Positions 1 to 64,000 of a DNA stretch of 64,000 nucleotides are shown here, in pieces; position 1 is the first letter of the stretch, and every line of letters begins with the position of its first letter. The translations under genes were made by a program, and so were the position numbers. The notes beneath the pieces were generated by a model. The model saw only the letters and a program-made list of their open reading frames with translations, was not told where the DNA came from and searched no databases. Source of the DNA: Zeimonas sediminis (GTDB lineage: Bacteria > Pseudomonadota > Gammaproteobacteria > Burkholderiales > Burkholderiaceae_E); the NCBI RefSeq assembly GCF_023721795.1, contig NZ_JAMQYE010000001.1, forward strand, positions 2,232,001 to 2,296,000, in the 5' to 3' direction.

Positions 1-136
1 CCGCGACGTCGATCGACTCGTCGAACTTCGCGACCGCGCACTCCTTGACCAGCGTGAGCGCGTCGGCCAGCGGGTAGGCCTTCTGGCGATCGACCTTGGC
101 GCGGATCGCCTTCGCGCGCTTGGAAAGCTTCGCCAT
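1..136 (-). CDS. rplA: 50S ribosomal protein L1, N-terminal part (cut by window edge)
   Basis: Only the first 45 codons are inside the window. The translation starts [20 protein letters not shown] and continues into the ...[25 protein letters not shown] segment typical of bacterial L1, which binds 23S rRNA at the L1 stalk and represses its own operon. The ATG is directly adjacent to the rplK stop codon (no gap), and a GGAGGG Shine-Dalgarno lies in the end of rplK, so the two are translationally coupled. The rest of the gene lies beyond position 1. Confidence 0.93.
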
Positions 137-568
137 TTACAGACCCTCCACCGTGATGCCGATGCTGCGCGCCGAGCCGGCGATCGTGCGGACCGCGGCG
201 TCCATGTCGGCGGCGGTGAGATCCGGCATCTTGGTCTTCGCGATTTCCTCTGCCTGCGCCCGGGTGATCGAGCCGACCTTGTCGGTGTGGGGCTTCGGCG
301 AGCCCTTCTCGATCTTCGCCGCCTTCTTGATCAGCACCGTGGCCGGCGGCGTCTTCATGATGAAGGTGAAGCTCTTGTCCGCGTACGCGGTGATCACCAC
401 CGGGATCGGCAGACCGGGCTCCAGCCCCTGCGTCTTGGCGTTGAACGCCTTGCAGAATTCCATGATGTTCAGGCCGCGCTGGCCGAGGGCCGGGCCGATC
501 GGCGGCGCGGGGTTGGCCTTGCCTGCAGGAACCTGCAGCTTCACAAAGCCGACGATCTTCTTCGCCAT
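137..568 (-). CDS. rplK: 50S ribosomal protein L11
   Basis: 143 residues, the usual length for L11. It starts [20 protein letters not shown] and contains the [19 protein letters not shown] block of the N-terminal domain that contacts the GTPase-associated centre of 23S rRNA and the stringent factor RelA. The C-terminal domain carries the [19 protein letters not shown] region that ends in the conserved small-residue rRNA-binding loop. It sits between nusG and rplA in the standard secE-nusG-rplKA order. A hairpin with a T-run lies upstream, so it may have its own promoter in addition to readthrough. Confidence 0.97.
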
Positions 569-680
569 GTTGGCTACTCCGATTGACGAGTGATAACGCC
601 CGTTCGGGCCGGGACCCTACTGGAGCTCCTCTTGCGCCGGATCTCTCCGGCTTGCCGGCCGCACGAGGCGGCACGACCAG

Positions 681-716
681 AAAAGACGGCGCGCCGGGCC
701 GGGGCCCGGAACGCCG
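681..716 (-). terminator. Intrinsic terminator/attenuator between nusG and rplK
   Basis: Read on the minus strand, an interrupted stem pairs CGGCG with CGCCG and, inside it, CCGGGC with GCCCGG around a CCCG loop. It is followed directly by TCTTTT, starting just after the nusG stop. This is the form of a rho-independent terminator and would partly uncouple secE-nusG from rplKA. Efficiency cannot be judged from sequence. Confidence 0.55.
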
Positions 717-722
717 GACGGC

Positions 723-1256
723 TCAGACCTTCTCGACCTGGCCGAACTCGAGCTCGACCGGCGTGGCACGACCGAAGATCGTGACCGAGACGCGCAGGCG
801 GCTCTTCTCGTAGTTGACTTCCTCGACGTTGCCGTTGAAGTCGGTAAACGGACCTTCCTTGACGCGGACCATCTCGCCCACCTCGAAGAGGGTCTTGGGC
901 CGGGGCTTCTCGACGCCTTCCTGCATCTGGGCGAGGATCTTCTCGACCTCGCGATCGGAAATCGGCGTGGGACGGTTGCCCGCGCCGCCGACGAAGCCGG
1001 TCACCTTGTTGGTGTTCTTCACCAGGTGCCAGGTGTCGTCGTCCATCTCCATCTCGACGAGCACGTAGCCGGGGAAGAAACGGCGCTCGGTGGTCTTGCG
1101 CTGCCCGCCCTTGATCTCGACGACCTCTTCGGTCGGCACCAGGATCTGGCCGAACCTGTCGGACATGCCGGCCCGCTCGATGCGTTCCTTCAGGGCGCGC
1201 GCGACGCTCTTCTCCATTCCGGAGTAGGCGTGCACGACATACCAACGTTTCGACAT
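723..1256 (-). CDS. nusG: Transcription termination/antitermination factor NusG
   Basis: 177 residues, close to the 181 of E. coli NusG. The N-terminal NGN domain opens with [20 protein letters not shown] and includes the [10 protein letters not shown] strand that touches RNA polymerase. The C-terminal KOW domain starts near residue 124 ([17 protein letters not shown]). NusG suppresses pausing and links RNA polymerase to Rho or to the ribosome through S10. The start codon directly follows the secE stop codon with no spacer, which indicates translational coupling. Downstream is a probable intrinsic terminator before rplK. Confidence 0.98.
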
Positions 1257-1640
1257 TCAGTCCTTCCAGCCGAGGATGAGGTCGTAGAGGACCCACTCCA
1301 GGCCCTTGTCGACCAGCCACAGGAAAATGGCCATCACGACAACGAAGGCGAAGACCGTCAGCGTGACCTGGGTGGTTTCCTTGCGGGTGGGCCACACGAC
1401 GCGGCGGGTCTCGCTCCAGGAGTCCTTCGCGAAGGCGAAGAAGCGCTGGCCGGGACCGGAAAACCACGCGATCGCGCCGCCGACGAGCAGGCCGGCGATC
1501 ACCGCGCCGAGGCGCACGATCGTCGGCTGCTGGGCGAGCAGATAGAAGCCCACGACGCCCGCCACCACGGCGGCGATCGCAAGGACGACCTTGGCCCGGT
1601 CGGCGCCGGAGGTTACGGTTTCAACAGCCTGGTTCGACAT
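1257..1640 (-). CDS. secE: Preprotein translocase subunit SecE
   Basis: 127 residues with three membrane segments (about 18-38, 42-60 and 93-115), the long form found in E. coli and other proteobacteria. The conserved cytosolic amphipathic segment [18 protein letters not shown] precedes the last membrane helix. SecE clamps SecY in the inner-membrane translocon. I chose the ATG giving MSNQAVETV because an upstream in-frame extension would run into tRNA-Trp. Preceded by tRNA-Trp and followed without gap by nusG. Confidence 0.97.
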
Positions 1641-1655
1641 GCTCGAAGCGGAGGA

Positions 1656-1731
1656 TGGCAGGGGCAGAGGGAATCGAACCCCCAACCTTCGGTTTTGGAG
1701 ACCGACGCTCTGCCAGTTGAGCTATACCCCT
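1656..1731 (-). tRNA. tRNA-Trp (anticodon CCA)
   Basis: Minus-strand cloverleaf. The acceptor 5' arm AGGGGTA pairs with TGCCCCT, the anticodon loop is CTCCAAA (CCA), the T-arm contains GTTCGATTC, and a genomically encoded 3' CCA is present. 76 nt including CCA. It lies between tuf and secE, its usual place in this operon in proteobacteria. Confidence 0.97.
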
Positions 1732-1749
1732 GTGGTCCTTCGCCTTCTC

Positions 1750-2940
<1,191 letters not shown>

Positions 2941-3033
2941 GCAAGACTCCCGAACTAGAGATGGTGCCAGCCTGTATGACGATCGGATCGCGCCGGGCCG
3001 ACAGGCCTTCCCGGCAGATCCGGACTACTTTCC

Positions 3034-3108
<75 letters not shown>

Positions 3109-3151
3109 GAAAACCTGCAAACCGGGCATTCCCGGCACGACTCGGACCGGA

Positions 3152-3225
3152 TGGAGCGGGTGAAGGGAATCGAACCCTCGTCGTAAGCTTGGAAGGCTTC
3201 TGCTCTACCATTGAGCTACACCCGC
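3152..3225 (-). tRNA. tRNA-Gly (anticodon TCC)
   Basis: The minus-strand acceptor GCGGGTG pairs with CACCCGC. The anticodon loop is CTTCCAA (TCC), the T-arm has GTTCGATTC, and the 3' CCA is encoded. 74 nt. Middle tRNA of the Tyr-Gly-Thr string. Confidence 0.96.
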
Positions 3226-3343
3226 CCGGACTGCCGCACCGCGCTCCCCGGGCCCGCGAGGCCAGCGCCTGAACCTTTTCAGCCGAATCGGGCGACTCGA
3301 CTGCCTGCGGATCGACGAAGGCCGGCGCATGCCGGAGAAAACC

Positions 3344-3429
3344 TGGTGGAGGGGGTTGGATTCGAACCAACGTAGGCGTAAGCCAACAGATTTACAGTCT
3401 GCCCCCTTTAGCCACTCGGGCACCCCTCC
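3344..3429 (-). tRNA. tRNA-Tyr (anticodon GTA)
   Basis: 86-nt class II tRNA with a long variable arm. The minus-strand acceptor GGAGGGG pairs with CCCCTCC, the anticodon loop is CTGTAAA (GTA), the T-arm has GTTCGAATC, and the 3' CCA is encoded. First gene of the tRNA-tuf operon, with a strong promoter just upstream. Confidence 0.97.
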
Positions 3430-3441
3430 AGGGAACCGCTG

Positions 3442-3470
3442 ATTATGTCCTGTTCGGCAGGGCGTGTCAA
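3442..3470 (-). promoter_or_regulatory. Sigma70 promoter of the tRNA-Tyr/Gly/Thr-tuf operon
   Basis: On the minus strand TTGACA, a 17-bp spacer and CATAAT: perfect -35, ideal spacing and five of six -10 bases. The predicted start is about 6 bp before tRNA-Tyr, with a GC-rich discriminator, as expected for a growth-rate-regulated stable-RNA promoter. It fits in the short gap after the enolase-family gene. Confidence 0.85.
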
Positions 3471-3482
3471 TTGGCCCGATGC

Positions 3483-4631
3483 TCAGGCGATCCGGAAGCG
3501 CTGCAGCGTGTCGGCGCGCAGCTCGATGCCCAGCCCCGGCCCCTGGGGAATCTGCACCCGGCCGTCGCGCAGGTCGATCGGCTCGGCCACCAGATCCCGG
3601 CGGAACGGGTGCGAGGAGCGGTCGTACTCGAGCACCGGCTCGCGGGCGAACACCGAGTGGTGCGTGACCGGCAGGGCCGCGATCAGCTGCAGCGACGCCG
3701 CCTGCGCCACCGCCGAGCCCCACACGTGCGGGTTCACCTCGATGCCGTGGGCCTGCGCCAGGGCGACGATGTGGCGCGCGCCGGTGATGCCGCCGCAGGA
3801 GCCGATGTCGGGCTGGGCCACGTCGACAGCGTGGCGGCCCAGCAGTTCTCGGAAGCCGTACAGCGTGTGCTCGTTCTCGCCGCCGGCGATCGGGGTGCGC
3901 AGCTTCGCCCGCAGCTCGCAGTAGCCGTCGACGTCCTCGGGCGCCACCGGCTCCTCGTACCAGCGCATGTCCATCTCGTCGAGCACATGGCCCAGCCGCA
4001 GGGCCTCGGCCCTCCCGTAGGCGTGATTGGTGTCGACCATCAGCGTCACGCCGCGGCCCTCGACCGCCCGCGCCACGGCGCGGATCACCGCGATGTCGTC
4101 GTCGACGCCGTAGCCGAGCTTGACCTTCATCAGCCGGAAGCCGGCCTCGAAGTGCGCGAGCGCCTCCTCGGCCAGGCGTGCCGCCTCGCCCTGGCCGCGT
4201 ATCCGGTAGAAGCCGGTGGCGTAGGGCTGGACGCTGCGCCGGAAGGCGCCGCCGAGCAGCCGGTGCACCGGCTGGCCGTAGTGCTTGCCGGCGATGTCCC
4301 AGAGCGCGATGTCGATCGCGCTGATCGCGGCGACCACCGCCCCCTTGCGGCCGTAGTCGCGGGTCTGGTGATACATCCGGTGCCAGAGCACCTCGACCTC
4401 GAGCGGGTCCGCGCCCACGACCAGCGGGCGCAGCGCGTGCTCGATCGCCGCGGCAGCGACCTGCGGCGGCTCCAGACCCTGCGCGAAGGCCTCTCCCCAG
4501 CCGGTGATGCCCGCATCGGTGCTCACCTCGACCAGGGTCGCCGAGCGCCGGTCGACCCATCCCTGCGAGAAGGCGAAGGGCTGGGCCAGCGGGCTCTGCA
4601 GCATGTGCACGCGCACGTCGGTGATCTTCAA
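3483..4631 (-). CDS. Mandelate racemase/muconate-lactonizing enzyme family protein (enolase superfamily)
   Basis: 382 residues, typical for the family. N-terminal capping domain, then a barrel domain with the K-x-K base motif at K169-K171, metal-ligand candidates D200, E226 and E252, and a catalytic-type H302 in NPHVWGS. These residues fit the mandelate racemase subgroup, which removes a proton alpha to a carboxylate (racemization or sugar-acid dehydration); the substrate cannot be told. I chose a TTG start because AAGGAGA lies eight bases upstream and the protein then begins at the conserved MKITDVRVH; a longer in-frame reading crosses the paa promoter. It faces away from paaA across a 172-bp gap, so the PaaR-type operator could affect it too. 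Confidence 0.85.
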   Translation of the reverse strand: MKITDVRVHMLQSPLAQPFAFSQGWVDRRSATLVEVSTDAGITGWGEAFAQGLEPPQVAAAAIEHALRPLVVGADPLEVEVLWHRMYHQTRDYGRKGAVVAAISAIDIALWDIAGKHYGQPVHRLLGGAFRRSVQPYATGFYRIRGQGEAARLAEEALAHFEAGFRLMKVKLGYGVDDDIAVIRAVARAVEGRGVTLMVDTNHAYGRAEALRLGHVLDEMDMRWYEEPVAPEDVDGYCELRAKLRTPIAGGENEHTLYGFRELLGRHAVDVAQPDIGSCGGITGARHIVALAQAHGIEVNPHVWGSAVAQAASLQLIAALPVTHHSVFAREPVLEYDRSSHPFRRDLVAEPIDLRDGRVQIPQGPGLGIELRADTLQRFRIA

Positions 4632-4707
4632 GCTTCCGTCTCCTTCGAAGTGAGGCGCCGGGACGCCCTGGGCGGGTGGGCGGAACGACCGGACGGACAC
4701 GCGAGGA

Positions 4708-4735
4708 TTGACTGACCGACCGGTCGGCTTATAAA
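4708..4735 (+). promoter_or_regulatory. paa operon promoter with PaaR-type operator
   Basis: TTGACT (4708-4713), a 16-bp spacer and TATAAA (4730-4735) form a good sigma70 promoter. The spacer holds the perfect 12-bp palindrome CCGACCGGTCGG at 4716-4727. TetR-family PaaR repressors bind palindromes of this type and are released by phenylacetyl-CoA; here binding would cover the space between -35 and -10. The paaA start follows about 70 bp later with a GGAGGAG ribosome site. Confidence 0.75.
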
Positions 4736-4803
4736 GTCGCGTTCCGTCCGGGCTCTTCCAGCGCCCCCTCGCGCCGACTCGAGCCCCCGCCCCGGAGGAG
4801 CAA

Positions 4804-5811
4804 ATGTATACCCAGGCCATCGACCTGCCCGGCCAACCCGAAAAACCCGCCGGCGACGCCGATGCGTCCGGCGGCGACCCGAGGCAGGCCGCCTTCGACG
4901 CCGCGATCGCGGCGGACCGCAAGATCGAGCCCCAGGACTGGATGCCCGACGCCTACCGGCGCACGCTCGTGCGCCAGATCTCGCAGCACGCGCACTCGGA
5001 AGTCGTCGGCATGCTGCCGGAGGGCAACTGGATCACCCGCGCGCCCAGCCTGCGCCGCAAGGCGATCCTGCTGGCCAAGGTCCAGGACGAGGGCGGCCAC
5101 GGTCTGTACCTGTACTCGGCGGCCGAGACGCTGGGCGTGTCGCGAGACGAGACGATAGACGCGCTGCTCGCCGGCAAGGCCAAGTACTCGTCGATCTTCA
5201 ACTATCCGGCGCTCGGCTGGGCGGACATGGGCTGCATCGGCTGGCTGGTCGACGGCGCGGCGATCATGAACCAGATCCCGCTGTGCCGCTGCTCGTACGG
5301 CCCCTACGCCCGGGCGATGATCCGGATCTGCAAGGAGGAGTCCTTCCACCAGCGGCAGGGCTACGAGCTGATGCTGGCCCTTTGCCGCGGCACGCCGGCG
5401 CAGAAGGCGATGGCGCAGGAGGCGCTGAACCGCTGGTGGTGGCCGGTCGTGATGATGTTCGGCCCGAGCGATGCCGAGTCGGTGCACTCGGCGCAGACGA
5501 TGAAGTGGGGGATCAAGCGGATCTCGAACGACGACCTGCGCCAGAAGTTCATCGACGCGACCGTGCCCCAGGCCGAGCTGCTCGGGCTGACGATCCCGGA
5601 TCCCGACCTGAAGTGGAACGCCGAGCGCGGCCACTACGACCACGGGCCGATCGACTGGAGCGAGTTCTGGCGCGTGGTCAACGGCGACGGCCCGTGCAAC
5701 CGGGAACGGCTGGAGACCCGGCGGCGCGCCCACGCGAACGGCGCCTGGGTCCGCGAGGCGGCGCTTGCGCACGCGCGCAAGCGGGCGCAGCGCGGCCGGC
5801 AGGCCGCCTGA
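4804..5811 (+). CDS. paaA: 1,2-phenylacetyl-CoA epoxidase, catalytic subunit PaaA
   Basis: 335 residues. Ferritin-like di-iron oxygenase subunit that, with PaaC, epoxidizes the ring of phenylacetyl-CoA, the first ring-attacking step of the phenylacetate catabolon. The iron-ligand helices are visible as [10 protein letters not shown] (near residue 97) and [12 protein letters not shown] (near 179). [24 protein letters not shown] is characteristic of PaaA. A GGAGGAG ribosome site lies 4 bases before the ATG. First gene of paaABCDE, directly behind the operator-containing promoter. Confidence 0.96.
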
Positions 5812-5845
5812 GCGACCGAACGACACCGATCGACCGGAGACGAGG

Positions 5846-6139
5846 ATGAGCGATCCGAAGAACGAATGGCCGCTGTGGGAGGTCTTCATCCGCAGCAAGC
5901 AGGGGCTCGAGCACAAGCATTGCGGCAGCCTGCACGCCGCCGACGCGCAGCAGGCGCTGCGCATGGCGCGCGACGTCTACACGCGCCGCCAGGAAGGCGT
6001 GTCGATCTGGGTGGTGCCGTCCGCGGCGATCACCGCGTCGGCGCCCGAGGACAAGGACTCCTACTTCGAGCCGATGGCCGACAAGATCTACCGGCACCCG
6101 ACCTTCTACGTGCTGCCCGACGAAGTGGGCCACATGTGA
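5846..6139 (+). CDS. paaB: 1,2-phenylacetyl-CoA epoxidase subunit PaaB
   Basis: 97 residues, the usual length. It starts MSDPKNEWPLWEVFIRSKQG and keeps the HKHCGSLHAADAQQALRMARDVYTRR block that defines PaaB. PaaB bridges PaaAC heterodimers in the epoxidase; it carries no metal site. I took the ATG after a GGAGACGAGG stretch rather than the longer in-frame opening, which is low-complexity and overlaps paaA. 34 bp after paaA and 14 bp before paaC. Confidence 0.95.
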   Translation: MSDPKNEWPLWEVFIRSKQGLEHKHCGSLHAADAQQALRMARDVYTRRQEGVSIWVVPSAAITASAPEDKDSYFEPMADKIYRHPTFYVLPDEVGHM

Positions 6140-6153
6140 GGAGCCGAGGCGCA

Positions 6154-6942
6154 ATGATCCCCCGCGAACGACACATCGAGTACCTGCTCAGGCTGGCCGA
6201 CAGCCCGCTGGTGCTCTCGCACCGCCTGTCCGAATGGTGCGGCCACGGACCGGTGCTCGAGGAGGACCTGGCGCTGGCCAACATCGCGCTGGACCTGCTC
6301 GGCCAGGCCCGGCTGCTGTACCAGCACGCGGCGACGCTGGCCGGCGGCGACGCGAGCGAGGACCGCTACGCGTACTTCCGAGACGTGCACGAGTTCCGCA
6401 ACTTCACGATGCTCGAGCTGCCGAACAGCGGTGTGGCCTCGGCCGGAGCGGGCGAGCCCGACTACGCGTTCACGATCGTGCGCAACGCGATGTACTCGAC
6501 GTGGGCGGTCGAGCTCTGGGAGAGGCTGTCCGCGTCGACCGACGCGGAGCTGGCCGCGATCGCCGCCAAGTCGCTGAAGGAGGCGCGCTACCACCTCGAG
6601 CACGCAGCCGACTGGACGGTCCGCTTCGGCGACGGCACCGAGGAGTCGCACGCCCGCGCCCAGCGCGCGCTCGACTCGCTGGCGCCCTACGCGAACGAGT
6701 GGTTCGCTGCCGATTCGCTCGACGAGGAGGCTGCCGCGAGCGGCCTGGGAGCCGATTGCGCGGCGCTGCGCGAGCCCTGGCTGGCCAGGATGCGGGCGCT
6801 GGCCGGCGAGGCGACGCTTCGCTGGCCCGGGGACAGCGCGTTCCTGAGCACCGGCAAGCGCGGCCTGCACGGCGAGCACCTGGGCTACCTGCTGGCCGAG
6901 ATGCAGTCGCTCGCCCGCGCGCATCCGGAAGCGACCTGGTGA
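6154..6942 (+). CDS. paaC: 1,2-phenylacetyl-CoA epoxidase, structural subunit PaaC
   Basis: 262 residues. Ferritin-like fold related to PaaA but structural: it pairs with PaaA and holds the substrate channel. ERHIEYLLRLADSPLVLSHR at the start and the LALANIALDLLGQARLLYQHA helix near 40 are typical. The TGA overlaps the GTG start of paaD in a GTGA tetranucleotide. A ribosome site (GAGGAG) lies upstream of the ATG. Confidence 0.95.
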   Translation: MIPRERHIEYLLRLADSPLVLSHRLSEWCGHGPVLEEDLALANIALDLLGQARLLYQHAATLAGGDASEDRYAYFRDVHEFRNFTMLELPNSGVASAGAGEPDYAFTIVRNAMYSTWAVELWERLSASTDAELAAIAAKSLKEARYHLEHAADWTVRFGDGTEESHARAQRALDSLAPYANEWFAADSLDEEAAASGLGADCAALREPWLARMRALAGEATLRWPGDSAFLSTGKRGLHGEHLGYLLAEMQSLARAHPEATW

Positions 6943-7436
6943 GCGGCGTCGCCGACCAGGTCGAGGCCGGACGGCTGGCCGCGGTCCGGGCGATCGTCGG
7001 GGCGATTCCCGACCCCGAGATCCCGGTCGTCACGCTGGCCGACCTCGGCATCCTGCGCGACGTCGTGCTCGAGGACGGCTCCCCGCTGGTGCTGCTCACC
7101 CCGACCTACAGCGGCTGCCCGGCCACCGAGGCGATCGCCGCGCAGGTGCGCGAGGCGCTCGACGCGGCGGGCTTCCCCGACGCGCGGGTGCGCACCGTGC
7201 TTTCCCCTGCCTGGAGCACCGACTGGATCGGCGAGGACGCGCGGCGCAAGCTGCGCGACTACGGCATCGCGCCGCCAGCCTGCTCGGCGGGCTGCGGCGC
7301 ACGAACGCCGCCCGCCTGCCCGCGCTGCGGCAGCGCCGAGGTCGAGATGGTGAGCCGCTGGGGATCGACGCCGTGCAAGGCGCACTATCGCTGCCTCGCC
7401 TGCCGCGAGCCCTTCGACTACTTCAAGCCGTACTGA
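6939..7436 (+). CDS. paaD: Phenylacetate catabolism Fe-S assembly protein PaaD
   Basis: 165 residues. N-terminal MIP18/DUF59 domain (IPDPEIPVVTLADLGILRDV near residue 21, TPTYSGCPATEAI near 52), used to mature the epoxidase system. The C-terminal Cys-rich part has CSAGC, CPRCGS and CKAHYRCLAC motifs that can bind a metal or cluster. It starts with GTG inside the paaC stop (4-bp overlap), so it is translationally coupled. A 16-bp sequence around its stop codon is duplicated just downstream. Confidence 0.93.
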   Translation: MSGVADQVEAGRLAAVRAIVGAIPDPEIPVVTLADLGILRDVVLEDGSPLVLLTPTYSGCPATEAIAAQVREALDAAGFPDARVRTVLSPAWSTDWIGEDARRKLRDYGIAPPACSAGCGARTPPACPRCGSAEVEMVSRWGSTPCKAHYRCLACREPFDYFKPY

Positions 7437-7466
7437 CGCTTCGAGCCCTGCTGACGCTTCGAGCCC
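7433..7466 (+). repeat. Tandem 16-bp repeat at the paaD-paaE junction
   Basis: CTGACGCTTCGAGCCC occurs at 7433-7448 and again at 7451-7466, an 18-bp period. The first copy contains the paaD TGA, and the second repeats an in-context TGA. It looks like a recent small slip duplication in the paaD-paaE spacer. Confidence 0.85.
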
Positions 7467-7494
7467 CATCGACCCCGAGCCCGACGAGCCGACG

Positions 7495-8580
7495 ATGACG
7501 CCGCAGTTCCATTCGCTGAGGGTGCGCGACCGACGCGCCGAGACCGCCGACAGCCTGTCGATCGCCTTCGAGGTGCCCGACTCGCTGCGCGAGGCCTATC
7601 GCTTCCAGCCGGGGCAGTTCCTGACCCTGCGCGCGACCGTGGGGGAGGAGGAGCTGCGGAGGTCTTACTCGATCTGCGTGCCGCTGCAGGACTACGAGCG
7701 CGCCGGCGAGCTGCGCGTCGCGGTCCGGCGCGTGCCCGGTGGGCGCTTCTCGAACTGGCTGGCCGACACGGTGCGGCCGGGCCAGGCGCTGGACGTGATG
7801 ACGCCGGACGGCCGCTTCGGCGTGCCGCTGCGCCCGGAGCTTTCCCGCCACCACGTCGGCTTCGCGGGCGGCTCGGGCATCACGCCGATGATGTCGCTGA
7901 TCGGCACGATCCTCGAGGCGGAGCCCCGCAGCGAGTTCACGCTGGTCTACGGCAACCGCGGCACGCCTACGATCATGTTCGTCGAGCAGCTCGAGGACCT
8001 GAAGAACCGCTACATGGGACGGCTGCGCCTGTACCACGTGCTGTCCGAGGAGCCGCACGAGGTCGAGCTGCTGAACGGCCTGCTCGACGAGTCGAAGTGC
8101 CGCGAATTCCTCGCCACGCTGATCCCGCCCGAATCGATCGACGAGGCCTTCGTGTGCGGCCCCGATCCGATGATGAACGCGGCCGAGGCCGCGCTGCGCG
8201 CCGCAGGCGTCGACCCGGCGCGCATCCACATCGAGCGCTTCGGCGTGCCGCTGCCGGCGGCCGGCTCGCTGAAGGCGGCCCCGGCGGACGACGCGCCGCG
8301 GGCCGAGGTCGAGCTGATCGTCGACGGCAAGACCCGGCGGCTCAAGGTGCCGTTCGAAGGCGAGGCCATCCTCGACGCGGGGCTGGCCGCCGGCATGAAC
8401 CTGCCCTACGCCTGCAAGGGCGGCGTGTGCTGCACCTGCCGGGCACGGGTCCTGGAGGGCGAGGTGCGGATGGAGCGCAACTACACGCTCGAGCCGCACG
8501 AGATCGAGGCCGGCTTCGTGCTGACCTGCCAGTCGCACCCGGTCAGCGGGCGGGTGGTCATCAGCTACGACGAGCGCTGA
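7495..8580 (+). CDS. paaE: 1,2-phenylacetyl-CoA epoxidase, reductase subunit PaaE
   Basis: 361 residues. N-terminal FAD-binding domain (RRSYSICVP near 60, GRFSNWL near 83), then an NADPH-binding domain (GFAGGSGITPMMSLI near 122-136) and a C-terminal plant-type 2Fe-2S domain with ligands C307, C312, C315 and C345. It passes electrons from NADPH to the PaaA di-iron centre. 58 bp after paaD; its TGA overlaps the paaR ATG. Confidence 0.95.
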   Translation: MTPQFHSLRVRDRRAETADSLSIAFEVPDSLREAYRFQPGQFLTLRATVGEEELRRSYSICVPLQDYERAGELRVAVRRVPGGRFSNWLADTVRPGQALDVMTPDGRFGVPLRPELSRHHVGFAGGSGITPMMSLIGTILEAEPRSEFTLVYGNRGTPTIMFVEQLEDLKNRYMGRLRLYHVLSEEPHEVELLNGLLDESKCREFLATLIPPESIDEAFVCGPDPMMNAAEAALRAAGVDPARIHIERFGVPLPAAGSLKAAPADDAPRAEVELIVDGKTRRLKVPFEGEAILDAGLAAGMNLPYACKGGVCCTCRARVLEGEVRMERNYTLEPHEIEAGFVLTCQSHPVSGRVVISYDER

Positions 8581-9230
8581 TGGCCCGCCCGCGAGCCGCC
8601 GACTACGAGGTCCAGCGCGACCGCATCCTGGCCCGGGCGGTGGAAGCCTTCGCCGACACCGGCTACCCGAGCGCGTCGATGTCCGCGCTCGCTGACGCCT
8701 GCGGCACCTCGAAGGCCGGGCTGTACCACTACTACCCGAGCAAGGAAGCGATCCTGTTCGACTCGCTGGACCGGTACACGGCGAGGCTGTCGGGCATCGT
8801 CGACGACGTGGTGGCCAGGCGGCTGCCGCCGCGCGAGGCGGTGCGCGCGCTGGTGCGCGGATTCGTCGCCGAGTACCGGCATTCGCGCGCGTATCATGTG
8901 GCGCTGCTGAACGACGTGAAGTTCCTCGACGAGCCGCTGCGCGAGCGGATCCGCGCCCGCGAGCGCGAGATCGTCGAGGCCTTCGCCGACGCGCTCGAGC
9001 GGGGCTGGCCCACGCGGCTGAACGCGGCGAACCGCACGCCGCTGACGATGGCCCTGCTCGGCATGATCAATTTCACCTTCGCCTGGCTGAGGCCCGACGG
9101 GCCGATGACGCACGACCAGTACGCCGAGATGGTGATCGGCCTTTGGGAGCGCGGCCTGGAGGGCCTTCCGGCCGGCGCCGGCGGGCCGGGCGCGCGCCAC
9201 GACGGAACACGAGAGGAGATTCCCGGATGA
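8580..9230 (+). CDS. paaR: TetR-family regulator, probable PaaR
   Basis: 216 residues. N-terminal helix-turn-helix SMSALADACGTSKAGLYHYY near 34-53, followed by an all-helical ligand domain with a TetR C-terminal fold. Its location as the distal gene of paaABCDE, overlapping paaE by one base, and the palindrome inside the paa promoter argue that it is the phenylacetyl-CoA-responsive repressor, which would also control its own transcription. The ATG is fixed by the overlap with the paaE TGA. The stop overlaps the next ATG. Confidence 0.85.
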   Translation: MARPRAADYEVQRDRILARAVEAFADTGYPSASMSALADACGTSKAGLYHYYPSKEAILFDSLDRYTARLSGIVDDVVARRLPPREAVRALVRGFVAEYRHSRAYHVALLNDVKFLDEPLRERIRAREREIVEAFADALERGWPTRLNAANRTPLTMALLGMINFTFAWLRPDGPMTHDQYAEMVIGLWERGLEGLPAGAGGPGARHDGTREEIPG

Positions 9231-10186
9231 GCAAGCAATTCGCATCGAAAGGCGACCTGACCGAGAAGAAGACCACCTTCACGAAGCTGTCCGACAACGC
9301 CTACGCCTTCACCGCCGAGGGCGACCCGAACTCGGGCGTGATCATCGGCGACAACGCGGTCATGGTGATCGACACGACGGCCACGCCGGTGATGGCGCAG
9401 CAGCTGATCCGCCACATCCGCGAGGTCACCGACAAGCCGATCAAGTACGTCGTGCTGTCGCACTATCACGCGGTGCGCGTGCTGGGCGCGTCGGCCTACT
9501 TCGCCGAGGGCGCCACCGAGATCATCGCCTCGCGCGGCACCTGGGAGCTGATCGTCGAGCGCGGCGAGGCCGACATGAAGTCCGAGATCGAGCGCTTCCC
9601 GCGGCTGTTCCAGGCCGTGGAGTCGATCCCGGGCCTGACCTGGCCGACCATGGTGTTCGAGCGCGAGCTGACGCTGCACCTGGGCAAGCTCGAGGTCAAG
9701 CTGATGCACATCGGCCCGGGCCACACGAAGGGCGACACGATCGCGTGGATCCCGTCGCAGCGGATCTGCTTCTCGGGCGACCTGGTCGAGTACAACGCCG
9801 GCGTGTACACCGGCGACGCGCAACTCGAGGAGTGGCCGGCAACGCTCGAGGCGCTGCGCGCGATGAAGCCCGACAAGCTCGTGCCCGGCCGCGGTCCGGC
9901 GCTCGAGAACAATGCGGACGCGAACAAGGCGATCGACTACACGAAGAAGTGGGTCACCGACCTGTTCTCGACCGCGAAGGCCGGCGTGGCCGCCAGCAAG
10001 CCGCTGAAGGAAATCTTCGCGGACACCCGCAAGGTGATGGACCCGGTGTTCGGCAACGTGTTCATCTACGAGCACTGCCTGCCCTTCGACGTGACCCGCG
10101 CGGTCGACGAGGCGCAGGGCATCAAGCATCCGCGCATCTGGACCGCGGAGCGCGACATGGAGATGTGGAAGTCGCTGCAGGAGTGA
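9227..10186 (+). CDS. MBL-fold protein with an incomplete metal site
   Basis: 319 residues, metallo-beta-lactamase fold. The usual H-x-H-x-D-H motif reads H79-Y-H81-A-V-R84, so the Asp and His of the second metal site are missing, and the late G-H-G His is Arg (PGRGP, R222). H79, H81, H166 and D185 (FSGDL) remain. One metal or no hydrolase activity is therefore likely. AUGA overlap with paaR and a GAGAGGAG ribosome site place it at the end of the paa transcription unit, so a link with phenylacetate or aromatic CoA metabolism is inferred only from position. Confidence 0.8.
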   Translation: MSKQFASKGDLTEKKTTFTKLSDNAYAFTAEGDPNSGVIIGDNAVMVIDTTATPVMAQQLIRHIREVTDKPIKYVVLSHYHAVRVLGASAYFAEGATEIIASRGTWELIVERGEADMKSEIERFPRLFQAVESIPGLTWPTMVFERELTLHLGKLEVKLMHIGPGHTKGDTIAWIPSQRICFSGDLVEYNAGVYTGDAQLEEWPATLEALRAMKPDKLVPGRGPALENNADANKAIDYTKKWVTDLFSTAKAGVAASKPLKEIFADTRKVMDPVFGNVFIYEHCLPFDVTRAVDEAQGIKHPRIWTAERDMEMWKSLQE

Positions 10187-10192
10187 GGTCGC

Positions 10193-10226
10193 GGCGGGCG
10201 CGGCGCAGCCCGCCGCCGCGCCCGCC
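10193..10226. terminator. Hairpin between convergent genes
   Basis: GGCGGGCGCGGCG (10193-10205) is the exact reverse complement of CGCCGCGCCCGCC (10214-10226), with an 8-base loop. It fills the 42-bp gap between the convergent MBL-fold gene and the LysR gene, as a bidirectional terminator would, but no T-run follows on either strand. Confidence 0.5.
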
Positions 10227-10228
10227 TC

Positions 10229-11185
10229 TCAGCCGCGGCCTCCTGCCGGGGCGCGAAGCTCGCGCGCCTCGCTCAGGTGCTCGATGAAGCGACGGGCGGC
10301 GATCGTCAGCGGGCGGTCGCTTCGCCACACCATCGACCAGCGCCTGCGCAGCGGGAAGCCGGCCACCTTCAGTATGTCCAGGCCCTCGGACGGCGCGGCT
10401 CCGGCCCCGCCGACGGGCGGCCGCACCGCGACCAGCGACAGCAGCGCGATGCCCAGGCCCGCTCCGACCGCGTGCTTGATCGCCTCGTTGCTGCCCAGGC
10501 TCATCGCCACCCTGGGCTCGAAGCCGACCTCCGCGAAGTGCTGCTCGGCCGCCATGCGGGTGCCGCTGCCGGGCTCGCGCATCAGCCAGCGCTCGCCGGC
10601 CAGCGAGGCCAGCCGCAGGCGCCTGCCCGCCAGCGGGTGGCCGGCCGGCGCGACCACCACCAGCGGGTTGTCGAGAAATGGCCGGCGCTCCAGCGGCAGC
10701 TCGCCCGGCGGCATCATCATCACCGCGACGTCGTCGACGCCCCGCTGAAGCCGCTCGACCACGCGGTCCCGGTTCTCGATCGCGAGCTCGATCTCGACGC
10801 CGGGGTGCGCGGCGGCGAAAGGCCCCACCAGGTCCGGCACGAAGTACTCGGCCGTGGTGACCGCGGCGATCCTCAGGCTGCCCCGCACCAGGCCGTTCAG
10901 CTCGGCCAGCCGTGACTCGAAGCGGCGCCAGCAGTCGCCGAGCTCGCCGGCGGTCTGCTGCAGCGCCTCGCCCGCCTGGGTGAGCCGGATCCCGCGGCCC
11001 GCGCTCTCGAACAAGGGCTCGCCGATCGTGGCGGCGAGCTCGCGCAGCTGCACGCTGACCGTGGGTTGCGTCAGGTGCAGCTCGCGCGCCGCGCCGGTGA
11101 CCGACAGCAGGCGGGCCGTCGCCTCGAAGGCGCGCAACTGCTGGGGCGTCACGCGCGACAGCCTCGCCAGGCGACTCCCATTCAT
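10229..11185 (-). CDS. LysR-family transcriptional regulator (CbbR-like)
   Basis: 318 residues. Winged helix-turn-helix in residues about 13-70 (LSVTGAARELHLTQPTVSVQLRELA), then a periplasmic-binding-like effector domain (RGSLRIAAVTTAEYFVPDLV near 101). The TPQQLRAFEATARLLSVTGAA opening is of the CbbR/CysB-like branch. Divergent from the isocitrate dehydrogenase gene across an AT-rich 98-bp gap, so that gene is its likely target. The effector is unknown. Confidence 0.88.
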   Translation of the reverse strand: MNGSRLARLSRVTPQQLRAFEATARLLSVTGAARELHLTQPTVSVQLRELAATIGEPLFESAGRGIRLTQAGEALQQTAGELGDCWRRFESRLAELNGLVRGSLRIAAVTTAEYFVPDLVGPFAAAHPGVEIELAIENRDRVVERLQRGVDDVAVMMMPPGELPLERRPFLDNPLVVVAPAGHPLAGRRLRLASLAGERWLMREPGSGTRMAAEQHFAEVGFEPRVAMSLGSNEAIKHAVGAGLGIALLSLVAVRPPVGGAGAAPSEGLDILKVAGFPLRRRWSMVWRSDRPLTIAARRFIEHLSEARELRAPAGGRG

Positions 11186-11204
11186 AGCTTTTGATCTATG
11201 GATT

Positions 11205-11237
11205 GAATGAAAACAAAGTATTTTCCATTATTCATTC
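11205..11237. promoter_or_regulatory. Candidate LysR operator in the divergent LysR-icd gap
   Basis: The gap 11186-11283 is clearly AT-rich against the GC-rich surroundings. Inverted arms GAATGAA (11205-11211) and TTCATTC (11231-11237) lie 19 bp apart, a layout compatible with a LysR tetramer footprint. No clear -35/-10 pair could be fixed. Confidence 0.35.
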
Positions 11238-11283
11238 GCCTGTCTACATTGCAGTCCTCCGAACCCGACACGAAGGACAAGAC

Positions 11284-12813
11284 ATGAAGCGCGACGCCCT
11301 CCCCCTCCTGGATTCCCTGCAGCCCGGCATGCCCGCGGTGCCGGTCGCCGTCGCCTGGGGCGACGGCATCGGCCCCGAGATCATGGACGCGACGCTGCGC
11401 ATCCTCGCCGCGGCCGGCGCGCGCATCGCGCCGCAGCGCGTCGACATCGGCGAGCAGGTCTACCTCGCCGGCCACAGCGCCGGCATCGCCCCCGAGGCCT
11501 GGGACGTCCTGCGCTCGACCCGCGTGCTGCTGAAGGCGCCGGTCACGACGCCTTCGGGCGGCGGCTTCAAGAGCCTGAACGTGACGCTGCGCAAGACGCT
11601 CGGGCTCTACGCGAACGTGAGGCCCTGCACCGCCTACGCGCCCTGGGTGGCGACGAAGCACCCGGGCATGGACGTGGTGATCGTGCGCGAGAACGAGGAG
11701 GACCTGTACGCCGGCATCGAGCACCGGCAGACGGCCGAGGTCTACCAGTGCCTGAAGCTGGTGAGCCGGCCGGGCTGCGAGCGGGTGGTGCGGCACGCGT
11801 TCGAGTACGCGCGGGCCCATGGCCGGCGCAAGGTCACCTGCATGGTGAAGGACAACATCATGAAGCTGACCGACGGCCTGTTCTACCGGGTCTTCGAGGA
11901 GATCGGCGCCGAGTACCCGGAGATCGCCAAGGACAGGATGATCGTCGACATCGGCGCGGCCAGGCTCGCGACCCGGCCCGAGCGCTTCGACGTGATCGTG
12001 ACGCCCAACCTGTACGGCGACATCCTCAGCGACATCGCGGCCGAGGTCGCGGGCAGCGTCGGCCTGGCCGGCAGCGCCAACATCGGCACCGGCGCGGCGA
12101 TGTTCGAGGCGATCCACGGCAGCGCGCCCGACATCGCCGGCCAGGACGCGGCGAACCCGAGCGGGCTGCTGCAGGCGGCGGTGATGATGCTGGTACACAT
12201 CGGCCAGCCGCAGGTCGCGGCCACGATCCGCAACGCGTGGCTGCGCACGCTGGAGGACGGCCTGCACACGGCCGACATGGCGGGCCCGGCGACCCGGCTC
12301 ACGCTCGGCACGGCCGCCTTCGCGCAGGCGGTGATCGAGAGGCTCGGTCAGGCGCCGACGCAGTTGCCGACCTCGGGCTTCGGCGCCGAGGGTTCCGCCC
12401 GGCACGGGTCCGGCCAGGTCGCGAGCACGGTCTCGGGCGCGGGCCCCGCCCGCGCCGCGAAGGCGCCCCCGGCCAAGCAGCTGATGGGCGTCGACGTGTT
12501 CGTCGACGCCCCGGGCATCGCGCCCGATGCGCTCGCGGCGGCGCTGGCCCCGGCGGCCGACGGATCGCCGATGTCGCTTTCGATGATCACCAATCGCGGC
12601 GTCAAGGTCTGGCCGAACGGACTGCCCGAGACCTTCTGCACCGACCACTGGCGCTGCCGCTTCCTCGCGGGGGAATCGCCGGCGAACGTCGGGCACGCCG
12701 ATATCATCGGCCTGCTGTCGCGGCTGGTCGCCGCCGGCATCGACCCGATCAAGACGGAGTACCTGTGCAGCTTCGACGGAGAACCCGGCTTCTCGCTCGG
12801 CCAGGGGCAGTGA
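11284..12813 (+). CDS. icd: Isocitrate dehydrogenase, long form with C-terminal extension
   Basis: 509 residues. The core up to about 355 is an isocitrate/isopropylmalate dehydrogenase: GDGIGPEI near 24, the substrate Ser-Asn motif GGGFKSLNVTLRK near 90, VRENEEDLYAGIEH near 137 and the signature NLYGDILSDIAAEVAGS near 242. About 150 extra residues follow, with a short Gly/Ala linker and a folded tail (MGVDVFVDAPGIAPDALAAAL...). This matches the long Thermus-type enzymes, which oxidize isocitrate to 2-oxoglutarate; I cannot settle NAD or NADP use. The ATG follows AAGGACAAG. Divergent from a LysR gene; its TGA overlaps the GTG of the next gene. Confidence 0.85.
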   Translation: MKRDALPLLDSLQPGMPAVPVAVAWGDGIGPEIMDATLRILAAAGARIAPQRVDIGEQVYLAGHSAGIAPEAWDVLRSTRVLLKAPVTTPSGGGFKSLNVTLRKTLGLYANVRPCTAYAPWVATKHPGMDVVIVRENEEDLYAGIEHRQTAEVYQCLKLVSRPGCERVVRHAFEYARAHGRRKVTCMVKDNIMKLTDGLFYRVFEEIGAEYPEIAKDRMIVDIGAARLATRPERFDVIVTPNLYGDILSDIAAEVAGSVGLAGSANIGTGAAMFEAIHGSAPDIAGQDAANPSGLLQAAVMMLVHIGQPQVAATIRNAWLRTLEDGLHTADMAGPATRLTLGTAAFAQAVIERLGQAPTQLPTSGFGAEGSARHGSGQVASTVSGAGPARAAKAPPAKQLMGVDVFVDAPGIAPDALAAALAPAADGSPMSLSMITNRGVKVWPNGLPETFCTDHWRCRFLAGESPANVGHADIIGLLSRLVAAGIDPIKTEYLCSFDGEPGFSLGQGQ

Positions 12814-13601
12814 CCGGATTGCCGAAGGCGATCGCCGGGACGGCGCTCGCGATCGCGGCGGGCGCCTGGCTGGCGGCGGGCATCGCCCACGCGAATCCCG
12901 CCGGCATCGACTGGGTCCCGCTGGCCGGCTTCTCGATCGCGCGCACCGAGACCACGGTGGGCCAGTTCCGGCGCTTCGCGCAGGCCGCCGGGGCCAGCAC
13001 CCGCGCCGAGCGCGAGGGCGGCGGCTCGGTCTACGAGGCGGGCTGGGTCCGCAAGCCCGGCTGGACCTGGGCCACGCCCTTCGGCCCGCAGGGACCGGCG
13101 GCCGACGACGAACCCGCGGTGCACCTGACCTGGCACGAGGCGCAGGCCTTCTGCCGGTGGGCCGGCGGACGCCTGCCCACCGACGCCGAGTGGGTGTCGG
13201 CCGCCTACACCGAGCAGCGGGCCGCGCCGCCGGCGGGCTTCGCGCGCGGCCGCACCTACCCGTATCCGACCGGGGAGAGCGTCGCCGGCGCCCAGTGCCT
13301 GGGCGACTGCGGCGACGCGGCCCGCGAGCGCGCGATCCGTCACGGCGCGGCGCTGTCGCGGGGCCACGGACACGCGCGCGCCGGCGCCACGCCGCCGGGG
13401 GTCAATGGCCTTCACGACATGGGCGGCAACGCCTGGGAGTGGGTCGACGAGCCAGCGGGTGCGACCGGGGACTCGGAGCGCCGGACCCGAGGCGGCTCGT
13501 GGTGGTACGGCGCGGCGCAGATGCGCGCCGACCACCTGCAAGGCAAGCCCGCGAACACCGCCGTGGTCTACATCGGCTTTCGCTGCGCGCGGAGCGACTG
13601 A
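12810..13601 (+). CDS. Secreted FGE-fold (SUMF1/EgtB-like) protein without the catalytic cysteines
   Basis: 263 residues. Signal peptide of about 29 residues ending AHA-NP, then a formylglycine-generating-enzyme fold: ARTETTVGQFRRFA near 46, HLTWHEAQAFCRWAGGRLPTDAEW near 110, and GLHDMGGNAWEWVDEP near 203, closing with GFRCARSD. True sulfatase-activating enzymes have a Cys pair after the RGGS motif; here the segment is RGGSWWYGAAQM, so sulfatase maturation is unlikely. A structural or ligand-binding role in the periplasm is possible. GTG start overlaps the icd stop by 4 bp; the 3' end overlaps the convergent LysR gene by 34 bp. Confidence 0.78.
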   Translation: MTGLPKAIAGTALAIAAGAWLAAGIAHANPAGIDWVPLAGFSIARTETTVGQFRRFAQAAGASTRAEREGGGSVYEAGWVRKPGWTWATPFGPQGPAADDEPAVHLTWHEAQAFCRWAGGRLPTDAEWVSAAYTEQRAAPPAGFARGRTYPYPTGESVAGAQCLGDCGDAARERAIRHGAALSRGHGHARAGATPPGVNGLHDMGGNAWEWVDEPAGATGDSERRTRGGSWWYGAAQMRADHLQGKPANTAVVYIGFRCARSD

Positions 13602-14551
13602 GAGCGAACCGCCCGGCTCGCCTTCTGCGAGGCCGGCCGCCGGACCGGCGCCGCGCCGGCGACGCCGGCGCCGAGCGCGGTCAGCGCCTCCAGCAGGACC
13701 CTGACCCTGGCCGGCACGAGCCGGTTGGCGGGCACCACCGCGTGGATCGGCATCGGCGGCGGGCGGTGCCCGGGCAGCAATTCGACGAGGCGGCCCGCCG
13801 CGAGCTCGTCGACGGCCATGTAGTCGGGCACCTGCAGCACCCCCATGCCCAGCACCGCGGCCTGGACCATCGCGTCGCCGTCGTCGAAGCGCAGCCCCTC
13901 CGAAGGATGGAGCGTCACGGTTCGCCCGTCGACCGAGAACTGCCGGGGGCGGATCCGCCCGCGCCCCGGCAGCCGGAACAGGATCTGCCGATGCGCGGCC
14001 AGTTCGTCGAGGGTGCCCGGCGTGCCGCGCTCGCGCAGGTAGGCGGGCGACGCGACCAGGATCAGCTGCTGGCTCGCGAACCGGCGGGCGACGAGCGAGG
14101 AGTCCGGGAGTTCGCCGATGCGGATCGCGACGTCGAGCCCCTCCTGGACCAGGTCGGCGAAGGCATCGGACAGCCGGACGTCGAGCGTCAGCGCCGGATG
14201 CCTGCGGACCAGCTCGGCGAGGACCGGCAGGATCACCTTGCGGCCGTAGACGACCGGCATGTCGATCCGCAGCGTGCCACTGGGCGCGGCTCGCGCGCCC
14301 GCCGCCTCGGTCTGGAGTTCGTCGAGCTCGGCGAGCACCCGCTGGCAGCGCTGGAACAGGCGCTCGCCGTCCTCGGTGAGGGTCACCTGCCGCGTGCTGC
14401 GGTGAAACAGGCGCAGGCCGAGCGACGCCTCCAGCCGGCCCACCGCCTTGGCCAATGCGGACGGCGACGTGCCGAGTTCCCGTGCGGCGGCGGCAAAGCC
14501 GCCGTGCTTGGCGGTTTCGGAGAACGCGAGCAGCGGCTGCAGGGCCAGCAT
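13568..14551 (-). CDS. LysR-family transcriptional regulator
   Basis: 327 residues. Helix-turn-helix GGFAAAARELGTSPSALAKAVGRLE at about 17-41, then the LTTR effector domain (SGTLRIDMPVVYGRKVILPVLAEL near 91). The DMP..YG.. and FADLVQEGLDVAIRIGELPDSSL blocks are typical of the DsdC/AaeR/PecT-like group of proteobacterial LysR proteins. Divergent from the cupin gene at 14711 with an inverted-repeat operator between them, so it probably controls that gene. The C-terminal 25 residues are Arg-rich and overlap the neighbouring gene. Confidence 0.87.
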   Translation of the reverse strand: MLALQPLLAFSETAKHGGFAAAARELGTSPSALAKAVGRLEASLGLRLFHRSTRQVTLTEDGERLFQRCQRVLAELDELQTEAAGARAAPSGTLRIDMPVVYGRKVILPVLAELVRRHPALTLDVRLSDAFADLVQEGLDVAIRIGELPDSSLVARRFASQQLILVASPAYLRERGTPGTLDELAAHRQILFRLPGRGRIRPRQFSVDGRTVTLHPSEGLRFDDGDAMVQAAVLGMGVLQVPDYMAVDELAAGRLVELLPGHRPPPMPIHAVVPANRLVPARVRVLLEALTALGAGVAGAAPVRRPASQKASRAVRSQSLRAQRKPM

Positions 14552-14569
14552 CGGGGCGCCCCTCCCTGG

Positions 14570-14592
14570 ATTGCCGAATTCCTGTCGGCAAT
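14570..14592. promoter_or_regulatory. LysR-type operator in the LysR-cupin divergent gap
   Basis: ATTGCCGA and TCGGCAAT form perfect 8-bp inverted arms around a 7-bp centre, 18 bp upstream of the LysR start. It contains the T-N11-A core of LysR sites and lies between two divergent genes, so it is a probable autoregulatory and target site. Confidence 0.65.
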
Positions 14593-14710
14593 CTTAGTCC
14601 ATAACCGACGATTCTCACCTCACCGGAATCGGCCGACACTGGCGTTGCCCGAGCCGCGAAGAGCCGGGAGCGACCCAGCCGGCGGACGCCGGCGAACCCA
14701 GGAGACCGAC

Positions 14711-15088
14711 ATGTACGTGATCGAACAGCAACGCCCGACCCCCGCCCCGATTCCCGGCGTCGCCCACGCGACCTGGGCCGGCGCCGACGAGGGACTTTCG
14801 CAGCTGTCCGTCTGGCGACAGACGCTGGCCCCGGGGGCCGCGACCCCGCCGCACCGCCACGACTGCGACGAGGTCGTGCTGTGCCAGTCCGGAGAAGGCG
14901 AGTTGCACGTCGACGGCGAGGTTCATCGCTTCGCCGCGGGCACGACGCTGGTGCTGCCGCAAGGGCTGCCTCACCAGATCTTCGCGACCGGCACGGCGCC
15001 GCTCGAGATCCTCGGCGTGTTCGGCGGTTCGCCGGTCGGCACCTTCCTGCCCGACGGCGAGTCGATCACGCTGCCCTGGCGGACCTGA
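14711..15088 (+). CDS. Cupin-domain protein
   Basis: 125 residues, one small beta-barrel cupin. Metal-ligand candidates are H48, H50 and E54 (PPHRHDCDEVV), with H88 in LPQGLPHQI completing the set. Preceded by GGAGACCG and the operator of the divergent LysR gene. Single-domain cupins may be dioxygenases, isomerases or ligand sensors; the sequence does not identify the substrate. The LysR neighbour suggests an inducible small-molecule function. Confidence 0.8.
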   Translation: MYVIEQQRPTPAPIPGVAHATWAGADEGLSQLSVWRQTLAPGAATPPHRHDCDEVVLCQSGEGELHVDGEVHRFAAGTTLVLPQGLPHQIFATGTAPLEILGVFGGSPVGTFLPDGESITLPWRT

Positions 15089-15230
15089 AGCGGCTCGACG
15101 GAGCGCGCGCCCGCGGCCGCTGCCCGCGAGACGGCGGGTGCGCCCCCGGTCGCCGGCGCGCGAGCCGGCGCTGGCCCGTGCAGGCATCCCCATGTAGGCT
15201 TCGTTCCCCGACGAGACCGAGGCCTGCACG

Positions 15231-15572
15231 ATGCAGATGCGCGACATCCCCTTCGGAACCACCGACTGGTCGACGATTCCCGCGACCGAGCATCCCGGCG
15301 ACACCGGCGTCGCCCGCTGGCGCACGCGGCAGTTCGGCCCCGCCGACGACCCGATCCGGGTCAGGATGGTCGAGTACTCGCCGGGCTACAGCGCCGACCA
15401 CTGGTGCAGCAAGGGCCACATCCTGCTGTGCATCGCGGGCGAGCTCGAGACCCTGCTGGAGGACGGCCGTCGCTTCGTGCTGAGGCCCGGCACGAGCTAC
15501 CAGGTCGCCGACGGCGCCGAACCGCACCGGTCGTCGACCGCGACGGGCGCCACGCTGTTCATCGTCGACTGA
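15231..15572 (+). CDS. DHCW-motif cupin-fold protein
   Basis: 113 residues. The block SADHWCSKGHILLCIAGEL (near 61-79) contains the D-H-x-C-x-K-G-H signature of the DHCW cupin family, and a GTSYQVADGAEPHRSST strand pair follows. The function of this family is not established. The start is ATG after a weak site. It lies 142 bp after the other cupin gene and converges on the Lrp-family gene with a 63-bp gap. Confidence 0.8.
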   Translation: MQMRDIPFGTTDWSTIPATEHPGDTGVARWRTRQFGPADDPIRVRMVEYSPGYSADHWCSKGHILLCIAGELETLLEDGRRFVLRPGTSYQVADGAEPHRSSTATGATLFIVD

Positions 15573-15635
15573 GCCCGCCTCGTCGTCGGCTGGCGCACCG
15601 GCCCATCGCAGGACCGCACCGACCGGGACGTCCGT

Positions 15636-16163
15636 TCAGAGATGATCCAGCGGCAGGGCCGTCGTGTCCTTGATCCGCTGCAGCGCGAAGCTCGATCGCA
15701 CGTCCATCACGCCGGGATGGCGCAGCAGCGTGTCCATCACGAAGCGGGAGAAGTGCGCCAGGTCGCGCACGTACACGCGCATCTGGTAGTCGGAGTCGCC
15801 GGTCGTGGCGCAGCACTCGACCACCTCGGGCCAGCGCTCGACGCTGTCGCGGAAGTCGTCGGCCGCGAAGCGGCCGCGCGCGGTCGCGCGCTTCTCGAGC
15901 TTGACGTTCACGTAGGCCATCAGGCCGAGCCCGACCCTGGCCGGATCGAGCAGCGCCGCGTACTGCCGGATCACGCCGCTCTCCTCGAGCCTTCGCACTC
16001 GCCTCAGGCAGGGCGACGGCGACAGCGCGACCCGGTCGGCGAGCTCCTGGTTGCTGAGCCGGCCGTCGCGCTGCAACTGGTCGAGGATGCGCAGGTCGGT
16101 GCGGTCGAGGTCGAGCGCCGGCGAGCCCGACGGACCCGACGAATCCAGGCGACTGGAAGACAT
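15636..16163 (-). CDS. Lrp/AsnC-family transcriptional regulator
   Basis: 175 residues. Helix-turn-helix GRLSNQELADRVALSPSPCLRRVRRLE near 34-60, then the RAM/AsnC effector domain (VECCATTGDSDYQMRVYVRDLAHFSRFVMD near 116). The SPSPCLRR version of the recognition helix is that of Lrp itself. I used the ATG giving MSSSRLDSS; a longer reading would cover the divergent promoter region. It faces hpd, so it probably controls tyrosine/phenylalanine breakdown. Confidence 0.9.
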   Translation of the reverse strand: MSSSRLDSSGPSGSPALDLDRTDLRILDQLQRDGRLSNQELADRVALSPSPCLRRVRRLEESGVIRQYAALLDPARVGLGLMAYVNVKLEKRATARGRFAADDFRDSVERWPEVVECCATTGDSDYQMRVYVRDLAHFSRFVMDTLLRHPGVMDVRSSFALQRIKDTTALPLDHL

Positions 16164-16209
16164 GAAATTGCCCGTTTTCTGGTTTAACAGGGTGATTATT
16201 GCCCGACAA

Positions 16210-16257
16210 GGCAGAGGTGCGGGCATCTTTTGGCATATTCTGCCCCGACCCTCTGCC
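16210..16257. promoter_or_regulatory. Inverted repeat in the Lrp-hpd divergent gap
   Basis: GGCAGAGG (16210-16217) and CCTCTGCC (16250-16257) are exact inverted arms 32 bp apart, about three helical turns. A -10-like TAGAAT starts right after, at 16258, reading toward hpd, though no good -35 is seen. It could be an Lrp-family site controlling hpd. Confidence 0.4.
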
Positions 16258-16362
16258 TAGAATCGTCCGTTTCGACAGGCACTCCGGCGCGGCTTGCCGC
16301 GCACGCCGGCGCCATCCCGGCGCATCATTCGCAACGAGCCTGTCCGACTCACGGAGGAAGCC

Positions 16363-17460
16363 ATGACGCAGATCGAGGGCTGGGACAACCCGATGGGCAC
16401 CGACGGATTCGAGTTCATCGAGTACGCGGCGCCGGATCCCGCCGCACTGGGGGCGGTGTTCGAGAAGATGGGTTTCACCGCGATCGCGCGGCACCGTCAC
16501 AAGAACGTCACGCTGTACCGCCAGGGCGGCATCAACTTCATCATCAACGCCGAGCCCGACAGCTTCGCGCAGCGCTTCGCGCGGCTGCACGGACCGTCGA
16601 TCTGCGCGATCGCCTTCCGGGTGCAGGACGCGGCGAAGGCCTACCGGCGCGCGCTGGAGCTCGGCGCCTGGGGCTTCGACAACCGCAGCGGCCCGATGGA
16701 GCTGAACATTCCGGCGATCAAGGGCATCGGCGACAGCCTGATCTACCTGGTCGACCGGTGGCGCGGCAAGAACGGCGCCACGCCCGGCAGCGTCGGCGAC
16801 ATCAGCATCTACGACGTGGACTTCGAGCCGATCCCGGGCGCCCCGCTCGAGCCGGCCGGCCACGGCCTGACCTACATCGACCACCTGACGCACAACGTGC
16901 ACCGGGGCCGGATGAAGGAGTGGGCCGAGTTCTACGAGCGGCTGTTCGATTTCCGCGAGATCCGCTACTTCGACATCGAGGGCCAGGTGACCGGCGTGAA
17001 GTCGAAGGCGATGACCAGCCCCTGCGGCAAGATCCGGATCCCGATCAACGAGGAAGGCACCGAGAAGCCGGGCCAGATCCAGGAGTACCTGGACATGTAC
17101 CGGGGCGAGGGCATCCAGCACATCGCGCTCGGCTCGACCGACCTGTACCGCACGGTCGACGCGCTGCGCGCCTCGGGCATCAAGCTGCTCGACACGATCG
17201 ACACCTACTACGAACTGGTCGACAAGCGGATCCCGGGCCACGGCGAGGACGTCGCCGAGCTGAAGAAGCGCAAGATCCTGATCGACGGCGCGCCGGGCGA
17301 CCTGCTGCTGCAGATCTTCTCGGAGAACCAGCTCGGGCCGATCTTCTTCGAGTTCATCCAGCGCAAGGGCAACCAGGGCTTCGGCGAGGGCAACTTCAAG
17401 GCGCTGTTCGAGTCGATCGAGCTCGACCAGATGCGGCGCGGCGTGCTGCAGACGAACTGA
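16363..17460 (+). CDS. hpd: 4-hydroxyphenylpyruvate dioxygenase
   Basis: 365 residues, two vicinal-oxygen-chelate domains. The Fe(II) ligands of the 2-His-1-Glu triad are H174 (YIDHLTHNV), H253 ([11 protein letters not shown]) and E330 ([10 protein letters not shown]). It converts 4-hydroxyphenylpyruvate to homogentisate in tyrosine degradation. [15 protein letters not shown] and [15 protein letters not shown] are classical. The chosen ATG follows a GGAGGA ribosome site. Divergent from an Lrp-family gene; hmgA and fahA are not adjacent. Confidence 0.97.
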
Positions 17461-17504
17461 GGCGCGCCGAGGGTAAGCTAGGCGCTTTTTTCGGGCGCCT
17501 GGCC

Positions 17505-18242
17505 TTGCTCTCCACCGGTTTCCTCGCAGCGCTGGCGGTGATCGCCGCCGGCTACACGGTGCTCGGCATCACCGGCTTCGGGTCGGCGCTGCTGATCGTG
17601 CCGATCCTCGCGCACTGGCTGCCGCTCTCCGAGGTGGTGCCGGCGATCCTGCTGCTCGACGTGTTCGCCTGCGTGCTGCTCGGCGCGCTGTCGTTCCGCA
17701 GCGTGGCCTGGCGCGAGCTCGCGGCGCTCCTGCCCGGAATGGTCGTCGGCGCCGCGGCCGGCGTGATCCTGCCGGGCCTGGTGCCGGCGCGCCTGCTTCT
17801 CGGCGCGCTGGGCGTGCTGATCCTGCTGTTCGCGCTGCGCGGGCTCTTGCTCGCCCGGCTGCCGACGCTCGCCACCCGCAGGCTGGCGCCGCCGGCAGGT
17901 TTGGCGGCGGGCCTGATCGAGACGCTGTTCGGGGTCGCCGGACCGGTGATCGTGATGTACCTGGGCGGGCGACTCGGCGATCCCGCGGTGATGCGGCCCA
18001 CGGTAGCGGTCGGCGTGGTCGCGGTATCGACCACCGCGCTCGTCGCGATCGGCCTCAACTCGCCGATGCCCTCCGGCGAATGGTTGTCGCTGCTCGCCAC
18101 CGCCGCGGCGATCGTGCCCTTCGCGCTGTGGACCGGCGGCAGGATCGCCCGAGGGCTACGGCCGGCCACGCTGGTCCGGGCGATCCACCTGCTGCTGCTG
18201 GTCAGCGGCAGCGGCTTGCTGCTGCGCGCGCTGACCGGCTGA
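17505..18242 (+). CDS. TauE/SafE-family membrane permease
   Basis: 245 residues from a TTG start; about eight hydrophobic helices. The VLGITGFGSALLIVPIL helix near the start and the repeated IETLFGVAGPVIVMYLGGRL segment near 138 are the two homologous halves of TauE/SafE carriers, which export sulfite, sulfoacetate or other organic anions. The start is uncertain: there is no ATG before the first helix and no clear ribosome site, and TTG at 17505 is the first start-like codon that keeps the first helix whole. It follows hpd by 44 bp. Confidence 0.75.
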   Translation: MLSTGFLAALAVIAAGYTVLGITGFGSALLIVPILAHWLPLSEVVPAILLLDVFACVLLGALSFRSVAWRELAALLPGMVVGAAAGVILPGLVPARLLLGALGVLILLFALRGLLLARLPTLATRRLAPPAGLAAGLIETLFGVAGPVIVMYLGGRLGDPAVMRPTVAVGVVAVSTTALVAIGLNSPMPSGEWLSLLATAAAIVPFALWTGGRIARGLRPATLVRAIHLLLLVSGSGLLLRALTG

Positions 18243-18326
18243 ACACGCCCCGACGAGCGCAGGCGCAGTCGATCGCCGGCGGGCGGCGCGCCGTGGCGGC
18301 CGGCCCTCTCGGCCCCCTGGCCAGGC

Positions 18327-19652
18327 TCAGCCCCGCTGCGATTTCTCCAGCGCCTGGCCGATGTCCCACAGGATGTCGTCGATCGACTCCAGGCCCACCG
18401 ACAGCCGGATCATGTCGGGCGTGACGCCGGCCGCGCGCTGCTGCTCGTCGGACAACTGCCGGTGCGTGGTCGAGGCCGGGTGGATGATCAGCGTGCGCGC
18501 GTCGCCCACGTTGGCCAGGTGGCTCATGAAGGTGGCAGCCTCGATGAACCTCTCTCCGGCGCGCTGGGCGGCCGCGGCCTCGTCCCCGCCGGTGCCGCCG
18601 GCGGGCGGCTTCACGCCGAAGGACAGGATCCCGCCGGCCCCGCGCGGCATGTAGCGTTGCGCGAGCCCGTGGTAGGGGCTGGACTTCAGGCCCGGATAGT
18701 TGACCCAGGACACCAGCGGATGCGCCTCGAGGAACTCGGCGATCCGCTGCGCATTGGCCACGTGGCGGTCCATGCGCACCGGCAGCGTCTCGACGCCCTG
18801 CAGCAGCAGCCAGGCCGAAATCGGCGCGAGCGTGGGGCCCAGCGTGCGCGCGATCTCCATGCGCGCCTTCATCGTGAAGCCGAAGTCGCCGAAGGTCTCG
18901 TAGAAGCGCACGCCGTGGTAGCCCTTGGAGGGCTCGACCATTTCGGGGAACTTGCCGTTGTCCCACGGAAACCTGCCGCTTTCGACGACCACGCCGCCCA
19001 TCGTGGTGCCGTGACCGCCGAGGTACTTGGTGGCCGAGTGCACGACGATGTCGGCGCCGTGATCGAGCGGGCGGCACAGGTAGGGCGAGGCAAGCGTGTT
19101 GTCGACCACCAGCGGCACGCCGTGCTCGCGCGCGATCGCGCCGACCGCCGCGATGTCGAGCACGTTCAGCCGCGGGTTGGCGATCGTCTCGGCGAAGATC
19201 GCCTTGGTGTTGGGCCGGATCGCGCGCCGGAAGTTCTCGGGGTCGTCGGGCTCGACGAAGCTGCACTCGATGCCGAAGCGCGCGAAGGTGACCGCGAACT
19301 GCGAGTAGGTGCCGCCGTACAGCGTGTTGGCCGCGACGATGTGGTCGCCCTGCCCGCACAGCGTGAGCATCGCGACCATCTCGGCGGCCATGCCGCTGGC
19401 CGCGGCGATCGCCGCGCGCCCGCCCTCGAGCGCGGCGACCCGCTCCTCGAGCACCGCCACGGTGGGGTTGGACAGCCGCGAGTAGACGTTGCCGAAGGTC
19501 TGCAGGTTGAACAGGCTCGCCGCGTGCTCGGCCGAGTCGAACACGAAGGAGGTCGTCTGGTAGATCGGCGCTGCGCGCGCGCCGGTGGCCGGGTCGGGGA
19601 TCTGGCCCGCGTGCAGGCACAGGGTCTCGATGCCGAATTGGCGGTCGCTCAT
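18327..19652 (-). CDS. metY: O-acetylhomoserine sulfhydrylase / aminocarboxypropyltransferase
   Basis: 441 residues. PLP-dependent Cys/Met metabolism enzyme that makes homocysteine from O-acetylhomoserine and sulfide. It begins GIETLCLHAGQIPDPATGARAAPIYQTTSFVF. The PLP-binding lysine is K209 in HSATKYLGGHG, and the extended loop near 130-145 and overall length favour MetY over MetB/MetC. 16 bp after a CoA-binding-protein gene on the same strand, so no room exists for a SAM riboswitch of its own. Confidence 0.93.
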   Translation of the reverse strand: MSDRQFGIETLCLHAGQIPDPATGARAAPIYQTTSFVFDSAEHAASLFNLQTFGNVYSRLSNPTVAVLEERVAALEGGRAAIAAASGMAAEMVAMLTLCGQGDHIVAANTLYGGTYSQFAVTFARFGIECSFVEPDDPENFRRAIRPNTKAIFAETIANPRLNVLDIAAVGAIAREHGVPLVVDNTLASPYLCRPLDHGADIVVHSATKYLGGHGTTMGGVVVESGRFPWDNGKFPEMVEPSKGYHGVRFYETFGDFGFTMKARMEIARTLGPTLAPISAWLLLQGVETLPVRMDRHVANAQRIAEFLEAHPLVSWVNYPGLKSSPYHGLAQRYMPRGAGGILSFGVKPPAGGTGGDEAAAAQRAGERFIEAATFMSHLANVGDARTLIIHPASTTHRQLSDEQQRAAGVTPDMIRLSVGLESIDDILWDIGQALEKSQRG

Positions 19653-19668
19653 GGTTTCTTGCCCCCGA

Positions 19669-20139
19669 TCAGTAGGCGAGCCAGCGCGGGCGCTTGGCCG
19701 AGATCACCCTGGTGTTGACGCCGGCCCAGTTCAGGCCGCCGAACAGCCGCGCATGCTCGATCTTCACGCACCGGTCCATCACCGAATCGAGCCCGGCCTC
19801 GCGCGCGAGCCGGTCGGCCTCGAGGTTCACGACCCCGAGCTGCTGCCACAAGGTCTTCGCGCCGATCTCGATCGCCTGGCGGGCGATCGGCAGCACGTCC
19901 TCGGTGCGGCGGAACACGTCGACCATGTCGACCTTCTCGGGAATGTCGAGGAGCGAGGCGTAGCAGCGCTCGCCGAGGATTTCGGGGTACTTCGGATTGA
20001 CCGGGACGATCCGGTACCCGTGCTCCTGCATGTACTTGGCCGCGAAGTAGCTGGGCCTGAACCAGTCGGCCGAGAGTCCGACGACCGCGATCGTGCGGTT
20101 GGTGGCGAGGATTCGGCGCAGGGTTTCGATGTCGGACAT
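19669..20139 (-). CDS. CoA-binding (CoA_binding_2, YccU-like) protein
   Basis: 156 residues with a Rossmann-type CoA-binding domain: TIAVVGLSADWFRPSYFAAKYM near 16-37, GYRIVPVNPKYPEILGERCYASL near 41. This small cytosolic family matches the CoA-binding domain of succinyl-CoA synthetase; its function is not established. It is upstream gene of a two-gene unit with metY and divergent from phaM. Confidence 0.88.
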   Translation of the reverse strand: MSDIETLRRILATNRTIAVVGLSADWFRPSYFAAKYMQEHGYRIVPVNPKYPEILGERCYASLLDIPEKVDMVDVFRRTEDVLPIARQAIEIGAKTLWQQLGVVNLEADRLAREAGLDSVMDRCVKIEHARLFGGLNWAGVNTRVISAKRPRWLAY

Positions 20140-20237
20140 GGGGTTTCGCTCCGGAGCTGCATGCTATTTTACGGAGGACCCGTCCTGAGGTCGCCCCTCG
20201 ACCGCAGGGCCTCAGGGCCTCAGGCAGGAGATCGCAG

Positions 20238-20960
20238 ATGAGCAACCCGTTCGGAATCGGTGACATGGCGGGCATGGGCCTGCCGGGCGGCGACCCGATG
20301 CAGGGAACGGGAATCCTCGAGACCCTGGAACTCGTTCGCAAGGCCTGGGCGTCCTTCGCTCTGCCTCCGGCAATGGCGCCGACGGTCGACCCGGACGAGA
20401 TCGCGCGACGCGTCGCCGAACTCAAGGCGATCGAGCAGTGGCTGGTGATGAACCTGACCATGCTGCGCAGCACGGTACAGGCGCTCGAGATCCAGCAGGC
20501 CACGCTCGCCACGCTGCGCGCCTTCGGCGCCGCGAGCGCCCGGGCCGGAGCGCCCGAGCCGCCTCCGCAAGCCACGGGCTCGGCGAGCGGCGAGCCGCGC
20601 GAGGCCGCCGCGGCCGGATCGGCGGCGCCCGAGCGCGGTGCCGACGAAGGCCAGGCCGGGGAGGCTCCCGACCCGCTCAATCCGGTCGTGTGGTGGGACA
20701 TGCTGCAGAGGCAGTTCGGCCAGGTTGCACAGGCGGCGCTCGCCGGCATGCAGGCGCCGGCAGTCGACGCGGGTGCCGCGCCTGCCAGGCCGGCCGCCGC
20801 CGGCGGGGGAGAGCCCGCGAGCGGCACGACGCGGCCGGGCAAGGGCCGCAAGCCTTCCGGCGCGAAAAGCCTCGGTACCAAGGGGAGCGCTTCGGACGCC
20901 GGCAAGGGCGGCGCCGCGTCCCGTGGCCGCGCGACGCGCGGCCACGCCTCGCGCGGCTGA
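20238..20960 (+). CDS. phaM: PhaM-like polyhydroxyalkanoate granule protein
   Basis: 240 residues. N-terminal MSNPFGIGDMAGMG..DPMQG..ILETLELVRKAW and a helical DPDEIARRVAELKAIEQWLVMNLTMLRSTVQALEIQQATLATLRAF segment (about 55-100) match PhaM of Ralstonia/Cupriavidus. The C-terminal tail is rich in Lys, Arg, Gly and Ala, like the DNA-binding tail of PhaM. PhaM activates PHB synthase PhaC and ties granules to the nucleoid. A CAGGAGAT ribosome site precedes the ATG. PHB synthase genes are not in the window. Confidence 0.78.
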   Translation: MSNPFGIGDMAGMGLPGGDPMQGTGILETLELVRKAWASFALPPAMAPTVDPDEIARRVAELKAIEQWLVMNLTMLRSTVQALEIQQATLATLRAFGAASARAGAPEPPPQATGSASGEPREAAAAGSAAPERGADEGQAGEAPDPLNPVVWWDMLQRQFGQVAQAALAGMQAPAVDAGAAPARPAAAGGGEPASGTTRPGKGRKPSGAKSLGTKGSASDAGKGGAASRGRATRGHASRG

Positions 20961-20966
20961 GGCCGG

Positions 20967-22172
20967 ATGCCGCGCTTCCGGCACGCCCACGCCACGCACC
21001 CGGACTGGCGGGTCGCGGTCGACCTCGCCTGCGCGCAGTTGCAGGCGCAAGCGGTGCAGCCGGCATTCTCGTCCGGCGGCACGCTCGGCATCGTCTACGT
21101 GACCGAAGCGCTGGCGGGCAGGCTGGGGCAGATCCACGAAGCGCTCGCCGCGCGCCTGCCGGGCATGCGCTGGGTGGGCGCCGCGGCGCACGGCGTCTGC
21201 GCGACCGGCACCGAGTACGTCGACGTCCCGGCGCTGGCGGTGATGGTCTGCGCGATCCCCGACGAGGATTTCCGCGTCTTCTCGGGCCGGGCGCCGCTGC
21301 CCGGGGACGAGGCCGCGCTCGCCTCGATCGAGTCGGCGCTGGTCCACGCCGACCCCGCCACGCCCGACCTCGCCGACCTGCTGGTCGACCTGTCGCTGCG
21401 CACCCGCAGCGGCCGCCTGTTCGGCGGCGTGATCGGGGGAGACGCCGGCGAGGAGCCGGTCCCGGCACCGCAGGTCGCCGGCGAGCCGATGGCGGGCGGC
21501 GTGTCCGGGGTGGCCTTCGGGCCGCGGGTCGCGCTGCGCTCCCGCGTGACGCAGGGGTGCGCGCCACTGGCCGGCGAGCACGTGGTGTCCGCCTGCGAGT
21601 CGCACTACATCCGCTCGCTGGACGGACGACCCGCCCTCGACGTGATGCTCGACGACCTCGACGTGCCCGCCGACGCCCGCGCCTCGCGAGACGGCGACGA
21701 GATCCTGCGCGCGCTGCCGGCCGAGCGCCTGGCCCACGGCCTGATGATCGGCCTCGCCCCGGCCGATGCGCCGCGCGGCTTCGGCTTCGGCGACTACCTG
21801 GTCCGCAACGTCGTAGGCATCGACCCGGCCAACCGGCTGCTCGCCGTGTCGGCGCGGCCGCAGCCGGGCGACCGCGCGGTGTTCTGCACCCGCGACCGCG
21901 ATGCCGCGCGGAGCGACCTGATCCGCATCTGCACCGAGCTGCGCGACGAGCTCGAGACCGAGTCGCTGAACGTGCTGGGCGCTCACTACGTGAGCTGCGT
22001 CGGCCGCGGCGGCCACCTGTTCGGCGCGCCCGGCGCCGAGCTGCAGATCATCGCGCACAACCTGGGCGAGATCCCGCTGGTGGGTTTCTTCGCCAACGGC
22101 GAGATCGCGGGCGAGCGGCTCTACGGCTACACCGGCGTGCTCACGCTGTTCGTGGAAGCGCGCGAAGGCTGA
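20967..22172 (+). CDS. FIST-domain signal-sensing protein
   Basis: 401 residues, FIST N then FIST C. FRHAHATHPDWRVAVDLACAQL opens the protein; GRLFGGVIGGDAG lies near 152 and the C-terminal part has GLLGA-like GRGGHLFGAPGAELQIIAHNLGEIPLVGFFANGEIAG near 350. FIST domains are thought to bind small ligands such as amino acids; here they stand alone without kinase or chemotaxis partners. Six bases after phaM, so co-transcribed. Confidence 0.87.
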   Translation: MPRFRHAHATHPDWRVAVDLACAQLQAQAVQPAFSSGGTLGIVYVTEALAGRLGQIHEALAARLPGMRWVGAAAHGVCATGTEYVDVPALAVMVCAIPDEDFRVFSGRAPLPGDEAALASIESALVHADPATPDLADLLVDLSLRTRSGRLFGGVIGGDAGEEPVPAPQVAGEPMAGGVSGVAFGPRVALRSRVTQGCAPLAGEHVVSACESHYIRSLDGRPALDVMLDDLDVPADARASRDGDEILRALPAERLAHGLMIGLAPADAPRGFGFGDYLVRNVVGIDPANRLLAVSARPQPGDRAVFCTRDRDAARSDLIRICTELRDELETESLNVLGAHYVSCVGRGGHLFGAPGAELQIIAHNLGEIPLVGFFANGEIAGERLYGYTGVLTLFVEAREG

Positions 22173-22221
22173 CCCGGCGCGGCGAGGCTTCGGAGCGTCC
22201 CGATGCCGGCGCAGCGAGGAT

Positions 22222-23868
22222 TCAGAGCGCCTCGATGCCGGCCAGCATCCGGTCGCCGAGCTCGGCGATCCGCGCCCTTTCGCCGTCCCCGAGCCGACCG
22301 GCCGCGGCGGCCATCAGCGAAGTGCGCGGGTTGGCGGCGAACTCGGCACGGTGGCGATCGAGGAAGCGCCAGTACAGCACGGTCAGCGGGCAGGCGCGCG
22401 GGCCCTCGCGCTCGCGCGGCCGGTAGCGGCAGCCGTCGCAGTAGTTGCTCATCCGGCTCACGTAAGCGCCGCCCGCTGCGTAGGGCTTCGAAGTGAAGCG
22501 CCCGCCGTTCGCGTACAGCGCCATGCCGGCCACGTTCGGCAGTTCGACCCACTCGACCGCGTCGACATAGACCGCGAGGAACCAGGCCGCCACCTCGCGC
22601 GGGGCGAGGCCGGCGAGCAGCGCGAAGTTGCCGACGACCATCAGGCGCTGGATGTGATGCGCGTAGCCCAGGCGCATCGTCTGCCCGATGCTGGCGCGCA
22701 GGCAGGCCATCTGCGTTTCGCCGGTCCAGAACCAGGAAGGCAGCGGCCGCTCGTGGACGAAGTGGTCGGCCTCGGCCAGCCCCGGCATGTCGAGCCAGTA
22801 GACCCCGCGCACGAACTCCCGCCAGCCGAGCACCTGGCGCACGAAGCCCTCGACCGAGGCCAGCGGCGCGGCACCCGAGCGAAGGGCCGCGACCGCCGCG
22901 TCGACGACTTCTCGCGGATCGAGCAGCTTCAGGTTCAGGCTGGTCGAAAGCAGCGAGTGCCAGCCGAAGGGCGTGCCGGTCCACATCGCGTCCTGCCAGC
23001 GGCCGAAGTCGGCCAGCCGCTCGCCGACGAATCGGTCGAGCGCGACGAGCGCCTGCTCGCGGGTGACCGGCCAGCCGAAGCGCTCGAGCGATCCCGGGTG
23101 GTCGGGGAAGGCCCGCTCGACCAGCGCGATCACTTCGCGAGTCGTCGCGTCCGGCTCGAAGTGCGCCGGCTCCGGGATCCGGCCCGGGCCGCCCGCCGGG
23201 AAGCCGCGCCGGTTCTCGGAGTCGAAGTTCCATCGCCCGCCTTCGGGACGGCCCTGCGCGTCCACCAGCACCCGATGCTCGACCCGCATCCGCCGGTAGA
23301 AGAACTCCATGCGCAGGCTTCGCTGCCGGCCCGCCCAGGCCGCGAAGGCATCGCGCGAGCACAGGAAGTGGGGATCGGGCAGCTCGACCCTCGGCAGGCC
23401 GAGCCGCGCACACAGGTCGGCGATCTCGCGCGCGAGCCGCCACTCGCCGGGCTCGACCAGCCGGAGTTCGGCCGGCCGCCAGCGCTCGATCGCGGCCTCC
23501 AGCCGCGCCACGAGGCCGTCGGGTCCGCCGGCATGGCGAGGATCGTCCAGGAGCACGTAGTCGACCGGCACGCCGCGGCCGGCGAGCCGCGCCGCGTGAT
23601 GGCGCATCGCGGCCAGGAACAGCGCGATGCGCGCGCGGTGGCTGCGCACGTGGCGGGCCTCGCCCGGCGCCTCGATCATGACGACCCGGTCGCGCGCCGG
23701 ATCGAAGCCCGCGAGCGCCGGCGGCGATTCGTGCAACTGGTCGCCGAGTATCAGCACGAGCCGGCGGACCGGCCCTGCGCCCGTCATGCCGGTCACGGCG
23801 GATGAGCCGGTCGTGCCGGTCGCGCCGCCCGCCCGGGGCTCAGCGCGGCGTTCCGCGGCGGCAGGCAT
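22222..23868 (-). CDS. Fe-S bacterial photolyase/cryptochrome (FeS-BCP, PhrB type)
   Basis: 548 residues. N-terminal domain RRLVLILGDQLHESPPAL (the DUF523-like/deoxyribodipyrimidine photolyase-related domain) and C-terminal FAD domain. Four cysteines C389, C477, C480 and C493 have the spacing 88-3-13 of the 4Fe-4S ligands in Agrobacterium PhrB. These enzymes repair (6-4) photoproducts with light, using FAD and a dimethyl-ribityllumazine antenna. The ATG at 23868 overlaps DUF2256 by 29 bp; an inner ATG at 23787 gives a more usual 521 residues without the low-complexity opening and is a fair alternative. Third gene of regulator-DUF2256-photolyase. Confidence 0.93.
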   Translation of the reverse strand: MPAAAERRAEPRAGGATGTTGSSAVTGMTGAGPVRRLVLILGDQLHESPPALAGFDPARDRVVMIEAPGEARHVRSHRARIALFLAAMRHHAARLAGRGVPVDYVLLDDPRHAGGPDGLVARLEAAIERWRPAELRLVEPGEWRLAREIADLCARLGLPRVELPDPHFLCSRDAFAAWAGRQRSLRMEFFYRRMRVEHRVLVDAQGRPEGGRWNFDSENRRGFPAGGPGRIPEPAHFEPDATTREVIALVERAFPDHPGSLERFGWPVTREQALVALDRFVGERLADFGRWQDAMWTGTPFGWHSLLSTSLNLKLLDPREVVDAAVAALRSGAAPLASVEGFVRQVLGWREFVRGVYWLDMPGLAEADHFVHERPLPSWFWTGETQMACLRASIGQTMRLGYAHHIQRLMVVGNFALLAGLAPREVAAWFLAVYVDAVEWVELPNVAGMALYANGGRFTSKPYAAGGAYVSRMSNYCDGCRYRPREREGPRACPLTVLYWRFLDRHRAEFAANPRTSLMAAAAGRLGDGERARIAELGDRMLAGIEAL

Positions 23869-24007
23869 CGGAGCAGTGACGCACTTCGTTCCAGCAGCGG
23901 GCCCAGCGCTTGCGCCAGCTCATCGGCCGTCCGCACACGACGCAGGGCTTTGTCGGCAACGCCGACTTGTTGCCGCGAAAGCCCTGTCCAGGACGCTCGC
24001 GGTTCAC
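23840..24007 (-). CDS. DUF2256 small zinc-ribbon-like protein
   Basis: 55 residues from a GTG that overlaps the stop of the upstream regulator (GTGA). It contains FRGNKSALPTKPCVVCGRPM, then SWRKRWARCWNEVRHCSDAC: four Cys in C-x2-C and C-x-...C pairs, as in DUF2256. This family is often found beside photolyase or cryptochrome genes, but its role is unknown. Too short to stand out as an ORF; the family match and coupling support it. Confidence 0.82.
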   Translation of the reverse strand: MNRERPGQGFRGNKSALPTKPCVVCGRPMSWRKRWARCWNEVRHCSDACRRGTPR

Positions 24008-24963
24008 GAGGCCGGCTGCTCCGCGCGCCCGCCGCGCCAGCGCGCGAGCTCGGCAGGGATCTCCGCCAGGTCGACCAGCACCCGCACGCCCGCCGGCGGC
24101 CGTCGCTGCAGGATCGGGCAGTGGCCGCCCGCCCAGATCTCCGTGTGCTCCGGGAGCGTTGCCCTCAGCTCGGCAAGACCGTCGACGACCTGGTTCGGAT
24201 TGAGCACCGCGGAGAACGACAGCGCGACGATGTCCGCCCGCTGCGAGCGCGCCGCCATCACGATGTCGAGAAGCGGCGTCTGCACGCCCAGCGACGAGCA
24301 CCGGCAGCCGTCGAGCGCGAGCAGCGCCTCGGCCATCAGCAGCCCCAGCCCGTGCGCCTCGCTCGGGAAGGTGGTCAGCAGCACCCGCGGCGTCGCGCGG
24401 ACGGGCGGGATGTTCGCGATCGCGTTGCGCAGCACCACCTGCATCGACTCGGTGTAGAGGTGCTCCTCGTACACCTCGATCTCGCCACGCGCCCAGGCCT
24501 CTCCGATCATCCGGTTCAGCGGCGCGGCGCAGTCCATCACGAATCGCCCCAGCCCCAGGCGCAGCGCCGACTGCGACAGCGCGCCTCGAAGCGCGTCGAC
24601 GTCGTGCGCGCGGACCAGCTCGACGAACCGGCCGAGCTCGGCCTCGCGCTCGCCGTTCCCGGACGCCTCGCGCGGCGGCGCGCCGGCCTGGGCGGCAAGC
24701 GCCTGCAGCGCCTCGATCGGCTGGCGCACGATGCGTCCGGGCCGATGCCCCGCATCGATCAGGCGCCTGAGCAGCCTGAGCTTCTCGACGTCGTCGACCG
24801 AGTAGGCGCGCTCGCCGAGCCCGTCGCGCCGCGGCTGCGGAAACCCGTAGCGGCGCTCCCAGACCCGCAGCGTGTCCTTGGACAGGCCGGTGTCGCGCTC
24901 GACCGCCGCGATGCTCAGCGAGACGGCGGACTTGTCGGGCGATTCACTAGCGTTTTCTTGCAT
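24004..24963 (-). CDS. MerR-type regulator with B12-binding photosensor domain (LitR/CarH-like)
   Basis: 319 residues. MerR helix-turn-helix SIAAVERDTGLSKDTLRVWERRYGF at 17-41, a helical bundle, and a cobalamin-binding domain. W157-x9-E167-H168 equals the Trp-x9-Glu-His set that caps adenosylcobalamin in CarH, and E202-x-H204-x2-G207 supplies the lower-ligand His. Such proteins bind DNA with AdoCbl in the dark and fall off in light. Start ATG follows AGGACAAA, inside a palindrome. First gene of regulator-DUF2256-photolyase and divergent from folE2 and the lipid operon, so it is the likely regulator of both. Whether this copy really responds to light is inferred. Confidence 0.88.
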   Translation of the reverse strand: MQENASESPDKSAVSLSIAAVERDTGLSKDTLRVWERRYGFPQPRRDGLGERAYSVDDVEKLRLLRRLIDAGHRPGRIVRQPIEALQALAAQAGAPPREASGNGEREAELGRFVELVRAHDVDALRGALSQSALRLGLGRFVMDCAAPLNRMIGEAWARGEIEVYEEHLYTESMQVVLRNAIANIPPVRATPRVLLTTFPSEAHGLGLLMAEALLALDGCRCSSLGVQTPLLDIVMAARSQRADIVALSFSAVLNPNQVVDGLAELRATLPEHTEIWAGGHCPILQRRPPAGVRVLVDLAEIPAELARWRGGRAEQPAS

Positions 24964-24978
24964 TTTGTCCTGGACAAA
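24964..24978. promoter_or_regulatory. Candidate operator of the B12/light regulator
   Basis: TTTGTCC-T-GGACAAA, a perfect 7-bp inverted repeat around one base. It abuts the ATG of the MerR-type gene, including its ribosome site, and ends 3 bp before the -35 of the divergent folE2 promoter. A further TGTCC half-site lies at 25018-25022. Position fits repression or activation of both directions. Confidence 0.6.
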
Positions 24979-24981
24979 CCA

Positions 24982-25010
24982 TTGACTACGTCGCGATGCG
25001 AGCCTAGTAT
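24982..25010 (+). promoter_or_regulatory. folE2 operon promoter
   Basis: TTGACT (24982-24987), a 17-bp spacer and TAGTAT (25005-25010): a good sigma70 promoter reading to folE2, leaving an untranslated leader of about 165 nt that contains a small GTCAC-TTC-GTGAC hairpin at 25073-25085. Confidence 0.65.
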
Positions 25011-25035
25011 AGGCCAATGTCCATGATTTGACCAA
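25006..25035 (-). promoter_or_regulatory. Promoter of the B12/light regulator operon
   Basis: On the minus strand TTGGTC (25035-25030), an 18-bp spacer and TATACT (25011-25006). Its -10 overlaps the -10 of the folE2 promoter on the other strand, so the two promoters compete face to face. The leader to the ATG is about 35 nt. Confidence 0.5.
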
Positions 25036-25183
25036 GACACAACCGTGGGGCAAACAGGGATGTAATTCTTCAGTCACTTCGTGACCAATGAGTTCATTTC
25101 GATGTAGGATCGAGCCCACGATCACCTCTCTCGCCGGCCCCGACGATGCCGGCGCACCTCGCCCCCGAACGGAGCCCTGACCG

Positions 25184-25990
25184 ATGAATGCCCCCGAGAA
25201 ACTGCTGCTCCCCGACATCCAGTCGACCGTCGACGCGCGCCAGCTGGCGATCCAGAGAGTGGGCGTGCGAGGCATCGTCTTCCCGGTGAAGGTTGGCGGG
25301 CCGGCCGGCGACCAGGCCTCGGTTGCGCGCGTCGACATGTACGTCGGACTGCCGCCCGACCAGAAGGGCACGCACATGTCGCGCTTCCTCGAGGTGCTTC
25401 ATGTCCATGACGAACCGCTTTCGTACGGCTCGCTCGAGCGGTTGATGACCGCGATGCTCGGCCGCCTGGAGGCCGACAGCGGCTGGATCGAGTTGCGTCT
25501 TCCCTACTTCGTGAAGAAGGCCGCGCCGGTTTCGGGCGTCGAGAGCCTGATGGACTACGAGCTGACGCTGCGGGTCGAGGCCCGCGACGGCGTGCAGCGC
25601 CAGACCCTGAAGGTGCTGATCCCGGTCACCAGCCTGTGCCCCTGCTCGAAGGAGATCTCCGCCTACGGCGCCCATAACCAGCGCTCTCATGTGACGATCG
25701 CCGCCCGCCTGACGGGCGAGCTGCCGGTCGAGGCGCTGATCGACATTGCCGAGAGCGCCGCCTCCTGCCAGTTGTGGGGCCTGCTCAAGCGCCCGGACGA
25801 GAAGTACGTCACCGAGCGGGCCTACGAGAACCCCAAGTTCGTCGAGGACCTTGTTCGCGACATCGCGCTCGCGCTCGACGCGATCGACGTCGTGGAGGCC
25901 TACACGGTCGAGTCGGAGAACTTCGAGTCGATCCACAACCATTCCGCCTACGCGCTGATCGAGCGCGAGCGCCGGCAGGCCCGCGCCTGA
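25184..25990 (+). CDS. folE2: GTP cyclohydrolase FolE2 (type IB)
   Basis: 268 residues, usual FolE2 length. [35 protein letters not shown] opens it. The metal-site Cys lies in [21 protein letters not shown] (near 148-168), with Glu and His ligands in the [12 protein letters not shown] tail. It converts GTP to dihydroneopterin triphosphate, the first step to folate and tetrahydrobiopterin, and is independent of zinc. Placed behind a light/B12 regulator, it may supply reduced pterins or folate to light-linked processes. 62 bp before the FAD oxidoreductase gene. Confidence 0.96.
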
Positions 25991-26052
25991 GTCGGCGCGT
26001 CGGCGCGCCGCCGCTCGATCCACCCACTGACCGAACCAGACGGACAGCTTCG

Positions 26053-27408
26053 ATGCGCATCGCGATCATCGGTTCCGGCATCTCCGGCCTGTCGGCCGCC
26101 TGGCGGCTCGCGCCGCACCACCGGGTCACCCTGTTCGAGGCCGACGCCCGGCCCGGCGGGCACACGAATTCGGTGGACGTGACGCTCGACGGCATCACCC
26201 ACCCGGTGGACACCGGCTTCCTCGTCTACAACGAGCGCACCTATCCGAAGCTGATCGCGCTGTTCGGCGAGCTGGGCATCGAGACCGCGAAGTCCGACAT
26301 GTCGTTCTCGGTCTCGGTCGGCCCGCGTCGCTTCGAATGGTGCGGCTCGAACCTGGCGACCCTGTTCGCGCAGCCGTCCAATGCGCTGAAGCCCTCGTTC
26401 TGGCGCATGCTCGCCGACATCCTCCGCTTCAATCGGCAGGCGACCGCACTGGCCGTGCAGGGCGACGCGGCGGCGGCGGCACTGACCGAGCCGCTGTCGG
26501 CCTTCCTGGCGCGCGAGGGCTACGGCGACGCCTTCCGCGACCACTACCTGCTGCCGATGGCGGCGGCGATCTGGTCCTGCCCGATGTCGCGGATGCTCGA
26601 GTTCCCGCTCGGCAGCTTCGTGCGCTTCTTCCACAACCACGGCCTGCTGCAGGTGGAGAACCGCCCTCAGTGGTTCACCGTGCCCGGCGGGGCGCGGCGC
26701 TACGTTCGCCGAATGCTCGAGCGGATCGACGACTTCCGGCCGGCCACGCCCGTGCGGGCGGTCTCGCGCCACGCGCATGCCGACGACGGGCGGGTCGCCG
26801 TCGCGACCGACCACGGCGTGGAGTGGTTCGACGAAGTGGTGCTCGCCTGCCACAGCAGCCAGGCGCTGGAACTGCTCGCCGACGCCGACCGCGACGAGCG
26901 GCGGATCCTCGAGGCGGTCCCGTACCAGCCGAACCGCGCCTGGCTGCACACCGACGAGCGGCTGATGCCGCGCCGCCGCAGCGCATGGGCCGCCTGGAAC
27001 TACCTGAGCAACGGAGACCCGCAGGCGCCGGCGGTCTCGGTCACCTACTGGCTGAACCGGCTGCAGCCGCTGCCGTTCCGAAGCCCGGTCTTCGTGAGCC
27101 TGAACCCGCTGGAAGAACCGGCGGCCGGCAAGGTGATCGCGAGCTTCGACTACGAGCACCCGGTCTTCGACGCCGGCTCGGTCGACGCGCAGCGCGCGCT
27201 CGGGCAGGTCCAGGGCCGGCGCGGCACCTGGTTCGCGGGTGCCTGGACCGGCTACGGTTTCCACGAGGACGGCCTGAAGTCGGGCCTCGCGGTGGCCGAG
27301 GCGATCGAGGACCGCGCGGCAGCCCTCGCCGCCGGCGCGTCGACCGTCGCACCGCTGCCGACCGAAGCCGCCGAGGCGTCCGGCGCGCCGCTGGCCGAGG
27401 CTGCGTGA
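26053..27408 (+). CDS. FAD-dependent oxidoreductase (amine-oxidase/desaturase fold)
   Basis: 451 residues. N-terminal dinucleotide fold MRIAIIGSGISGLSAAW (G-x-G-x2-G at about 7-12), then GGHTNSVDVTLDGITHPVDTGFLVYNERTYP, a signature of the cyclopropane-operon flavoproteins. It lacks a signal peptide. In homologous clusters this protein is placed with DUF1365 and a CFA-synthase-like enzyme and is thought to act in modifying membrane fatty acids. The exact reaction is unproven. GTGA overlap to the next gene. Confidence 0.85.
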   Translation: MRIAIIGSGISGLSAAWRLAPHHRVTLFEADARPGGHTNSVDVTLDGITHPVDTGFLVYNERTYPKLIALFGELGIETAKSDMSFSVSVGPRRFEWCGSNLATLFAQPSNALKPSFWRMLADILRFNRQATALAVQGDAAAAALTEPLSAFLAREGYGDAFRDHYLLPMAAAIWSCPMSRMLEFPLGSFVRFFHNHGLLQVENRPQWFTVPGGARRYVRRMLERIDDFRPATPVRAVSRHAHADDGRVAVATDHGVEWFDEVVLACHSSQALELLADADRDERRILEAVPYQPNRAWLHTDERLMPRRRSAWAAWNYLSNGDPQAPAVSVTYWLNRLQPLPFRSPVFVSLNPLEEPAAGKVIASFDYEHPVFDAGSVDAQRALGQVQGRRGTWFAGAWTGYGFHEDGLKSGLAVAEAIEDRAAALAAGASTVAPLPTEAAEASGAPLAEAA

Positions 27409-28196
27409 AGCCGGGCGTCTTCAGCGCGGACTTCGCCGGCTGGCGGCTGGCGTTCGGCGAGGTTCGCCATGTTCGGCTGCGCCCGGTCCGGCACGCGTTC
27501 CGCTATCCGGCCTTCTTCCTGCGCGCCCCGCTGTCCGAGCTCGAAGCGCCGCGCGGCAACTGGCTGTTCGGCGCGAACCGCCCCGCCCTGCTGTCGCTGC
27601 ACGCGACCGACCACGGCGACGGGCGTCCGGTGGGCGTGTGGGTTCGCGCGATGCTCCGGCAGGCCGGCGTTCGCGCCGACGGCGAGATCTGGCTGCACGC
27701 CTTCCCCCGCGTGCTCGGCTACGCGTTCAAGCCGGTCAGCTTCTGGTTCTGCCATCGTGCAGACGGGAGCCTCGTCGCGATCGTGGCCGAGGTCAACAAC
27801 ACCTTCGGCGAGCGTCACTGCTACCTGCTGGCCGATGCGGGCGGCGCGCCGCTCAAGTCCGGCGCCGAACTGAGGGCCGCGAAGGTCTTCCACGTGTCGC
27901 CCTTCTGCGGGATCGAAGGCGGCTACCGCTTCCGCTTCGTCACGACGGACGAACGGGCGATCGCCCGGATCGACCACGACGACGCCGAAGGCCCGCTGCT
28001 GCTGACCAGCCTCAGCGGCCGCTTCGCGCCGCTCGCCGGCCGCTCGATCGCGCGCGCGCTGCTCGGCTACCCGCTCTTCACGCTCGGCGTGATCGCACGC
28101 ATCCACTGGCATGCCTTGCGGCTCTGGCTGCGCCGGGTACCCTTTCACCGCAAGCCCGAGCCGCCGCAACCCATCGTGACACGAGGAACGCCATGA
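27405..28196 (+). CDS. DUF1365 family protein
   Basis: 263 residues from a GTG overlapping the FAD-oxidoreductase stop. Typical blocks are RLRPVRHAFRYPAFFLRAPLSEL near 24, GVWVRAMLRQAGV, HAFPRVLGYAFKPVSFWFCHR near 98 and AEVNNTFGERHCYLL near 127. DUF1365 is found with the FAD protein and CFA-like methyltransferase in many bacteria, in which the gene set makes unusual (for example furan or cyclopropane) fatty acids; biochemical role unknown. Cytosolic or peripheral; no signal peptide. Confidence 0.9.
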   Translation: MKPGVFSADFAGWRLAFGEVRHVRLRPVRHAFRYPAFFLRAPLSELEAPRGNWLFGANRPALLSLHATDHGDGRPVGVWVRAMLRQAGVRADGEIWLHAFPRVLGYAFKPVSFWFCHRADGSLVAIVAEVNNTFGERHCYLLADAGGAPLKSGAELRAAKVFHVSPFCGIEGGYRFRFVTTDERAIARIDHDDAEGPLLLTSLSGRFAPLAGRSIARALLGYPLFTLGVIARIHWHALRLWLRRVPFHRKPEPPQPIVTRGTP

Positions 28197-29533
28197 ACCG
28201 AACCGCGCCGCGAGCCGCGATCCAGCGCACCGACCCGGTCTTCGGCCCTCCCGGGGCCGCGGCGGGGGGCCCGGGGGCGGCCGCGGCGCCGCTGCCGGCG
28301 GACACGCCGAGGGCGGCGAGGCTGGTCATCGGCATGCTGCAGCGGCTCGCCCACGGCGAGCTGTCGCTGCGCCTGCCCGACGGCACGACGCGCCGCTTCG
28401 GCTCGGGCGCGCCCCGGGCCGCGCTGCGGCTCGACGACTGGAGCGTCTTCGAGGCCACGCTGAAGCGCGGCGACGTCGGCTTCGCCGAGACCTGGATCGC
28501 CGGCAGCTGGCGCACCGACGACCTGGCCGCGCTGCTCTCGCTGCTGGTGGCCAATCGCGATGCGATCGAGCGCGCGATCTACGGCAGCTGGCTCGGTCGC
28601 ATCGTCGGCCACCTTCGCCACATGCTGAACCGCAATTCGCGGGCCGGCTCCCGCCGCAACATCCACGCGCACTACGACCTCGGCAACGCCTTCTACCGGC
28701 TCTGGCTCGACCCGAGCATGACGTACTCGAGCGCGCTGTTCGACGACGCCGGCCGGACCGCGCAAGACCGCACCGGAAGCGCGCCGGGGCTCGTGAACCG
28801 GGAAGGCGCGGACGAAGCCGCGCTGCTGATGCGCGCCCAGCACGCGAAGTACGACCGGATCCTCGAGAGGCTGGGCCTGGCGCAAGGCGCCTCGGTGCTC
28901 GAGATCGGCTGCGGCTGGGGCGGCTTCGCCGAGCGCGCGCTCGAGCGCGGCCTGCGCCCCACAGGCCTGACGATCTCGACCGAGCAGCACGCCTGGGCCT
29001 GCGAACGGCTGGCGGGCCCGGACGGCAGGCCGCGCGCCGACATCGTGCTCAGGGACTATCGCGACGAGACCGGGCGCTACGACGGCATCGCGTCGATCGA
29101 GATGTTCGAGGCGGTCGGCGAGGCCTACTGGCCCGACTACTTCGCGACCCTCGAGCGATGCCTGAAGCCGGGCGGACGCGCGGTCGTGCAGACGATCACG
29201 ATCGACGAGGCGCTGTTCGAGCGCTACCGCCGGGGCACGGACTTCATCCAGCAGTACGTCTTTCCGGGCGGCATGCTGCCCTCGCGCGAGCGCTTCGAGG
29301 CGCTGGCCCGATCGCACGGTCTGCGGGTGGTCGACGCGTTCGCGTTCGGCGCCGATTACGCCCGGACGCTGCGCGCCTGGCGCGAGCGCTTCATGGCCCG
29401 CCTGACGGAAGTCCGGGCCCTCGGCTTCGACGATCGCTTCGTCCGCACCTGGGAGTTCTACCTCGCCTACTGCGAGGCCGGGTTCGACAACCGCAACATC
29501 GACGTCGTGCAGTTCACGATGGAGAAGCCGTGA
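28193..29533 (+). CDS. Cyclopropane-fatty-acid-synthase-like SAM-dependent methyltransferase
   Basis: 446 residues. N-terminal lipid-binding domain, then the methyltransferase: AHYDLGNAFYRLWLDPSMTYSSALF near 160, SAM motif VLEIGCGWGGFAERALERG near 237, IEMFEAVGEAYWPDYF near 303, and the ending YCEAGFDNRNIDVVQFTM. These match CFA synthases, which methylate the double bond of phospholipid acyl chains at the membrane; related UfaM-type enzymes make furan fatty acids. ATGA overlap with DUF1365 and GTGA overlap onward. The first 40 residues are Pro/Ala/Gly-rich. Confidence 0.93.
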   Translation: MNRTAPRAAIQRTDPVFGPPGAAAGGPGAAAAPLPADTPRAARLVIGMLQRLAHGELSLRLPDGTTRRFGSGAPRAALRLDDWSVFEATLKRGDVGFAETWIAGSWRTDDLAALLSLLVANRDAIERAIYGSWLGRIVGHLRHMLNRNSRAGSRRNIHAHYDLGNAFYRLWLDPSMTYSSALFDDAGRTAQDRTGSAPGLVNREGADEAALLMRAQHAKYDRILERLGLAQGASVLEIGCGWGGFAERALERGLRPTGLTISTEQHAWACERLAGPDGRPRADIVLRDYRDETGRYDGIASIEMFEAVGEAYWPDYFATLERCLKPGGRAVVQTITIDEALFERYRRGTDFIQQYVFPGGMLPSRERFEALARSHGLRVVDAFAFGADYARTLRAWRERFMARLTEVRALGFDDRFVRTWEFYLAYCEAGFDNRNIDVVQFTMEKP

Positions 29534-30183
29534 CCGGCTCCCGGACACGCGCGATCGCGCTGGCCGCGCTGCTCGCGGCCCTGCCGCAGGCGGGCGCCCT
29601 GGCCGACGCACCGGGTCCGGCCGGCGCGGCCGGGCTGCCGGCGGCGGTCGTCGGCCGCGCCCCGGCCGTCGCGGACGCGGCCGCGGCGGCAGGCCTGCCG
29701 GAGTCGGCCCGCGCCGCGCTCGGCGCGCCGAGCCTGGCCGGGGCGGGAACGCTGCGCTGGTTCGGCTTCCGGGTCTACGACGCGCAGCTCTGGACGGGCG
29801 GCGAAGGGCTCGATCCGCGCGACCCGACGAGCCGCCCGTTCGCGCTCGAGCTTCGCTACGCGCGAACGCTCTCGGGCGACGCGATCGCCGACCGCAGCGC
29901 CGAGGAGATCGCGCGGCTCGGCCGCGGCGACGCCGAGGCCCGTCAGGCCTGGCACGCGGCGATGCGCCGCCTGTTCCCCGACGTGTCCGAGGGCGATCGC
30001 ATCCTCGGCCTGCACCGGCCCGGCGGCGCCGCGCGCTTCTACCTGAACGGCAGGCTGCTCGGCGAGGTCGAAGATCCGCGCTTCGGGCCGGCCTTCTTCG
30101 CGATCTGGCTCGACCCGGCGACGGTTGCGCCGGCGCTGCGCGAGGCGCTTCTCGGCCCTGCCGCGCAGGCGATGTCGCGATGA
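29530..30183 (+). CDS. Chalcone-isomerase-like secreted protein
   Basis: 217 residues with a signal peptide (TRAIALAALLAALPQAGALA). The chalcone-isomerase-like core shows GAGTLRWFGFRVYDAQLWTGGEG near 75 and PFALELRYARTLSGDAIADRSAEEI near 103. Bacterial members are not flavonoid enzymes; the fold binds fatty acids, which fits this lipid operon. GTG start inside the previous stop. Confidence 0.85.
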   Translation: MTGSRTRAIALAALLAALPQAGALADAPGPAGAAGLPAAVVGRAPAVADAAAAAGLPESARAALGAPSLAGAGTLRWFGFRVYDAQLWTGGEGLDPRDPTSRPFALELRYARTLSGDAIADRSAEEIARLGRGDAEARQAWHAAMRRLFPDVSEGDRILGLHRPGGAARFYLNGRLLGEVEDPRFGPAFFAIWLDPATVAPALREALLGPAAQAMSR

Positions 30184-31499
30184 ACGGCCAGCCGCCGGTC
30201 CGCTCGCTTGTCGCGGGCGCGTCGCCGCGGCTCGCGGGGCTCGCCGCCTACGGTGCCCTGCGGATGCCGCTCGCGCTGCTCGAGCTGCCGCTCTTCGTGC
30301 TGCTGCCGGCCTTCTACAGCCAGCAGCACGGCATGGAGCTCGCGCTGATCGGCGCGATCCTGTTCGCGACGCGCCTGCTCGACGCGGTCGCCGATCCGCT
30401 GATCGGCGCGGCGATCGACCGGTCCCGCCCGCCCGCCTCGGGCTGGACCTACCGACGGTGGCTGTGGGTCTCGCTGCCCGCGCTGTGCGTTGGCTTCTGG
30501 GCGATCTTCTCGCCGCCGGTCGACGGGGCGCTGCTCGTCGCCTGGCTCGCGCTGGCCTCGATGCTCACCTATCTCGCCTACTCGGCCGCGTCGATCGCCT
30601 ACCAGGCCTGGGGCGCCGAGATCGGCAGCTCCGAGCGCGACCGCGCCCGCGTCACCGGCATACGCGAGGGATTCGGGCTGGTCGGCGTGGTCTTCGCGTC
30701 GACGCTGCTCGCGCCGGACCAGGCGCCTCTGCTGGTGATCGGCTTCGCGGCGCTGGCGGCGATCGCGGCGATGGCGCTGCGCTGGGCGCCGCCGCAGGGC
30801 ATCGCGCCGAACGGCCCGGCCCGCGCAGTCGCGATGTCGCTGCGCGCGACCTGGGCATCGGTCGCCGGCAATCGCGCCTTCCGCTGGCTGCTCGCCGCCT
30901 TCATGCTCAACGGCATCGCCACCGCGATCCCGGCCACACTGGTGCTGTTCTTCGTGCGCGACGTCCTGCAGGCCGAGGCGCAGGTGCCCACCTTCCTCGC
31001 CAGCTATTTCCTGGCCGGCGCGCTCGGGATGCCGCTGTGGATCGGCCTGGCCGGGCGCATCGGGCTGCGCAACGCCTGGCTGCTCGGCATGGCCTTCGCG
31101 GTGCTGGCCTTCGTCTGGGCGCTCGGCCTGGGGCCCGGCGACGTCTGGCCGTTCTGGGTCGTGTGCGTGCTGACCGGCCTCGCGCTCGGCGCGGACCTCG
31201 CGATGCCCCCGGCGCTGCTCTCGGCGGTCATCGCCGGGCACGGCGATGGCGGCCGGCGGGAGGGCGCCTACTTCGGCATCTGGAACCTCGCCACCAAGTT
31301 CAACCTGGCGATCGCCGCCGGCCTGGGCCTGCCGCTGCTCGGACTGTTCGGCTACGTGCCCGGCGCGGCCGGCGCCGAGCCCCCGCTTTCCCTGACGCTC
31401 GCCTACGCGGCGCTGCCGAGCGCGCTGAAGCTGGCCGCGGGCGCGCTGCTGCTGACCGCCCCGCTTCCGGATCGCGAGCGCCCCGCGACACTGCCATGA
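30180..31499 (+). CDS. MFS transporter (GPH/MelB-like)
   Basis: 439 residues with 12 predicted membrane helices. The loop motif LDAVADPLIGAAIDRSRP (near 64) is the D-P-x2-G-x-x-x-D-R hallmark of glycoside-pentoside-hexuronide-type MFS carriers, and SSERDRARVTGIREGFG follows helix 4. In this operon context it more likely moves a lipid or lipid precursor than a sugar. ATGA overlaps on both sides. Confidence 0.88.
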   Translation: MNGQPPVRSLVAGASPRLAGLAAYGALRMPLALLELPLFVLLPAFYSQQHGMELALIGAILFATRLLDAVADPLIGAAIDRSRPPASGWTYRRWLWVSLPALCVGFWAIFSPPVDGALLVAWLALASMLTYLAYSAASIAYQAWGAEIGSSERDRARVTGIREGFGLVGVVFASTLLAPDQAPLLVIGFAALAAIAAMALRWAPPQGIAPNGPARAVAMSLRATWASVAGNRAFRWLLAAFMLNGIATAIPATLVLFFVRDVLQAEAQVPTFLASYFLAGALGMPLWIGLAGRIGLRNAWLLGMAFAVLAFVWALGLGPGDVWPFWVVCVLTGLALGADLAMPPALLSAVIAGHGDGGRREGAYFGIWNLATKFNLAIAAGLGLPLLGLFGYVPGAAGAEPPLSLTLAYAALPSALKLAAGALLLTAPLPDRERPATLP

Positions 31500-32236
31500 C
31501 CAACGACCCCACCGAAACCTCCAACCGGGCCGCTGTGGCGACCGGCTCGCACCCGTCCGGCGCGGCGGCCTCCCGCGCGTCCATGCCGCCTTCGCCGGGG
31601 CCGATGCCGGCTCGCCGCCGCCTGCTCGGCGCGGCAGCCGGGGCGGCGACGCTCGCGGCGACCGGGCCGCTCGCCGGCTGCGCCTCGATCGAGCCGGCGC
31701 GCTACGCCGGTGAGCGGCCCGCTCTCGACCTGCAGCGCTACTTCGACGGCATCGTCGACGCATGGGGCGTGTTCCAGGACCGCTCCGGCGAGGTCGTGCG
31801 CCGTTTCACCGTGGTGATCCGCTGCAGCTGGGACGGCGACGTCGGCACGCTCGACGAGGACTTCACGTACTCGGACGGCAGCACGCAGAAGCGCGTCTGG
31901 ACGCTGCGCAAGCTGGGAGACGCTCCATTGGGCGACGGCTCGGACGGCGCCGCCCGCTCAGGCGACCCCGCTCGCGCGGGTGCGCGCCCCGCCGGACGGG
32001 TCGTGCACTGGGCCGGCACCGCGGCCGACGTGGTCGGCGAGGCGCGCGGCTCGGTCGCCGGCAACGCCTTCAACTGGCGCTACACGATGGCGCTGGAAGT
32101 CGACGGCAGGACCTGGCACGTCGACTTCGACGACTGGATGTACCTGGTCGACGAGCGAACGATGCTCAACCGCGCGGTGATGAGCAAGTTCGGCATCCGG
32201 CTCGGCGAAGTCCTGTTGTCGTTCCGCAAGCGCTGA
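31496..32236 (+). CDS. DUF3833 family lipoprotein
   Basis: 246 residues. A long charged/proline-rich opening, then PARRRLLGAAAGAATLAATGPLAGCAS: twin-Arg-like signal with a lipobox ending at LAGC. The DUF3833 core includes LDLQRYFDGIVDAWGVFQDRSGEVVRRF and the late FDDWMYLVDERTMLNRAVMSKFGIRLGEV block. The family is found in the same lipid operons; its function is unknown. An inner ATG nearer the signal could be the real start. 4 bp before the SDR gene. Confidence 0.85.
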   Translation: MTNDPTETSNRAAVATGSHPSGAAASRASMPPSPGPMPARRRLLGAAAGAATLAATGPLAGCASIEPARYAGERPALDLQRYFDGIVDAWGVFQDRSGEVVRRFTVVIRCSWDGDVGTLDEDFTYSDGSTQKRVWTLRKLGDAPLGDGSDGAARSGDPARAGARPAGRVVHWAGTAADVVGEARGSVAGNAFNWRYTMALEVDGRTWHVDFDDWMYLVDERTMLNRAVMSKFGIRLGEVLLSFRKR

Positions 32237-32240
32237 GCCG

Positions 32241-33080
32241 ATGCCGACGATGCAGTCCTTCGCGCCCGCCGCGGGCCGCTCCCGGCCCCGCTCCCTCTGG
32301 CTTCGGCCGCTCAACCCGCCGATCGCCGACTGGCGGGGGCTTCGCGTCTGGATCGTCGGCGCCTCGAGCGGCATCGGCGAGGCGCTGGCCCGCGAGCTCG
32401 GCGGGCGCGGCGCGCGGCTCGCGCTGTCGGCGCGACGCGAGCCGCCGCTGCACGCCTTGCTCGCGCAGGCGCCGGCCGGCGGGCTCGCGCTGCCGCTCGA
32501 CGTGACCGATGCCGAGGCGGTGCGCGCGGCGACCGCCCGCATCGAGCGCGAATGGGGCGGGGTGGACCTGGTGGTCTGGCTGGCCGGAACCTACTCGCCG
32601 ATGCGCGCACCGCAATTCGACCTGGCGCGCGCCCTCGCGATGCTCGATGCGAACCTGCACGGCGTGCTGAACGGGCTCGCCGCGCTGATTCCGCTGCTGC
32701 GGCGGCAACGCGCCGGCGGCATCGCGCTCGTGTCGAGCGTGGCCGGCTACCGGGGCCTGCCGAAGTCGCTGGCCTACGGCCCCGGCAAGGCCGCGATCAT
32801 CAACCTGGCCGAGACCCTGTGGCTGGACCTCGCCCCCGAGGGGATCGGCGTCTGGCTGGTCAACCCGGGCTTCGTCGACACGCCGCTGACCGCCGCCAAC
32901 GACTTCGCGATGCCCGGGCTGATGCAGCCGAGCGAGGCCGCGCGCGCGATGATCGACGGCCTGGAGCGCGGCCGCTTCGAGATCCACTTCCCGCGGCGCT
33001 TCACGCTTTGGATGAAGTTGCTGCGACTGCTTCCCGACCGGCTCTACTTCGCGGCAGTGCGCCGCTTCACCGGACTCTGA
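32241..33080 (+). CDS. Short-chain dehydrogenase/reductase
   Basis: 279 residues. NAD(P) motif IVGASSGIGEALARELGGRG near 39, the N-x-A-G-like WLAGTYSP near 113, catalytic Ser in VSSVAGYRG near 165 and Y-x3-K in AYGPGKAAIIN near 178. The C-terminal extension IHFPRRFTLWMKLLRLLPDRLYFA looks amphipathic and may touch the membrane. Part of the lipid operon. Start either ATG 32241 or 32250. Confidence 0.88.
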   Translation: MPTMQSFAPAAGRSRPRSLWLRPLNPPIADWRGLRVWIVGASSGIGEALARELGGRGARLALSARREPPLHALLAQAPAGGLALPLDVTDAEAVRAATARIEREWGGVDLVVWLAGTYSPMRAPQFDLARALAMLDANLHGVLNGLAALIPLLRRQRAGGIALVSSVAGYRGLPKSLAYGPGKAAIINLAETLWLDLAPEGIGVWLVNPGFVDTPLTAANDFAMPGLMQPSEAARAMIDGLERGRFEIHFPRRFTLWMKLLRLLPDRLYFAAVRRFTGL

Positions 33081-33088
33081 TCCTGGCG

Positions 33089-33544
33089 ATGCACCCCGAC
33101 CCCGATCCCGGCAGGCACGAGGCCTCGCTCGCGCGCGTGGTCGCCTTCTTCGAGTCGATCGCGCCGGATGACGCGGCGCGGATGGACGCGCTGTACGCCG
33201 ACGACGCCTGGTTCAAGGACCCGTTCAACGAAGTGCGCGGCCCGCAGGCGATCGGCCGGATCTTCGCGGCGATGTTCGATCAGCTGCACGAGCCTTCGTT
33301 CAGCGTGCGCGACGCGATCGTCCGGGACGACCAGGCCTTCCTGACCTGGGACTTCCGGTTCCGCTTCCGCCGCTTCGACACGAAGACCCCGCAGACGATT
33401 CGCGGCGCGACCCACATCCGCTTCGCGCCCGACGGCCGGATCGCGATGCACCGCGACTACTGGGACGCGGCCGAGGAGCTCTACGAGAAGCTGCCGGCGA
33501 TCGGCGCGCTGATGCGCTGGCTCAAGCGCCGGGCCGCGCATTAG
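33089..33544 (+). CDS. NTF2-like (SnoaL-type) protein
   Basis: 151 residues, single cone-shaped alpha+beta domain. VVAFFESIAPDDAARMDALYADDAWFKDPFNEVRGPQAIGRIF is the N-terminal half, and TIRGATHIRFAPDGRIAMHRDYWDAAEELYEKLP the sheet. The family is ketosteroid-isomerase/SnoaL-like; the homologs in this operon have no proven function. 8 bp after the SDR gene. Last gene of the lipid operon. Confidence 0.86.
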   Translation: MHPDPDPGRHEASLARVVAFFESIAPDDAARMDALYADDAWFKDPFNEVRGPQAIGRIFAAMFDQLHEPSFSVRDAIVRDDQAFLTWDFRFRFRRFDTKTPQTIRGATHIRFAPDGRIAMHRDYWDAAEELYEKLPAIGALMRWLKRRAAH

Positions 33545-33655
33545 CCGGTCGGTCCTGCGATCCGCCCTGCGCGAGCCTGGCGGCGTGGCGCGGCGCGACG
33601 ACCCGACCCGGCCGATAGAATGGAAGGCCGAGAACAAGCTTCCGATCCCGCAGCC

Positions 33656-34156
33656 ATGACCCCCGAACCGTCCGCCGCGCCCGCCCACGAGCGAAAGATC
33701 GTCGCCCCCGAGCGGATCGCCGAGGCCGTTGCCGGCCTGCCGCGGCCGCTGGTGTTCACCAACGGCGTGTTCGACATCCTGCACCGCGGCCACGCGACCT
33801 ATCTCGCCGAGGCGCGCGCGCTCGGCGCCTCGCTGGTCGTGGGGCTGAACGCCGACGCGTCGGTGCGCCGGCTCGGCAAGGGCGACGACCGCCCGGTCAA
33901 CCCGCTGCCCGACAGGCTGGCGCTGGTGGCCGCGCTCGAGTCGGTCTCGCTGGTCAGCTGGTTCGAGGAGGACACGCCGCTGTCGCTGATCCTCGCGGTC
34001 CGGCCCGACGTGCTGGTCAAGGGCGGTGACTGGCCGGTCGACCGGATCGTAGGCGCGCCCGAGGTGCGCGGCTGGGGCGGCAGCGTGCACTCGATCCCGT
34101 TCCGCTTCGAGCGCTCGACGACCTCGCTGCTGGAGAGGATCCGCCGCGCGGGCTGA
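33656..34156 (+). CDS. rfaE2: D-glycero-beta-D-manno-heptose 1-phosphate adenylyltransferase
   Basis: 166 residues from the ATG at 33656. Cytidylyltransferase-like fold with FTNGVFDILHRGHATYLAEARALG (HxGH) near 36, then GLNADASVRRLGKGDDRPVN and VRPDVLVKGGDW. It activates heptose 1-phosphate with ATP to make ADP-heptose for the LPS inner core. Standalone domain, so the kinase half (HldE N-terminal) must be elsewhere; the isomerase GmhA is at 53039 here. A -10-like TAGAAT is at 33615. An upstream in-frame ATG (33620) is possible. Confidence 0.93.
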   Translation: MTPEPSAAPAHERKIVAPERIAEAVAGLPRPLVFTNGVFDILHRGHATYLAEARALGASLVVGLNADASVRRLGKGDDRPVNPLPDRLALVAALESVSLVSWFEEDTPLSLILAVRPDVLVKGGDWPVDRIVGAPEVRGWGGSVHSIPFRFERSTTSLLERIRRAG

Positions 34157-34314
34157 TCCGCGCCGCGCGGCCGCCAGGCGTCGTCGGCCGGATCGATCGA
34201 CCCTATCCCTCGCCCGGATCCGCTGCCCGACCCGTTGGCCGAGACGGCCGGCCTTGCTACTCTTGCGCTGGCATCGAGGCGGCATCGGGCCGCCGAACCC
34301 AAGCGGAGATCGTC

Positions 34315-34656
34315 ATGGCAGGCAAGTTCGTCCTCAGCAAGACCAGCAACGGCAAGTTCCACTTCGTGCTGAAGGCCGGCAACGGCGAAACCATCCTGCA
34401 GAGCCAGATGTACGCGGGAATCGACGACGCGAAAGCCGGCATCGAGTCGGTGCGCAGGAACTGCGCCGACGACGCCCGCATCCAGAAGCTGGTGTCGAAG
34501 AAGAACGAGCCCTATTTCACCGTGACCGCCACCAACGGGCAGGTCGTGGGCATGAGCGAGATGTACTCGTCGGAGCGCGCGCGCGACAACGGCATCGACT
34601 CGGTCAAGCGCAACGCGCCCGACGCCAAGGTGGACGACCAGACCGCCGCGGCCTGA
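34315..34656 (+). CDS. YegP family (DUF1508) protein, two tandem repeats
   Basis: 113 residues made of two DUF1508 repeats: GKFVLSKTSNGKFHFVLKAGNGETILQSQMYAG and, after residue 60, EPYFTVTATNGQVVGMSEMYSS. Each ends in a short helix with SVRRNC or SVKRNA. Small cytosolic proteins of this family are linked to stress and stationary phase but without known activity. A GCGGAG ribosome site precedes the ATG. Monocistronic by context. Confidence 0.92.
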   Translation: MAGKFVLSKTSNGKFHFVLKAGNGETILQSQMYAGIDDAKAGIESVRRNCADDARIQKLVSKKNEPYFTVTATNGQVVGMSEMYSSERARDNGIDSVKRNAPDAKVDDQTAAA

Positions 34657-34659
34657 GCT

Positions 34660-35358
34660 TCATCCGGGGCAGTCGCGCGCCTCGGCGCCGAAAGGCGCGG
34701 CGGCCGCGGCGCCGCGCGCCGCGGCGCCCGCATCGCTCCAGCGCGCGGTCAGTTTCCACCCGCCGGTCCCCGGCGGCCTGGGCGCGACCCGCACCTCGTA
34801 GCCCAGGGCCGACACCCGCGCCGCGACGGCGCGGGCTCCTTCTTCGCGGCTGAACACGCCGACCGACACGCCGAGCCTGAGCGGCCCCTCCTGGATCAGG
34901 AAGACGTCCTCGAGGCCGGCGCGACGCAGTTCGGCGACCCGGCGCTGCGCCTCGGCGGTCGACAGCGCCGGCGGCAGGTGGACGAGGTAGCTGGCGGGCG
35001 GCTCGCCGCGCTGCAACTCGACTCGCGCCCCCGAATCGGCCAGCGCGCCGCGCAGCGCCCGCGCGCGCTCCTCGCTGGCCAGGACGTACTCGCGGCAGGT
35101 CGCGGCGACCGCCGGCGGGACCGCGTCACCCAGGGCCGGACTCTGCCGGGCCGCCGGGACTGCCGGCGCCACGGCGCTCCCGGTCGAGGGCGGCACGCTG
35201 CGCGAGGGCGCGCCGCCCAGCCTGTCCAGCGGCACGACCCTGAGACGCTCGGCGTTCGCCTCGGCGGGCGGCGGTTCGACGCCGCCGCCGAGCCAGCCCT
35301 GCCACCAGGCGAACATCGCGAGATTCGCGACGAGCAGCAGCCCGATCAGCCAGCGCAA
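34660..35358 (-). CDS. SPOR-domain-like membrane-anchored protein
   Basis: 232 residues. N-terminal membrane anchor MRWLIGLLLVANLAMFAWWQGWL, a Pro-rich linker, and a C-terminal region with two SPOR-like halves (SYLVHLPPALSTAEAQRRVAELRRAGLEDVFLI and GVSVGVFSREEGARAVAARVSALGYEVRV). SPOR domains bind denuded glycan strands at the division septum. It follows birA by 24 bp on the same strand; the usual neighbour coaX is not between them. Confidence 0.8.
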   Translation of the reverse strand: MRWLIGLLLVANLAMFAWWQGWLGGGVEPPPAEANAERLRVVPLDRLGGAPSRSVPPSTGSAVAPAVPAARQSPALGDAVPPAVAATCREYVLASEERARALRGALADSGARVELQRGEPPASYLVHLPPALSTAEAQRRVAELRRAGLEDVFLIQEGPLRLGVSVGVFSREEGARAVAARVSALGYEVRVAPRPPGTGGWKLTARWSDAGAAARGAAAAAPFGAEARDCPG

Positions 35359-35382
35359 GTCCCCGCCCCCTTGCGACCGCGC

Positions 35383-36207
35383 TCAGGCGTCGGCCAGCGG
35401 CGAGCTCGCCGCGACCGTCCGCACCGAAACCTCGCCCGATCGCACCGCGCGGGTTCCCGACCCGGTCGCGAGCAGCAGGGCGCCCTCGCCGTCGATGCCG
35501 ACCGCCACGCCGACCGCCTCCGGGCGGCCATCTGCGAGCGCCGCCACCTGCCGGCCGCGCAGCACGTCGAAGCGATGCCAGACATCCGCGAACGGCTCCA
35601 GCCCTTCGCTGAAGAAGCGCCGTGCCGCCTCGACGACCGCGCCGGCCACCCGGCCGATCACGACCTCTGCCTGCACTGGCAGGGTCTCGCCGTCGAACAG
35701 CCCGGTGAAGGCCTGGCCGATCGCGCCCGCCGCATCGCGCGGCGCCAGCAGGTTCAGGCCGATGCCGACGACGTAGCGCTCGACCGGGGCGCCGCCGGCC
35801 GGCCCGCGCCGGCTCTCGACGAGAATGCCGCCGAACTTGCGCTGCCCGCGCTGCAGGTCGTTCGGCCACTTCAGGCCGACGTCCCCGGCGAAACCGGCGA
35901 GCGCCTCGGCGGCCGCCACGCCGGCGGCGATCGACAGGCCTGCGGCAGGCCCCGTGCCCCGCGCCTGCCGCTCGAGCGCGATCGAAAACGCAGCCGAGCG
36001 GCCGGGCTCCATCACCCAGCCGCGGCCGCGGCGGCCGCGCCCGGCGGTCTGCCTCGCGACGGCCAGCAGGCGCGGCCGCGCGGCCTTGTCGCCGAACGGG
36101 GCTTCCATCAGCAGGCGATTGGTCGACCCGGCTTCGTCGAGCGCCTCGACGTCGAGCGCCTCGCACCGGGCGGCCCTGCGGATGCTGTCGATATCGATTG
36201 CGGCCAT
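35383..36207 (-). CDS. birA: Biotin--[acetyl-CoA-carboxylase] ligase
   Basis: 274 residues. Class I ligase without the DNA-binding N-terminal domain. AGSTNRLLME near 26, the adenylate-forming GRGRRGRGW near 56, LKWPNDL near 112 and KFGGILVE near 123. The C-terminal SH3-like domain follows (about 225-270). It attaches biotin to the carrier domain of acetyl-CoA carboxylase in the cytosol. Without the HTH it cannot act as the biotin repressor. Start codon lies close to that of the divergent VanZ-like gene. Confidence 0.94.
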   Translation of the reverse strand: MAAIDIDSIRRAARCEALDVEALDEAGSTNRLLMEAPFGDKAARPRLLAVARQTAGRGRRGRGWVMEPGRSAAFSIALERQARGTGPAAGLSIAAGVAAAEALAGFAGDVGLKWPNDLQRGQRKFGGILVESRRGPAGGAPVERYVVGIGLNLLAPRDAAGAIGQAFTGLFDGETLPVQAEVVIGRVAGAVVEAARRFFSEGLEPFADVWHRFDVLRGRQVAALADGRPEAVGVAVGIDGEGALLLATGSGTRAVRSGEVSVRTVAASSPLADA

Positions 36208-36235
36208 GTCCGTTGAATCATATCCTGCCCGATCG

Positions 36236-37345
36236 ATGACCCGATCCGCCGCCCCCTCCGGCCCGGCCGGAACCCGCTCGCCGCTCGCCGCCTGGCTCCT
36301 GGCCTGGGTCGCGGCGACCGTCTACGGCACGCTGCATCCGTGGTCCGGCTGGCGCGCGCCCACGGTCCAGCCACTGGCCTTTCTCCTGGAGGGCTGGCCT
36401 CGCTACTGGACCTGGCAGGACCTCGGCCTGAATTTCGCCGCCTACCTGCCGCTGGGGCTGTTGGCCACGCTGCTGCTCGGGCGAGCCCTGCCGCGCGGCG
36501 CCGCGGCCCTGGCGGCGATCGGCGGAGCGGCCGCGCTCTCCTGCGGCCTGGAGTCGCTGCAGGCGCTGCTGCCTGGCCGGGTGTCGTCGCTGGCCGACCT
36601 GCTGGCCAACGCCTCGGGCGCCGCGGCGGGCGCGGCGCTTGCGCTCGCGCTCGATGCCGGCCGCAGCCTGGCCGGCACCCGGCGGCCGATGCCGCTGGCG
36701 GCCGGCTCGGCCTCGGGCGGCCTCTTGCTGCTCTGGTGGCTCGCCGTGCAGTGGCACCCGCAAGCGATGGCCTTCGCGAGCGGCGAGCTGGCTCCGCTGC
36801 TGGCGGTCGTCTCGCCCGCCGCCAGCGAGTGGCTCGCGGGGCTGGCGGCCCCGGTCGAGCAGGGGCCGCTGATGGAGGCGATCGCGGTCGCGGCGACCGT
36901 CGTCGGCGTCGGGCTGCTCGCGCGCGACGCGCTGCGCCCCGACTCCAGCTGGGCGGTCGCGGCGCCGATGGCGCTGGCGGCAGCCATCAAGTCGGCCGCT
37001 TCGGCGACGCTGCTCGGCGGCCGACACGCGGCCGCCTGGCTCAACGCCGGCACGCAGGGCGGGCTTCTAGCCGGGGCCCTGGTGCTGGCGCTCGCGTCGT
37101 GGTGGCCGCGCCGTGCCCGGCTGCTCGCGGCCGCGCTGGCGCTGGCAGCCGCTACAGCCCTGTACAACCTCGCGCCGCCGAACGTCTACTTCGCGTCGAC
37201 GATGGCCGCCTGGAACCAGGGCGAGTGGGCGAACCTCAACGGGCTGCTGCGCGCGCTGGCAACGGTGTGGCCGTTCGCGGCGATAGCCTGGTGTGTCCTT
37301 CGACTGCGGCCGCGCGGGCCGCGCCCTATAATCGGCAGACCATGA
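36236..37345 (+). CDS. VanZ-like membrane protein
   Basis: 369 residues with about nine membrane helices. The first 110 residues contain the VanZ hallmark LGLNFAAYLPLGLLATLLLGRALP and LESLQALLPGRVSSLADLLANASGAAAG, as in VanZ/phosphotransbutyrylase-like proteins. Function in Gram-negative bacteria is unknown. I used the ATG just after the birA start codon; an earlier in-frame ATG (36206) would overlap birA's start. ATGA overlap with the following ferredoxin-like gene. Confidence 0.85.
   Translation: MTRSAAPSGPAGTRSPLAAWLLAWVAATVYGTLHPWSGWRAPTVQPLAFLLEGWPRYWTWQDLGLNFAAYLPLGLLATLLLGRALPRGAAALAAIGGAAALSCGLESLQALLPGRVSSLADLLANASGAAAGAALALALDAGRSLAGTRRPMPLAAGSASGGLLLLWWLAVQWHPQAMAFASGELAPLLAVVSPAASEWLAGLAAPVEQGPLMEAIAVAATVVGVGLLARDALRPDSSWAVAAPMALAAAIKSAASATLLGGRHAAAWLNAGTQGGLLAGALVLALASWWPRRARLLAAALALAAATALYNLAPPNVYFASTMAAWNQGEWANLNGLLRALATVWPFAAIAWCVLRLRPRGPRPIIGRP
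37327..37332 (+). promoter_or_regulatory. -10-like TATAAT before the ferredoxin-like gene
   Basis: A perfect TATAAT in CCTATAATCGG, 10 bp upstream of the ATG and inside the end of the VanZ-like gene. The same 11-mer recurs at 38884-38894 before dacC. No -35 at 16-18 bp was found, and a start this close to the ATG would leave almost no leader, so this is tentative. Confidence 0.3.
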
Positions 37346-37656
37346 GCAGCTACTACGCGCACCACGTTTTCTTCTGCCTGAACCGCCGCGAAGAGGGGCG
37401 CGCCTGCTGCGCCTGCCACGCCGCCGAGCGCCTGCAGGCCTACGCGAAGGACCGCATCAAGTCGCTGGGCCTGGCCGGCGAGGGCAAGGTGCGGATCAAT
37501 CGCGCCGGCTGTCTCGACCGCTGCGAGGAAGGCCCGGTCGTCGTCGTCTATCCCGAAGGGGTCTGGTACACCTACGTCGACCAGGCCGACATCGACGAGA
37601 TCATCGATTCGCACCTGGTGGGCGGCAAGCCGGTGGAACGCCTTCGGCTGCCCTGA
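37342..37656 (+). CDS. (2Fe-2S) ferredoxin-like protein
   Basis: 104 residues, thioredoxin-like 2Fe-2S fold. MSSYYAHHVFFCLNRREEGRACCACHAAERLQAYAKDRIKSLGLAG then VRINRAGCLDRCEEGPVVVVYPEGVWY. Cluster ligands are probably C12, C22 or C23-C25, and the C-x3-C pair in GCLDRC near 59-63. The family is seen next to hydrolase genes in beta-proteobacteria; electron partner unknown. The ATG overlaps the VanZ-like stop. Confidence 0.9.
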   Translation: MSSYYAHHVFFCLNRREEGRACCACHAAERLQAYAKDRIKSLGLAGEGKVRINRAGCLDRCEEGPVVVVYPEGVWYTYVDQADIDEIIDSHLVGGKPVERLRLP

Positions 37657-37670
37657 CCTCCCCGGCCACC

Positions 37671-38342
37671 ATGCTCAGGATGACCGCCGGCACCCGCCAG
37701 CTGTCGATCGACGGCCCGGCGGGCCGGATCGACGTGGCGCTCGACCTGCCTGCCGGACGACCGACCGGGGTGGCGGTGATCGCGCATCCACATCCTCTGT
37801 TCGGCGGCACGCGCGACAACAAGGTCGTGCAGACGCTCGCCCGCGCGCTGCTGGCCACCGGCCACGCTTGCTGGCGCCCGAACTTCCGGGGCGTCGGCGA
37901 GACCGACGGCGCCTACGACGAGGGCCGCGGCGAGACCGAGGACCTGCTCGCGGTCGTGGCCGCGGCGCGCGCGCACGAATCGGTCGATGCCGACGCGGCG
38001 GCCTCGCTGGTGCTGGCCGGCTTCTCATTCGGCAGCTTCGTGCAGACGCGGGTGGCCAGGCGCCTGCAAGAGCGGGGCGCCCCCGCCCGTCGCCTGGTGC
38101 TGGTCGGCACCGCGGCCTCGCGCTTCCCGGTCGAGCCGGTGCCGCCCGACACGCTGGTGATCCACGGCGAGCTCGACGACACCGTGCCCCTGAAGTCGGT
38201 GCTCGACTGGGCCCGCCCGCTCGAGCTGCCGGTGGTCGTGATCCCGGGCGCCGACCACTTCTTCCACCGGCGGCTGCCGCTGATCAAGCGCCTGGTCGTC
38301 GAAGCGATGGCTGATGGACACCCGGCCGACGCCGCCGACTGA
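37671..38342 (+). CDS. Alpha/beta hydrolase (YcjY/CocE-like short form)
   Basis: 223 residues. Nucleophile elbow G-F-S119-F-G near 117-121, oxyanion strand HPHPLFGGTRDNKVVQTLARAL near 39, acid LDDTVPL near 174 and His in PGADHFFH near 197. The HPHPxxGGTxxNKV opening is that of the small cytosolic dienelactone-hydrolase-like family. Substrate unknown. 14 bp after the ferredoxin-like gene; its 3' end overlaps the next gene by 29 bp. Confidence 0.88.
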   Translation: MLRMTAGTRQLSIDGPAGRIDVALDLPAGRPTGVAVIAHPHPLFGGTRDNKVVQTLARALLATGHACWRPNFRGVGETDGAYDEGRGETEDLLAVVAAARAHESVDADAAASLVLAGFSFGSFVQTRVARRLQERGAPARRLVLVGTAASRFPVEPVPPDTLVIHGELDDTVPLKSVLDWARPLELPVVVIPGADHFFHRRLPLIKRLVVEAMADGHPADAAD

Positions 38343-38841
38343 GGCGCAGCGGCTGGTCTACGCCCGCACCGCCGCGGGCGAGGCCGAGATCTCCGCGCGC
38401 GCCCTGCCGATCTCGTCGAGCGCGCGGCGCCTCCTCTCGCTGATCGATGGGCGGCGCGCGGTCGCGCTGCTGTCGAACTTCATCCGGGTCGGCGAGTTGG
38501 AGGCCCTTGCCGGCGAGTTGCTGACGCACGGGTTGATCGAGGCGACCGGCCTCGCCGACCTGCCCGACGAGGCGGGACGTCTCGCCCGGCTGCGCGCCGA
38601 GCAGGCCGCGCTGCAGGACGCGAAGCGGCGCCTGCAGCGCCTGTTCGAGGGAGAGCTGGGCACGGCGGGCCACGTCTGGGACGCGCGGGTGGCCGACAGC
38701 GTGAACCTCGACGTGCTCAGGCGCGTGCTTCGCGAAGGCGTCGACGTGGTGTTCTACCGCAGCGGCGAGGCTGCGGCGCGCAGGATCGTCGCCGCCGTGC
38801 GGCCGGTGTTCGACAAGCTCAGGTCGCAGGGACAGCCCTAG
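38314..38841 (+). CDS. Hypothetical protein, winged-helix-like N-terminus and coiled coil
   Basis: 175 residues, not recognised as a named family. The N-terminal part (ISSSARRLLSLIDGRRAVALLSNFIRVGELEALAGELLTHGLIE) resembles a PATAN-like winged helix; residues 88-112 (RLARLRAEQAALQDAKRRLQRLFEG) form a probable coiled coil; then a short alpha/beta tail. No signal peptide. It overlaps the hydrolase gene by 29 bp, so is translationally coupled. A regulatory or adaptor role is only a guess. Confidence 0.72.
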   Translation: MDTRPTPPTEAQRLVYARTAAGEAEISARALPISSSARRLLSLIDGRRAVALLSNFIRVGELEALAGELLTHGLIEATGLADLPDEAGRLARLRAEQAALQDAKRRLQRLFEGELGTAGHVWDARVADSVNLDVLRRVLREGVDVVFYRSGEAAARRIVAAVRPVFDKLRSQGQP

Positions 38842-38885
38842 CGTGAACGAAGGATGGGCAGCCATGCGGACGGTGCCCGGCGTCC

Positions 38886-38891
38886 TATAAT
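38886..38891 (+). promoter_or_regulatory. -10 element before dacC
   Basis: TATAAT in CCTATAATCGG, about 107 bp upstream of the dacC ATG, in the gap after the hypothetical gene. No convincing -35. Same 11-mer as at 37325-37335. Confidence 0.4.
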
Positions 38892-38997
38892 CGGGGACCT
38901 CTTCCCGGCCCGCCCACGATCCGGCGGCCCTTCGCCCGCGAGCCCTCGCGCTTGTGCGATCGCCCTCGCCAGACCCGAACCCCTGAGGTCCCGCTCG

Positions 38998-40227
38998 ATG
39001 CACGCAGTACCCAGCCAGTTCCCCCTTCCCCAGCTTCCCTCTCCCAGGTCCTCCCGCAATGCACGGCTCCGCATCCGGCTCGCCGCGCTGCTCCTGCTGC
39101 TGTCCATGCTCGCGCTGCTCTTGCCCGCGGCCGGCGCCCAGCAGGTGCCGGTGCCGACGATCGCTGCGCGCTCGTGGCTGCTGCTCGACGTGACCAGCGG
39201 CCAAATGATCGCGGCGCAGGAGCCCGACATGCGGATCGAGCCCGCCTCGCTGACCAAGCTGATGACCGCGCACCTGGTGTTCAACGCGATCCAGGAGAAG
39301 CGCCTCGCGCTCGACGCGCGGCCGCCGGTCTCGACCGCGGCCTGGAAGGCGATCGGCTCGCGGATGTTCGTCGACCCGGGCAAGCCGGCCACCGTCGAGG
39401 AGCTGCTCAACGGCCTGATCGTCCAGTCGGGCAACGACGCGTCGATCATCCTGGCCGAGGCGGTCGCCGGCACCGAGCAGGCCTTCGCCGAGCTGATGAA
39501 CCGGGAGGCGCAGCGGCTCGGCATGCGCAACTCGCAGTTCCGCAACGCCACCGGCCTGCCCGATCCCGAGCACTACACCACCGCGCGCGACCTCGCCCTG
39601 CTCGCCACGCAGGTCGTGACCGCTCACCCGGACTTCTATCCGCTGTACTCGAAGAAGGAGTACACGTACAACAACATCCGGCAGTCGAACCGCAACCGCC
39701 TGCTGTTCGTCGATCCGACCGTCGACGGCCTGAAGACCGGCCACACCGAGGCTGCCGGCTACTGCCTGATCGCTACCGCCCGGCGCGACCAGCCGGGCAC
39801 GAACTTCCAGCGACGGCTGCTTTCGGTGGTCCTGGGCACCAGCTCGGAGTCGGTGCGGGCGATCGAATCGCAGAAGCTGCTGAACTGGGGCTTCCAGAAC
39901 TTCGACGCGGTCCGTGTCCAGGCCAAGGGGCAGCCGAGCGGCGATTACCAGGTCTGGAAGGGCGCGGCGGACACGGTGCCCGGCGGCGTGGAGAGCGACC
40001 TGGTGGTCACGGTCCCGCGCGGCCAGGCCGACAAGGTCGTCGGGGAAGTCGAGCGGGTGCAGCCGCTGGTGGCGCCGATCGGCGTCGGCGAGCGGATCGG
40101 CACGCTGCGCGTCAAGCTCGACGGCAAGGTGATCGCCGAGCGGCCGCTGGTCGCGCTGAAGGCGGTCGATCAGGCCGGCTGGTTCGGCCGCGCCTGGGAC
40201 AGCGTAAGGATGATGTTCGCGAAATGA
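38998..40227 (+). CDS. dacC: D-alanyl-D-alanine carboxypeptidase (PBP5/6 family)
   Basis: 409 residues. Signal peptide (RLAALLLLLSMLALLLPAAGAQQ) then the peptidase domain with S84-x-x-K87 (PASLTKLMT), S144-G-N146 and K246-T-G248 motifs, and the C-terminal beta domain with an amphipathic anchor (FGRAWDSVRMMFAK). It trims the terminal D-Ala from peptidoglycan pentapeptides in the periplasm. The ATG was chosen to give a normal signal peptide. ATGA overlap with the D-amino-acid aminotransferase gene. Confidence 0.93.
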   Translation: MHAVPSQFPLPQLPSPRSSRNARLRIRLAALLLLLSMLALLLPAAGAQQVPVPTIAARSWLLLDVTSGQMIAAQEPDMRIEPASLTKLMTAHLVFNAIQEKRLALDARPPVSTAAWKAIGSRMFVDPGKPATVEELLNGLIVQSGNDASIILAEAVAGTEQAFAELMNREAQRLGMRNSQFRNATGLPDPEHYTTARDLALLATQVVTAHPDFYPLYSKKEYTYNNIRQSNRNRLLFVDPTVDGLKTGHTEAAGYCLIATARRDQPGTNFQRRLLSVVLGTSSESVRAIESQKLLNWGFQNFDAVRVQAKGQPSGDYQVWKGAADTVPGGVESDLVVTVPRGQADKVVGEVERVQPLVAPIGVGERIGTLRVKLDGKVIAERPLVALKAVDQAGWFGRAWDSVRMMFAK

Positions 40228-41072
40228 ACGCACGCCAGATCGTCTACCTGAACGGCGAGTTCCTCCCGATCGAGGAAGCGCGGGTCCCGGTCCTCGACCG
40301 GGGGTTCATCTTCGGCGACGGGATCTACGAGGTGGTGCCCGTCTACGGCGGCCGGCCCTTCCGCTGGGCTCAGCATCTCGCGCGGCTCGAGCGCAGCCTC
40401 GGCAAGGTCGGCATCGCGAACCCTCTGGACACTGCCGGCTGGACCACGCTGGTCGACATGCTGGTCGCCCGCCACCCCTGGCCGGACCAGTTCGTCTACA
40501 TGCAGGTCACCCGCGGGGTGGCCAGGCGCGACCACGCCTTCCCGAAGGGCGTCGCGCCGACCGTCTTCGCGATGGCCAGCGAATTCGCGCCGGTGCCGCC
40601 GGCGCTGCTCGCGTCGGGCGTGTCGGCGATCAGCCTGCCCGACGAGCGCTGGCTGCACTGCGACATCAAGTCGACCTCGCTGCTCGGCAACGTGCTCGCG
40701 CGCCAGAAGGCGGTCGAGGCCGGCTGCGCCGAGTGCGTGATGTTCCGCGACGGCTTCCTGACCGAAGGCTCGGCCAGCAACATCTGGGTGGTCCGCAACG
40801 GCACCGTGTTCGGGCCGCCGAACGACAACCTGGTGCTCGAGGGCATCCGCTACGGCCTGATGGGCGAATTGTGCGAGCGGGCCGGCCTGCCGATCGAGCT
40901 GCGCCGGATCGTGCACTCCGAAGTCGTGGGCGCCGACGAACTGCTGCTCACCTCCGCCACGAAGGAAGTGCTCGCTATCACGGAACTCGATGGAAAGCCT
41001 GTGGGCAGCGGCAAGCCTGGCCCGATCTGGCAGCGACTGCACGAGGCCTACCAGCAGGCGAAGGCGGGCTGA
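40224..41072 (+). CDS. dat: D-amino acid aminotransferase
   Basis: 282 residues. Fold type IV PLP enzyme: LNGEFLPIEEARVPVLDRGFIFGDGIYEVVP near 9, PLP lysine K149 in HCDIKSTSLLGNVLA, and the EGSASNIWVVRNG cofactor loop. It makes or degrades D-Ala/D-Glu; D-Ala supply fits the carboxypeptidase gene before it. ATG overlaps the dacC stop; followed by DUF493 after 5 bp. Confidence 0.9.
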   Translation: MNARQIVYLNGEFLPIEEARVPVLDRGFIFGDGIYEVVPVYGGRPFRWAQHLARLERSLGKVGIANPLDTAGWTTLVDMLVARHPWPDQFVYMQVTRGVARRDHAFPKGVAPTVFAMASEFAPVPPALLASGVSAISLPDERWLHCDIKSTSLLGNVLARQKAVEAGCAECVMFRDGFLTEGSASNIWVVRNGTVFGPPNDNLVLEGIRYGLMGELCERAGLPIELRRIVHSEVVGADELLLTSATKEVLAITELDGKPVGSGKPGPIWQRLHEAYQQAKAG

Positions 41073-41077
41073 CGCGC

Positions 41078-41374
41078 ATGCCGACCGACGCCGAGATGAA
41101 GGCGGCCTTCGACCGGATCGAGCAGCTGCTCGAGTTCCCGGTCGACTTCCCGATCAAGATCGTCGGCCGGCGCGTCGACGACTTCGCCCAGCGCATTTCC
41201 GAACTGGTGCGCGAGCACGCCCCCGACTTCGACCCCGCCGCGATGGGCCTGCGCACGTCGGCCAAGGGCAACTGGCTGAGCCTGACCGTGGTCGTGCGGA
41301 TGCATTCGCGCGCCCAGCTCGAGGGCCTGTACCGCGCGCTCGGCGAGCACCCGCTGGTCCGGATGGTGATCTGA
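41078..41374 (+). CDS. DUF493 (YbeD) family protein
   Basis: 98 residues, the ferredoxin-like ACT-type fold of YbeD. LLEFPVDFPIKIVGRRVDDFAQRISELVREHAPDFDP and ending LSLTVVVRMHSRAQLEGLYRALGEHPLVRMVI. ybeD lies before lipB in E. coli and most beta-proteobacteria; a modulatory role in lipoate metabolism has been suggested but not shown. Between dat and lipB. Confidence 0.92.
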   Translation: MPTDAEMKAAFDRIEQLLEFPVDFPIKIVGRRVDDFAQRISELVREHAPDFDPAAMGLRTSAKGNWLSLTVVVRMHSRAQLEGLYRALGEHPLVRMVI

Positions 41375-41382
41375 GCCCGCGC

Positions 41383-42027
41383 GTGGGCGCCCGACCGCTG
41401 ATCAGGCCGCTGGAGCGGCTCGCCTATGGCGAGGCGCTCGCCCGGATGCGGGCTTTCACCGCATCGCGCGAGGCCGGCACGCGCGACGAGATCTGGCTCG
41501 TCGAGCACGAACCGGTGTTCACGCTGGGCCTGGCGGCCCGCCGCGAGCACCTGATCGCGACCGGGAACATCCCGGTCGTGCAGACCGAGCGCGGCGGCCA
41601 GGTCACGTATCACGGCCCGGGGCAGGTGCTGGCCTACGCGCTGATCGACCTGCGCCGCCACGGCCTGATGGTGCGCGACTTCGTGCGCGTGATCGAGCAG
41701 GCGGTCATCGAGGTGCTGGCCGGCCTCGGCTTGACCGCGGTCAGGCGGGAAGGCGCACCGGGCGTGTACCTTTCCGGGCCCGGCGGGGAGGCCGGGGCTA
41801 AAATCGCGTCCATCGGGATCAAGGTCTCGCGCGGCTGCACCTACCACGGCGTCGCGCTGAACGTGGCGATGGACCTCGAGCCGTTCGGGCGGATCGACCC
41901 CTGCGGCTATCCGGGGCTGGCGGTCACCGACCTGCGCAGCCTGCTCGGCCCCGCCGCTCCCGCCATGGAAACCGTGGCCACCCTGCTCGGCGAGAAGCTC
42001 GCCGACCTGATCGAAGGCAAAGCATGA
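41383..42027 (+). CDS. lipB: Lipoyl(octanoyl) transferase
   Basis: 214 residues from a GTG. Octanoyl-binding block [26 protein letters not shown] near 67, the catalytic Lys in [20 protein letters not shown] near 144, and Cys in IDPCGYPGL near 171. It moves octanoate from octanoyl-ACP to the lipoyl domains of 2-oxoacid dehydrogenases. The GTG at 41383 is the first start codon after the DUF493 stop. ATGA overlap with lipA. Confidence 0.93.
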
Positions 42028-43010
42028 CCTCGCCCCTGCCCCCCTCGTCCGACAAGGCCGCGCCGGCCTACGACCCCACCGCCAAGCAGAAGTCGGCGGC
42101 CAAGACCTCGCGCATCCCGATCAAGGTGGTGCCGGCCGGCGAGATCCTGAAGAAGCCGGAGTGGATCCGCGTGAAGGCGGGCTCCAGCTCCACCCGCTTC
42201 AACGAGATCAAGCAGATCCTGCGCGAGCACAAGCTGCACACGGTCTGCGAGGAGGCCTCCTGCCCGAACATCGGCGAGTGCTTCGGCAAGGGCACGGCCA
42301 CCTTCATGATCATGGGCGACAAGTGCACGCGGCGCTGCCCGTTCTGCGACGTCGGCCACGGTCGCCCCGATCCGCTCGATGCGAACGAGCCCGAGAACCT
42401 CGCGAAGACGATCGCCGCGCTGCGCCTGTCCTACGTGGTGATCACCAGCGTGGACCGCGACGACCTGCGCGACGGCGGCGCCCAGCACTTCGTCGACTGC
42501 ATCCGCAAGGTTCGCGAACTCTCGCCGGCCACGAAGATCGAAGTGCTGGTGCCGGACTTCCGCGGCCGCATGGACCGCGCGCTGGCCATCCTGGAGGCCG
42601 CCCCGCCCGACGTGATGAACCACAACCTGGAAACCGTGCCGCGCCTGTACAAGGAGGCGCGCCCGGGCTCGGACTACGCGCATTCGCTGAAGCTGCTGCA
42701 GGAGTTCAAGCGGCGCGTGCCCGGCGTACCGACCAAGTCCGGCCTGATGGTCGGTCTCGGCGAGACCGACGACGAGATCCTCGCGGTGATGCGCGACATG
42801 CGCGAGCACGACATCGACATGCTGACCATCGGCCAGTACCTTGCGCCTTCGACCGCCCACCTGCCGGTGCGCCGCTACGTGCATCCCGACGTGTTCCGGA
42901 TGTTCGAGGAGCGCGCGTACGAGATGGGGTTCACGCATGCGGCGGTGGGGGCGCTGGTGCGGTCGAGCTATCACGCGGACCAGCAGGCGCACGCGGCGGG
43001 CGTGGCCTGA
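42024..43010 (+). CDS. lipA: Lipoyl synthase
   Basis: 328 residues. Auxiliary cluster cysteines C75, C80 and C86 ([12 protein letters not shown]), radical-SAM cysteines C101, C105 and C108 (CTRRCPFC), and the C-terminal RSSYHAD motif whose Ser ligates the auxiliary cluster. It inserts two sulfurs into the octanoyl chain. Standard partner of lipB (4-bp overlap). The structured repeat element A starts 57 bp after its stop. Confidence 0.97.
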
Positions 43011-43066
43011 GCGGCGTGCGGCCGGGCCTGCGGCGCCCGGCGTGCGCTGCGTTCGATCGGTCGCGC

Positions 43067-43281
43067 GCATTCGCCCGGGCCGGCGGGCGGCGAGCCCGAA
43101 CCCGGGCAAGTGCTGCGGCCCCGCTGCGCGGGGCTGCCCTCGCCCACCTCGAAATCTCGCACCCGCCTCGCAGGGGGCTTCGCCCCGCGGCGAGCGGGTC
43201 CCGCGAGATTTCTTTCGGTGGCGCTCGGCTTGCACAATGCCCGGGTTCGGGCTCGCCGCCCGCCGGCCCTGGATGTCGTGC
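43067..43281 (+). repeat. Structured palindromic element, copy A
   Basis: A 215-bp element downstream of lipA. A perfect 32-bp outer inverted repeat (43077-43108 with 43238-43269) encloses two inner hairpins: GCCCCGC/GCGGGGC (43118-43134) and a longer one starting GAAATCTCGC/GCGAGATTTC (43151-43160 with 43203-43212) that continues with ACCCG/CGGGT, CTCGC/GCGAG and GGGGC/GCCCC. The copy at 44467-44684 is the same element on the other strand, with stems kept by paired changes. It carries no ORF of its own. It fills most of the 392-bp gap 43011-43402. Confidence 0.88.
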
Positions 43282-43402
43282 ACTGCGGATCGCTGACGCT
43301 CCCCGTCCTCTCCCGCTCTCTGCCCGCTCTGCCTCGCCTCTCTCTCGCCGGAGGCCGCGCCGTCCGCACACTTCACCGCCAAGCTCTGCCGGAGGATTCG
43401 AC

Positions 43403-43870
43403 GTGAACGCTCCGCTCGCCATCAACGCGCCGCTGGCCGCGCTGCAGACGCACCCCTGGGCCTTTCCGGCGCTGGAGGCGCTCCACATCGCGGGCATCGC
43501 GCTGATGCTGGGCAACCTGGTGATCTTCGAGTTGCGGCTGTTCGGGCTCGGCGCGGGCATCGCGCTGCGGCCGCTGGCGCGGCTGGCGCTGCCGCTGGCG
43601 GTCGCCGGCTTTGCGGCGATCGTCGTCAGCGGCTTGCTGATGTTCGCAAGCCAGGCGGGGGAATTGCTGACGAACCCGGCGTTCCGGCTGAAGATGCTGC
43701 TGCTGGTCGCCGCCGGCTGCAACGCGGTCTGGTTCCACGCGCGCGGGTCGCTGGCCCGCGCCGAGGCCAGCCCGGCCGGCGCCGACCCGCTCGGCCGCCT
43801 GCTGGGCGCCCTGTCGCTCGCGCTGTGGCTGGGCGTGCTCGCCTGCGGCCGGGCGATCGCCTACGTCTAG
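43403..43870 (+). CDS. Small membrane protein (DUF2214/DUF6644-like)
   Basis: 155 residues with about four membrane helices: EALHIAGIALMLGNLVIFELRLFGLG, ALPLAVAGFAAIVVSGLLMFAS, LKMLLLVAAGCNAVWFHARG and GALSLALWLGVLACGRAIAYV. GTG start 6 bases after GGAGGA. Family assignment is tentative; members are often placed next to DUF6152 secreted proteins, as here. Function unknown. It lies between repeat elements A and B. Confidence 0.8.
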   Translation: MNAPLAINAPLAALQTHPWAFPALEALHIAGIALMLGNLVIFELRLFGLGAGIALRPLARLALPLAVAGFAAIVVSGLLMFASQAGELLTNPAFRLKMLLLVAAGCNAVWFHARGSLARAEASPAGADPLGRLLGALSLALWLGVLACGRAIAYV

Positions 43871-43880
43871 ACGTCTGGAT

Positions 43881-43902
43881 GCGATGGTCGGCCGACCATC
43901 GC
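43881..43902. promoter_or_regulatory. Perfect 22-bp palindrome
   Basis: GCGATGGTCGGCCGACCATC plus GC reads the same on both strands. It lies 10 bp after the membrane-protein stop and 18 bp before the DUF6152 ATG, overlapping the site where a leader would start. It could be an operator for a dimeric regulator or a short hairpin; perfect symmetry without a loop favours a protein site. Confidence 0.6.
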
Positions 43903-43919
43903 GCCTGAAGGAGAACCGA

Positions 43920-44408
43920 ATGCATCGACGAAGGATCCTCGGCCTCATCGGCTCGACGCTCGGCGCCGCGCTGGCCGGCGCGGCGCCCGGCAGCGTGCTC
44001 GCGCATCACGGCTGGTCCAGCTTCGACCCGAACCGGCCGCTCTACCTGCGCGGCCGCATCAAGGCGGTGCGCTGGCGCAATCCGCATGCCGAGATCGACC
44101 TCGAGCCGGCCCCGGGACTGGCCCTGCCCGGCGGCCTCGAGTCCCGCGCCCTGCCGGCCCAGGTTTCGCAGTTCGACGGCAAGGCGATCCTCGCCGCCAC
44201 GAAACTGGTGCCGCGCACCGACGTCGTCTGGACCGTCGAGCTCGCGCCGCTCACGCGGATGCAGGCCTGGGGCGTGGAGCCGCTGAAGGAAGGCGAAACG
44301 GTCGAGATCGTCGGCTACACGCTGACCGACCAGAGCGAGCCGGTGCTCCGCGCCGAGTGGCTGTTCAGGGCTGGCAAGACCTACGGTCTGCGCTCGTCGC
44401 CGGCCTGA
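43920..44408 (+). CDS. DUF6152 family secreted protein
   Basis: 162 residues. Signal peptide with Arg-rich start (HRRRILGLIGSTLGAALAGAAPGSVLA) then HHGWSSFDPNRPLYLRGRIKAVRWRNPHAEIDLE, which is typical of DUF6152. The HHGW segment may bind metal. A compact OB-like beta fold is likely. ATG follows AAGGAGA. Partner of the membrane protein before it; both together look like a two-gene unit flanked by inverted repeat elements. Confidence 0.85.
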   Translation: MHRRRILGLIGSTLGAALAGAAPGSVLAHHGWSSFDPNRPLYLRGRIKAVRWRNPHAEIDLEPAPGLALPGGLESRALPAQVSQFDGKAILAATKLVPRTDVVWTVELAPLTRMQAWGVEPLKEGETVEIVGYTLTDQSEPVLRAEWLFRAGKTYGLRSSPA

Positions 44409-44466
44409 GCGGCCGGGGGCGAGGCGCGGCCCGAACGGCCGGGGATCGGCGCAGCCGCCCCGCACG

Positions 44467-44684
44467 GCACGACATCCAGGGCCGGCGACGGGGAAGGCCG
44501 CTTCCGGGCACTGTGCAAGCCGAGCGCCACCGAAAGGAATTTCGCGGGACCCGCTCGCCGCGGGGCGAAGCCCCCTGCGAGGCGGGTGCGAAATTCCGAG
44601 GTGGGCGAGGGAAGCCCCGCCGAAGGCGGGGCCGCAGCACCGTGCCCGGAAGCGGCCTTCCCCGCCGCCGGCCCGGGCGAATGC
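44467..44684 (-). repeat. Structured palindromic element, copy B
   Basis: Inverted copy of element A, 218 bp, in the 309-bp gap between the convergent DUF6152 and livF genes. Outer stem 44479-44511 with 44642-44674, one mismatch that becomes G-U if the minus strand is transcribed. The inner hairpin stem reads GGAATTTCGC/GCGAAATTCC against GAAATCTCGC/GCGAGATTTC in A: two base pairs exchanged on both sides. The outer stem differs strongly in sequence but still pairs. The first hairpin has CCCCGCC-TTC-GGCGGGG. No coding sequence. Confidence 0.88.
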
Positions 44685-44717
44685 CACCAACGAGCGGTGG
44701 CGCCGAGTCCCGCCCGT

Positions 44718-45431
44718 TCAGGCCACGCCGAGATAGGCCTGCCGGATGTAGTCGTCCTTCGACAGCTCGGCGCTGGTGCCCTCGCGCCCCACGTGGCCGT
44801 GCTCGAGCACGTACACACGGTCGGCGATCCTCATCGCCGACTGCGCGTCCTGCTCGGCCATCAGGATCGCGGTGCCCGACTCGCGGATCTTGCGGATCGC
44901 GTCGAAGATTTCCATCTTCAGCTTGTGCGCGATGCCGACCGAGGGCTCGTCGAGCAGCAGCAGCGCCGGCTTGCCCATCAGCGCCCGGCCGATCGCGACC
45001 ATCTGCTGCTGGCCGCCCGACAGCGTGCTGACCACCTGCGCCGCCCGCTCGCGCAGGATCGGGAACAGCGAGTAGACGAAGTCCAGGTCGCGCTGCACCG
45101 CGTCGCGGTCGCGCCGCAGGTAGGCGCCGAGCATCAGGTTCTTCAGCACGGTGAGCTCGGGGAACAGCCGGCGGCCCTCCGGGCAGTGGCAGATGCCCTT
45201 GCCGACCACCTCGTGCGCGGCAAAGCCTTGCAGCGATTCGCCCCGCAGGTTCAGCACGCCCTGCGAGGGCTGCATCCGCGACACCGCCTTCAGCAGCGTC
45301 GACTTGCCGGCGCCGTTCGGCCCGAGCACCGACACGATCTCGCCCTCGCCCACCGACAGGCTGACGTTCTCGAGCGCGATCGCCTTCCCGTACCAGACCG
45401 ACAGGCCGGAGACTTCGAGAAGGGGCTTCAT
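44718..45431 (-). CDS. livF: Branched-chain amino acid ABC transporter ATP-binding protein LivF
   Basis: 237 residues. Walker A GPNGAGKS near 37, Q-loop, ABC signature LSGGQQQM near 135, Walker B LLLLDEPSVGIAH near 155. The second of two ATPases in HAAT-type importers; the absence of the HGH loop of LivG supports LivF. Its ATG overlaps the livG TGA. Last gene of the SBP-livH-livM-livG-livF unit. Confidence 0.95.
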   Translation of the reverse strand: MKPLLEVSGLSVWYGKAIALENVSLSVGEGEIVSVLGPNGAGKSTLLKAVSRMQPSQGVLNLRGESLQGFAAHEVVGKGICHCPEGRRLFPELTVLKNLMLGAYLRRDRDAVQRDLDFVYSLFPILRERAAQVVSTLSGGQQQMVAIGRALMGKPALLLLDEPSVGIAHKLKMEIFDAIRKIRESGTAILMAEQDAQSAMRIADRVYVLEHGHVGREGTSAELSKDDYIRQAYLGVA

Positions 45432-46168
45432 GCTGCCTCCGTGTCCGGCGCGTTGCCGCCGATGTAGGCCTCGATCACGCGGGGATGGGTGACGATCCGC
45501 TCGGGCACGTCGTCGGCGATCATCTCGCCGAAGTCCAGCGCGATGACACGGTCCACCAGCTTCATGAACTCGTGAAGCTTGTGCTCGATCAGCAGCACGG
45601 TGAGCCCGGTCTCGGCGTGGATCTTCCTGATCAGCGCCGACAGGTCGGCGATCTCGCCGGCGCCCAGGCCCGCGAAGGGCTCGTCGAGCAGCAGGAGCTT
45701 CGGGCCGGTGGCCAGCGCCCGCGCGATCTCGAGCCTGCGCTGGTCGCCGTAGGACATGACCTCCACCGGCATGCCTTCCTTGCCGCCCAGGCCCACCTGC
45801 TCGATCAGCTCGCGCGCCCGGGCATCGCGGCCCTGCGGCGGCGCCGGCTGCGCGAGGCTGCCCACCTTGACGTTCTCGAGCACCGTCATGCCGACGAAGG
45901 GCCGGCACAGCTGGAAGGTGCGCGAGATGCCGAGCCGGACGATCCGGTGCGGCGCCACGCCGCGGATCTCCCGCCCCATGAACGCGACCCTGCCCTCGTC
46001 GGGCGGGATGAAACCGGTGAGCAGGTTGTAGAGGGTCGTCTTGCCCGCTCCGTTGGGGCCCAGGATGCCGACCACGTCGCCTGCGTTCACCGCGAAGCTC
46101 ACGTTGCTGACCGCGGTCAGGCCGCCGAAGCGCTTGGTGAGGCCTTCGACCTCGAGGATCCGGGTCAT
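45428..46168 (-). CDS. livG: Branched-chain amino acid ABC transporter ATP-binding protein LivG
   Basis: 246 residues. FGGLTAVSNVSFAVNAGDVVGILGPNGAGKTTLYNLLTGFIPPDEG with Walker A near 40, GISRTFQLCRPFVGMTVLENVKVG near 82, and Walker B LLLLDEPFAGLGAGE near 163. The GLGxxE and LLIEHKLHEFMKL segments are LivG-type. Drives uptake of amino acids or related compounds. TGA overlaps livF start; start overlaps livM stop. Confidence 0.95.
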   Translation of the reverse strand: MTRILEVEGLTKRFGGLTAVSNVSFAVNAGDVVGILGPNGAGKTTLYNLLTGFIPPDEGRVAFMGREIRGVAPHRIVRLGISRTFQLCRPFVGMTVLENVKVGSLAQPAPPQGRDARARELIEQVGLGGKEGMPVEVMSYGDQRRLEIARALATGPKLLLLDEPFAGLGAGEIADLSALIRKIHAETGLTVLLIEHKLHEFMKLVDRVIALDFGEMIADDVPERIVTHPRVIEAYIGGNAPDTEAA

Positions 46169-47103
46169 GTCGACGACCTCCCGAAACGCGCGCGGAAGCG
46201 CTCCCACAGCGGCGCGATGAAGCCCTGGGGCAGGAAGAACAGGATCAGGATCAGCACCACGCTGTAGATCATCAGCCGCCACTCGCCGAAGTCGCGAAGC
46301 AGCTCGGTGAGCAGCACCAGCAGGATCGCGCCGCCCACCGGCCCGTAGATCGAGGCCATGCCGCCCACGTAGACCATCGTGATGACGGTGATCGAAGTGA
46401 CCACCTCGAACAGCGCGGGGCTCACCTGCAGCTGGTAGTGCGCGTACATCGCGCCGCCGCCGCCCGCGATCGCGCCGCTGATCACCAGCGAGGCGATCTT
46501 GTAGTAGGTGACGTTCAGGCCGGCGGCCTGGCAGGTCGCCTCGTCGCCGCGGATCGCGCGCAGGATCAGGCCCCAGTTCGATCGCGCCAGCGCGATCAGC
46601 ACGGCGGTGACGCCCACCAGCACTGCCAGCGCGAAGTAGTAGAAGCCCAGCTGCGAGTCGATCAGCGGCTCGACGCCGTTGATGCCCTCCTCGCCGCCGG
46701 TGTACTCCCAGAAGATCAGCATCAGCCGCTGCATGATCACCGCGCTCGACAGCATCGCCAGCGCGAAGTACGGGCCCTTGAGCCGCAGCGTGGGAAAGCC
46801 CATGACCAGCGCGAACAGCGAGGCGACCACCATCGCGGCCGGGATGCTCCACCATCCGTCGAAGCCCCACACCGTGTTGAGGAAGCCGGCGGTATAGGCG
46901 CCGGCGCCGATGAACAGCGAGTGCCCGAAATTCTCCCGCCCGGTCAGGCCGGACATGAAGTCCCAGCTCACCGCCCAGATCGCGTAGATGACCGCGACGG
47001 TCAGCACGCCGGTCAGGTAGGCATTGCCGACGATCACCGGCAGCACGGCCATCACCGCGATGAAAAGCGCGGCGCCGGCCAGGTCGATCTTCTTCGTGAA
47101 CAT
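46165..47103 (-). CDS. livM: Branched-chain amino acid ABC transporter permease LivM
   Basis: 312 residues, about eight to nine membrane helices. LSGRENFGHSLFIGAGAYTAGFL near 52 and the cytosolic coupling loop LIALARSNWGLILRAIRGDEATCQAAGLNVTYYKIASLVISGAIAGGGGAMYAHYQ (near 170-225) are LivM hallmarks. Forms the channel with LivH. 13 bp after livH. Confidence 0.95.
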   Translation of the reverse strand: MFTKKIDLAGAALFIAVMAVLPVIVGNAYLTGVLTVAVIYAIWAVSWDFMSGLTGRENFGHSLFIGAGAYTAGFLNTVWGFDGWWSIPAAMVVASLFALVMGFPTLRLKGPYFALAMLSSAVIMQRLMLIFWEYTGGEEGINGVEPLIDSQLGFYYFALAVLVGVTAVLIALARSNWGLILRAIRGDEATCQAAGLNVTYYKIASLVISGAIAGGGGAMYAHYQLQVSPALFEVVTSITVITMVYVGGMASIYGPVGGAILLVLLTELLRDFGEWRLMIYSVVLILILFFLPQGFIAPLWERFRARFGRSST

Positions 47104-47116
47104 TCTTGCCGGTCTC

Positions 47117-47971
47117 CTAGAATGCCGCGCGCTTGCCGAAGATGCCGGCCGGCCGGAAGACCAGCATCAGCAGCGTGGCGAGCACCGAGATGATCTCGGT
47201 CCAGCTGGTGGAGATCACGTATGCGACGATGGTTTCGGCGTAGCCGAGCATCAGCGCCGCCAGGATGCTGCCCGGGATCGAGCCGAGCCCGCCGACGACG
47301 ACGATCGCGAAGGCCTTGACGATCGGCAGCAGCCACATCGTCGGCTGCACGGTCAGGAAGGGCCCGGCGAGGATGCCTGCCGCAGCCGCCAGCCCGGCCG
47401 ATAGCGCCATGACCAGCGCGAAGATCCGGTCGCTCGGGATGCCCATGTACTGGGCAGCCTCGGGGTCCTGCGAGATCGCGAGAATCGCCGAGCCGAGGCG
47501 GGTCCGCTGGATGAACAGCCACAGCGCGCCGATCAGCACGATGCCCGCGACCAGCGTCAGCAGCCGCTGGCCGGCGATGTCCACGCCGGCGATCGTGTAC
47601 TTCGCGGAGACCAGCGCCGGCACGTTCCGGTACTCGGAGCCGAAGCCCAGGAAGAGGGCCTGCTCGACCGCCAGCGCGACCGCCAGCGTGATCATCAGCA
47701 CCGCGAGCAGCGACTGCTTGCGCATCGGCCGCACGAACACCCGCTCCATGACGACGCCGAAGACCGCGACGAAGGCGATCGACAGCAATGCCGCCGGCAC
47801 CAGCGGCAGGCCGAGCGAGGTGAGCAGGTAGGCGCCGTACGCGCCCAGCGCGTAGAACGAGCCGTGCGCCAGGTTCAGGATGCGCGCGACGCCGAAGATC
47901 AGCGTGAAGCCGACCGCGAGCATCGCGTAGATGGCGCTGGACACCGCGCCCTGTATCAGGATTTCGGCCAA
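47117..47971 (-). CDS. livH: Branched-chain amino acid ABC transporter permease LivH
   Basis: 284 residues, about eight membrane helices. GAVSSAIYAMLAVGFTLIFGVARILNLAHGSFYALGAYGAYLL at the start is typical of LivH, and the EAA-like loop RLGSAILAISQDPEAAQYMGIPSDRIFALVMALSAGLAAAAGIL lies near 172. Pairs with LivM. A strong hairpin lies between it and the binding protein gene. Confidence 0.95.
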   Translation of the reverse strand: MAEILIQGAVSSAIYAMLAVGFTLIFGVARILNLAHGSFYALGAYGAYLLTSLGLPLVPAALLSIAFVAVFGVVMERVFVRPMRKQSLLAVLMITLAVALAVEQALFLGFGSEYRNVPALVSAKYTIAGVDIAGQRLLTLVAGIVLIGALWLFIQRTRLGSAILAISQDPEAAQYMGIPSDRIFALVMALSAGLAAAAGILAGPFLTVQPTMWLLPIVKAFAIVVVGGLGSIPGSILAALMLGYAETIVAYVISTSWTEIISVLATLLMLVFRPAGIFGKRAAF

Positions 47972-48068
47972 GAGATACCCCCGGCAGGAGAAGCTCGGCT
48001 GCGAGCGGGATCGGGAAGCCTGCGCCGCCCGGCGCTGGGGCCGGCGGCGTGCGACACGCCAGGCGCCA

Positions 48069-48096
48069 CCGGCATCGCCGCGAAGGGCGATGCCGG
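48069..48096 (-). terminator. Intercistronic hairpin between the binding protein gene and livH
   Basis: CCGGCATCGCC and GGCGATGCCGG form a perfect 11-bp stem with a 6-base loop, 37 bp after the substrate-binding protein stop in a 161-bp gap. Such hairpins protect the upstream message and reduce readthrough, giving more binding protein than permease. No T-run, so partial terminator or stabilizer. Confidence 0.55.
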
Positions 48097-48132
48097 CGGG
48101 CAGGCGAGGTCAGGCTCGGGAGACGGGCTCCG

Positions 48133-49353
48133 TCACTTCTTGACCCAGGCCGGCAGGATCGGCTCGGCGGTGCGAAGCTCCTTCGGATAGACCACCTCGC
48201 GCGTGCAGCCCGGGCGCCACTGGGCGAACAGCAGGTTCGGGTGCTTGCCGCCGGCCTTCACATCGTGCGAGTCGTCGAACTCGATCAGGCCGGTGACGCC
48301 GACGTAGCTGGTCTTCTCCAGCTCCTTGATGACCTTCTCGGGGTCGGTCGTGCCCGCCGCCTTGACCGCGTTGGCGTAGATGTAGACCGAGTCGTTGGCG
48401 AAGAAGCCGGTGTAGACCGACGTGCGGTTGGTCCGCTTCTTGAACTCGTCGAAGAAGGCCTCGGTCTTGGGCGTGATCGGCGCGCGCACCGCGAAGTTGG
48501 CGGCGATCTCGGACACCGACTTGCCGCCGATGCGCTCGCAGAAGTCGCCGTCCATGCTCTTCACGTCGATGCCGCCGTAGGGCATCGGCATCTGCGAGTC
48601 GTGCCACTGCTTGGCGAAGATGTCGCTCGATGCGTGCGACAGGATCACGACCATGAACTCGGCGCCCGAGTCGCGCACCTTGGAGAACAGCGGCGAGAAG
48701 TCCGAGGTCTGCGTGTCGAACAGCTCGGTGAATCGCACGTCGGCGCCGCCCTCGGTGGCGCTCTTCTTCAGGATCGGCACCAGGTCCTGCACCCACTTCG
48801 CGTTCTCGCCGACGATCGCGACCTTCTTGCGCCCGAGCTCGCCGACGACAAAGCCGGAGATGAAGCCGCTGACCTGCTTGGCCTGGTGGCCGGAGTGGAT
48901 CGGGCCGACGCGGAAGATGTACTTGTACTCGTCGTAGTCCTTCTTGACGCGCTGGGTGATGGCCGGCGACGCGGCCCCCACGCCCAGGTAGATCGTCTTC
49001 GAGCGGGCGATGTGCGGCAGCTGCGCGAGCGTGACGCCGCTGGTGTAGCCGCCGATCATCACGTCGACCTTCTCCTCGGCCGTCAGCTTCTTGATCGCGT
49101 TGATGCCGGCTTCGGGCTTCTCGGTCTCGTCGGCGGGGACCATCTCGAGCTTGCGCCCGAGCACGCCCCCCTTCGCGTTGATGTCGTCGATCGCCATCTG
49201 GACCGCTTCCTGGGTGTCGCGGCCGACCTGGAGCTGGACCGCGGTCGGCACGCCGATCCGGATCGGCTTGTCCTGCGCGAGAACCGGCGACTGCGCGAGC
49301 GCTGCGGAAAGGGCGGCACCGACGGCGGCCGCCATCATCGAACGACGCTTCAT
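48133..49353 (-). CDS. livK: Branched-chain amino acid-type ABC transporter substrate-binding protein
   Basis: 406 residues. Signal peptide MKRRSMMAAAVGAALSAALAQSPVLA, then type I periplasmic binding fold: KPIRIGVPTAVQLQVGRDTQEAVQMAIDDINAKGGVLGRKLEMVPADETEKPE. Homologs of this sub-branch in beta-proteobacteria bind amides, urea or aromatic acids as well as Leu/Ile/Val, so the ligand is open. First gene of the transporter unit. Confidence 0.9.
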   Translation of the reverse strand: MKRRSMMAAAVGAALSAALAQSPVLAQDKPIRIGVPTAVQLQVGRDTQEAVQMAIDDINAKGGVLGRKLEMVPADETEKPEAGINAIKKLTAEEKVDVMIGGYTSGVTLAQLPHIARSKTIYLGVGAASPAITQRVKKDYDEYKYIFRVGPIHSGHQAKQVSGFISGFVVGELGRKKVAIVGENAKWVQDLVPILKKSATEGGADVRFTELFDTQTSDFSPLFSKVRDSGAEFMVVILSHASSDIFAKQWHDSQMPMPYGGIDVKSMDGDFCERIGGKSVSEIAANFAVRAPITPKTEAFFDEFKKRTNRTSVYTGFFANDSVYIYANAVKAAGTTDPEKVIKELEKTSYVGVTGLIEFDDSHDVKAGGKHPNLLFAQWRPGCTREVVYPKELRTAEPILPAWVKK

Positions 49354-49560
49354 GGGGATGTCTCCTGTGTCGTGGAGCCCGGTGCGGGCTTCCCGTTCTT
49401 CGTGCGGCCGGCCGATCGCCGGCCCCCGACGAATCGAGGCTAGCCCCGCGGCTCTCGCAACGTCAAGGCGGAGCGTTCCGTACGCCGCGCCCGCGAACGG
49501 TGCAGGACCGCATTTCGGAACAGCGGTCGCGAACGCGGCCCGCGCGTTCGACAGTGTCGA

Positions 49561-51525
49561 TCAGGCAGGCGAGGTCGGCAGCGCGAGCCGCGGAACCGGG
49601 CAATCGATCGCGGCGGCCACCGCGCGAACGAAGGCGTCGAAGTCCGGGTTGCCCGGGGTTCGCGCCATCTTCGCGAGCATCTTCAGCAGCAGCGGCTTGT
49701 CCAGCGGCGGCAGGGTCACCAGCGTGTCCAGCGCGTGCGCCAGCTCGACCGTGTCGAGCTCGTCGGGGGTGGCGGCCGGCGGGGGCACGCCGAGCAGCGC
49801 CGCGGTTTCGGCCAGCGTGTCGCGGGTCGTGCGGGCGGAGGCCTCGCCGATCGCGGCGGCCATCGCGAACAGCGCGGCCAGCGCGCGGCCGTGCGCGGCC
49901 CGCCCGCCGGCCGCCCGCAGCACCGAGTTCCTGGCCCCGCCAGGCGCCTGCGGCAGGAGGCGATGGCGTGCCAGCGTGTAGTGCACCCACTCGGCCGAAT
50001 CCACACGCCCGTCGCGCTCGATCGTGCGGCGGCATCGGTCGAGCATCTCGCGCCGGTGCGTGCTGCTCCAGCGCCGGATGCGCGCGAGCATCAGCTCGAG
50101 CACCGGCACCCGCAGCGCAGCGCCCGCCGGCGACAGCAGCCAGCGCAGGGCCGCGGCGACCCTCGGGTCGCCTTCCTCGCCTGCGCCGCCCTCCGCGTGC
50201 CCCGCCACCAGCGCGCAGAGCCACCGGCTCGCATCCTCGCGGTTCAGCGCGGGGGCGCGCATGCGCTCGATCAGCGCGGCGGCCGGCGTCGCCGAGAGCG
50301 GGACGGCCGCCGGCCGGTCGTCGGCGGCGATCGCCATCGTCTCCGCCCACCGCAACACGTCGGTGCGCGACTCGTCCCCGCCCGGGGCCGGCAGGCCCGC
50401 GAAGGCGCCGGCGCGCGGGGCGAGCCGCGCCGGCAGGTGCAGGCGCGACACCAGCCTGGCGCCGAGCGACTCGCCCGGAATCGCCGGCGCGCGCGAGACC
50501 TCGAGCGCCGGCTGCACGCCGATCGCGCGATCGCGCAGCGGCGGCATCGGGCGACCGTACAGCCGGCGGATGCGCTCCGCCAGCGGCGGGTGCGAGTCGA
50601 ACCAGTCGCCCGCCCCCGCCGGCTGCACCAGCAGGAAGTGGCTGACGAGCGCCTCGTAACCGCCGTGCCCCGGGCCGGCGGCAGCGCCGGTCATCGAGTG
50701 TTCCGCGGCGATCCGCCGCAGGGCGCTGCCGAGCCCGTCCCGATCGCGGGTCAGCTGCACCGCCACCGCGTCGGCGAGAAACTCGCGCTGGCGGCTGATG
50801 CCGGCGCGCAGCAGCTGCCCAGCGAACACGCCGAGCAAGCCGAGCGCGGAGACCACCAGGCCGGCCGCCCCGGCCAGCGGAGAGAGCAACGACAGCGGCC
50901 CCGCGCGGCCGGCGCCGCGCTGCAGTGCCGACTCGAGCAGGTGTCCGCCCGCGATCCGCAGCGAGTACAGCCCGTAGAGCGCCGCGGTGAGCCGCACGTT
51001 GCGCGCGGCGTCGCCGCCGAGGATGTGGGCGAACTCGTGCGCCACCACGCCCTGCAACTGCGCGCGGTCCAGCCGCTCGAGCGCGCCCCGGGTCAGCATG
51101 ATCGCGGCGATCGCCGGCCGCTCGCCGGCCGCCAGCGCATTGATCGCCGGATCGTCGATCACGTAGAGCGCCGGCACCGGCACGCCGGCGCCCACGGCGA
51201 CCTCCTCGGCCACGTCGCGCAGGCGCCTGTGCTGCGGGTTCGCATCGTCGAGCAGACGCGCGCCGAGCCGCTCGGCCAGCACGTCGCCGCTGTCGCCGAG
51301 CCGGTGGCGCTCCAGCCAGGCGCTGCCGCCGACGATCAGCAGGACGACGAAGGCGTTCGTGGCGACGAAGTAAGGCGGCGCGCCCGCGCCTGCGAAGAGC
51401 AGGCGCCAGGTCGCCAGCGCCGCCAGGTTGACGGCCACGACGACGGCGACGATCGCCAGCCCGAACAGGAGCACCAGCCGCGCGGACAGGGTCCGTGCCC
51501 GGTCCTGGTGGGCGAAGAAGTCCAT
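49561..51525 (-). CDS. M48-family membrane zinc metallopeptidase with long C-terminal region
   Basis: 654 residues. Two N-terminal membrane helices (18-40, 53-70), then the M48 domain with H163-E-F-A-H167 and later helices (GPLSLLSPLAGAAGLVVSALGLLGVFAG). The remaining about 330 residues are soluble, Ala/Arg-rich and have no domain I recognise. HtpX-like proteases clear damaged inner-membrane proteins. Stands 16 bp after lemA, the frequent partner of such proteases. Confidence 0.88.
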   Translation of the reverse strand: MDFFAHQDRARTLSARLVLLFGLAIVAVVVAVNLAALATWRLLFAGAGAPPYFVATNAFVVLLIVGGSAWLERHRLGDSGDVLAERLGARLLDDANPQHRRLRDVAEEVAVGAGVPVPALYVIDDPAINALAAGERPAIAAIMLTRGALERLDRAQLQGVVAHEFAHILGGDAARNVRLTAALYGLYSLRIAGGHLLESALQRGAGRAGPLSLLSPLAGAAGLVVSALGLLGVFAGQLLRAGISRQREFLADAVAVQLTRDRDGLGSALRRIAAEHSMTGAAAGPGHGGYEALVSHFLLVQPAGAGDWFDSHPPLAERIRRLYGRPMPPLRDRAIGVQPALEVSRAPAIPGESLGARLVSRLHLPARLAPRAGAFAGLPAPGGDESRTDVLRWAETMAIAADDRPAAVPLSATPAAALIERMRAPALNREDASRWLCALVAGHAEGGAGEEGDPRVAAALRWLLSPAGAALRVPVLELMLARIRRWSSTHRREMLDRCRRTIERDGRVDSAEWVHYTLARHRLLPQAPGGARNSVLRAAGGRAAHGRALAALFAMAAAIGEASARTTRDTLAETAALLGVPPPAATPDELDTVELAHALDTLVTLPPLDKPLLLKMLAKMARTPGNPDFDAFVRAVAAAIDCPVPRLALPTSPA

Positions 51526-51541
51526 CTCTCGACCGGGTCCT

Positions 51542-52135
51542 TCAGAGTGCGACGGCTACAGCCTCGCGCTGCGCCGGGGCGGCGGCCGGCCTCAGCATCC
51601 GGGTGCGGACGAAGCCGAACAGCGTCGCGACCAGCGATGCCGGAAAACTCTCTATCCCCGTGTTGTAGGTGGCGGCCTGGTCGTTGTAGGCCTGGCGGGC
51701 GAAGGCGATCCGGTTCTCGGTCGTCTGCAGCTCCTCGGTGAGGCGCCGCACGGTCTCGTCGCCCTGCAGCGCCGGATAGGCCTCGACCAGCGCCATCAGC
51801 CGGGCGAGCGGGCCGGCCAGCACGGCTTCGGCGTGCTCGAGCGCCTCCAGGGCATGCGGATCGCGCGGATGGGCGCGCGCCTCGGCGCTCGCCTCGCCGA
51901 CCTGCTTGCGGGCCGCGATCACCGCCTCGAGCGTGCGCCGCTCGTGCTCCAGGTAGCCGCGGGTGGCGGCTACCAGGTTTGGGATCAGGTCATGGCGCCG
52001 GCGAAGCTGGACGTCGATCTGCGCGAACGCGTTTTCGCAGCGGTTGCGCAGCGTGACGAAACGGTTGTACGCCGCCACCGCCCAGAGCAGCGGCAGCAGC
52101 AGCAAGACGACGAGCAGGATCGGACCGCTGGACAT
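51542..52135 (-). CDS. lemA: LemA family protein
   Basis: 197 residues. Short N-terminal membrane helix (SGPILLVVLLLLPLLWAVAAYN) then a coiled-coil bundle: RNRCENAFAQIDVQLRRRHDLIPNLVAATRGYLEHERRTLEAVIAARKQV. LemA proteins are inner-membrane helical-bundle proteins whose role is unknown. I took MSSGPILL as start; a longer reading has no homology. Operon with the M48 protease. Confidence 0.92.
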   Translation of the reverse strand: MSSGPILLVVLLLLPLLWAVAAYNRFVTLRNRCENAFAQIDVQLRRRHDLIPNLVAATRGYLEHERRTLEAVIAARKQVGEASAEARAHPRDPHALEALEHAEAVLAGPLARLMALVEAYPALQGDETVRRLTEELQTTENRIAFARQAYNDQAATYNTGIESFPASLVATLFGFVRTRMLRPAAAPAQREAVAVAL

Positions 52136-52337
52136 GTTCGCGCATTCCCCAAGCCCCTCGATCGGGGCACCAGGGAATTGTCCGTCGGTGCGTGCGCGAG
52201 CGGTTGGCCGCTCGTCGGCCCCCCGGCAGCATCCATCCGGAGGCCGGCGATGCACGGCGGGAAACCCCTGACGGGGCCCGCTGAGCGCCCTGCCGTTGCC
52301 CTGGGAATGCCCCGCCGGCGGCAGGCGCCGGCGGAAC

Positions 52338-52357
52338 GCGCGCCGACCTCGGCGCGC
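52338..52357 (-). terminator. Hairpin after the BON-domain gene
   Basis: GCGCGCCGA and TCGGCGCGC face each other across two bases, 32 bp after the stop of the BON gene on the minus strand, in the 253-bp gap before lemA. Good position for termination, but no T-run. The rest of this gap shows only GC-rich stretches without clear features. Confidence 0.35.
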
Positions 52358-52388
52358 TTGCCGGAATGCTCGCCGGCTTCCGGCGCGC

Positions 52389-53006
52389 TTACTTCTGCTG
52401 CGCGGCGCCGTGCAGGCGGGCAGCCTCTTCCTCGGTGATCAGCTCGAACACGGTGACCACGCGCTGCACGCCAGAGACCCGGCTCGCGACCTGGGCCGCA
52501 CGGTCGGCCTCGCGCCGGCTGACCAGGCCCATCAGGTAGACGGTGCCCGACTCGGTGATCACCTTCACCGTGTTGCCCTTGATGTCCTGCGCGTTGATCA
52601 GTGCGGTCTTGACCCGCGCGGTGATCGAGGTGTCGGCGGCCCTGGAGGTGAGCGACGGGCTGCCGAGCACCTGCAGCTCGTTGTGCACCGAGCGCACGTT
52701 GTCGATCGCGGCGACGATCCGCTCGGCGTTGCGCTTGTCCTGCTCGGTGGCCGCCTGGCCGGTGAGCAGCACCTTGCGGTTGAAGCTGGTCACCGAGATC
52801 GACGACTGCCCGAGGGTCGCGCGGATCTGGTCGGCGGCCTTCAGCTCGATCGCCTGGTCCTCCGTCTGCGCGCCGACGGTGCGGCGGTCGATCGCGGCCA
52901 TCGTGCCCACGGCCACGCCGGTGGCGGCCAGCGGCACGCATCCGGTGATCGCGAGCGTGGAAGCGATGAGGGCGCCGGCTACGGCGACACGAAGGGTGGC
53001 GTTCAT
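52389..53006 (-). CDS. BON-domain lipoprotein (DolP/YraP-like)
   Basis: 205 residues. Lipoprotein signal with lipobox ending at C23 (LAITGC), then two BON domains: about 50-118 (EDQAIELKAADQIRATLGQSSISVTSFNRKVLLTGQ) and 125-195 (DTSITARVKTALINAQDIKGNTVKVITESGTVYLMGLV). The same architecture as YraP/DolP, which keeps the outer membrane intact and localises to division sites. Next to gmhA/diaA, yraN and the LppC gene, as yraP is in E. coli. Confidence 0.92.
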   Translation of the reverse strand: MNATLRVAVAGALIASTLAITGCVPLAATGVAVGTMAAIDRRTVGAQTEDQAIELKAADQIRATLGQSSISVTSFNRKVLLTGQAATEQDKRNAERIVAAIDNVRSVHNELQVLGSPSLTSRAADTSITARVKTALINAQDIKGNTVKVITESGTVYLMGLVSRREADRAAQVASRVSGVQRVVTVFELITEEEAARLHGAAQQK

Positions 53007-53038
53007 GCGGGAACTCCTATCGGTGGCACGGACCGGCG

Positions 53039-53626
53039 TCACTCGCCCATCAGGGAGACGTCGATGCCGTCGCAGAGGCAGTGGATGATCAGCAGGTGCA
53101 CTTCCTGGATGCGGGCGGTGCGGTCGTGCGGCACGCAGAGGTGCACGTCGCCGTCGCCGAGCATCTCGCCGAGGCGCCCGCCGCCCCGGCCGGTGAGGGC
53201 CACGATCGCGAGCCCGCGCTCGCGCGCGGCCTGCGCGGCGGCGAGCACGCTCGGCGAATTGCCGCTCGTGGAGATCGCGACCAGCACGTCGCCCTCTCGG
53301 CCGAGGCCCCGCACCTGCTTGGCGAAGACCTGCTCGAAAGCGTAGTCGTTGGCGATCGCGGTGAGGATCGAGCTGTCGGTCGTGAGCGCGACGGCGGCGA
53401 GTTCGGGACGCTCTCGCTCGAAGCGGCCGATCAGTTCGGCGGCCAGGTGCTGGCTGTCGCCGGCCGAACCGCCATTGCCGCAGACGAGCAGCTTGCGGTC
53501 GGCGGCCAGCGCCGAGGTGATCAGCTCGACGGCCCGGGCGATCGGCCCGGCCAGCGGCTCGGCCGCCTCCTGCTTGAGGCGCGCGCTGTCCTCGAAATGA
53601 CCGCGGATTCGACGCTGTAGATCCAT
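53039..53626 (-). CDS. gmhA: Sedoheptulose-7-phosphate isomerase / DiaA-type SIS protein
   Basis: 195 residues, one SIS domain: LLVCGNGGSAGDSQHLAAELIGRFERERPELAAVALTTDSSILTAIANDY near 46-95, STSGNSPSVLAAAQAARERG near 118. In E. coli the gene at this place (yraN-diaA-yraP) is DiaA, an initiator-binding protein; in beta-proteobacteria it is usually annotated as phosphoheptose isomerase. The single-domain sequence alone does not separate the two. 32 bp after yraN. Confidence 0.85.
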   Translation of the reverse strand: MDLQRRIRGHFEDSARLKQEAAEPLAGPIARAVELITSALAADRKLLVCGNGGSAGDSQHLAAELIGRFERERPELAAVALTTDSSILTAIANDYAFEQVFAKQVRGLGREGDVLVAISTSGNSPSVLAAAQAARERGLAIVALTGRGGGRLGEMLGDGDVHLCVPHDRTARIQEVHLLIIHCLCDGIDVSLMGE

Positions 53627-53658
53627 CGAATCGATTATACCGACCGGAATTGCATGCC

Positions 53659-54060
53659 TCAGAATGCGCCGCGTATCCAGTCGATCCCGCCCGGGCGCAC
53701 CGCGCAGACGTCGAAGCGGCAGGCCGGCCAGCGGTCGCCGAAATTCGCGCAGAGCCAGCGCTGCGCCTCGCGCCTGACCCGCTGCTGCTTCGCCCAGCCG
53801 ACCGACGCCGCGGCACCGCCGAAGTCGCTGCGGGAGCGCGCCCTGACCTCGACGAAGACGAGCTCGTCGCGGTCCTGCATGATCAGGTCGATCTCGCCGA
53901 GCTTGCTCGACACGTTGCGCGCCAGCGGCCTGAGCCCGCGGGCGACCAGGAAGTCGAGCGCGCCTGCCTCGGCCGCATCGCCCGCGCGCTGGGTGGGCGA
54001 GCGGCGTGCCGGCAACCCGGGCCGGCCGGCCGGGGCTGGCGGGCGCCCGGCGCGCGCCAC
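53659..54060 (-). CDS. YraN/UPF0102 family nuclease-fold protein
   Basis: 133 residues. GDAAEAGALDFLVARGLRPLARNVSSKLGEIDLIMQDRDELVFVEVRARSRSDFGGAA is the typical core with the PD-(D/E)XK-like residues E-I-D and F-V-E-V-R. Function not proven; resembles Holliday-junction resolvase-like nucleases. The N-terminal 20 residues are low-complexity Pro/Ala, so the start may be later. 3 bp after the LppC gene. Confidence 0.9.
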   Translation of the reverse strand: MARAGRPPAPAGRPGLPARRSPTQRAGDAAEAGALDFLVARGLRPLARNVSSKLGEIDLIMQDRDELVFVEVRARSRSDFGGAAASVGWAKQQRVRREAQRWLCANFGDRWPACRFDVCAVRPGGIDWIRGAF

Positions 54061-54063
54061 GGC

Positions 54064-55251
54064 TCAGCGGGGGGCGGCGATGCCGAGCACGCCGTCGCGG
54101 TACTCGGCCAGCAGGGGCAGCCGGTCGACGCGCGCATCGCGGGCCAGGTCGAGCCGCAACAGCCCGGTGACGCCGTCGATGTCGGCGTGGGTCTCGCCGG
54201 CCATCAGCACCTGCCCGAGCCGCAGCGCGTCGATGCCCAGCGCATAGACCTTCTGGAGCTCCACGTTGAGCTCGCGCTGGCGCGGATAGGCCATGACCGC
54301 CGGGTGATCGGGCTGCACCTGCCAGGGCATCACGACCAGGCGCACACCGTCGAGCTCGGGCGAGCGGATCACCGGCGCCTTAGGGTCGCGATCGCCCATT
54401 TCGGGGGTGGCGCCGGAGTTCAGCACCGACGTGCCGTAGACGAACGCGCGCTCGCCGATCGCGCCGCGCAGCGTCGGCACCCGAGAAGGGGGCATCGCCG
54501 CGAACCAGACGTCGGCATCGACGCCCCGCAGCGCGCTGCGCAGCGTGGAGATCGACGCGCTCGCCATGTCGGTCTCGACCGCCTCGTAGTACTCGCCGCC
54601 GGACTGGTACCAGCGCTCGATGAAGGCCCCGACGCTGCGCTGCGAAAGCGGCGAGCCGTCGTGGACGATCGCGGCGCGCGGGCGGCGGGCGGTCTGGAAG
54701 GACGCGGCGTCGCGATACGCGTACGAGGCCACCTGCTCGGCCTCGTTCTCGATGGACAGGCCGAACAAGGCCATGTTGGGCGGCGGGGCGACGCCGTCGG
54801 TCTGGTTCAGCGCGAGCACAGGCAGCGGCAGCGGGCCGGTGGCGGCGAGCGCAGTGACCGCGTTGCGGGTGAGCGGCCCGATCGCCAGCTGGAAGCCGCG
54901 CGCGGCCAGGCGGTCGCACAGCCCGCGAAGCTCCGGACCGGACTCGGTGGTCTCGATGACCTCGACCGCGAAGCCCGCGCCGTCGCGCGAGTGGGCGGCG
55001 CGCACGCCGTCGGTCAGCGCGAGCGCCGCGCGGCGGTAGACTCCGTTGGCCGGGGGAACCAGCAGCGCGATGCGCGACGGGCCGGCGCCGATGCGCTCGC
55101 GCTGTTCCGAAGGCGTGCCGAAGGTCGCCGCGACACCGCCGTTGGCGGCCTCCTGGGCGAAAGCCGGGAGGGCAGACGCCGCCACCGCGGCCGCGGCCGC
55201 GCGGGCGATCGAGCGCAGGCTGCGGCGGCGCGAAACGAGGCGATGGGTCAT
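54064..55251 (-). CDS. LppC/LpoA-family penicillin-binding protein activator
   Basis: 395 residues. Signal peptide with RRRSLRSIARAAAAAVAASALPAFA, no lipobox Cys at the expected place, then a periplasmic-binding-like fold: IALLVPPANGVYRRAALALTDGVRAAH near 60 and FGLSIENEAEQVASYAYRDA near 160. LpoA activates PBP1A from the outer membrane; the lack of a lipobox means this copy may be periplasmic. Start codon only 12 bp from the divergent rsmI start. Confidence 0.85.
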   Translation of the reverse strand: MTHRLVSRRRSLRSIARAAAAAVAASALPAFAQEAANGGVAATFGTPSEQRERIGAGPSRIALLVPPANGVYRRAALALTDGVRAAHSRDGAGFAVEVIETTESGPELRGLCDRLAARGFQLAIGPLTRNAVTALAATGPLPLPVLALNQTDGVAPPPNMALFGLSIENEAEQVASYAYRDAASFQTARRPRAAIVHDGSPLSQRSVGAFIERWYQSGGEYYEAVETDMASASISTLRSALRGVDADVWFAAMPPSRVPTLRGAIGERAFVYGTSVLNSGATPEMGDRDPKAPVIRSPELDGVRLVVMPWQVQPDHPAVMAYPRQRELNVELQKVYALGIDALRLGQVLMAGETHADIDGVTGLLRLDLARDARVDRLPLLAEYRDGVLGIAAPR

Positions 55252-55263
55252 TGCGGAACGGAC

Positions 55264-56172
55264 ATGAGCGATATCAATGACGCGGGTCGCGAGCGGCCCG
55301 CCGGGGCGGATGGCATCGGGACATTATATGTAGTGGCCACCCCGATCGGTAACCTGTCCGACCTGTCCGAACGGATGATCCTGACCCTGCGGGAGGTCGA
55401 CTGGGTGGCCGCCGAGGACACACGAACCACGCGGGTGTTGCTCGATCGGGCCGGCTCCTCGGCGCGCACGCTGGCGGCGCATCGCCACAACGAGCGGGCA
55501 TCGGCCGAGCGGGTCGCCGAGCTGCTCGCGCAAGGCCGGCGGATCGCGCTGGTCAGCGATGCGGGCACGCCGGCGGTCAGCGATCCGGGCTGCCGGATCG
55601 TGTCGGCCGCGCTCGACGCCGGCGCCCGCGTCGTGCCGATTCCCGGGCCGTCGGCCGCGATCGCGATGGTCTCGGCCAGCGGGCTGGTCGAGGGCCCCTT
55701 CCATTTCGAGGGCTTCCTGCCTTCGAGGCCCCGCGCGCGCGACGAACGGCTCGCCGCGCTCGCCCGGCTGGCCTGGCCCTTCGTGCTGTTCGAGGCCCCG
55801 CACCGGATCGCCGCGACGCTGCCGGCGATCGCCGAGCGCTGCGGCGCCGATCGTCTGGTGGCGATCGGCCGCGAGCTGACGAAGCGCTTCGAGGAGGTGC
55901 ATCGCTGCGCGGTGGGCGAGGCCGCCGACTGGGTCGCCGCCGACCCGAACCGCCTGCGCGGCGAGTACGTGCTGGTTGTGGCCGGCGCCGGCGAAACCGA
56001 AGGCGATGAAGCGGCAGGCCTGGATCCGCGCCGGCTCCTCGAGGCGCTGCTGCAGGAACTGCCGCCGAGCCGCGCGGTCAAGGTGGCGACCCGCGCGACC
56101 GGTCTGCCGCATCGCGAGCTGTATCAGCTGGCGCTTTCGATTTCCAAGGGATCTGGCGACAGCGAGCGCTGA
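55264..56172 (+). CDS. rsmI: 16S rRNA (cytidine(1402)-2'-O)-methyltransferase
   Basis: 302 residues. Tetrapyrrole-methylase fold: TLYVVATPIGNLSDLSERMILTLREVDWVAAEDTRTTRVLL near 20-60, HNERASAERVAELL near 76, VSDAGTPAVSDPG near 97, and PFVLFEAPHRIAATL near 175. It methylates C1402 of 16S rRNA in the decoding centre. Its 5' end carries the probable promoter of the divergent LppC operon. Confidence 0.96.
   Translation: MSDINDAGRERPAGADGIGTLYVVATPIGNLSDLSERMILTLREVDWVAAEDTRTTRVLLDRAGSSARTLAAHRHNERASAERVAELLAQGRRIALVSDAGTPAVSDPGCRIVSAALDAGARVVPIPGPSAAIAMVSASGLVEGPFHFEGFLPSRPRARDERLAALARLAWPFVLFEAPHRIAATLPAIAERCGADRLVAIGRELTKRFEEVHRCAVGEAADWVAADPNRLRGEYVLVVAGAGETEGDEAAGLDPRRLLEALLQELPPSRAVKVATRATGLPHRELYQLALSISKGSGDSER
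55323..55352 (-). promoter_or_regulatory. Promoter of the LppC-yraN-gmhA-BON unit, inside rsmI
   Basis: On the minus strand TTACCG (55352-55347), an 18-bp spacer and a perfect TATAAT (55328-55323), 72 bp upstream of the LppC ATG. It lies within the first codons of rsmI on the other strand. The -35 is weak. Confidence 0.45.
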
Positions 56173-56196
56173 CTTACCAGCTCATCGCAACGACCC

Positions 56197-57270
56197 TCAC
56201 CGCTGTGTCGGGAAGGGCTGCAGCTCGGTCTCGGCGCGGACCCGCTCGGCCGCCGCCTGCGCGGCCTCGCGGGTCGGCCACGGGCCCGCCTGCAGCTTGT
56301 ACAGCCCGCCGTCGGCCACCACGTCGATCGGCGCGCCCAGCCCGGTAAGCCGGGCCGCCAGCCGCTCGCGGGCGGCGCCCGCGTTGTCGGCCGAGCCGAA
56401 GGCGCCGAGCTGCAGCCAGAAGCCGCGCTCGAGCGGCGGAACCGGGGTGCCGACCATCTCGGTCTGCAAGCTCAGCCGCTCGGGCTCCGACGCCGCCGGC
56501 TGCGCGGCGGGGCGTTCAGCAGGCGCAGGCCCCACGGCTGGCGCGGTCGACGCGGCGGCCACGGCTGGCGCGGTCCGTGCTGCAGGCGCCGCCGGCACGG
56601 CCGGCGCAGCGGCCACCGTCGTCGCCGGCCGGTCCCCGAACTCGGTGATCAGCTCGACCTCGACCTCGGCGCTGCCGGCGTCGACGTAGCCGAGCTTGGC
56701 CGCCGCGGTGTAGGACAGGTCGATCAGCCGGTCGTGAAGGAAGGGGCCCCGATCGTTGACGCGCACGACGACGCTGCGGCCGTTGCGCAGGTTCGTGACC
56801 CGCACGTAGCTCGGGATCGGCAGCGTCGGGTGGGCGGCGGTCATCGCGTACATGTCGTAGGGCTCGCCGCTCGAGGTCGGGTTGCCGTGATAGCGGCGGC
56901 CGTACCAGGTCGCCACGCCGCGCGCGCGGTAGGGTTCGAGCCGCGCCATCGGCCGGTACTCGCGCCCGAACACCACGTACGGCCGCGCGGTTCGCGGCAG
57001 CAGCGGCTCGGCGCGCGGCACCGCGTCGGGAATCGACGCGAGGTCGGGCGGCGGCACGCTGCCCGGCCCGTCGTCGAGGTAGTAACGGCCGCCCCGCCCG
57101 GGCGCGCCGGCGGCCGGCGCCGCGCCGGGCGAGGCCGTGGCCGCCTGGCCCGGCGGCGCCCCCGCCGCGCCGGAAGGCCCGCGCGGTCCGGCGCAAGCGC
57201 CGAGCAGCGACAGGGTGACGAGCACCGCGGCCAGCGCCGGGCCGCGATGCAGGCTTCGTTCGGTCTTCAT
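56197..57270 (-). CDS. rlpA: Septal ring lytic transglycosylase RlpA family lipoprotein
   Basis: 357 residues. Lipobox ending at C26 (LLGAC), a Pro/Ala/Gly linker, double-psi beta-barrel RGVATWYGRRYHGNPTSSGEPYDMYAMTAAHPTLPIPSYVRVTNLRNGRSVVVRVNDRGPF (near 115-175), an Ala/Pro linker, and a C-terminal SPOR domain (GFWLQLGAFGSADNAGAARERL near 283). RlpA cleaves denuded glycan strands at division sites. ATGA-type overlap with the BtuF-like gene. Confidence 0.95.
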   Translation of the reverse strand: MKTERSLHRGPALAAVLVTLSLLGACAGPRGPSGAAGAPPGQAATASPGAAPAAGAPGRGGRYYLDDGPGSVPPPDLASIPDAVPRAEPLLPRTARPYVVFGREYRPMARLEPYRARGVATWYGRRYHGNPTSSGEPYDMYAMTAAHPTLPIPSYVRVTNLRNGRSVVVRVNDRGPFLHDRLIDLSYTAAAKLGYVDAGSAEVEVELITEFGDRPATTVAAAPAVPAAPAARTAPAVAAASTAPAVGPAPAERPAAQPAASEPERLSLQTEMVGTPVPPLERGFWLQLGAFGSADNAGAARERLAARLTGLGAPIDVVADGGLYKLQAGPWPTREAAQAAAERVRAETELQPFPTQR

Positions 57271-58082
57271 CGGTTCGCTCCCTGCGGCGCGCCTTCGGGC
57301 GGTCGGCCCGCCCCGGCAAGCGCCGCGTCGACACGCCTGCGGAAATCCTGCAGGTACTCAAGTCCGTCGATCGCGCGGCTGCCGTACCACGAGGTCATCT
57401 CTCCGTCGATCGTCAGGCAGACGGGGCCGTGCCCTTCACTATCGAGCGCCTCGCGCAAGGCGCCGGCATCGCGCTCGCGGAAGCGATACGGCTCGGACGA
57501 CAGCAGCACCGCGGCGGCACCGCTGTCGCGAATCCAGTCGAGGTCGACGACCGGGTAACGTGCCTCGCCGGGCGGGGCCAGCGCGACCATCCCCGCCTCG
57601 GCCAGCATCCGCGCGATGAAGGTGTCGGGGCCCACCGTCATCCACGGGTCCTTCCAGATCAGGTAGACGACCGGCAGCGCCGGGAAGCGGCTGGCCCGCA
57701 GGCCCGCCAGCGCCGACGCGAAACGGTCGGCCAGCACCGCCGCCTGCGGCCGCCGGTCGAACAGTTCCCCGAAGCGCCCGATCAGCGCCAGGTTGTCCTC
57801 GACGCCGATCGGGTGCGTGACGACGATCTCCGGCACGAAGCGCGCGAGCGCGTCGACCGTGGGTTTCTCGTTCTCGTCGACGTTCACGACGAGGTGGGTC
57901 GGCGCGAGCTCCCGGATGCGCTCGATGTCGACGTCCTTCGTGCCGCCCACCTTGGGCACCTCGCGCAGGGCCTCGCGGGGATGGATGCAGAAGCCGGTCC
58001 GGCCAACCAGCGCGTCGCGCAGGCCGAGCTCGCACAGCAGCTCGGTCAGGCTCGGCACCAGCGACACGATCCGCGCATGCAT
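57267..58082 (-). CDS. BtuF-like helical-backbone metal/cobalamin-binding protein, no signal peptide
   Basis: 271 residues. RIVSLVPSLTELLCELGLRDALVGRTGFCIHP opens it and PKVGGTKDVDIERIRELAPTHLVVNVDENEK follows. This is the BtuF-like class III binding fold, as in the vitamin B12-binding protein. It begins directly with the fold, without a signal peptide, so export by Sec is not expected; a cytosolic homolog family exists. The STTxxx Trp/Tyr-rich site can bind a corrinoid or metal chelate. It sits between an SDR gene and rlpA in the argS operon. Confidence 0.85.
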   Translation of the reverse strand: MHARIVSLVPSLTELLCELGLRDALVGRTGFCIHPREALREVPKVGGTKDVDIERIRELAPTHLVVNVDENEKPTVDALARFVPEIVVTHPIGVEDNLALIGRFGELFDRRPQAAVLADRFASALAGLRASRFPALPVVYLIWKDPWMTVGPDTFIARMLAEAGMVALAPPGEARYPVVDLDWIRDSGAAAVLLSSEPYRFRERDAGALREALDSEGHGPVCLTIDGEMTSWYGSRAIDGLEYLQDFRRRVDAALAGAGRPPEGAPQGANR

Positions 58083-58097
58083 CGCACTGCCCCGCCG

Positions 58098-58907
58098 TCA
58101 GCCGTCGGCGCCGACGCGCGCCTTGCGCGGCGCGCGCGCGAACAGCCGGTCGAACACGGGGTTGGGCAGCCCGCGCAGCAGCCCGGCCACGATTCGCATC
58201 TGCCACGGAATCACGACGAAGCCGCGGCCGGCGTCGATCGCCCGCACCGCGCGCCGCGCGAACACGTCGGCGTCGGTCAGGAAGGGCATCGGGTAGCGGT
58301 TGCCGGCGGTCATCGGGGTGCGGATGTAGCCGGGCGCGATCGTGACGACCCGCAGCCCGCTGCCGCGCATCTCGACCCGCAGGCTCTCCATGTACGCGAT
58401 CGCGGCGGCCTTCGAGGCGCTGTACGCGCCCGCGCCCGGCAGGCCGCGAATGCCGGCCACGCTGGCGATTCCGACCAGCGTGCCGCTGCCGCGCGCGCGC
58501 ATCGGGCCCACGAAGGGCGCGAAGGTCTCCGGCAGCGCGATCAGGTTGGTCTCGACGATCCGGCGAAACACCTCGGCGTCGGCCGCCTCGCCGGTGATCG
58601 TGCCGGCGCTGATGCCGGCATTGGCGATGACCACGTCGGGCACGCCGGCCTCGGCGACGAAGCGGCCGGCCGCCTCGGCGAGCGCAGCGCGGTCGGTGAC
58701 GTCGGCGACCAGCTCGAGCGCGGACGCTCGACCGCCCGACTCGGCGCGAACCGCCTCGCCGACCTCGCCCAACCCGGCGGCACGCCGGCCGAGCAGCCCG
58801 ATCCGGGCGCCGGGATGCCGCCGCGCGTACTCGATCGCGAGTGCCGCCCCGAGCCCGCTCGAGGCGCCGGTCACGAAGACCGTCGGCGCGCGACCGGCAG
58901 CGCTCAT
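58098..58907 (-). CDS. Short-chain dehydrogenase/reductase
   Basis: 269 residues. FVTGASSGLGAALAIEYARRH near 10-30, VIANAGISAGT near 92, VGIASVAGIRGLPGAGAYSASKAAAIAYMESLRVEM near 145 with the Ser and Y-x3-K catalytic set, and a C-terminal tail PNPVFDRLFARAPRKARVGADG. Substrate unknown. 4 bp after dsbA and 15 bp before the BtuF-like gene. Confidence 0.93.
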   Translation of the reverse strand: MSAAGRAPTVFVTGASSGLGAALAIEYARRHPGARIGLLGRRAAGLGEVGEAVRAESGGRASALELVADVTDRAALAEAAGRFVAEAGVPDVVIANAGISAGTITGEAADAEVFRRIVETNLIALPETFAPFVGPMRARGSGTLVGIASVAGIRGLPGAGAYSASKAAAIAYMESLRVEMRGSGLRVVTIAPGYIRTPMTAGNRYPMPFLTDADVFARRAVRAIDAGRGFVVIPWQMRIVAGLLRGLPNPVFDRLFARAPRKARVGADG

Positions 58908-58911
58908 CGCA

Positions 58912-59553
58912 TCACTTGCGCGCCCTGCGCTCGATCTCGATCAGCTGGTCGAGCATGCGCAGCGCGCCGGCGTTCGAGCCGACCATGCTGGGCGCGGTGT
59001 AGTACTTGCCGTTGACCGCCATGGCCGGCACGCCGTCCACGCCGTAGGCGTCGACGACCTGCGCCGCGCGGCGCATCTTGGTGCGCACCGCGAACGAGTC
59101 GAAGGTCTCGCGGAAGGTCTTGCCGTCGATCCCGTGCTTGCCGAGCAGCGCGACCATCTTGTCGACCGTGTCGAGGCGGTCGCGGTCGACGTGGATCGCG
59201 CGGAAGATCGCGTCGTTGACCTCGGCGGCCTTGCCCATCGACTCGAGCGTGTAGAAGAGCTGCTGGTGCCTGCGCTCGCCGAAGGGCACGTGCAGCTTGC
59301 GGAACACCACGTCGTCGGGCAGCTTGGCCACCCAGTCCTTGAGCAGCGGCTCGAGCGAGTTGCAGTGCGGGCAGCCGTACCAGAAGAACTCGATCACCTC
59401 GATCTTGCCGGGCGGTACGTCGGTCGGCTGGGCCGGTCGCACCGGCCGGAAGTCCTTGCCCTCGCGGGGGGCCTGCGCCAGCGCACCGATGGGCGCAGCG
59501 ATCGCCGCCGCACCGGCGGCCATGATCATCGAACGTCGGATTCGATCGGTCAT
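58912..59553 (-). CDS. dsbA: Thiol:disulfide interchange protein DsbA
   Basis: 213 residues. Tat-like or Sec signal (RIRRSMIMAAGAAAIAAPIGALAQ), then thioredoxin fold with the active site C61-P-H-C64 in FFWYGCPHCNSLEP and the cis-Pro loop GVDGVPAMAVNG. It oxidizes periplasmic protein thiols with DsbB. 25 bp after a SPOR-domain gene of the argS operon, as in many beta-proteobacteria. Confidence 0.96.
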   Translation of the reverse strand: MTDRIRRSMIMAAGAAAIAAPIGALAQAPREGKDFRPVRPAQPTDVPPGKIEVIEFFWYGCPHCNSLEPLLKDWVAKLPDDVVFRKLHVPFGERRHQQLFYTLESMGKAAEVNDAIFRAIHVDRDRLDTVDKMVALLGKHGIDGKTFRETFDSFAVRTKMRRAAQVVDAYGVDGVPAMAVNGKYYTAPSMVGSNAGALRMLDQLIEIERRARK

Positions 59554-59578
59554 TGCGTTGTTCCTCTTGTTGGCGGCG

Positions 59579-60142
59579 TCAGCGCTGGCGGACCACGGAC
59601 GACTCGAAGCCGCCGTCGATCAGCCGCGCCCGAGCGCGGTTCGCCTCTTCCTGTGTCGCGAACGGCCCGATCCTGACACGGTGCATCGTCTGTCCGTTGA
59701 CCTCGGCCTGCACCACCCGGGCCTCGAAGCCGAGCAAGGCCAGCCTGGCCTTCATGCCTTCGGCGTCGTCGACCGAGCGGAAGGCCGCGACCTGCAGCAG
59801 GTAGCCGCCGTCGGCGGTAGCGGGCGCCGAGCCGGCCGGCGCGCCGGCAGCCGGCGGCTGGGGCGTTGCCTGCGACGGCGCGGCGGCGGGCGCGCCCCCG
59901 GGCGCCGTGCCGCCCTCGGGCGCGGGCTGGCGCCCGAGGAGCGGCGCGTTCGGGTCCGGCAGCGGCGCGCCGGCCTCCGGCGCGGTCACCGTTTCGGGGG
60001 CCCGGTGCGACTTCTTCACGAAGGGCACCGGCGCGCGGGTCACGAACAGCGCGACGACCACCGCGATGCCCAGGCCCAGGACCAGACCCGCCAGGAATCC
60101 GAGCAGCGTTCCACCGCGCTGCGACCGGGTCTTCGCCATCAC
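59579..60142 (-). CDS. SPOR-domain membrane protein (FtsN-like)
   Basis: 187 residues. Short cytosolic N-terminus with KTRSQRGGT, membrane helix [26 protein letters not shown], Pro/Ala-rich linker and a C-terminal SPOR domain ([32 protein letters not shown]...). Layout of FtsN-type divisome proteins. ATG overlaps the argS stop. Confidence 0.93.
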
Positions 60143-61947
60143 ATCCTCTCGGGGGCCGACACGCCGATCAGCGCGAGCCCGTTTCGCAGCACCTGGCGCG
60201 CGGCCACCAACAGGGCCAGCCGCGCATTGCGCAGAGCCTCGTCGTCGACGAGGAACCTCTCGGCATTATAGTAAGAGTGAACTTCCGAGGCTAAATCCTT
60301 GAGATAAAAGGCAATGGCGTGCGGCGCCAGTTCATCGACCGCCTCGGCCACGCGCTCCGGAAACTCGGCGAGCCGGGCGATCAGCGCGAACTCCCTGGGC
60401 GACGCGAGCGGCGACAGGTCGACCCTGCCGGCAGCCGCCTCCGAGGCCAGCCCGGCGACGTCGCCGCCCCACTGCGCGAACACCGAGCACAGCCGCGCGT
60501 GCGCGTACTGCACGTAGTACACCGGGTTCTCGTCGCTGCGGGCGAGCGCCAGGTCGACGTCGAAGACGAACTCGCTGTCGGCCTTGCGCGAGATCAGGAA
60601 GAAGCGAACCGCGTCGCGGCCGCGCTGCTCGTCGGCGCCGGTCGGCTGCCCGGCCTGGTCGCGCAGCTCGCCGCTCCAGGTGATCAGGTCGCGCAGCGTC
60701 ACGTAGGAGCCGGCGCGCTTGGAGATCTTCACCTCCTCGCCGCCGCGCATCACGGTGACCATCTTGTGCAGCACGTAGTCCGGATAGCCTTCCGGGATGC
60801 CGGCGCCGAGCGCCTGCAGGCCCGCGCGCACCCGCGCGATGGTTCCGTGGTGGTCGGAGCCCTGGATGTTGATCGCGCGCTGGTAGCCGCGCTCCCACTT
60901 GGTCACGTGATAGGCGACGTCGGGCACGAAGTAGGTGAACCCGCCCTCGGACTTGCGCATCACGCGGTCCTTGTCGTCGCCGTAGTCGGTGGTGCGCAGC
61001 CACAGCGCGCCGCCGTCCTCGTAGGTGCGGCCCGCTGCGACCAGCGCGTCGACCGCCTTCTGCACCCGGCCGTCGGCATACAGCGACGACTCGAGGTAAT
61101 AGTTGTCGAAGCGCACGCCGAAGGCGCGCAGGTCGAGGTCCTGCTCGCGGCGCAGGTAGGCCACCGCGAAGCGCCGGATCGCGTCGAGGTCTTCCGGGTC
61201 GCCGGCGCCGGTCACCTCGGGCACCCGCTCGGCCGAAACGGTGGCGCGGGCCAGGTAGTCGTTCGCGATGTCGACGATGTAGTCGCCCCGGTAGCCGTCG
61301 GCCGGGAAGGACGGGTCGTCGGGCGACAGCCCGCGGGCGCGCGCCTGCACCGAGCGCGCCAGGTTCTCGATCTGGGCGCCGGCGTCGTTGTAGTAGAACT
61401 CGCGCGTGACCGCCCAGCCGTCGGCCTGCAGCAGCGCCGACAGCGCGTCGCCGAGCGCACCCTGCCGGCCGTGCCCCACGTGCAGCGGGCCGGTCGGGTT
61501 GGCCGACACGAACTCGACGACCACCTTGCGGCCGGCGCCCCGCGCCCCGCGGCCGAAGGCCTCGCCGTCGGCGAGCACCTGCGGCACCGCCGCGCGCTTC
61601 GCATCGTCGCGCAGCCGGATGTTGATGAAGCCGGGCCCGGCGATCTCGAGCGCCTCGATCATCGAGGCGAGCGTGTGCGGCGGCGCCACAGCGCCGTCGT
61701 CGGTCGAGCAGTCGACGTCGAGCTCGCGCACCCGCTCGGCGAGGTCCTCGGCGATCTTGCGCGGCGCGGCCTTCAGCGGGCGCGCCAGCTGCATCGCCAG
61801 GTTGCAGGCGAGGTCGCCGTGGGCGGCCTGCTTGGGCCGGTCCAGCGTGACCTCGGGCGCGGGAAGATCGACGCCGGCCCGCGCGGCCAGCTCGGTGGCA
61901 GCCTGCGCGAACAGCGCGGCCAGCCGGGATTTCTGTTCCTTCAGCAT
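60139..61947 (-). CDS. argS: Arginyl-tRNA synthetase
   Basis: 602 residues, slightly longer than the E. coli enzyme. Add1 N-terminal domain, then [26 protein letters not shown] with the HxGH motif near 155, [12 protein letters not shown] (KMSKS counterpart) near 407, and the anticodon-binding DALR domain ending [45 protein letters not shown]-like. Charges tRNA-Arg. First gene of the argS-SPOR-dsbA-SDR-btuF-rlpA unit. Confidence 0.97.
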
Positions 61948-62008
61948 GGGGCGCGATTGTACTTGGCCGCGCCCTGGAACACCCGAACCGCCACCTCGGC
62001 GCGCGTTC

Positions 62009-63691
62009 TCAGCCGATCGCGTCCGCGGAGCCTACCTTCGCCCTTAGCAGGTGCTTCTGGATCTTGCCGGTCGAGGTCTTGGGCACCTCGCCGAAGCGCA
62101 CCTCGCGCGGGCACTTGAAGTGGGCCAGCAGCTTGCGACAGTGCGCGATCAGCTCCTCGGCCAGCGCCTTCTCGGCCTCGGGCGAATCGGGCATCCGGTC
62201 GGCCTTGAGCTCCACGAAGGCGAGCGGCGTCTCGCCCCACTTGGGATCGGGCCGCGCGACGACCGCCGCCGCGAGCACCGCCGGATGCTTGTAGAGCGCG
62301 TCCTCGACCTCGATCGAGCTGATGTTCTCGCCGCCCGAGATGATGATGTCCTTGGCCCGGTCCTTCAGCTTCACGTAACCGTCGGCGTGCAGCACGCCCA
62401 GGTCGCCGGTGTGGAACCAGCCGCCGCGGAAGGCCTCCTCGCTCGCCTTCGGGTTCTTCAGGTAGCCCTTCATCACGATGTTGCCGCGGAACACGACCTC
62501 GCCCATCGTCTCGCCGTCGCGCGGCACCTCGGCCATGGTCTCCGGATCGACAACCGTGAGCCCCTGCTGCACCTGGTAGCGAACGCCCTGCCGGCCGTTC
62601 TTGTCTACCCGGCCGGCAAGGTCCAGCGATTCCCAGGCCTCCTGCTTCACGCAGACCGACGCCGGACCGTAGACCTCGGTCAGCCCGTACACGTGGGTGA
62701 CCTCCCAGCCCATCCGCTCCATCCCCTCGATCATCGAGGCCGGCGGCGCCGCGCCCGCCACCATCGCCTTGACCTGCCAGTCGATGCCCGCCTTGAGTTC
62801 CGCGGGCGCGTTGATCAGCGTGCTGTGCACGATCGGGGCGCCGCAGTAGTGGGTGACGCGGTGCTCGCGGATCAGCGAGAGGATCAGCGCCGCGTCGACC
62901 TTGCGCAGGCACACGTTGGTGCCCGCCACCGCCGGAAGCGTCCACGGGAAGCACCAGCCGTTGCAGTGGAACATCGGCAGCGTCCACAGGTAGACCGGGT
63001 GGCGCGGCAGCGCCCACGACATCACGTTGCCCACCGAGTTCAGGTAGGCGCCCCGGTGGTGCACGACCACACCCTTCGGATCGCCGGTCGTGCCCGACGT
63101 GTAGTTCAGGCCGATCGCGTCCCACTCGTCGGCCGGCAGCGACCAGGCGTGCGCCGGGTCGCCCTGCGCGATCCAGTCCTCGAACTCGACCTCGCCGATC
63201 CGCTCGCCGGGGCCTTCGTGGACCGGATCGTCGACGTCGACGACGAAGGGCGCGGCCAGCCCCTGCTGGGCGTTGATCGCGAGCGCCTGCCTGGCGACCG
63301 GCGAGAACTCCCGGTCGACGACCAGCACCTTCGCGCCCGAGTGCCGCAGCTGGAAGGCGACCGTGGCGGCGTCGAGCCGGGTGTTGATCGTGTTCAGCAC
63401 CGCGCCGGTCATCGGCACGCCGAAGTGGGCGTCGATCATCGCCGGGATGTTCGGCAGGATCACCGAGACCGTGTCGCCGTCGCCGATGCCGCGGGCGGCC
63501 AGCACCGACGCGAGCTGCCGGGCCCGCCGGTACATCTCTCCCCAGCTTCGCCGGATCGGCCCGTGGATCACCGCGCAGCGGTCCGGGAACACGTCGGCCG
63601 CCCACTCGACGAAGCTGAGCGGCGTGAGCGGCACGTGGTTCGCCGGGTTGCGGTCGAGATCCTGACGGTAGGGGTTCGGCTGGGTGGGCAT
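62009..63691 (-). CDS. Acyl-CoA synthetase (AMP-forming)
   Basis: 560 residues. ATP/AMP motif [12 protein letters not shown] near 190, YGLTEVYG near 344, [47 protein letters not shown] near 425, and the catalytic Lys in [13 protein letters not shown] near 540. The [11 protein letters not shown] segment is of the medium/long-chain fatty acid ligase group (AlkK, PtmA2-like). Activates a fatty or aryl acid to the CoA ester. Divergent from the thioredoxin gene with a 179-bp gap. Confidence 0.93.
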
Positions 63692-63870
63692 CTCGCGTGT
63701 CTCCTGGTGCGCGCCCCGGATCGCCTGGGGCCGCGCGTCTTCCTCGGTTCGGTCCGGCGATTGTAGGTCGACTCGCGTCGCGGCGGCGTCACCGCGTAGA
63801 CTTCACGGTGGCGACGGGGCGGCTGCGCGGGCCGTCGGCCCCGGCCCCCACCCTGACGGAGCGAACCGAC

Positions 63871-64000
63871 ATGGCCGCAGAAGCGCTGACCGCCGAGAAT
63901 TTCGACGCCACGATCACCGGCAACGACGTCGTCGTCGTCGACTTCTGGGCGCCCTGGTGCGGCCCCTGCAAGGGCTTCGCGCCGGTGTTCGACGCGGTGG
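63871..64000 (+). CDS. Thioredoxin, N-terminal part (cut by window edge)
   Basis: 43 codons present. AEALTAENFDATITGNDVVVVDFWAPWCGPCKGFAPVF with the W-C30-G-P-C33 active site. The protein starts at the thioredoxin fold, so no zinc-finger domain of TrxC precedes it. Preceded by GACGGAGCG. Continues beyond position 64000. Confidence 0.9.
   Translation, partial: MAAEALTAENFDATITGNDVVVVDFWAPWCGPCKGFAPVFDAV

Follow-up and report, generated by a model that had tools for sequence, protein, structure and literature searches.

The DNA analysed here, referred to throughout as the window, is a 64-kb stretch of the Zeimonas sediminis genome. Within it, two related branched palindromes, elements A and B, lie on opposite strands on either side of two genes, and each element follows a further gene of its own. 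The features of the locus are, in order of position:

42024..43010, plus strand: radical SAM gene with a lipoyl-synthase N-terminal domain, upstream of A
43067..43281, plus strand: element A, whole, type I, 215 nt
43067..43083, plus strand: left end of A, GCATTCGCCCGGGCCGG, the same or almost the same in several type I copies
43074..43108, plus strand: left arm of A, variable in sequence, 97% complementary to its partner 43238-43272
43110..43237, plus strand: core of A, a conserved three-way junction
43119..43133, plus strand: hairpin H1 of A, bounds set by hand from the sequence
43151..43212, plus strand: inner hairpin of A, type I, with both double-changed pairs, bounds set by hand
43238..43272, plus strand: right arm of A, complementary to the left arm
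43268..43280, plus strand: right end of A, CCTGGATGTCGTG, the same or almost the same in several copies
43403..43870, plus strand: ORF between A and B, no Pfam match at E 1e-5
43920..44408, plus strand: DUF6152 gene between A and B
44467..44684, minus strand: element B, whole, type I, 218 nt
44476..44516, minus strand: right arm of B in the element's reading direction, including part of the closing stem, 93% complementary to the left arm
44512..44641, minus strand: conserved core of B
44637..44677, minus strand: left arm of B in the element's reading direction, including part of the closing stem, 93% complementary to the right arm
44718..45431, minus strand: ABC transporter ATPase gene, upstream of B, which we take to be LivF-like

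Element A is separated by 56 bases from the stop codon of the lipoyl-synthase-like gene, and B by 33 bases from the stop codon of the minus-strand ABC-transporter ATPase gene. A sequence-only reading of this locus had described A and B as inverted copies whose arms differ between the copies but pair within each, forming an outer stem of 32-33 bp, and had pointed to two pairs changed on both sides in an inner 10-bp stem. This description was borne out: a BLAST search with A gave 87% identity over query positions 1-215, and the inverted repeat between the two spans 43128-43288 and 44460-44620 (161 nt, 89%). The arms are complementary at 97% in A and 93% in B, the stem extends outward from the core over 32 columns (A) or 33 columns (B), and both double-changed pairs are present (GAAATCTCGC versus GGAATTTCGC, with matching partners). 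Folding of A gave an MFE of -173.6 kcal/mol (z -12.5) and folding of B one of -172.6 kcal/mol (z -12.7), values equalled by none of 200 shuffles in either case.

The reading had also proposed a covariance-model search for further copies, and many were found. The model (R1) was built from 40 copies picked from 50 non-redundant HMM matches (alignment A2); as these are chosen matches, its E-values are rough. At E 0.01 it identified 27 copies in the source genome (G000), A and B included. At E 1e-4, copies were detected in 17 of 74 genomes of the family, many of them drafts: 13 of 18 in the source genus, which includes Zeimonas arvi, with 1-27 copies each, and 4 of the 56 others (3/10 in genus g3 and 1/5 in genus g4). 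BLAST with A matched 16 of the 41 genomes searched, some of the matches being short. An order-wide covariance survey was positive in 2 of 399 genomes, a weak negative given that 7 candidates were scored per genome. For comparative analyses we used 78 copies, the 27 from the source genome and 51 from relatives, the latter kept by hand out of 93 R1 matches after same-place repeats, matches cut by contig ends, a complete one lying where a contig begins (L027) and two degenerate matches (L050 2385 and L012 1237) were dropped. Among 21 contig stretches, those of Pontiella (L053) and Variovorax (L063) were dropped as chance-like by sequence and fold. A gave no blastn match on plasmids or phages and the type pattern gave none in viral contigs, and a plasmid, phage or viral origin was dropped for lack of matches.

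Several draft contigs start or stop inside elements (G006 C58, C152 and C244; G008 C26 and C16; G017 C33; G009 C167). Such breaks are expected if long hairpins break assemblies, so that copy numbers from drafts are lower bounds. One element (L066, JABWBD010000164.1, 46-201) lies on a contig assigned to a Pirellulales MAG; its arm and core match, by eye, those of the right-hand element in the Burkholderiales MAG PRO2 (L048/L055), and the contig looks misbinned.

From the outside inward, the ends of an element are followed by the arms and these by a closing stem. Inside this come hairpin H1, a further stem in which a C is bulged, and the inner hairpin. The ends (left GCATTCGCCCGGGCC, right CCTGGATGTCGTG, or near variants) occur in a number of source-genome copies. 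This genome holds two inner types that have the core in common: type I, represented by A and B, and type II, with the form AACTCG-hairpin-CTCAGACAG. Measured outward from the core, arm length is 31-34 columns in 46 of the 78 copies, 28-42 in 57 and 64-160 in 17, and the measurement gave no arm in 2. The four longest arms, at 142-160 columns, are 94-99% paired. The long-armed copies (at least 64 columns) come from few genomes, mostly drafts; among the 15 that have an upstream gene in the same direction, the edge of the palindrome falls 3-16 nt past the stop codon in 10, and at -25, -22, 24, 29 and 69 nt in the other five.

Elements with the type II hairpin may be more widely distributed in the order. 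The pattern AACTCGN{4,24}CTCARACAG had 161 matches in 41 of 120 Burkholderiales genomes, against 51 matches in 39 genomes for a reversed control. As the control is nearly as widespread, presence of the pattern is uninformative and copy number is the informative quantity: at least three matches were found in 18 of the 120 genomes, compared to 1 of 120 for the control. In the source genome, 15 of 19 pattern matches fall within R1 copies; A and B, being of type I, do not carry the AACTCG motif. Core-like flanks (a left-hand TTCCC together with a right-hand CTCGGC) accompany 13 of 35 order-wide matches versus 14 of 2000 random positions, in a test on 20 neighbourhoods from 16 genomes that were selected for paired or hairpin-forming matches. 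With R1, a single one of these 20 neighbourhoods falls below E 0.001 (L212, 6e-6). We take the order-wide AACTCG elements as likely linked to the family of A and B through type II, the link being tentative for type I. A shared A-rich stretch like GCCAAGAAAAGTAACCAAAAGAAGGCGACCCC precedes several of the order-wide elements (L206, L214, L217, L223 and others), which may therefore extend further outward than described.

With regard to position relative to stop codons, another point that the reading had singled out, the elements lie directly downstream of stops and mostly between convergent genes. Of 75 copies that could be classified among the 78, 47 are convergent, 18 tandem sense, 8 tandem antisense and 2 divergent; both neighbours were called by a small codon-based gene finder trained on the window alone, which fails on lower-GC genomes, whose counts were left unused, and paired elements are counted twice. 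As background, 8 of the 70 adjacent gene pairs in the window are convergent. The difference between sense and antisense at tandem sites (18 to 8) is not significant (p 0.076). The twenty neighbour genes that were scanned include ordinary enzymes and regulators such as OTCase, an amino acid kinase, RNase H, NrdR and valyl-tRNA synthetase.

Many elements are paired. In the source genome 12 of the 27 copies form six close pairs, all in the order plus then minus, and among the motif matches listed, 18 of 20 neighbours less than 600 bp apart (from 9 genomes) have this order, 5 of these 18 in the source genome. The partners of a pair can differ in type and in arms. Two element pairs on G000 C1 (1194658-1195134 and 1196812-1197303) lie about 2 kb apart and the listed arms of their minus members are identical, which suggests that they arose by segmental duplication. 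At another locus (L050 2385-2498, in G001), a third, degenerate element sits between both members of an inverted pair.

Nine sites correspond between the source-genome loci that were compared and the element loci fetched from Zeimonas arvi (G007). At the site of A (L072 in Zeimonas arvi), the inner arms are unrecognisably different and nevertheless paired in both species, the outer CGCCCGGGCCGG is common to them and the core is kept. The arms are likewise replaced and the core kept at L031/L080. At L034/L084 the element is inverted in place between collinear flanks, and at L040/L086 the arms are nearly unchanged but one species has a type II and the other a type I inner domain. Four sites have alignable arms; they show 11 two-sided changes, all compensated and 7 of them unreachable through G-U, and 5 one-sided changes, of which 2 produce G-T.

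Cores and whole elements also come and go. One plus-strand element at L038/L091 is without a core, its arms left, and the Zeimonas arvi counterpart of L032 is a remnant that has lost its core. At the former site (L038 1390-1484 compared with L091 3120-3430), G000 has left-end-like sequence repeated three times in tandem and then a right end, with no core; this repeat could be read either as a scar or as a pre-element state. Zeimonas arvi has an additional minus-strand element at L085 and an additional plus-strand element at L089, the minus partner of the latter being only a remnant recognised by eye and unscored by R1. Element-free sites were found in G001 for A, for B and for the L042 site, and in G000 for the L079 site. 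No target-site duplication was seen at the L032, L042 and L079 sites nor at A and B, the element-free sites being too diverged to place the ends. We do not favour A and B as the ends of a composite transposon around the two intervening genes, as A and B each come after a separate upstream gene and, in Zeimonas arvi, A is whole and B is a truncated remnant.

The apical sequences of the inner hairpins bear on exchange between copies. Type I copies of G000, including A, L031, L034 and L035, have one common apical sequence (CTCGCAGG), and the Zeimonas arvi counterparts of these four have CGTAAGG (two), CGTAGG or CATACG. The type I copies of Zeimonas arvi do not all have one apical loop, and the apical sequence agrees between L036 and L090. 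The uniformity in G000 suggests that copies in this genome may have exchanged sequence, an argument drawn from G000 alone.

Compensated changes are usually taken as proof of functional RNA, and the sequence-only reading had treated them as the mark of selection on structure, RNA or cruciform DNA. That the structure recurs and covaries is upheld. In the 40-copy alignment, 93.2% of cells are paired, compared to 68.9% in shuffles; the covariation score is 0.524, compared to 0.120 when shuffled and 0.056-0.103 when slid; two-sided changes occur in 30 of 38 pairs; and none of 500 shuffles reached both the pairing and the covariation of the element alignment. The further step, from compensation to selection, is not supported as stated. 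In a 36-pair structure the element has 321 two-sided and 4 one-sided cells, the cells being sequences and not events, so that 321 is inflated by descent. RNase P RNA from the source genus (17 of 18 genomes, with no match in the remaining one), given the same treatment, has 52 two-sided and 63 one-sided cells, a contrast to be read with the mean column identities in mind (91% for RNase P, 65% for the element), as one-sided states of the element may have been overwritten over time. Outside one invariant G-U column, the element stems contain 5 G-U and 12 A-C cells, whereas RNase P RNA has 121 G-U and 6 A-C.

The arms and inner hairpins give a similar picture. Over the first 30 arm columns of the 78 copies there are 2216 Watson-Crick, 5 G-U, 27 A-C and 24 other cells, and with a looser extension over all columns 4479 Watson-Crick, 74 G-U, 71 A-C and 203 other cells and 80 gaps; by the counts from both extension schemes, G-U is thus not favoured over A-C in the arms. 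Inner hairpins of the AACTCG type (n = 48) have 293 Watson-Crick, 2 G-U, 3 A-C and 7 other cells. The element therefore does not show an excess of G-U intermediates over A-C, the sign of selection on RNA. The 27 to 5 predominance of A-C in the inner arms refers to the sense strand, A-C being equivalent to G-U on the antisense strand.

We hold the family, structure and location of the elements with high confidence. As to their nature, we judge on balance that A and B are dispersed extragenic branched DNA palindromes past stop codons, whose arms would be kept complementary by replication template switching, and we favour, with moderate confidence, the view that the covariation is due mainly to arm copying. 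The palindrome would become single-stranded during replication, and the nascent strand could fold back or switch strand and copy one arm from the other, such that a change in one arm would soon be present in both. Exchange between copies within one genome would keep many cores alike, palindrome-stimulated deletion would remove cores, and sites behind genes would be those where elements are tolerated; incidentally, the elements may act as a barrier between the transcripts of convergent genes. One study describes replication template switching as making compensatory, multi-base and loop-inverting changes in one step (PMC8794818). On that account, such changes can arise without selection (PMC8794818). 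Template switching would explain the perfect yet unrelated arms, the few wobble states and the in-place inversion. The conserved junction bases exceed the reach of arm copying, and template switching alone does not explain the dispersal or the 3'-end location either; selection acting on the core, or exchange between copies, has to be invoked as well. Selection on structure may act in addition to copying. The excess of A-C over G-U in the inner arms (27 versus 5), which pure copying does not predict, and the 5 one-sided changes among orthologues also count against arm copying. Like the template-switch-maintained hairpins of PMC8794818, the elements have two-sided, multi-base compensated changes and loop inversion; unlike those cases, which concern RNA genes such as rRNA, they form a dispersed repeat, almost all of whose arm pairs vary.

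Alternatively, the elements could be non-autonomous and mobile, possibly moving as pairs, with the ends and branched core serving as a single-stranded DNA substrate for a putative transposase or recombinase, as REPs do for RAYTs. We regard this as a possibility, though a doubtful one. Many dispersed near-identical cores, ends common to the copies, presence or absence that varies between relatives, the additional elements of Zeimonas arvi (minus-strand beside L085, plus-strand in L089) and the inverted pairs (18 of 20 plus then minus among the motif neighbours listed) all argue for it. On the other hand, no target-site duplication was found at the examined sites, whose element-free versions are too diverged to place the ends, the L032 site of Zeimonas arvi is a remnant, pair partners can be of different type and have different arms, and neither A on plasmids or phages nor the type pattern in viral contigs found a match. 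The transposase domain Y1_Tnp (Pfam PF01797) has 0 matches in G000 and none in the five source-genus genomes searched; of the 23 genomes searched that bear the element or the motif, 11 lack it (among them G000, G001, G004, G007, G008 and Derxia gummosa, G041), and 4 of 5 genomes free of the motif have it.

REP sequences sit at gene ends. PMC2817692 describes them as extragenic palindromes in multiple copies and inverted pairs, usually more than 100 per genome, with RAYT transposases. The elements resemble REP/BIME in being extragenic palindromes in several copies and inverted pairs (PMC2817692), and differ in their length of about 215 nt, their three-way core and variable arms, and in having 1-27 R1 copies per element-bearing genome (no more than 27 in any of 74 family genomes, many of them drafts) rather than the usual more than 100 (PMC2817692). 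Membership in REP/BIME, which are mobilised by RAYTs, was rejected as Y1_Tnp was not found in the five source-genus genomes searched; the elements are REP/BIME-like in layout and outside that family.

It is rather unlikely, in our view, that the elements are transcribed 3'-end RNA elements (a terminator, RNase barrier or processing signal) in which RNA selection keeps the pairing and demands compensation so strictly that wobble would seldom appear. The conserved core, the same-direction upstream gene in 67 of the 77 copies with an upstream gene called, and the palindrome edge 3-16 nt past the stop in 10 of the 15 long-armed same-direction copies would fit such a role. Most of the same-direction cases are convergent, however, where either orientation qualifies, and the tandem bias is 18 to 8 (p 0.076). 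Moreover, G-U does not exceed A-C in the sense strand (arms 5 versus 27, stems 5 versus 12, against 121 versus 6 in RNase P), in-place inversion would reverse the RNA, and the longest arms reach 142-160 columns at 94-99% pairing. In 42500-45200, a search that covers A and B only, there was no T tract after a hairpin, unlike in intrinsic terminators, and no sigma-70-like promoter. The element may have a role at the transcript level. More improbable still is a self-arming mobile branched palindrome which, once inserted behind a gene, would copy its flank by core-primed fold-back synthesis and grow outward until close to the coding sequence; the convergent pair would move as a unit by means of a putative enzyme, and the element would occur in several Burkholderiales families. 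The near-equal spread of the AACTCG pattern and its reversed control lowers the probability of this last reading.

We also compared the elements to other known systems. Integron attC sites are placed after an ORF and are palindromic, with structure kept while sequence varies, and the elements resemble them in these traits. MITE-like repeats (Correia, RUP, BOX, ERIC) are, like the elements, short dispersed palindromic repeats between genes; the elements differ in that their arms vary by copy, and no target-site duplication was seen at the examined sites. The reading had known of no named family with this layout, and no Rfam family (release 15) was found at threshold on A or B: at the gathering score the 64-kb window gives only four tRNAs, eight loci searched at E up to 5 gave four sub-threshold matches, none covering elements, and a search of 20 order-wide loci that allowed E up to 1 gave only two sub-threshold STnc40 matches, on L212 outside the element. 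An antisense twister-sister ribozyme match on L037 was rejected (23.9 bits versus a gathering score of 34, E 0.57). The accessible portion of the open-licence literature yielded no published description of the family.

The elements constitute a repeat family for which no name was found. Almost all of its arm pairs carry changes on both sides, and yet the wobble states that RNA selection would lead one to expect are scarce; RNase P RNA from the source genus does show them. The family provides a caution for RNA discovery by covariation, and a system in which template switching during bacterial replication can be examined orthologue by orthologue.
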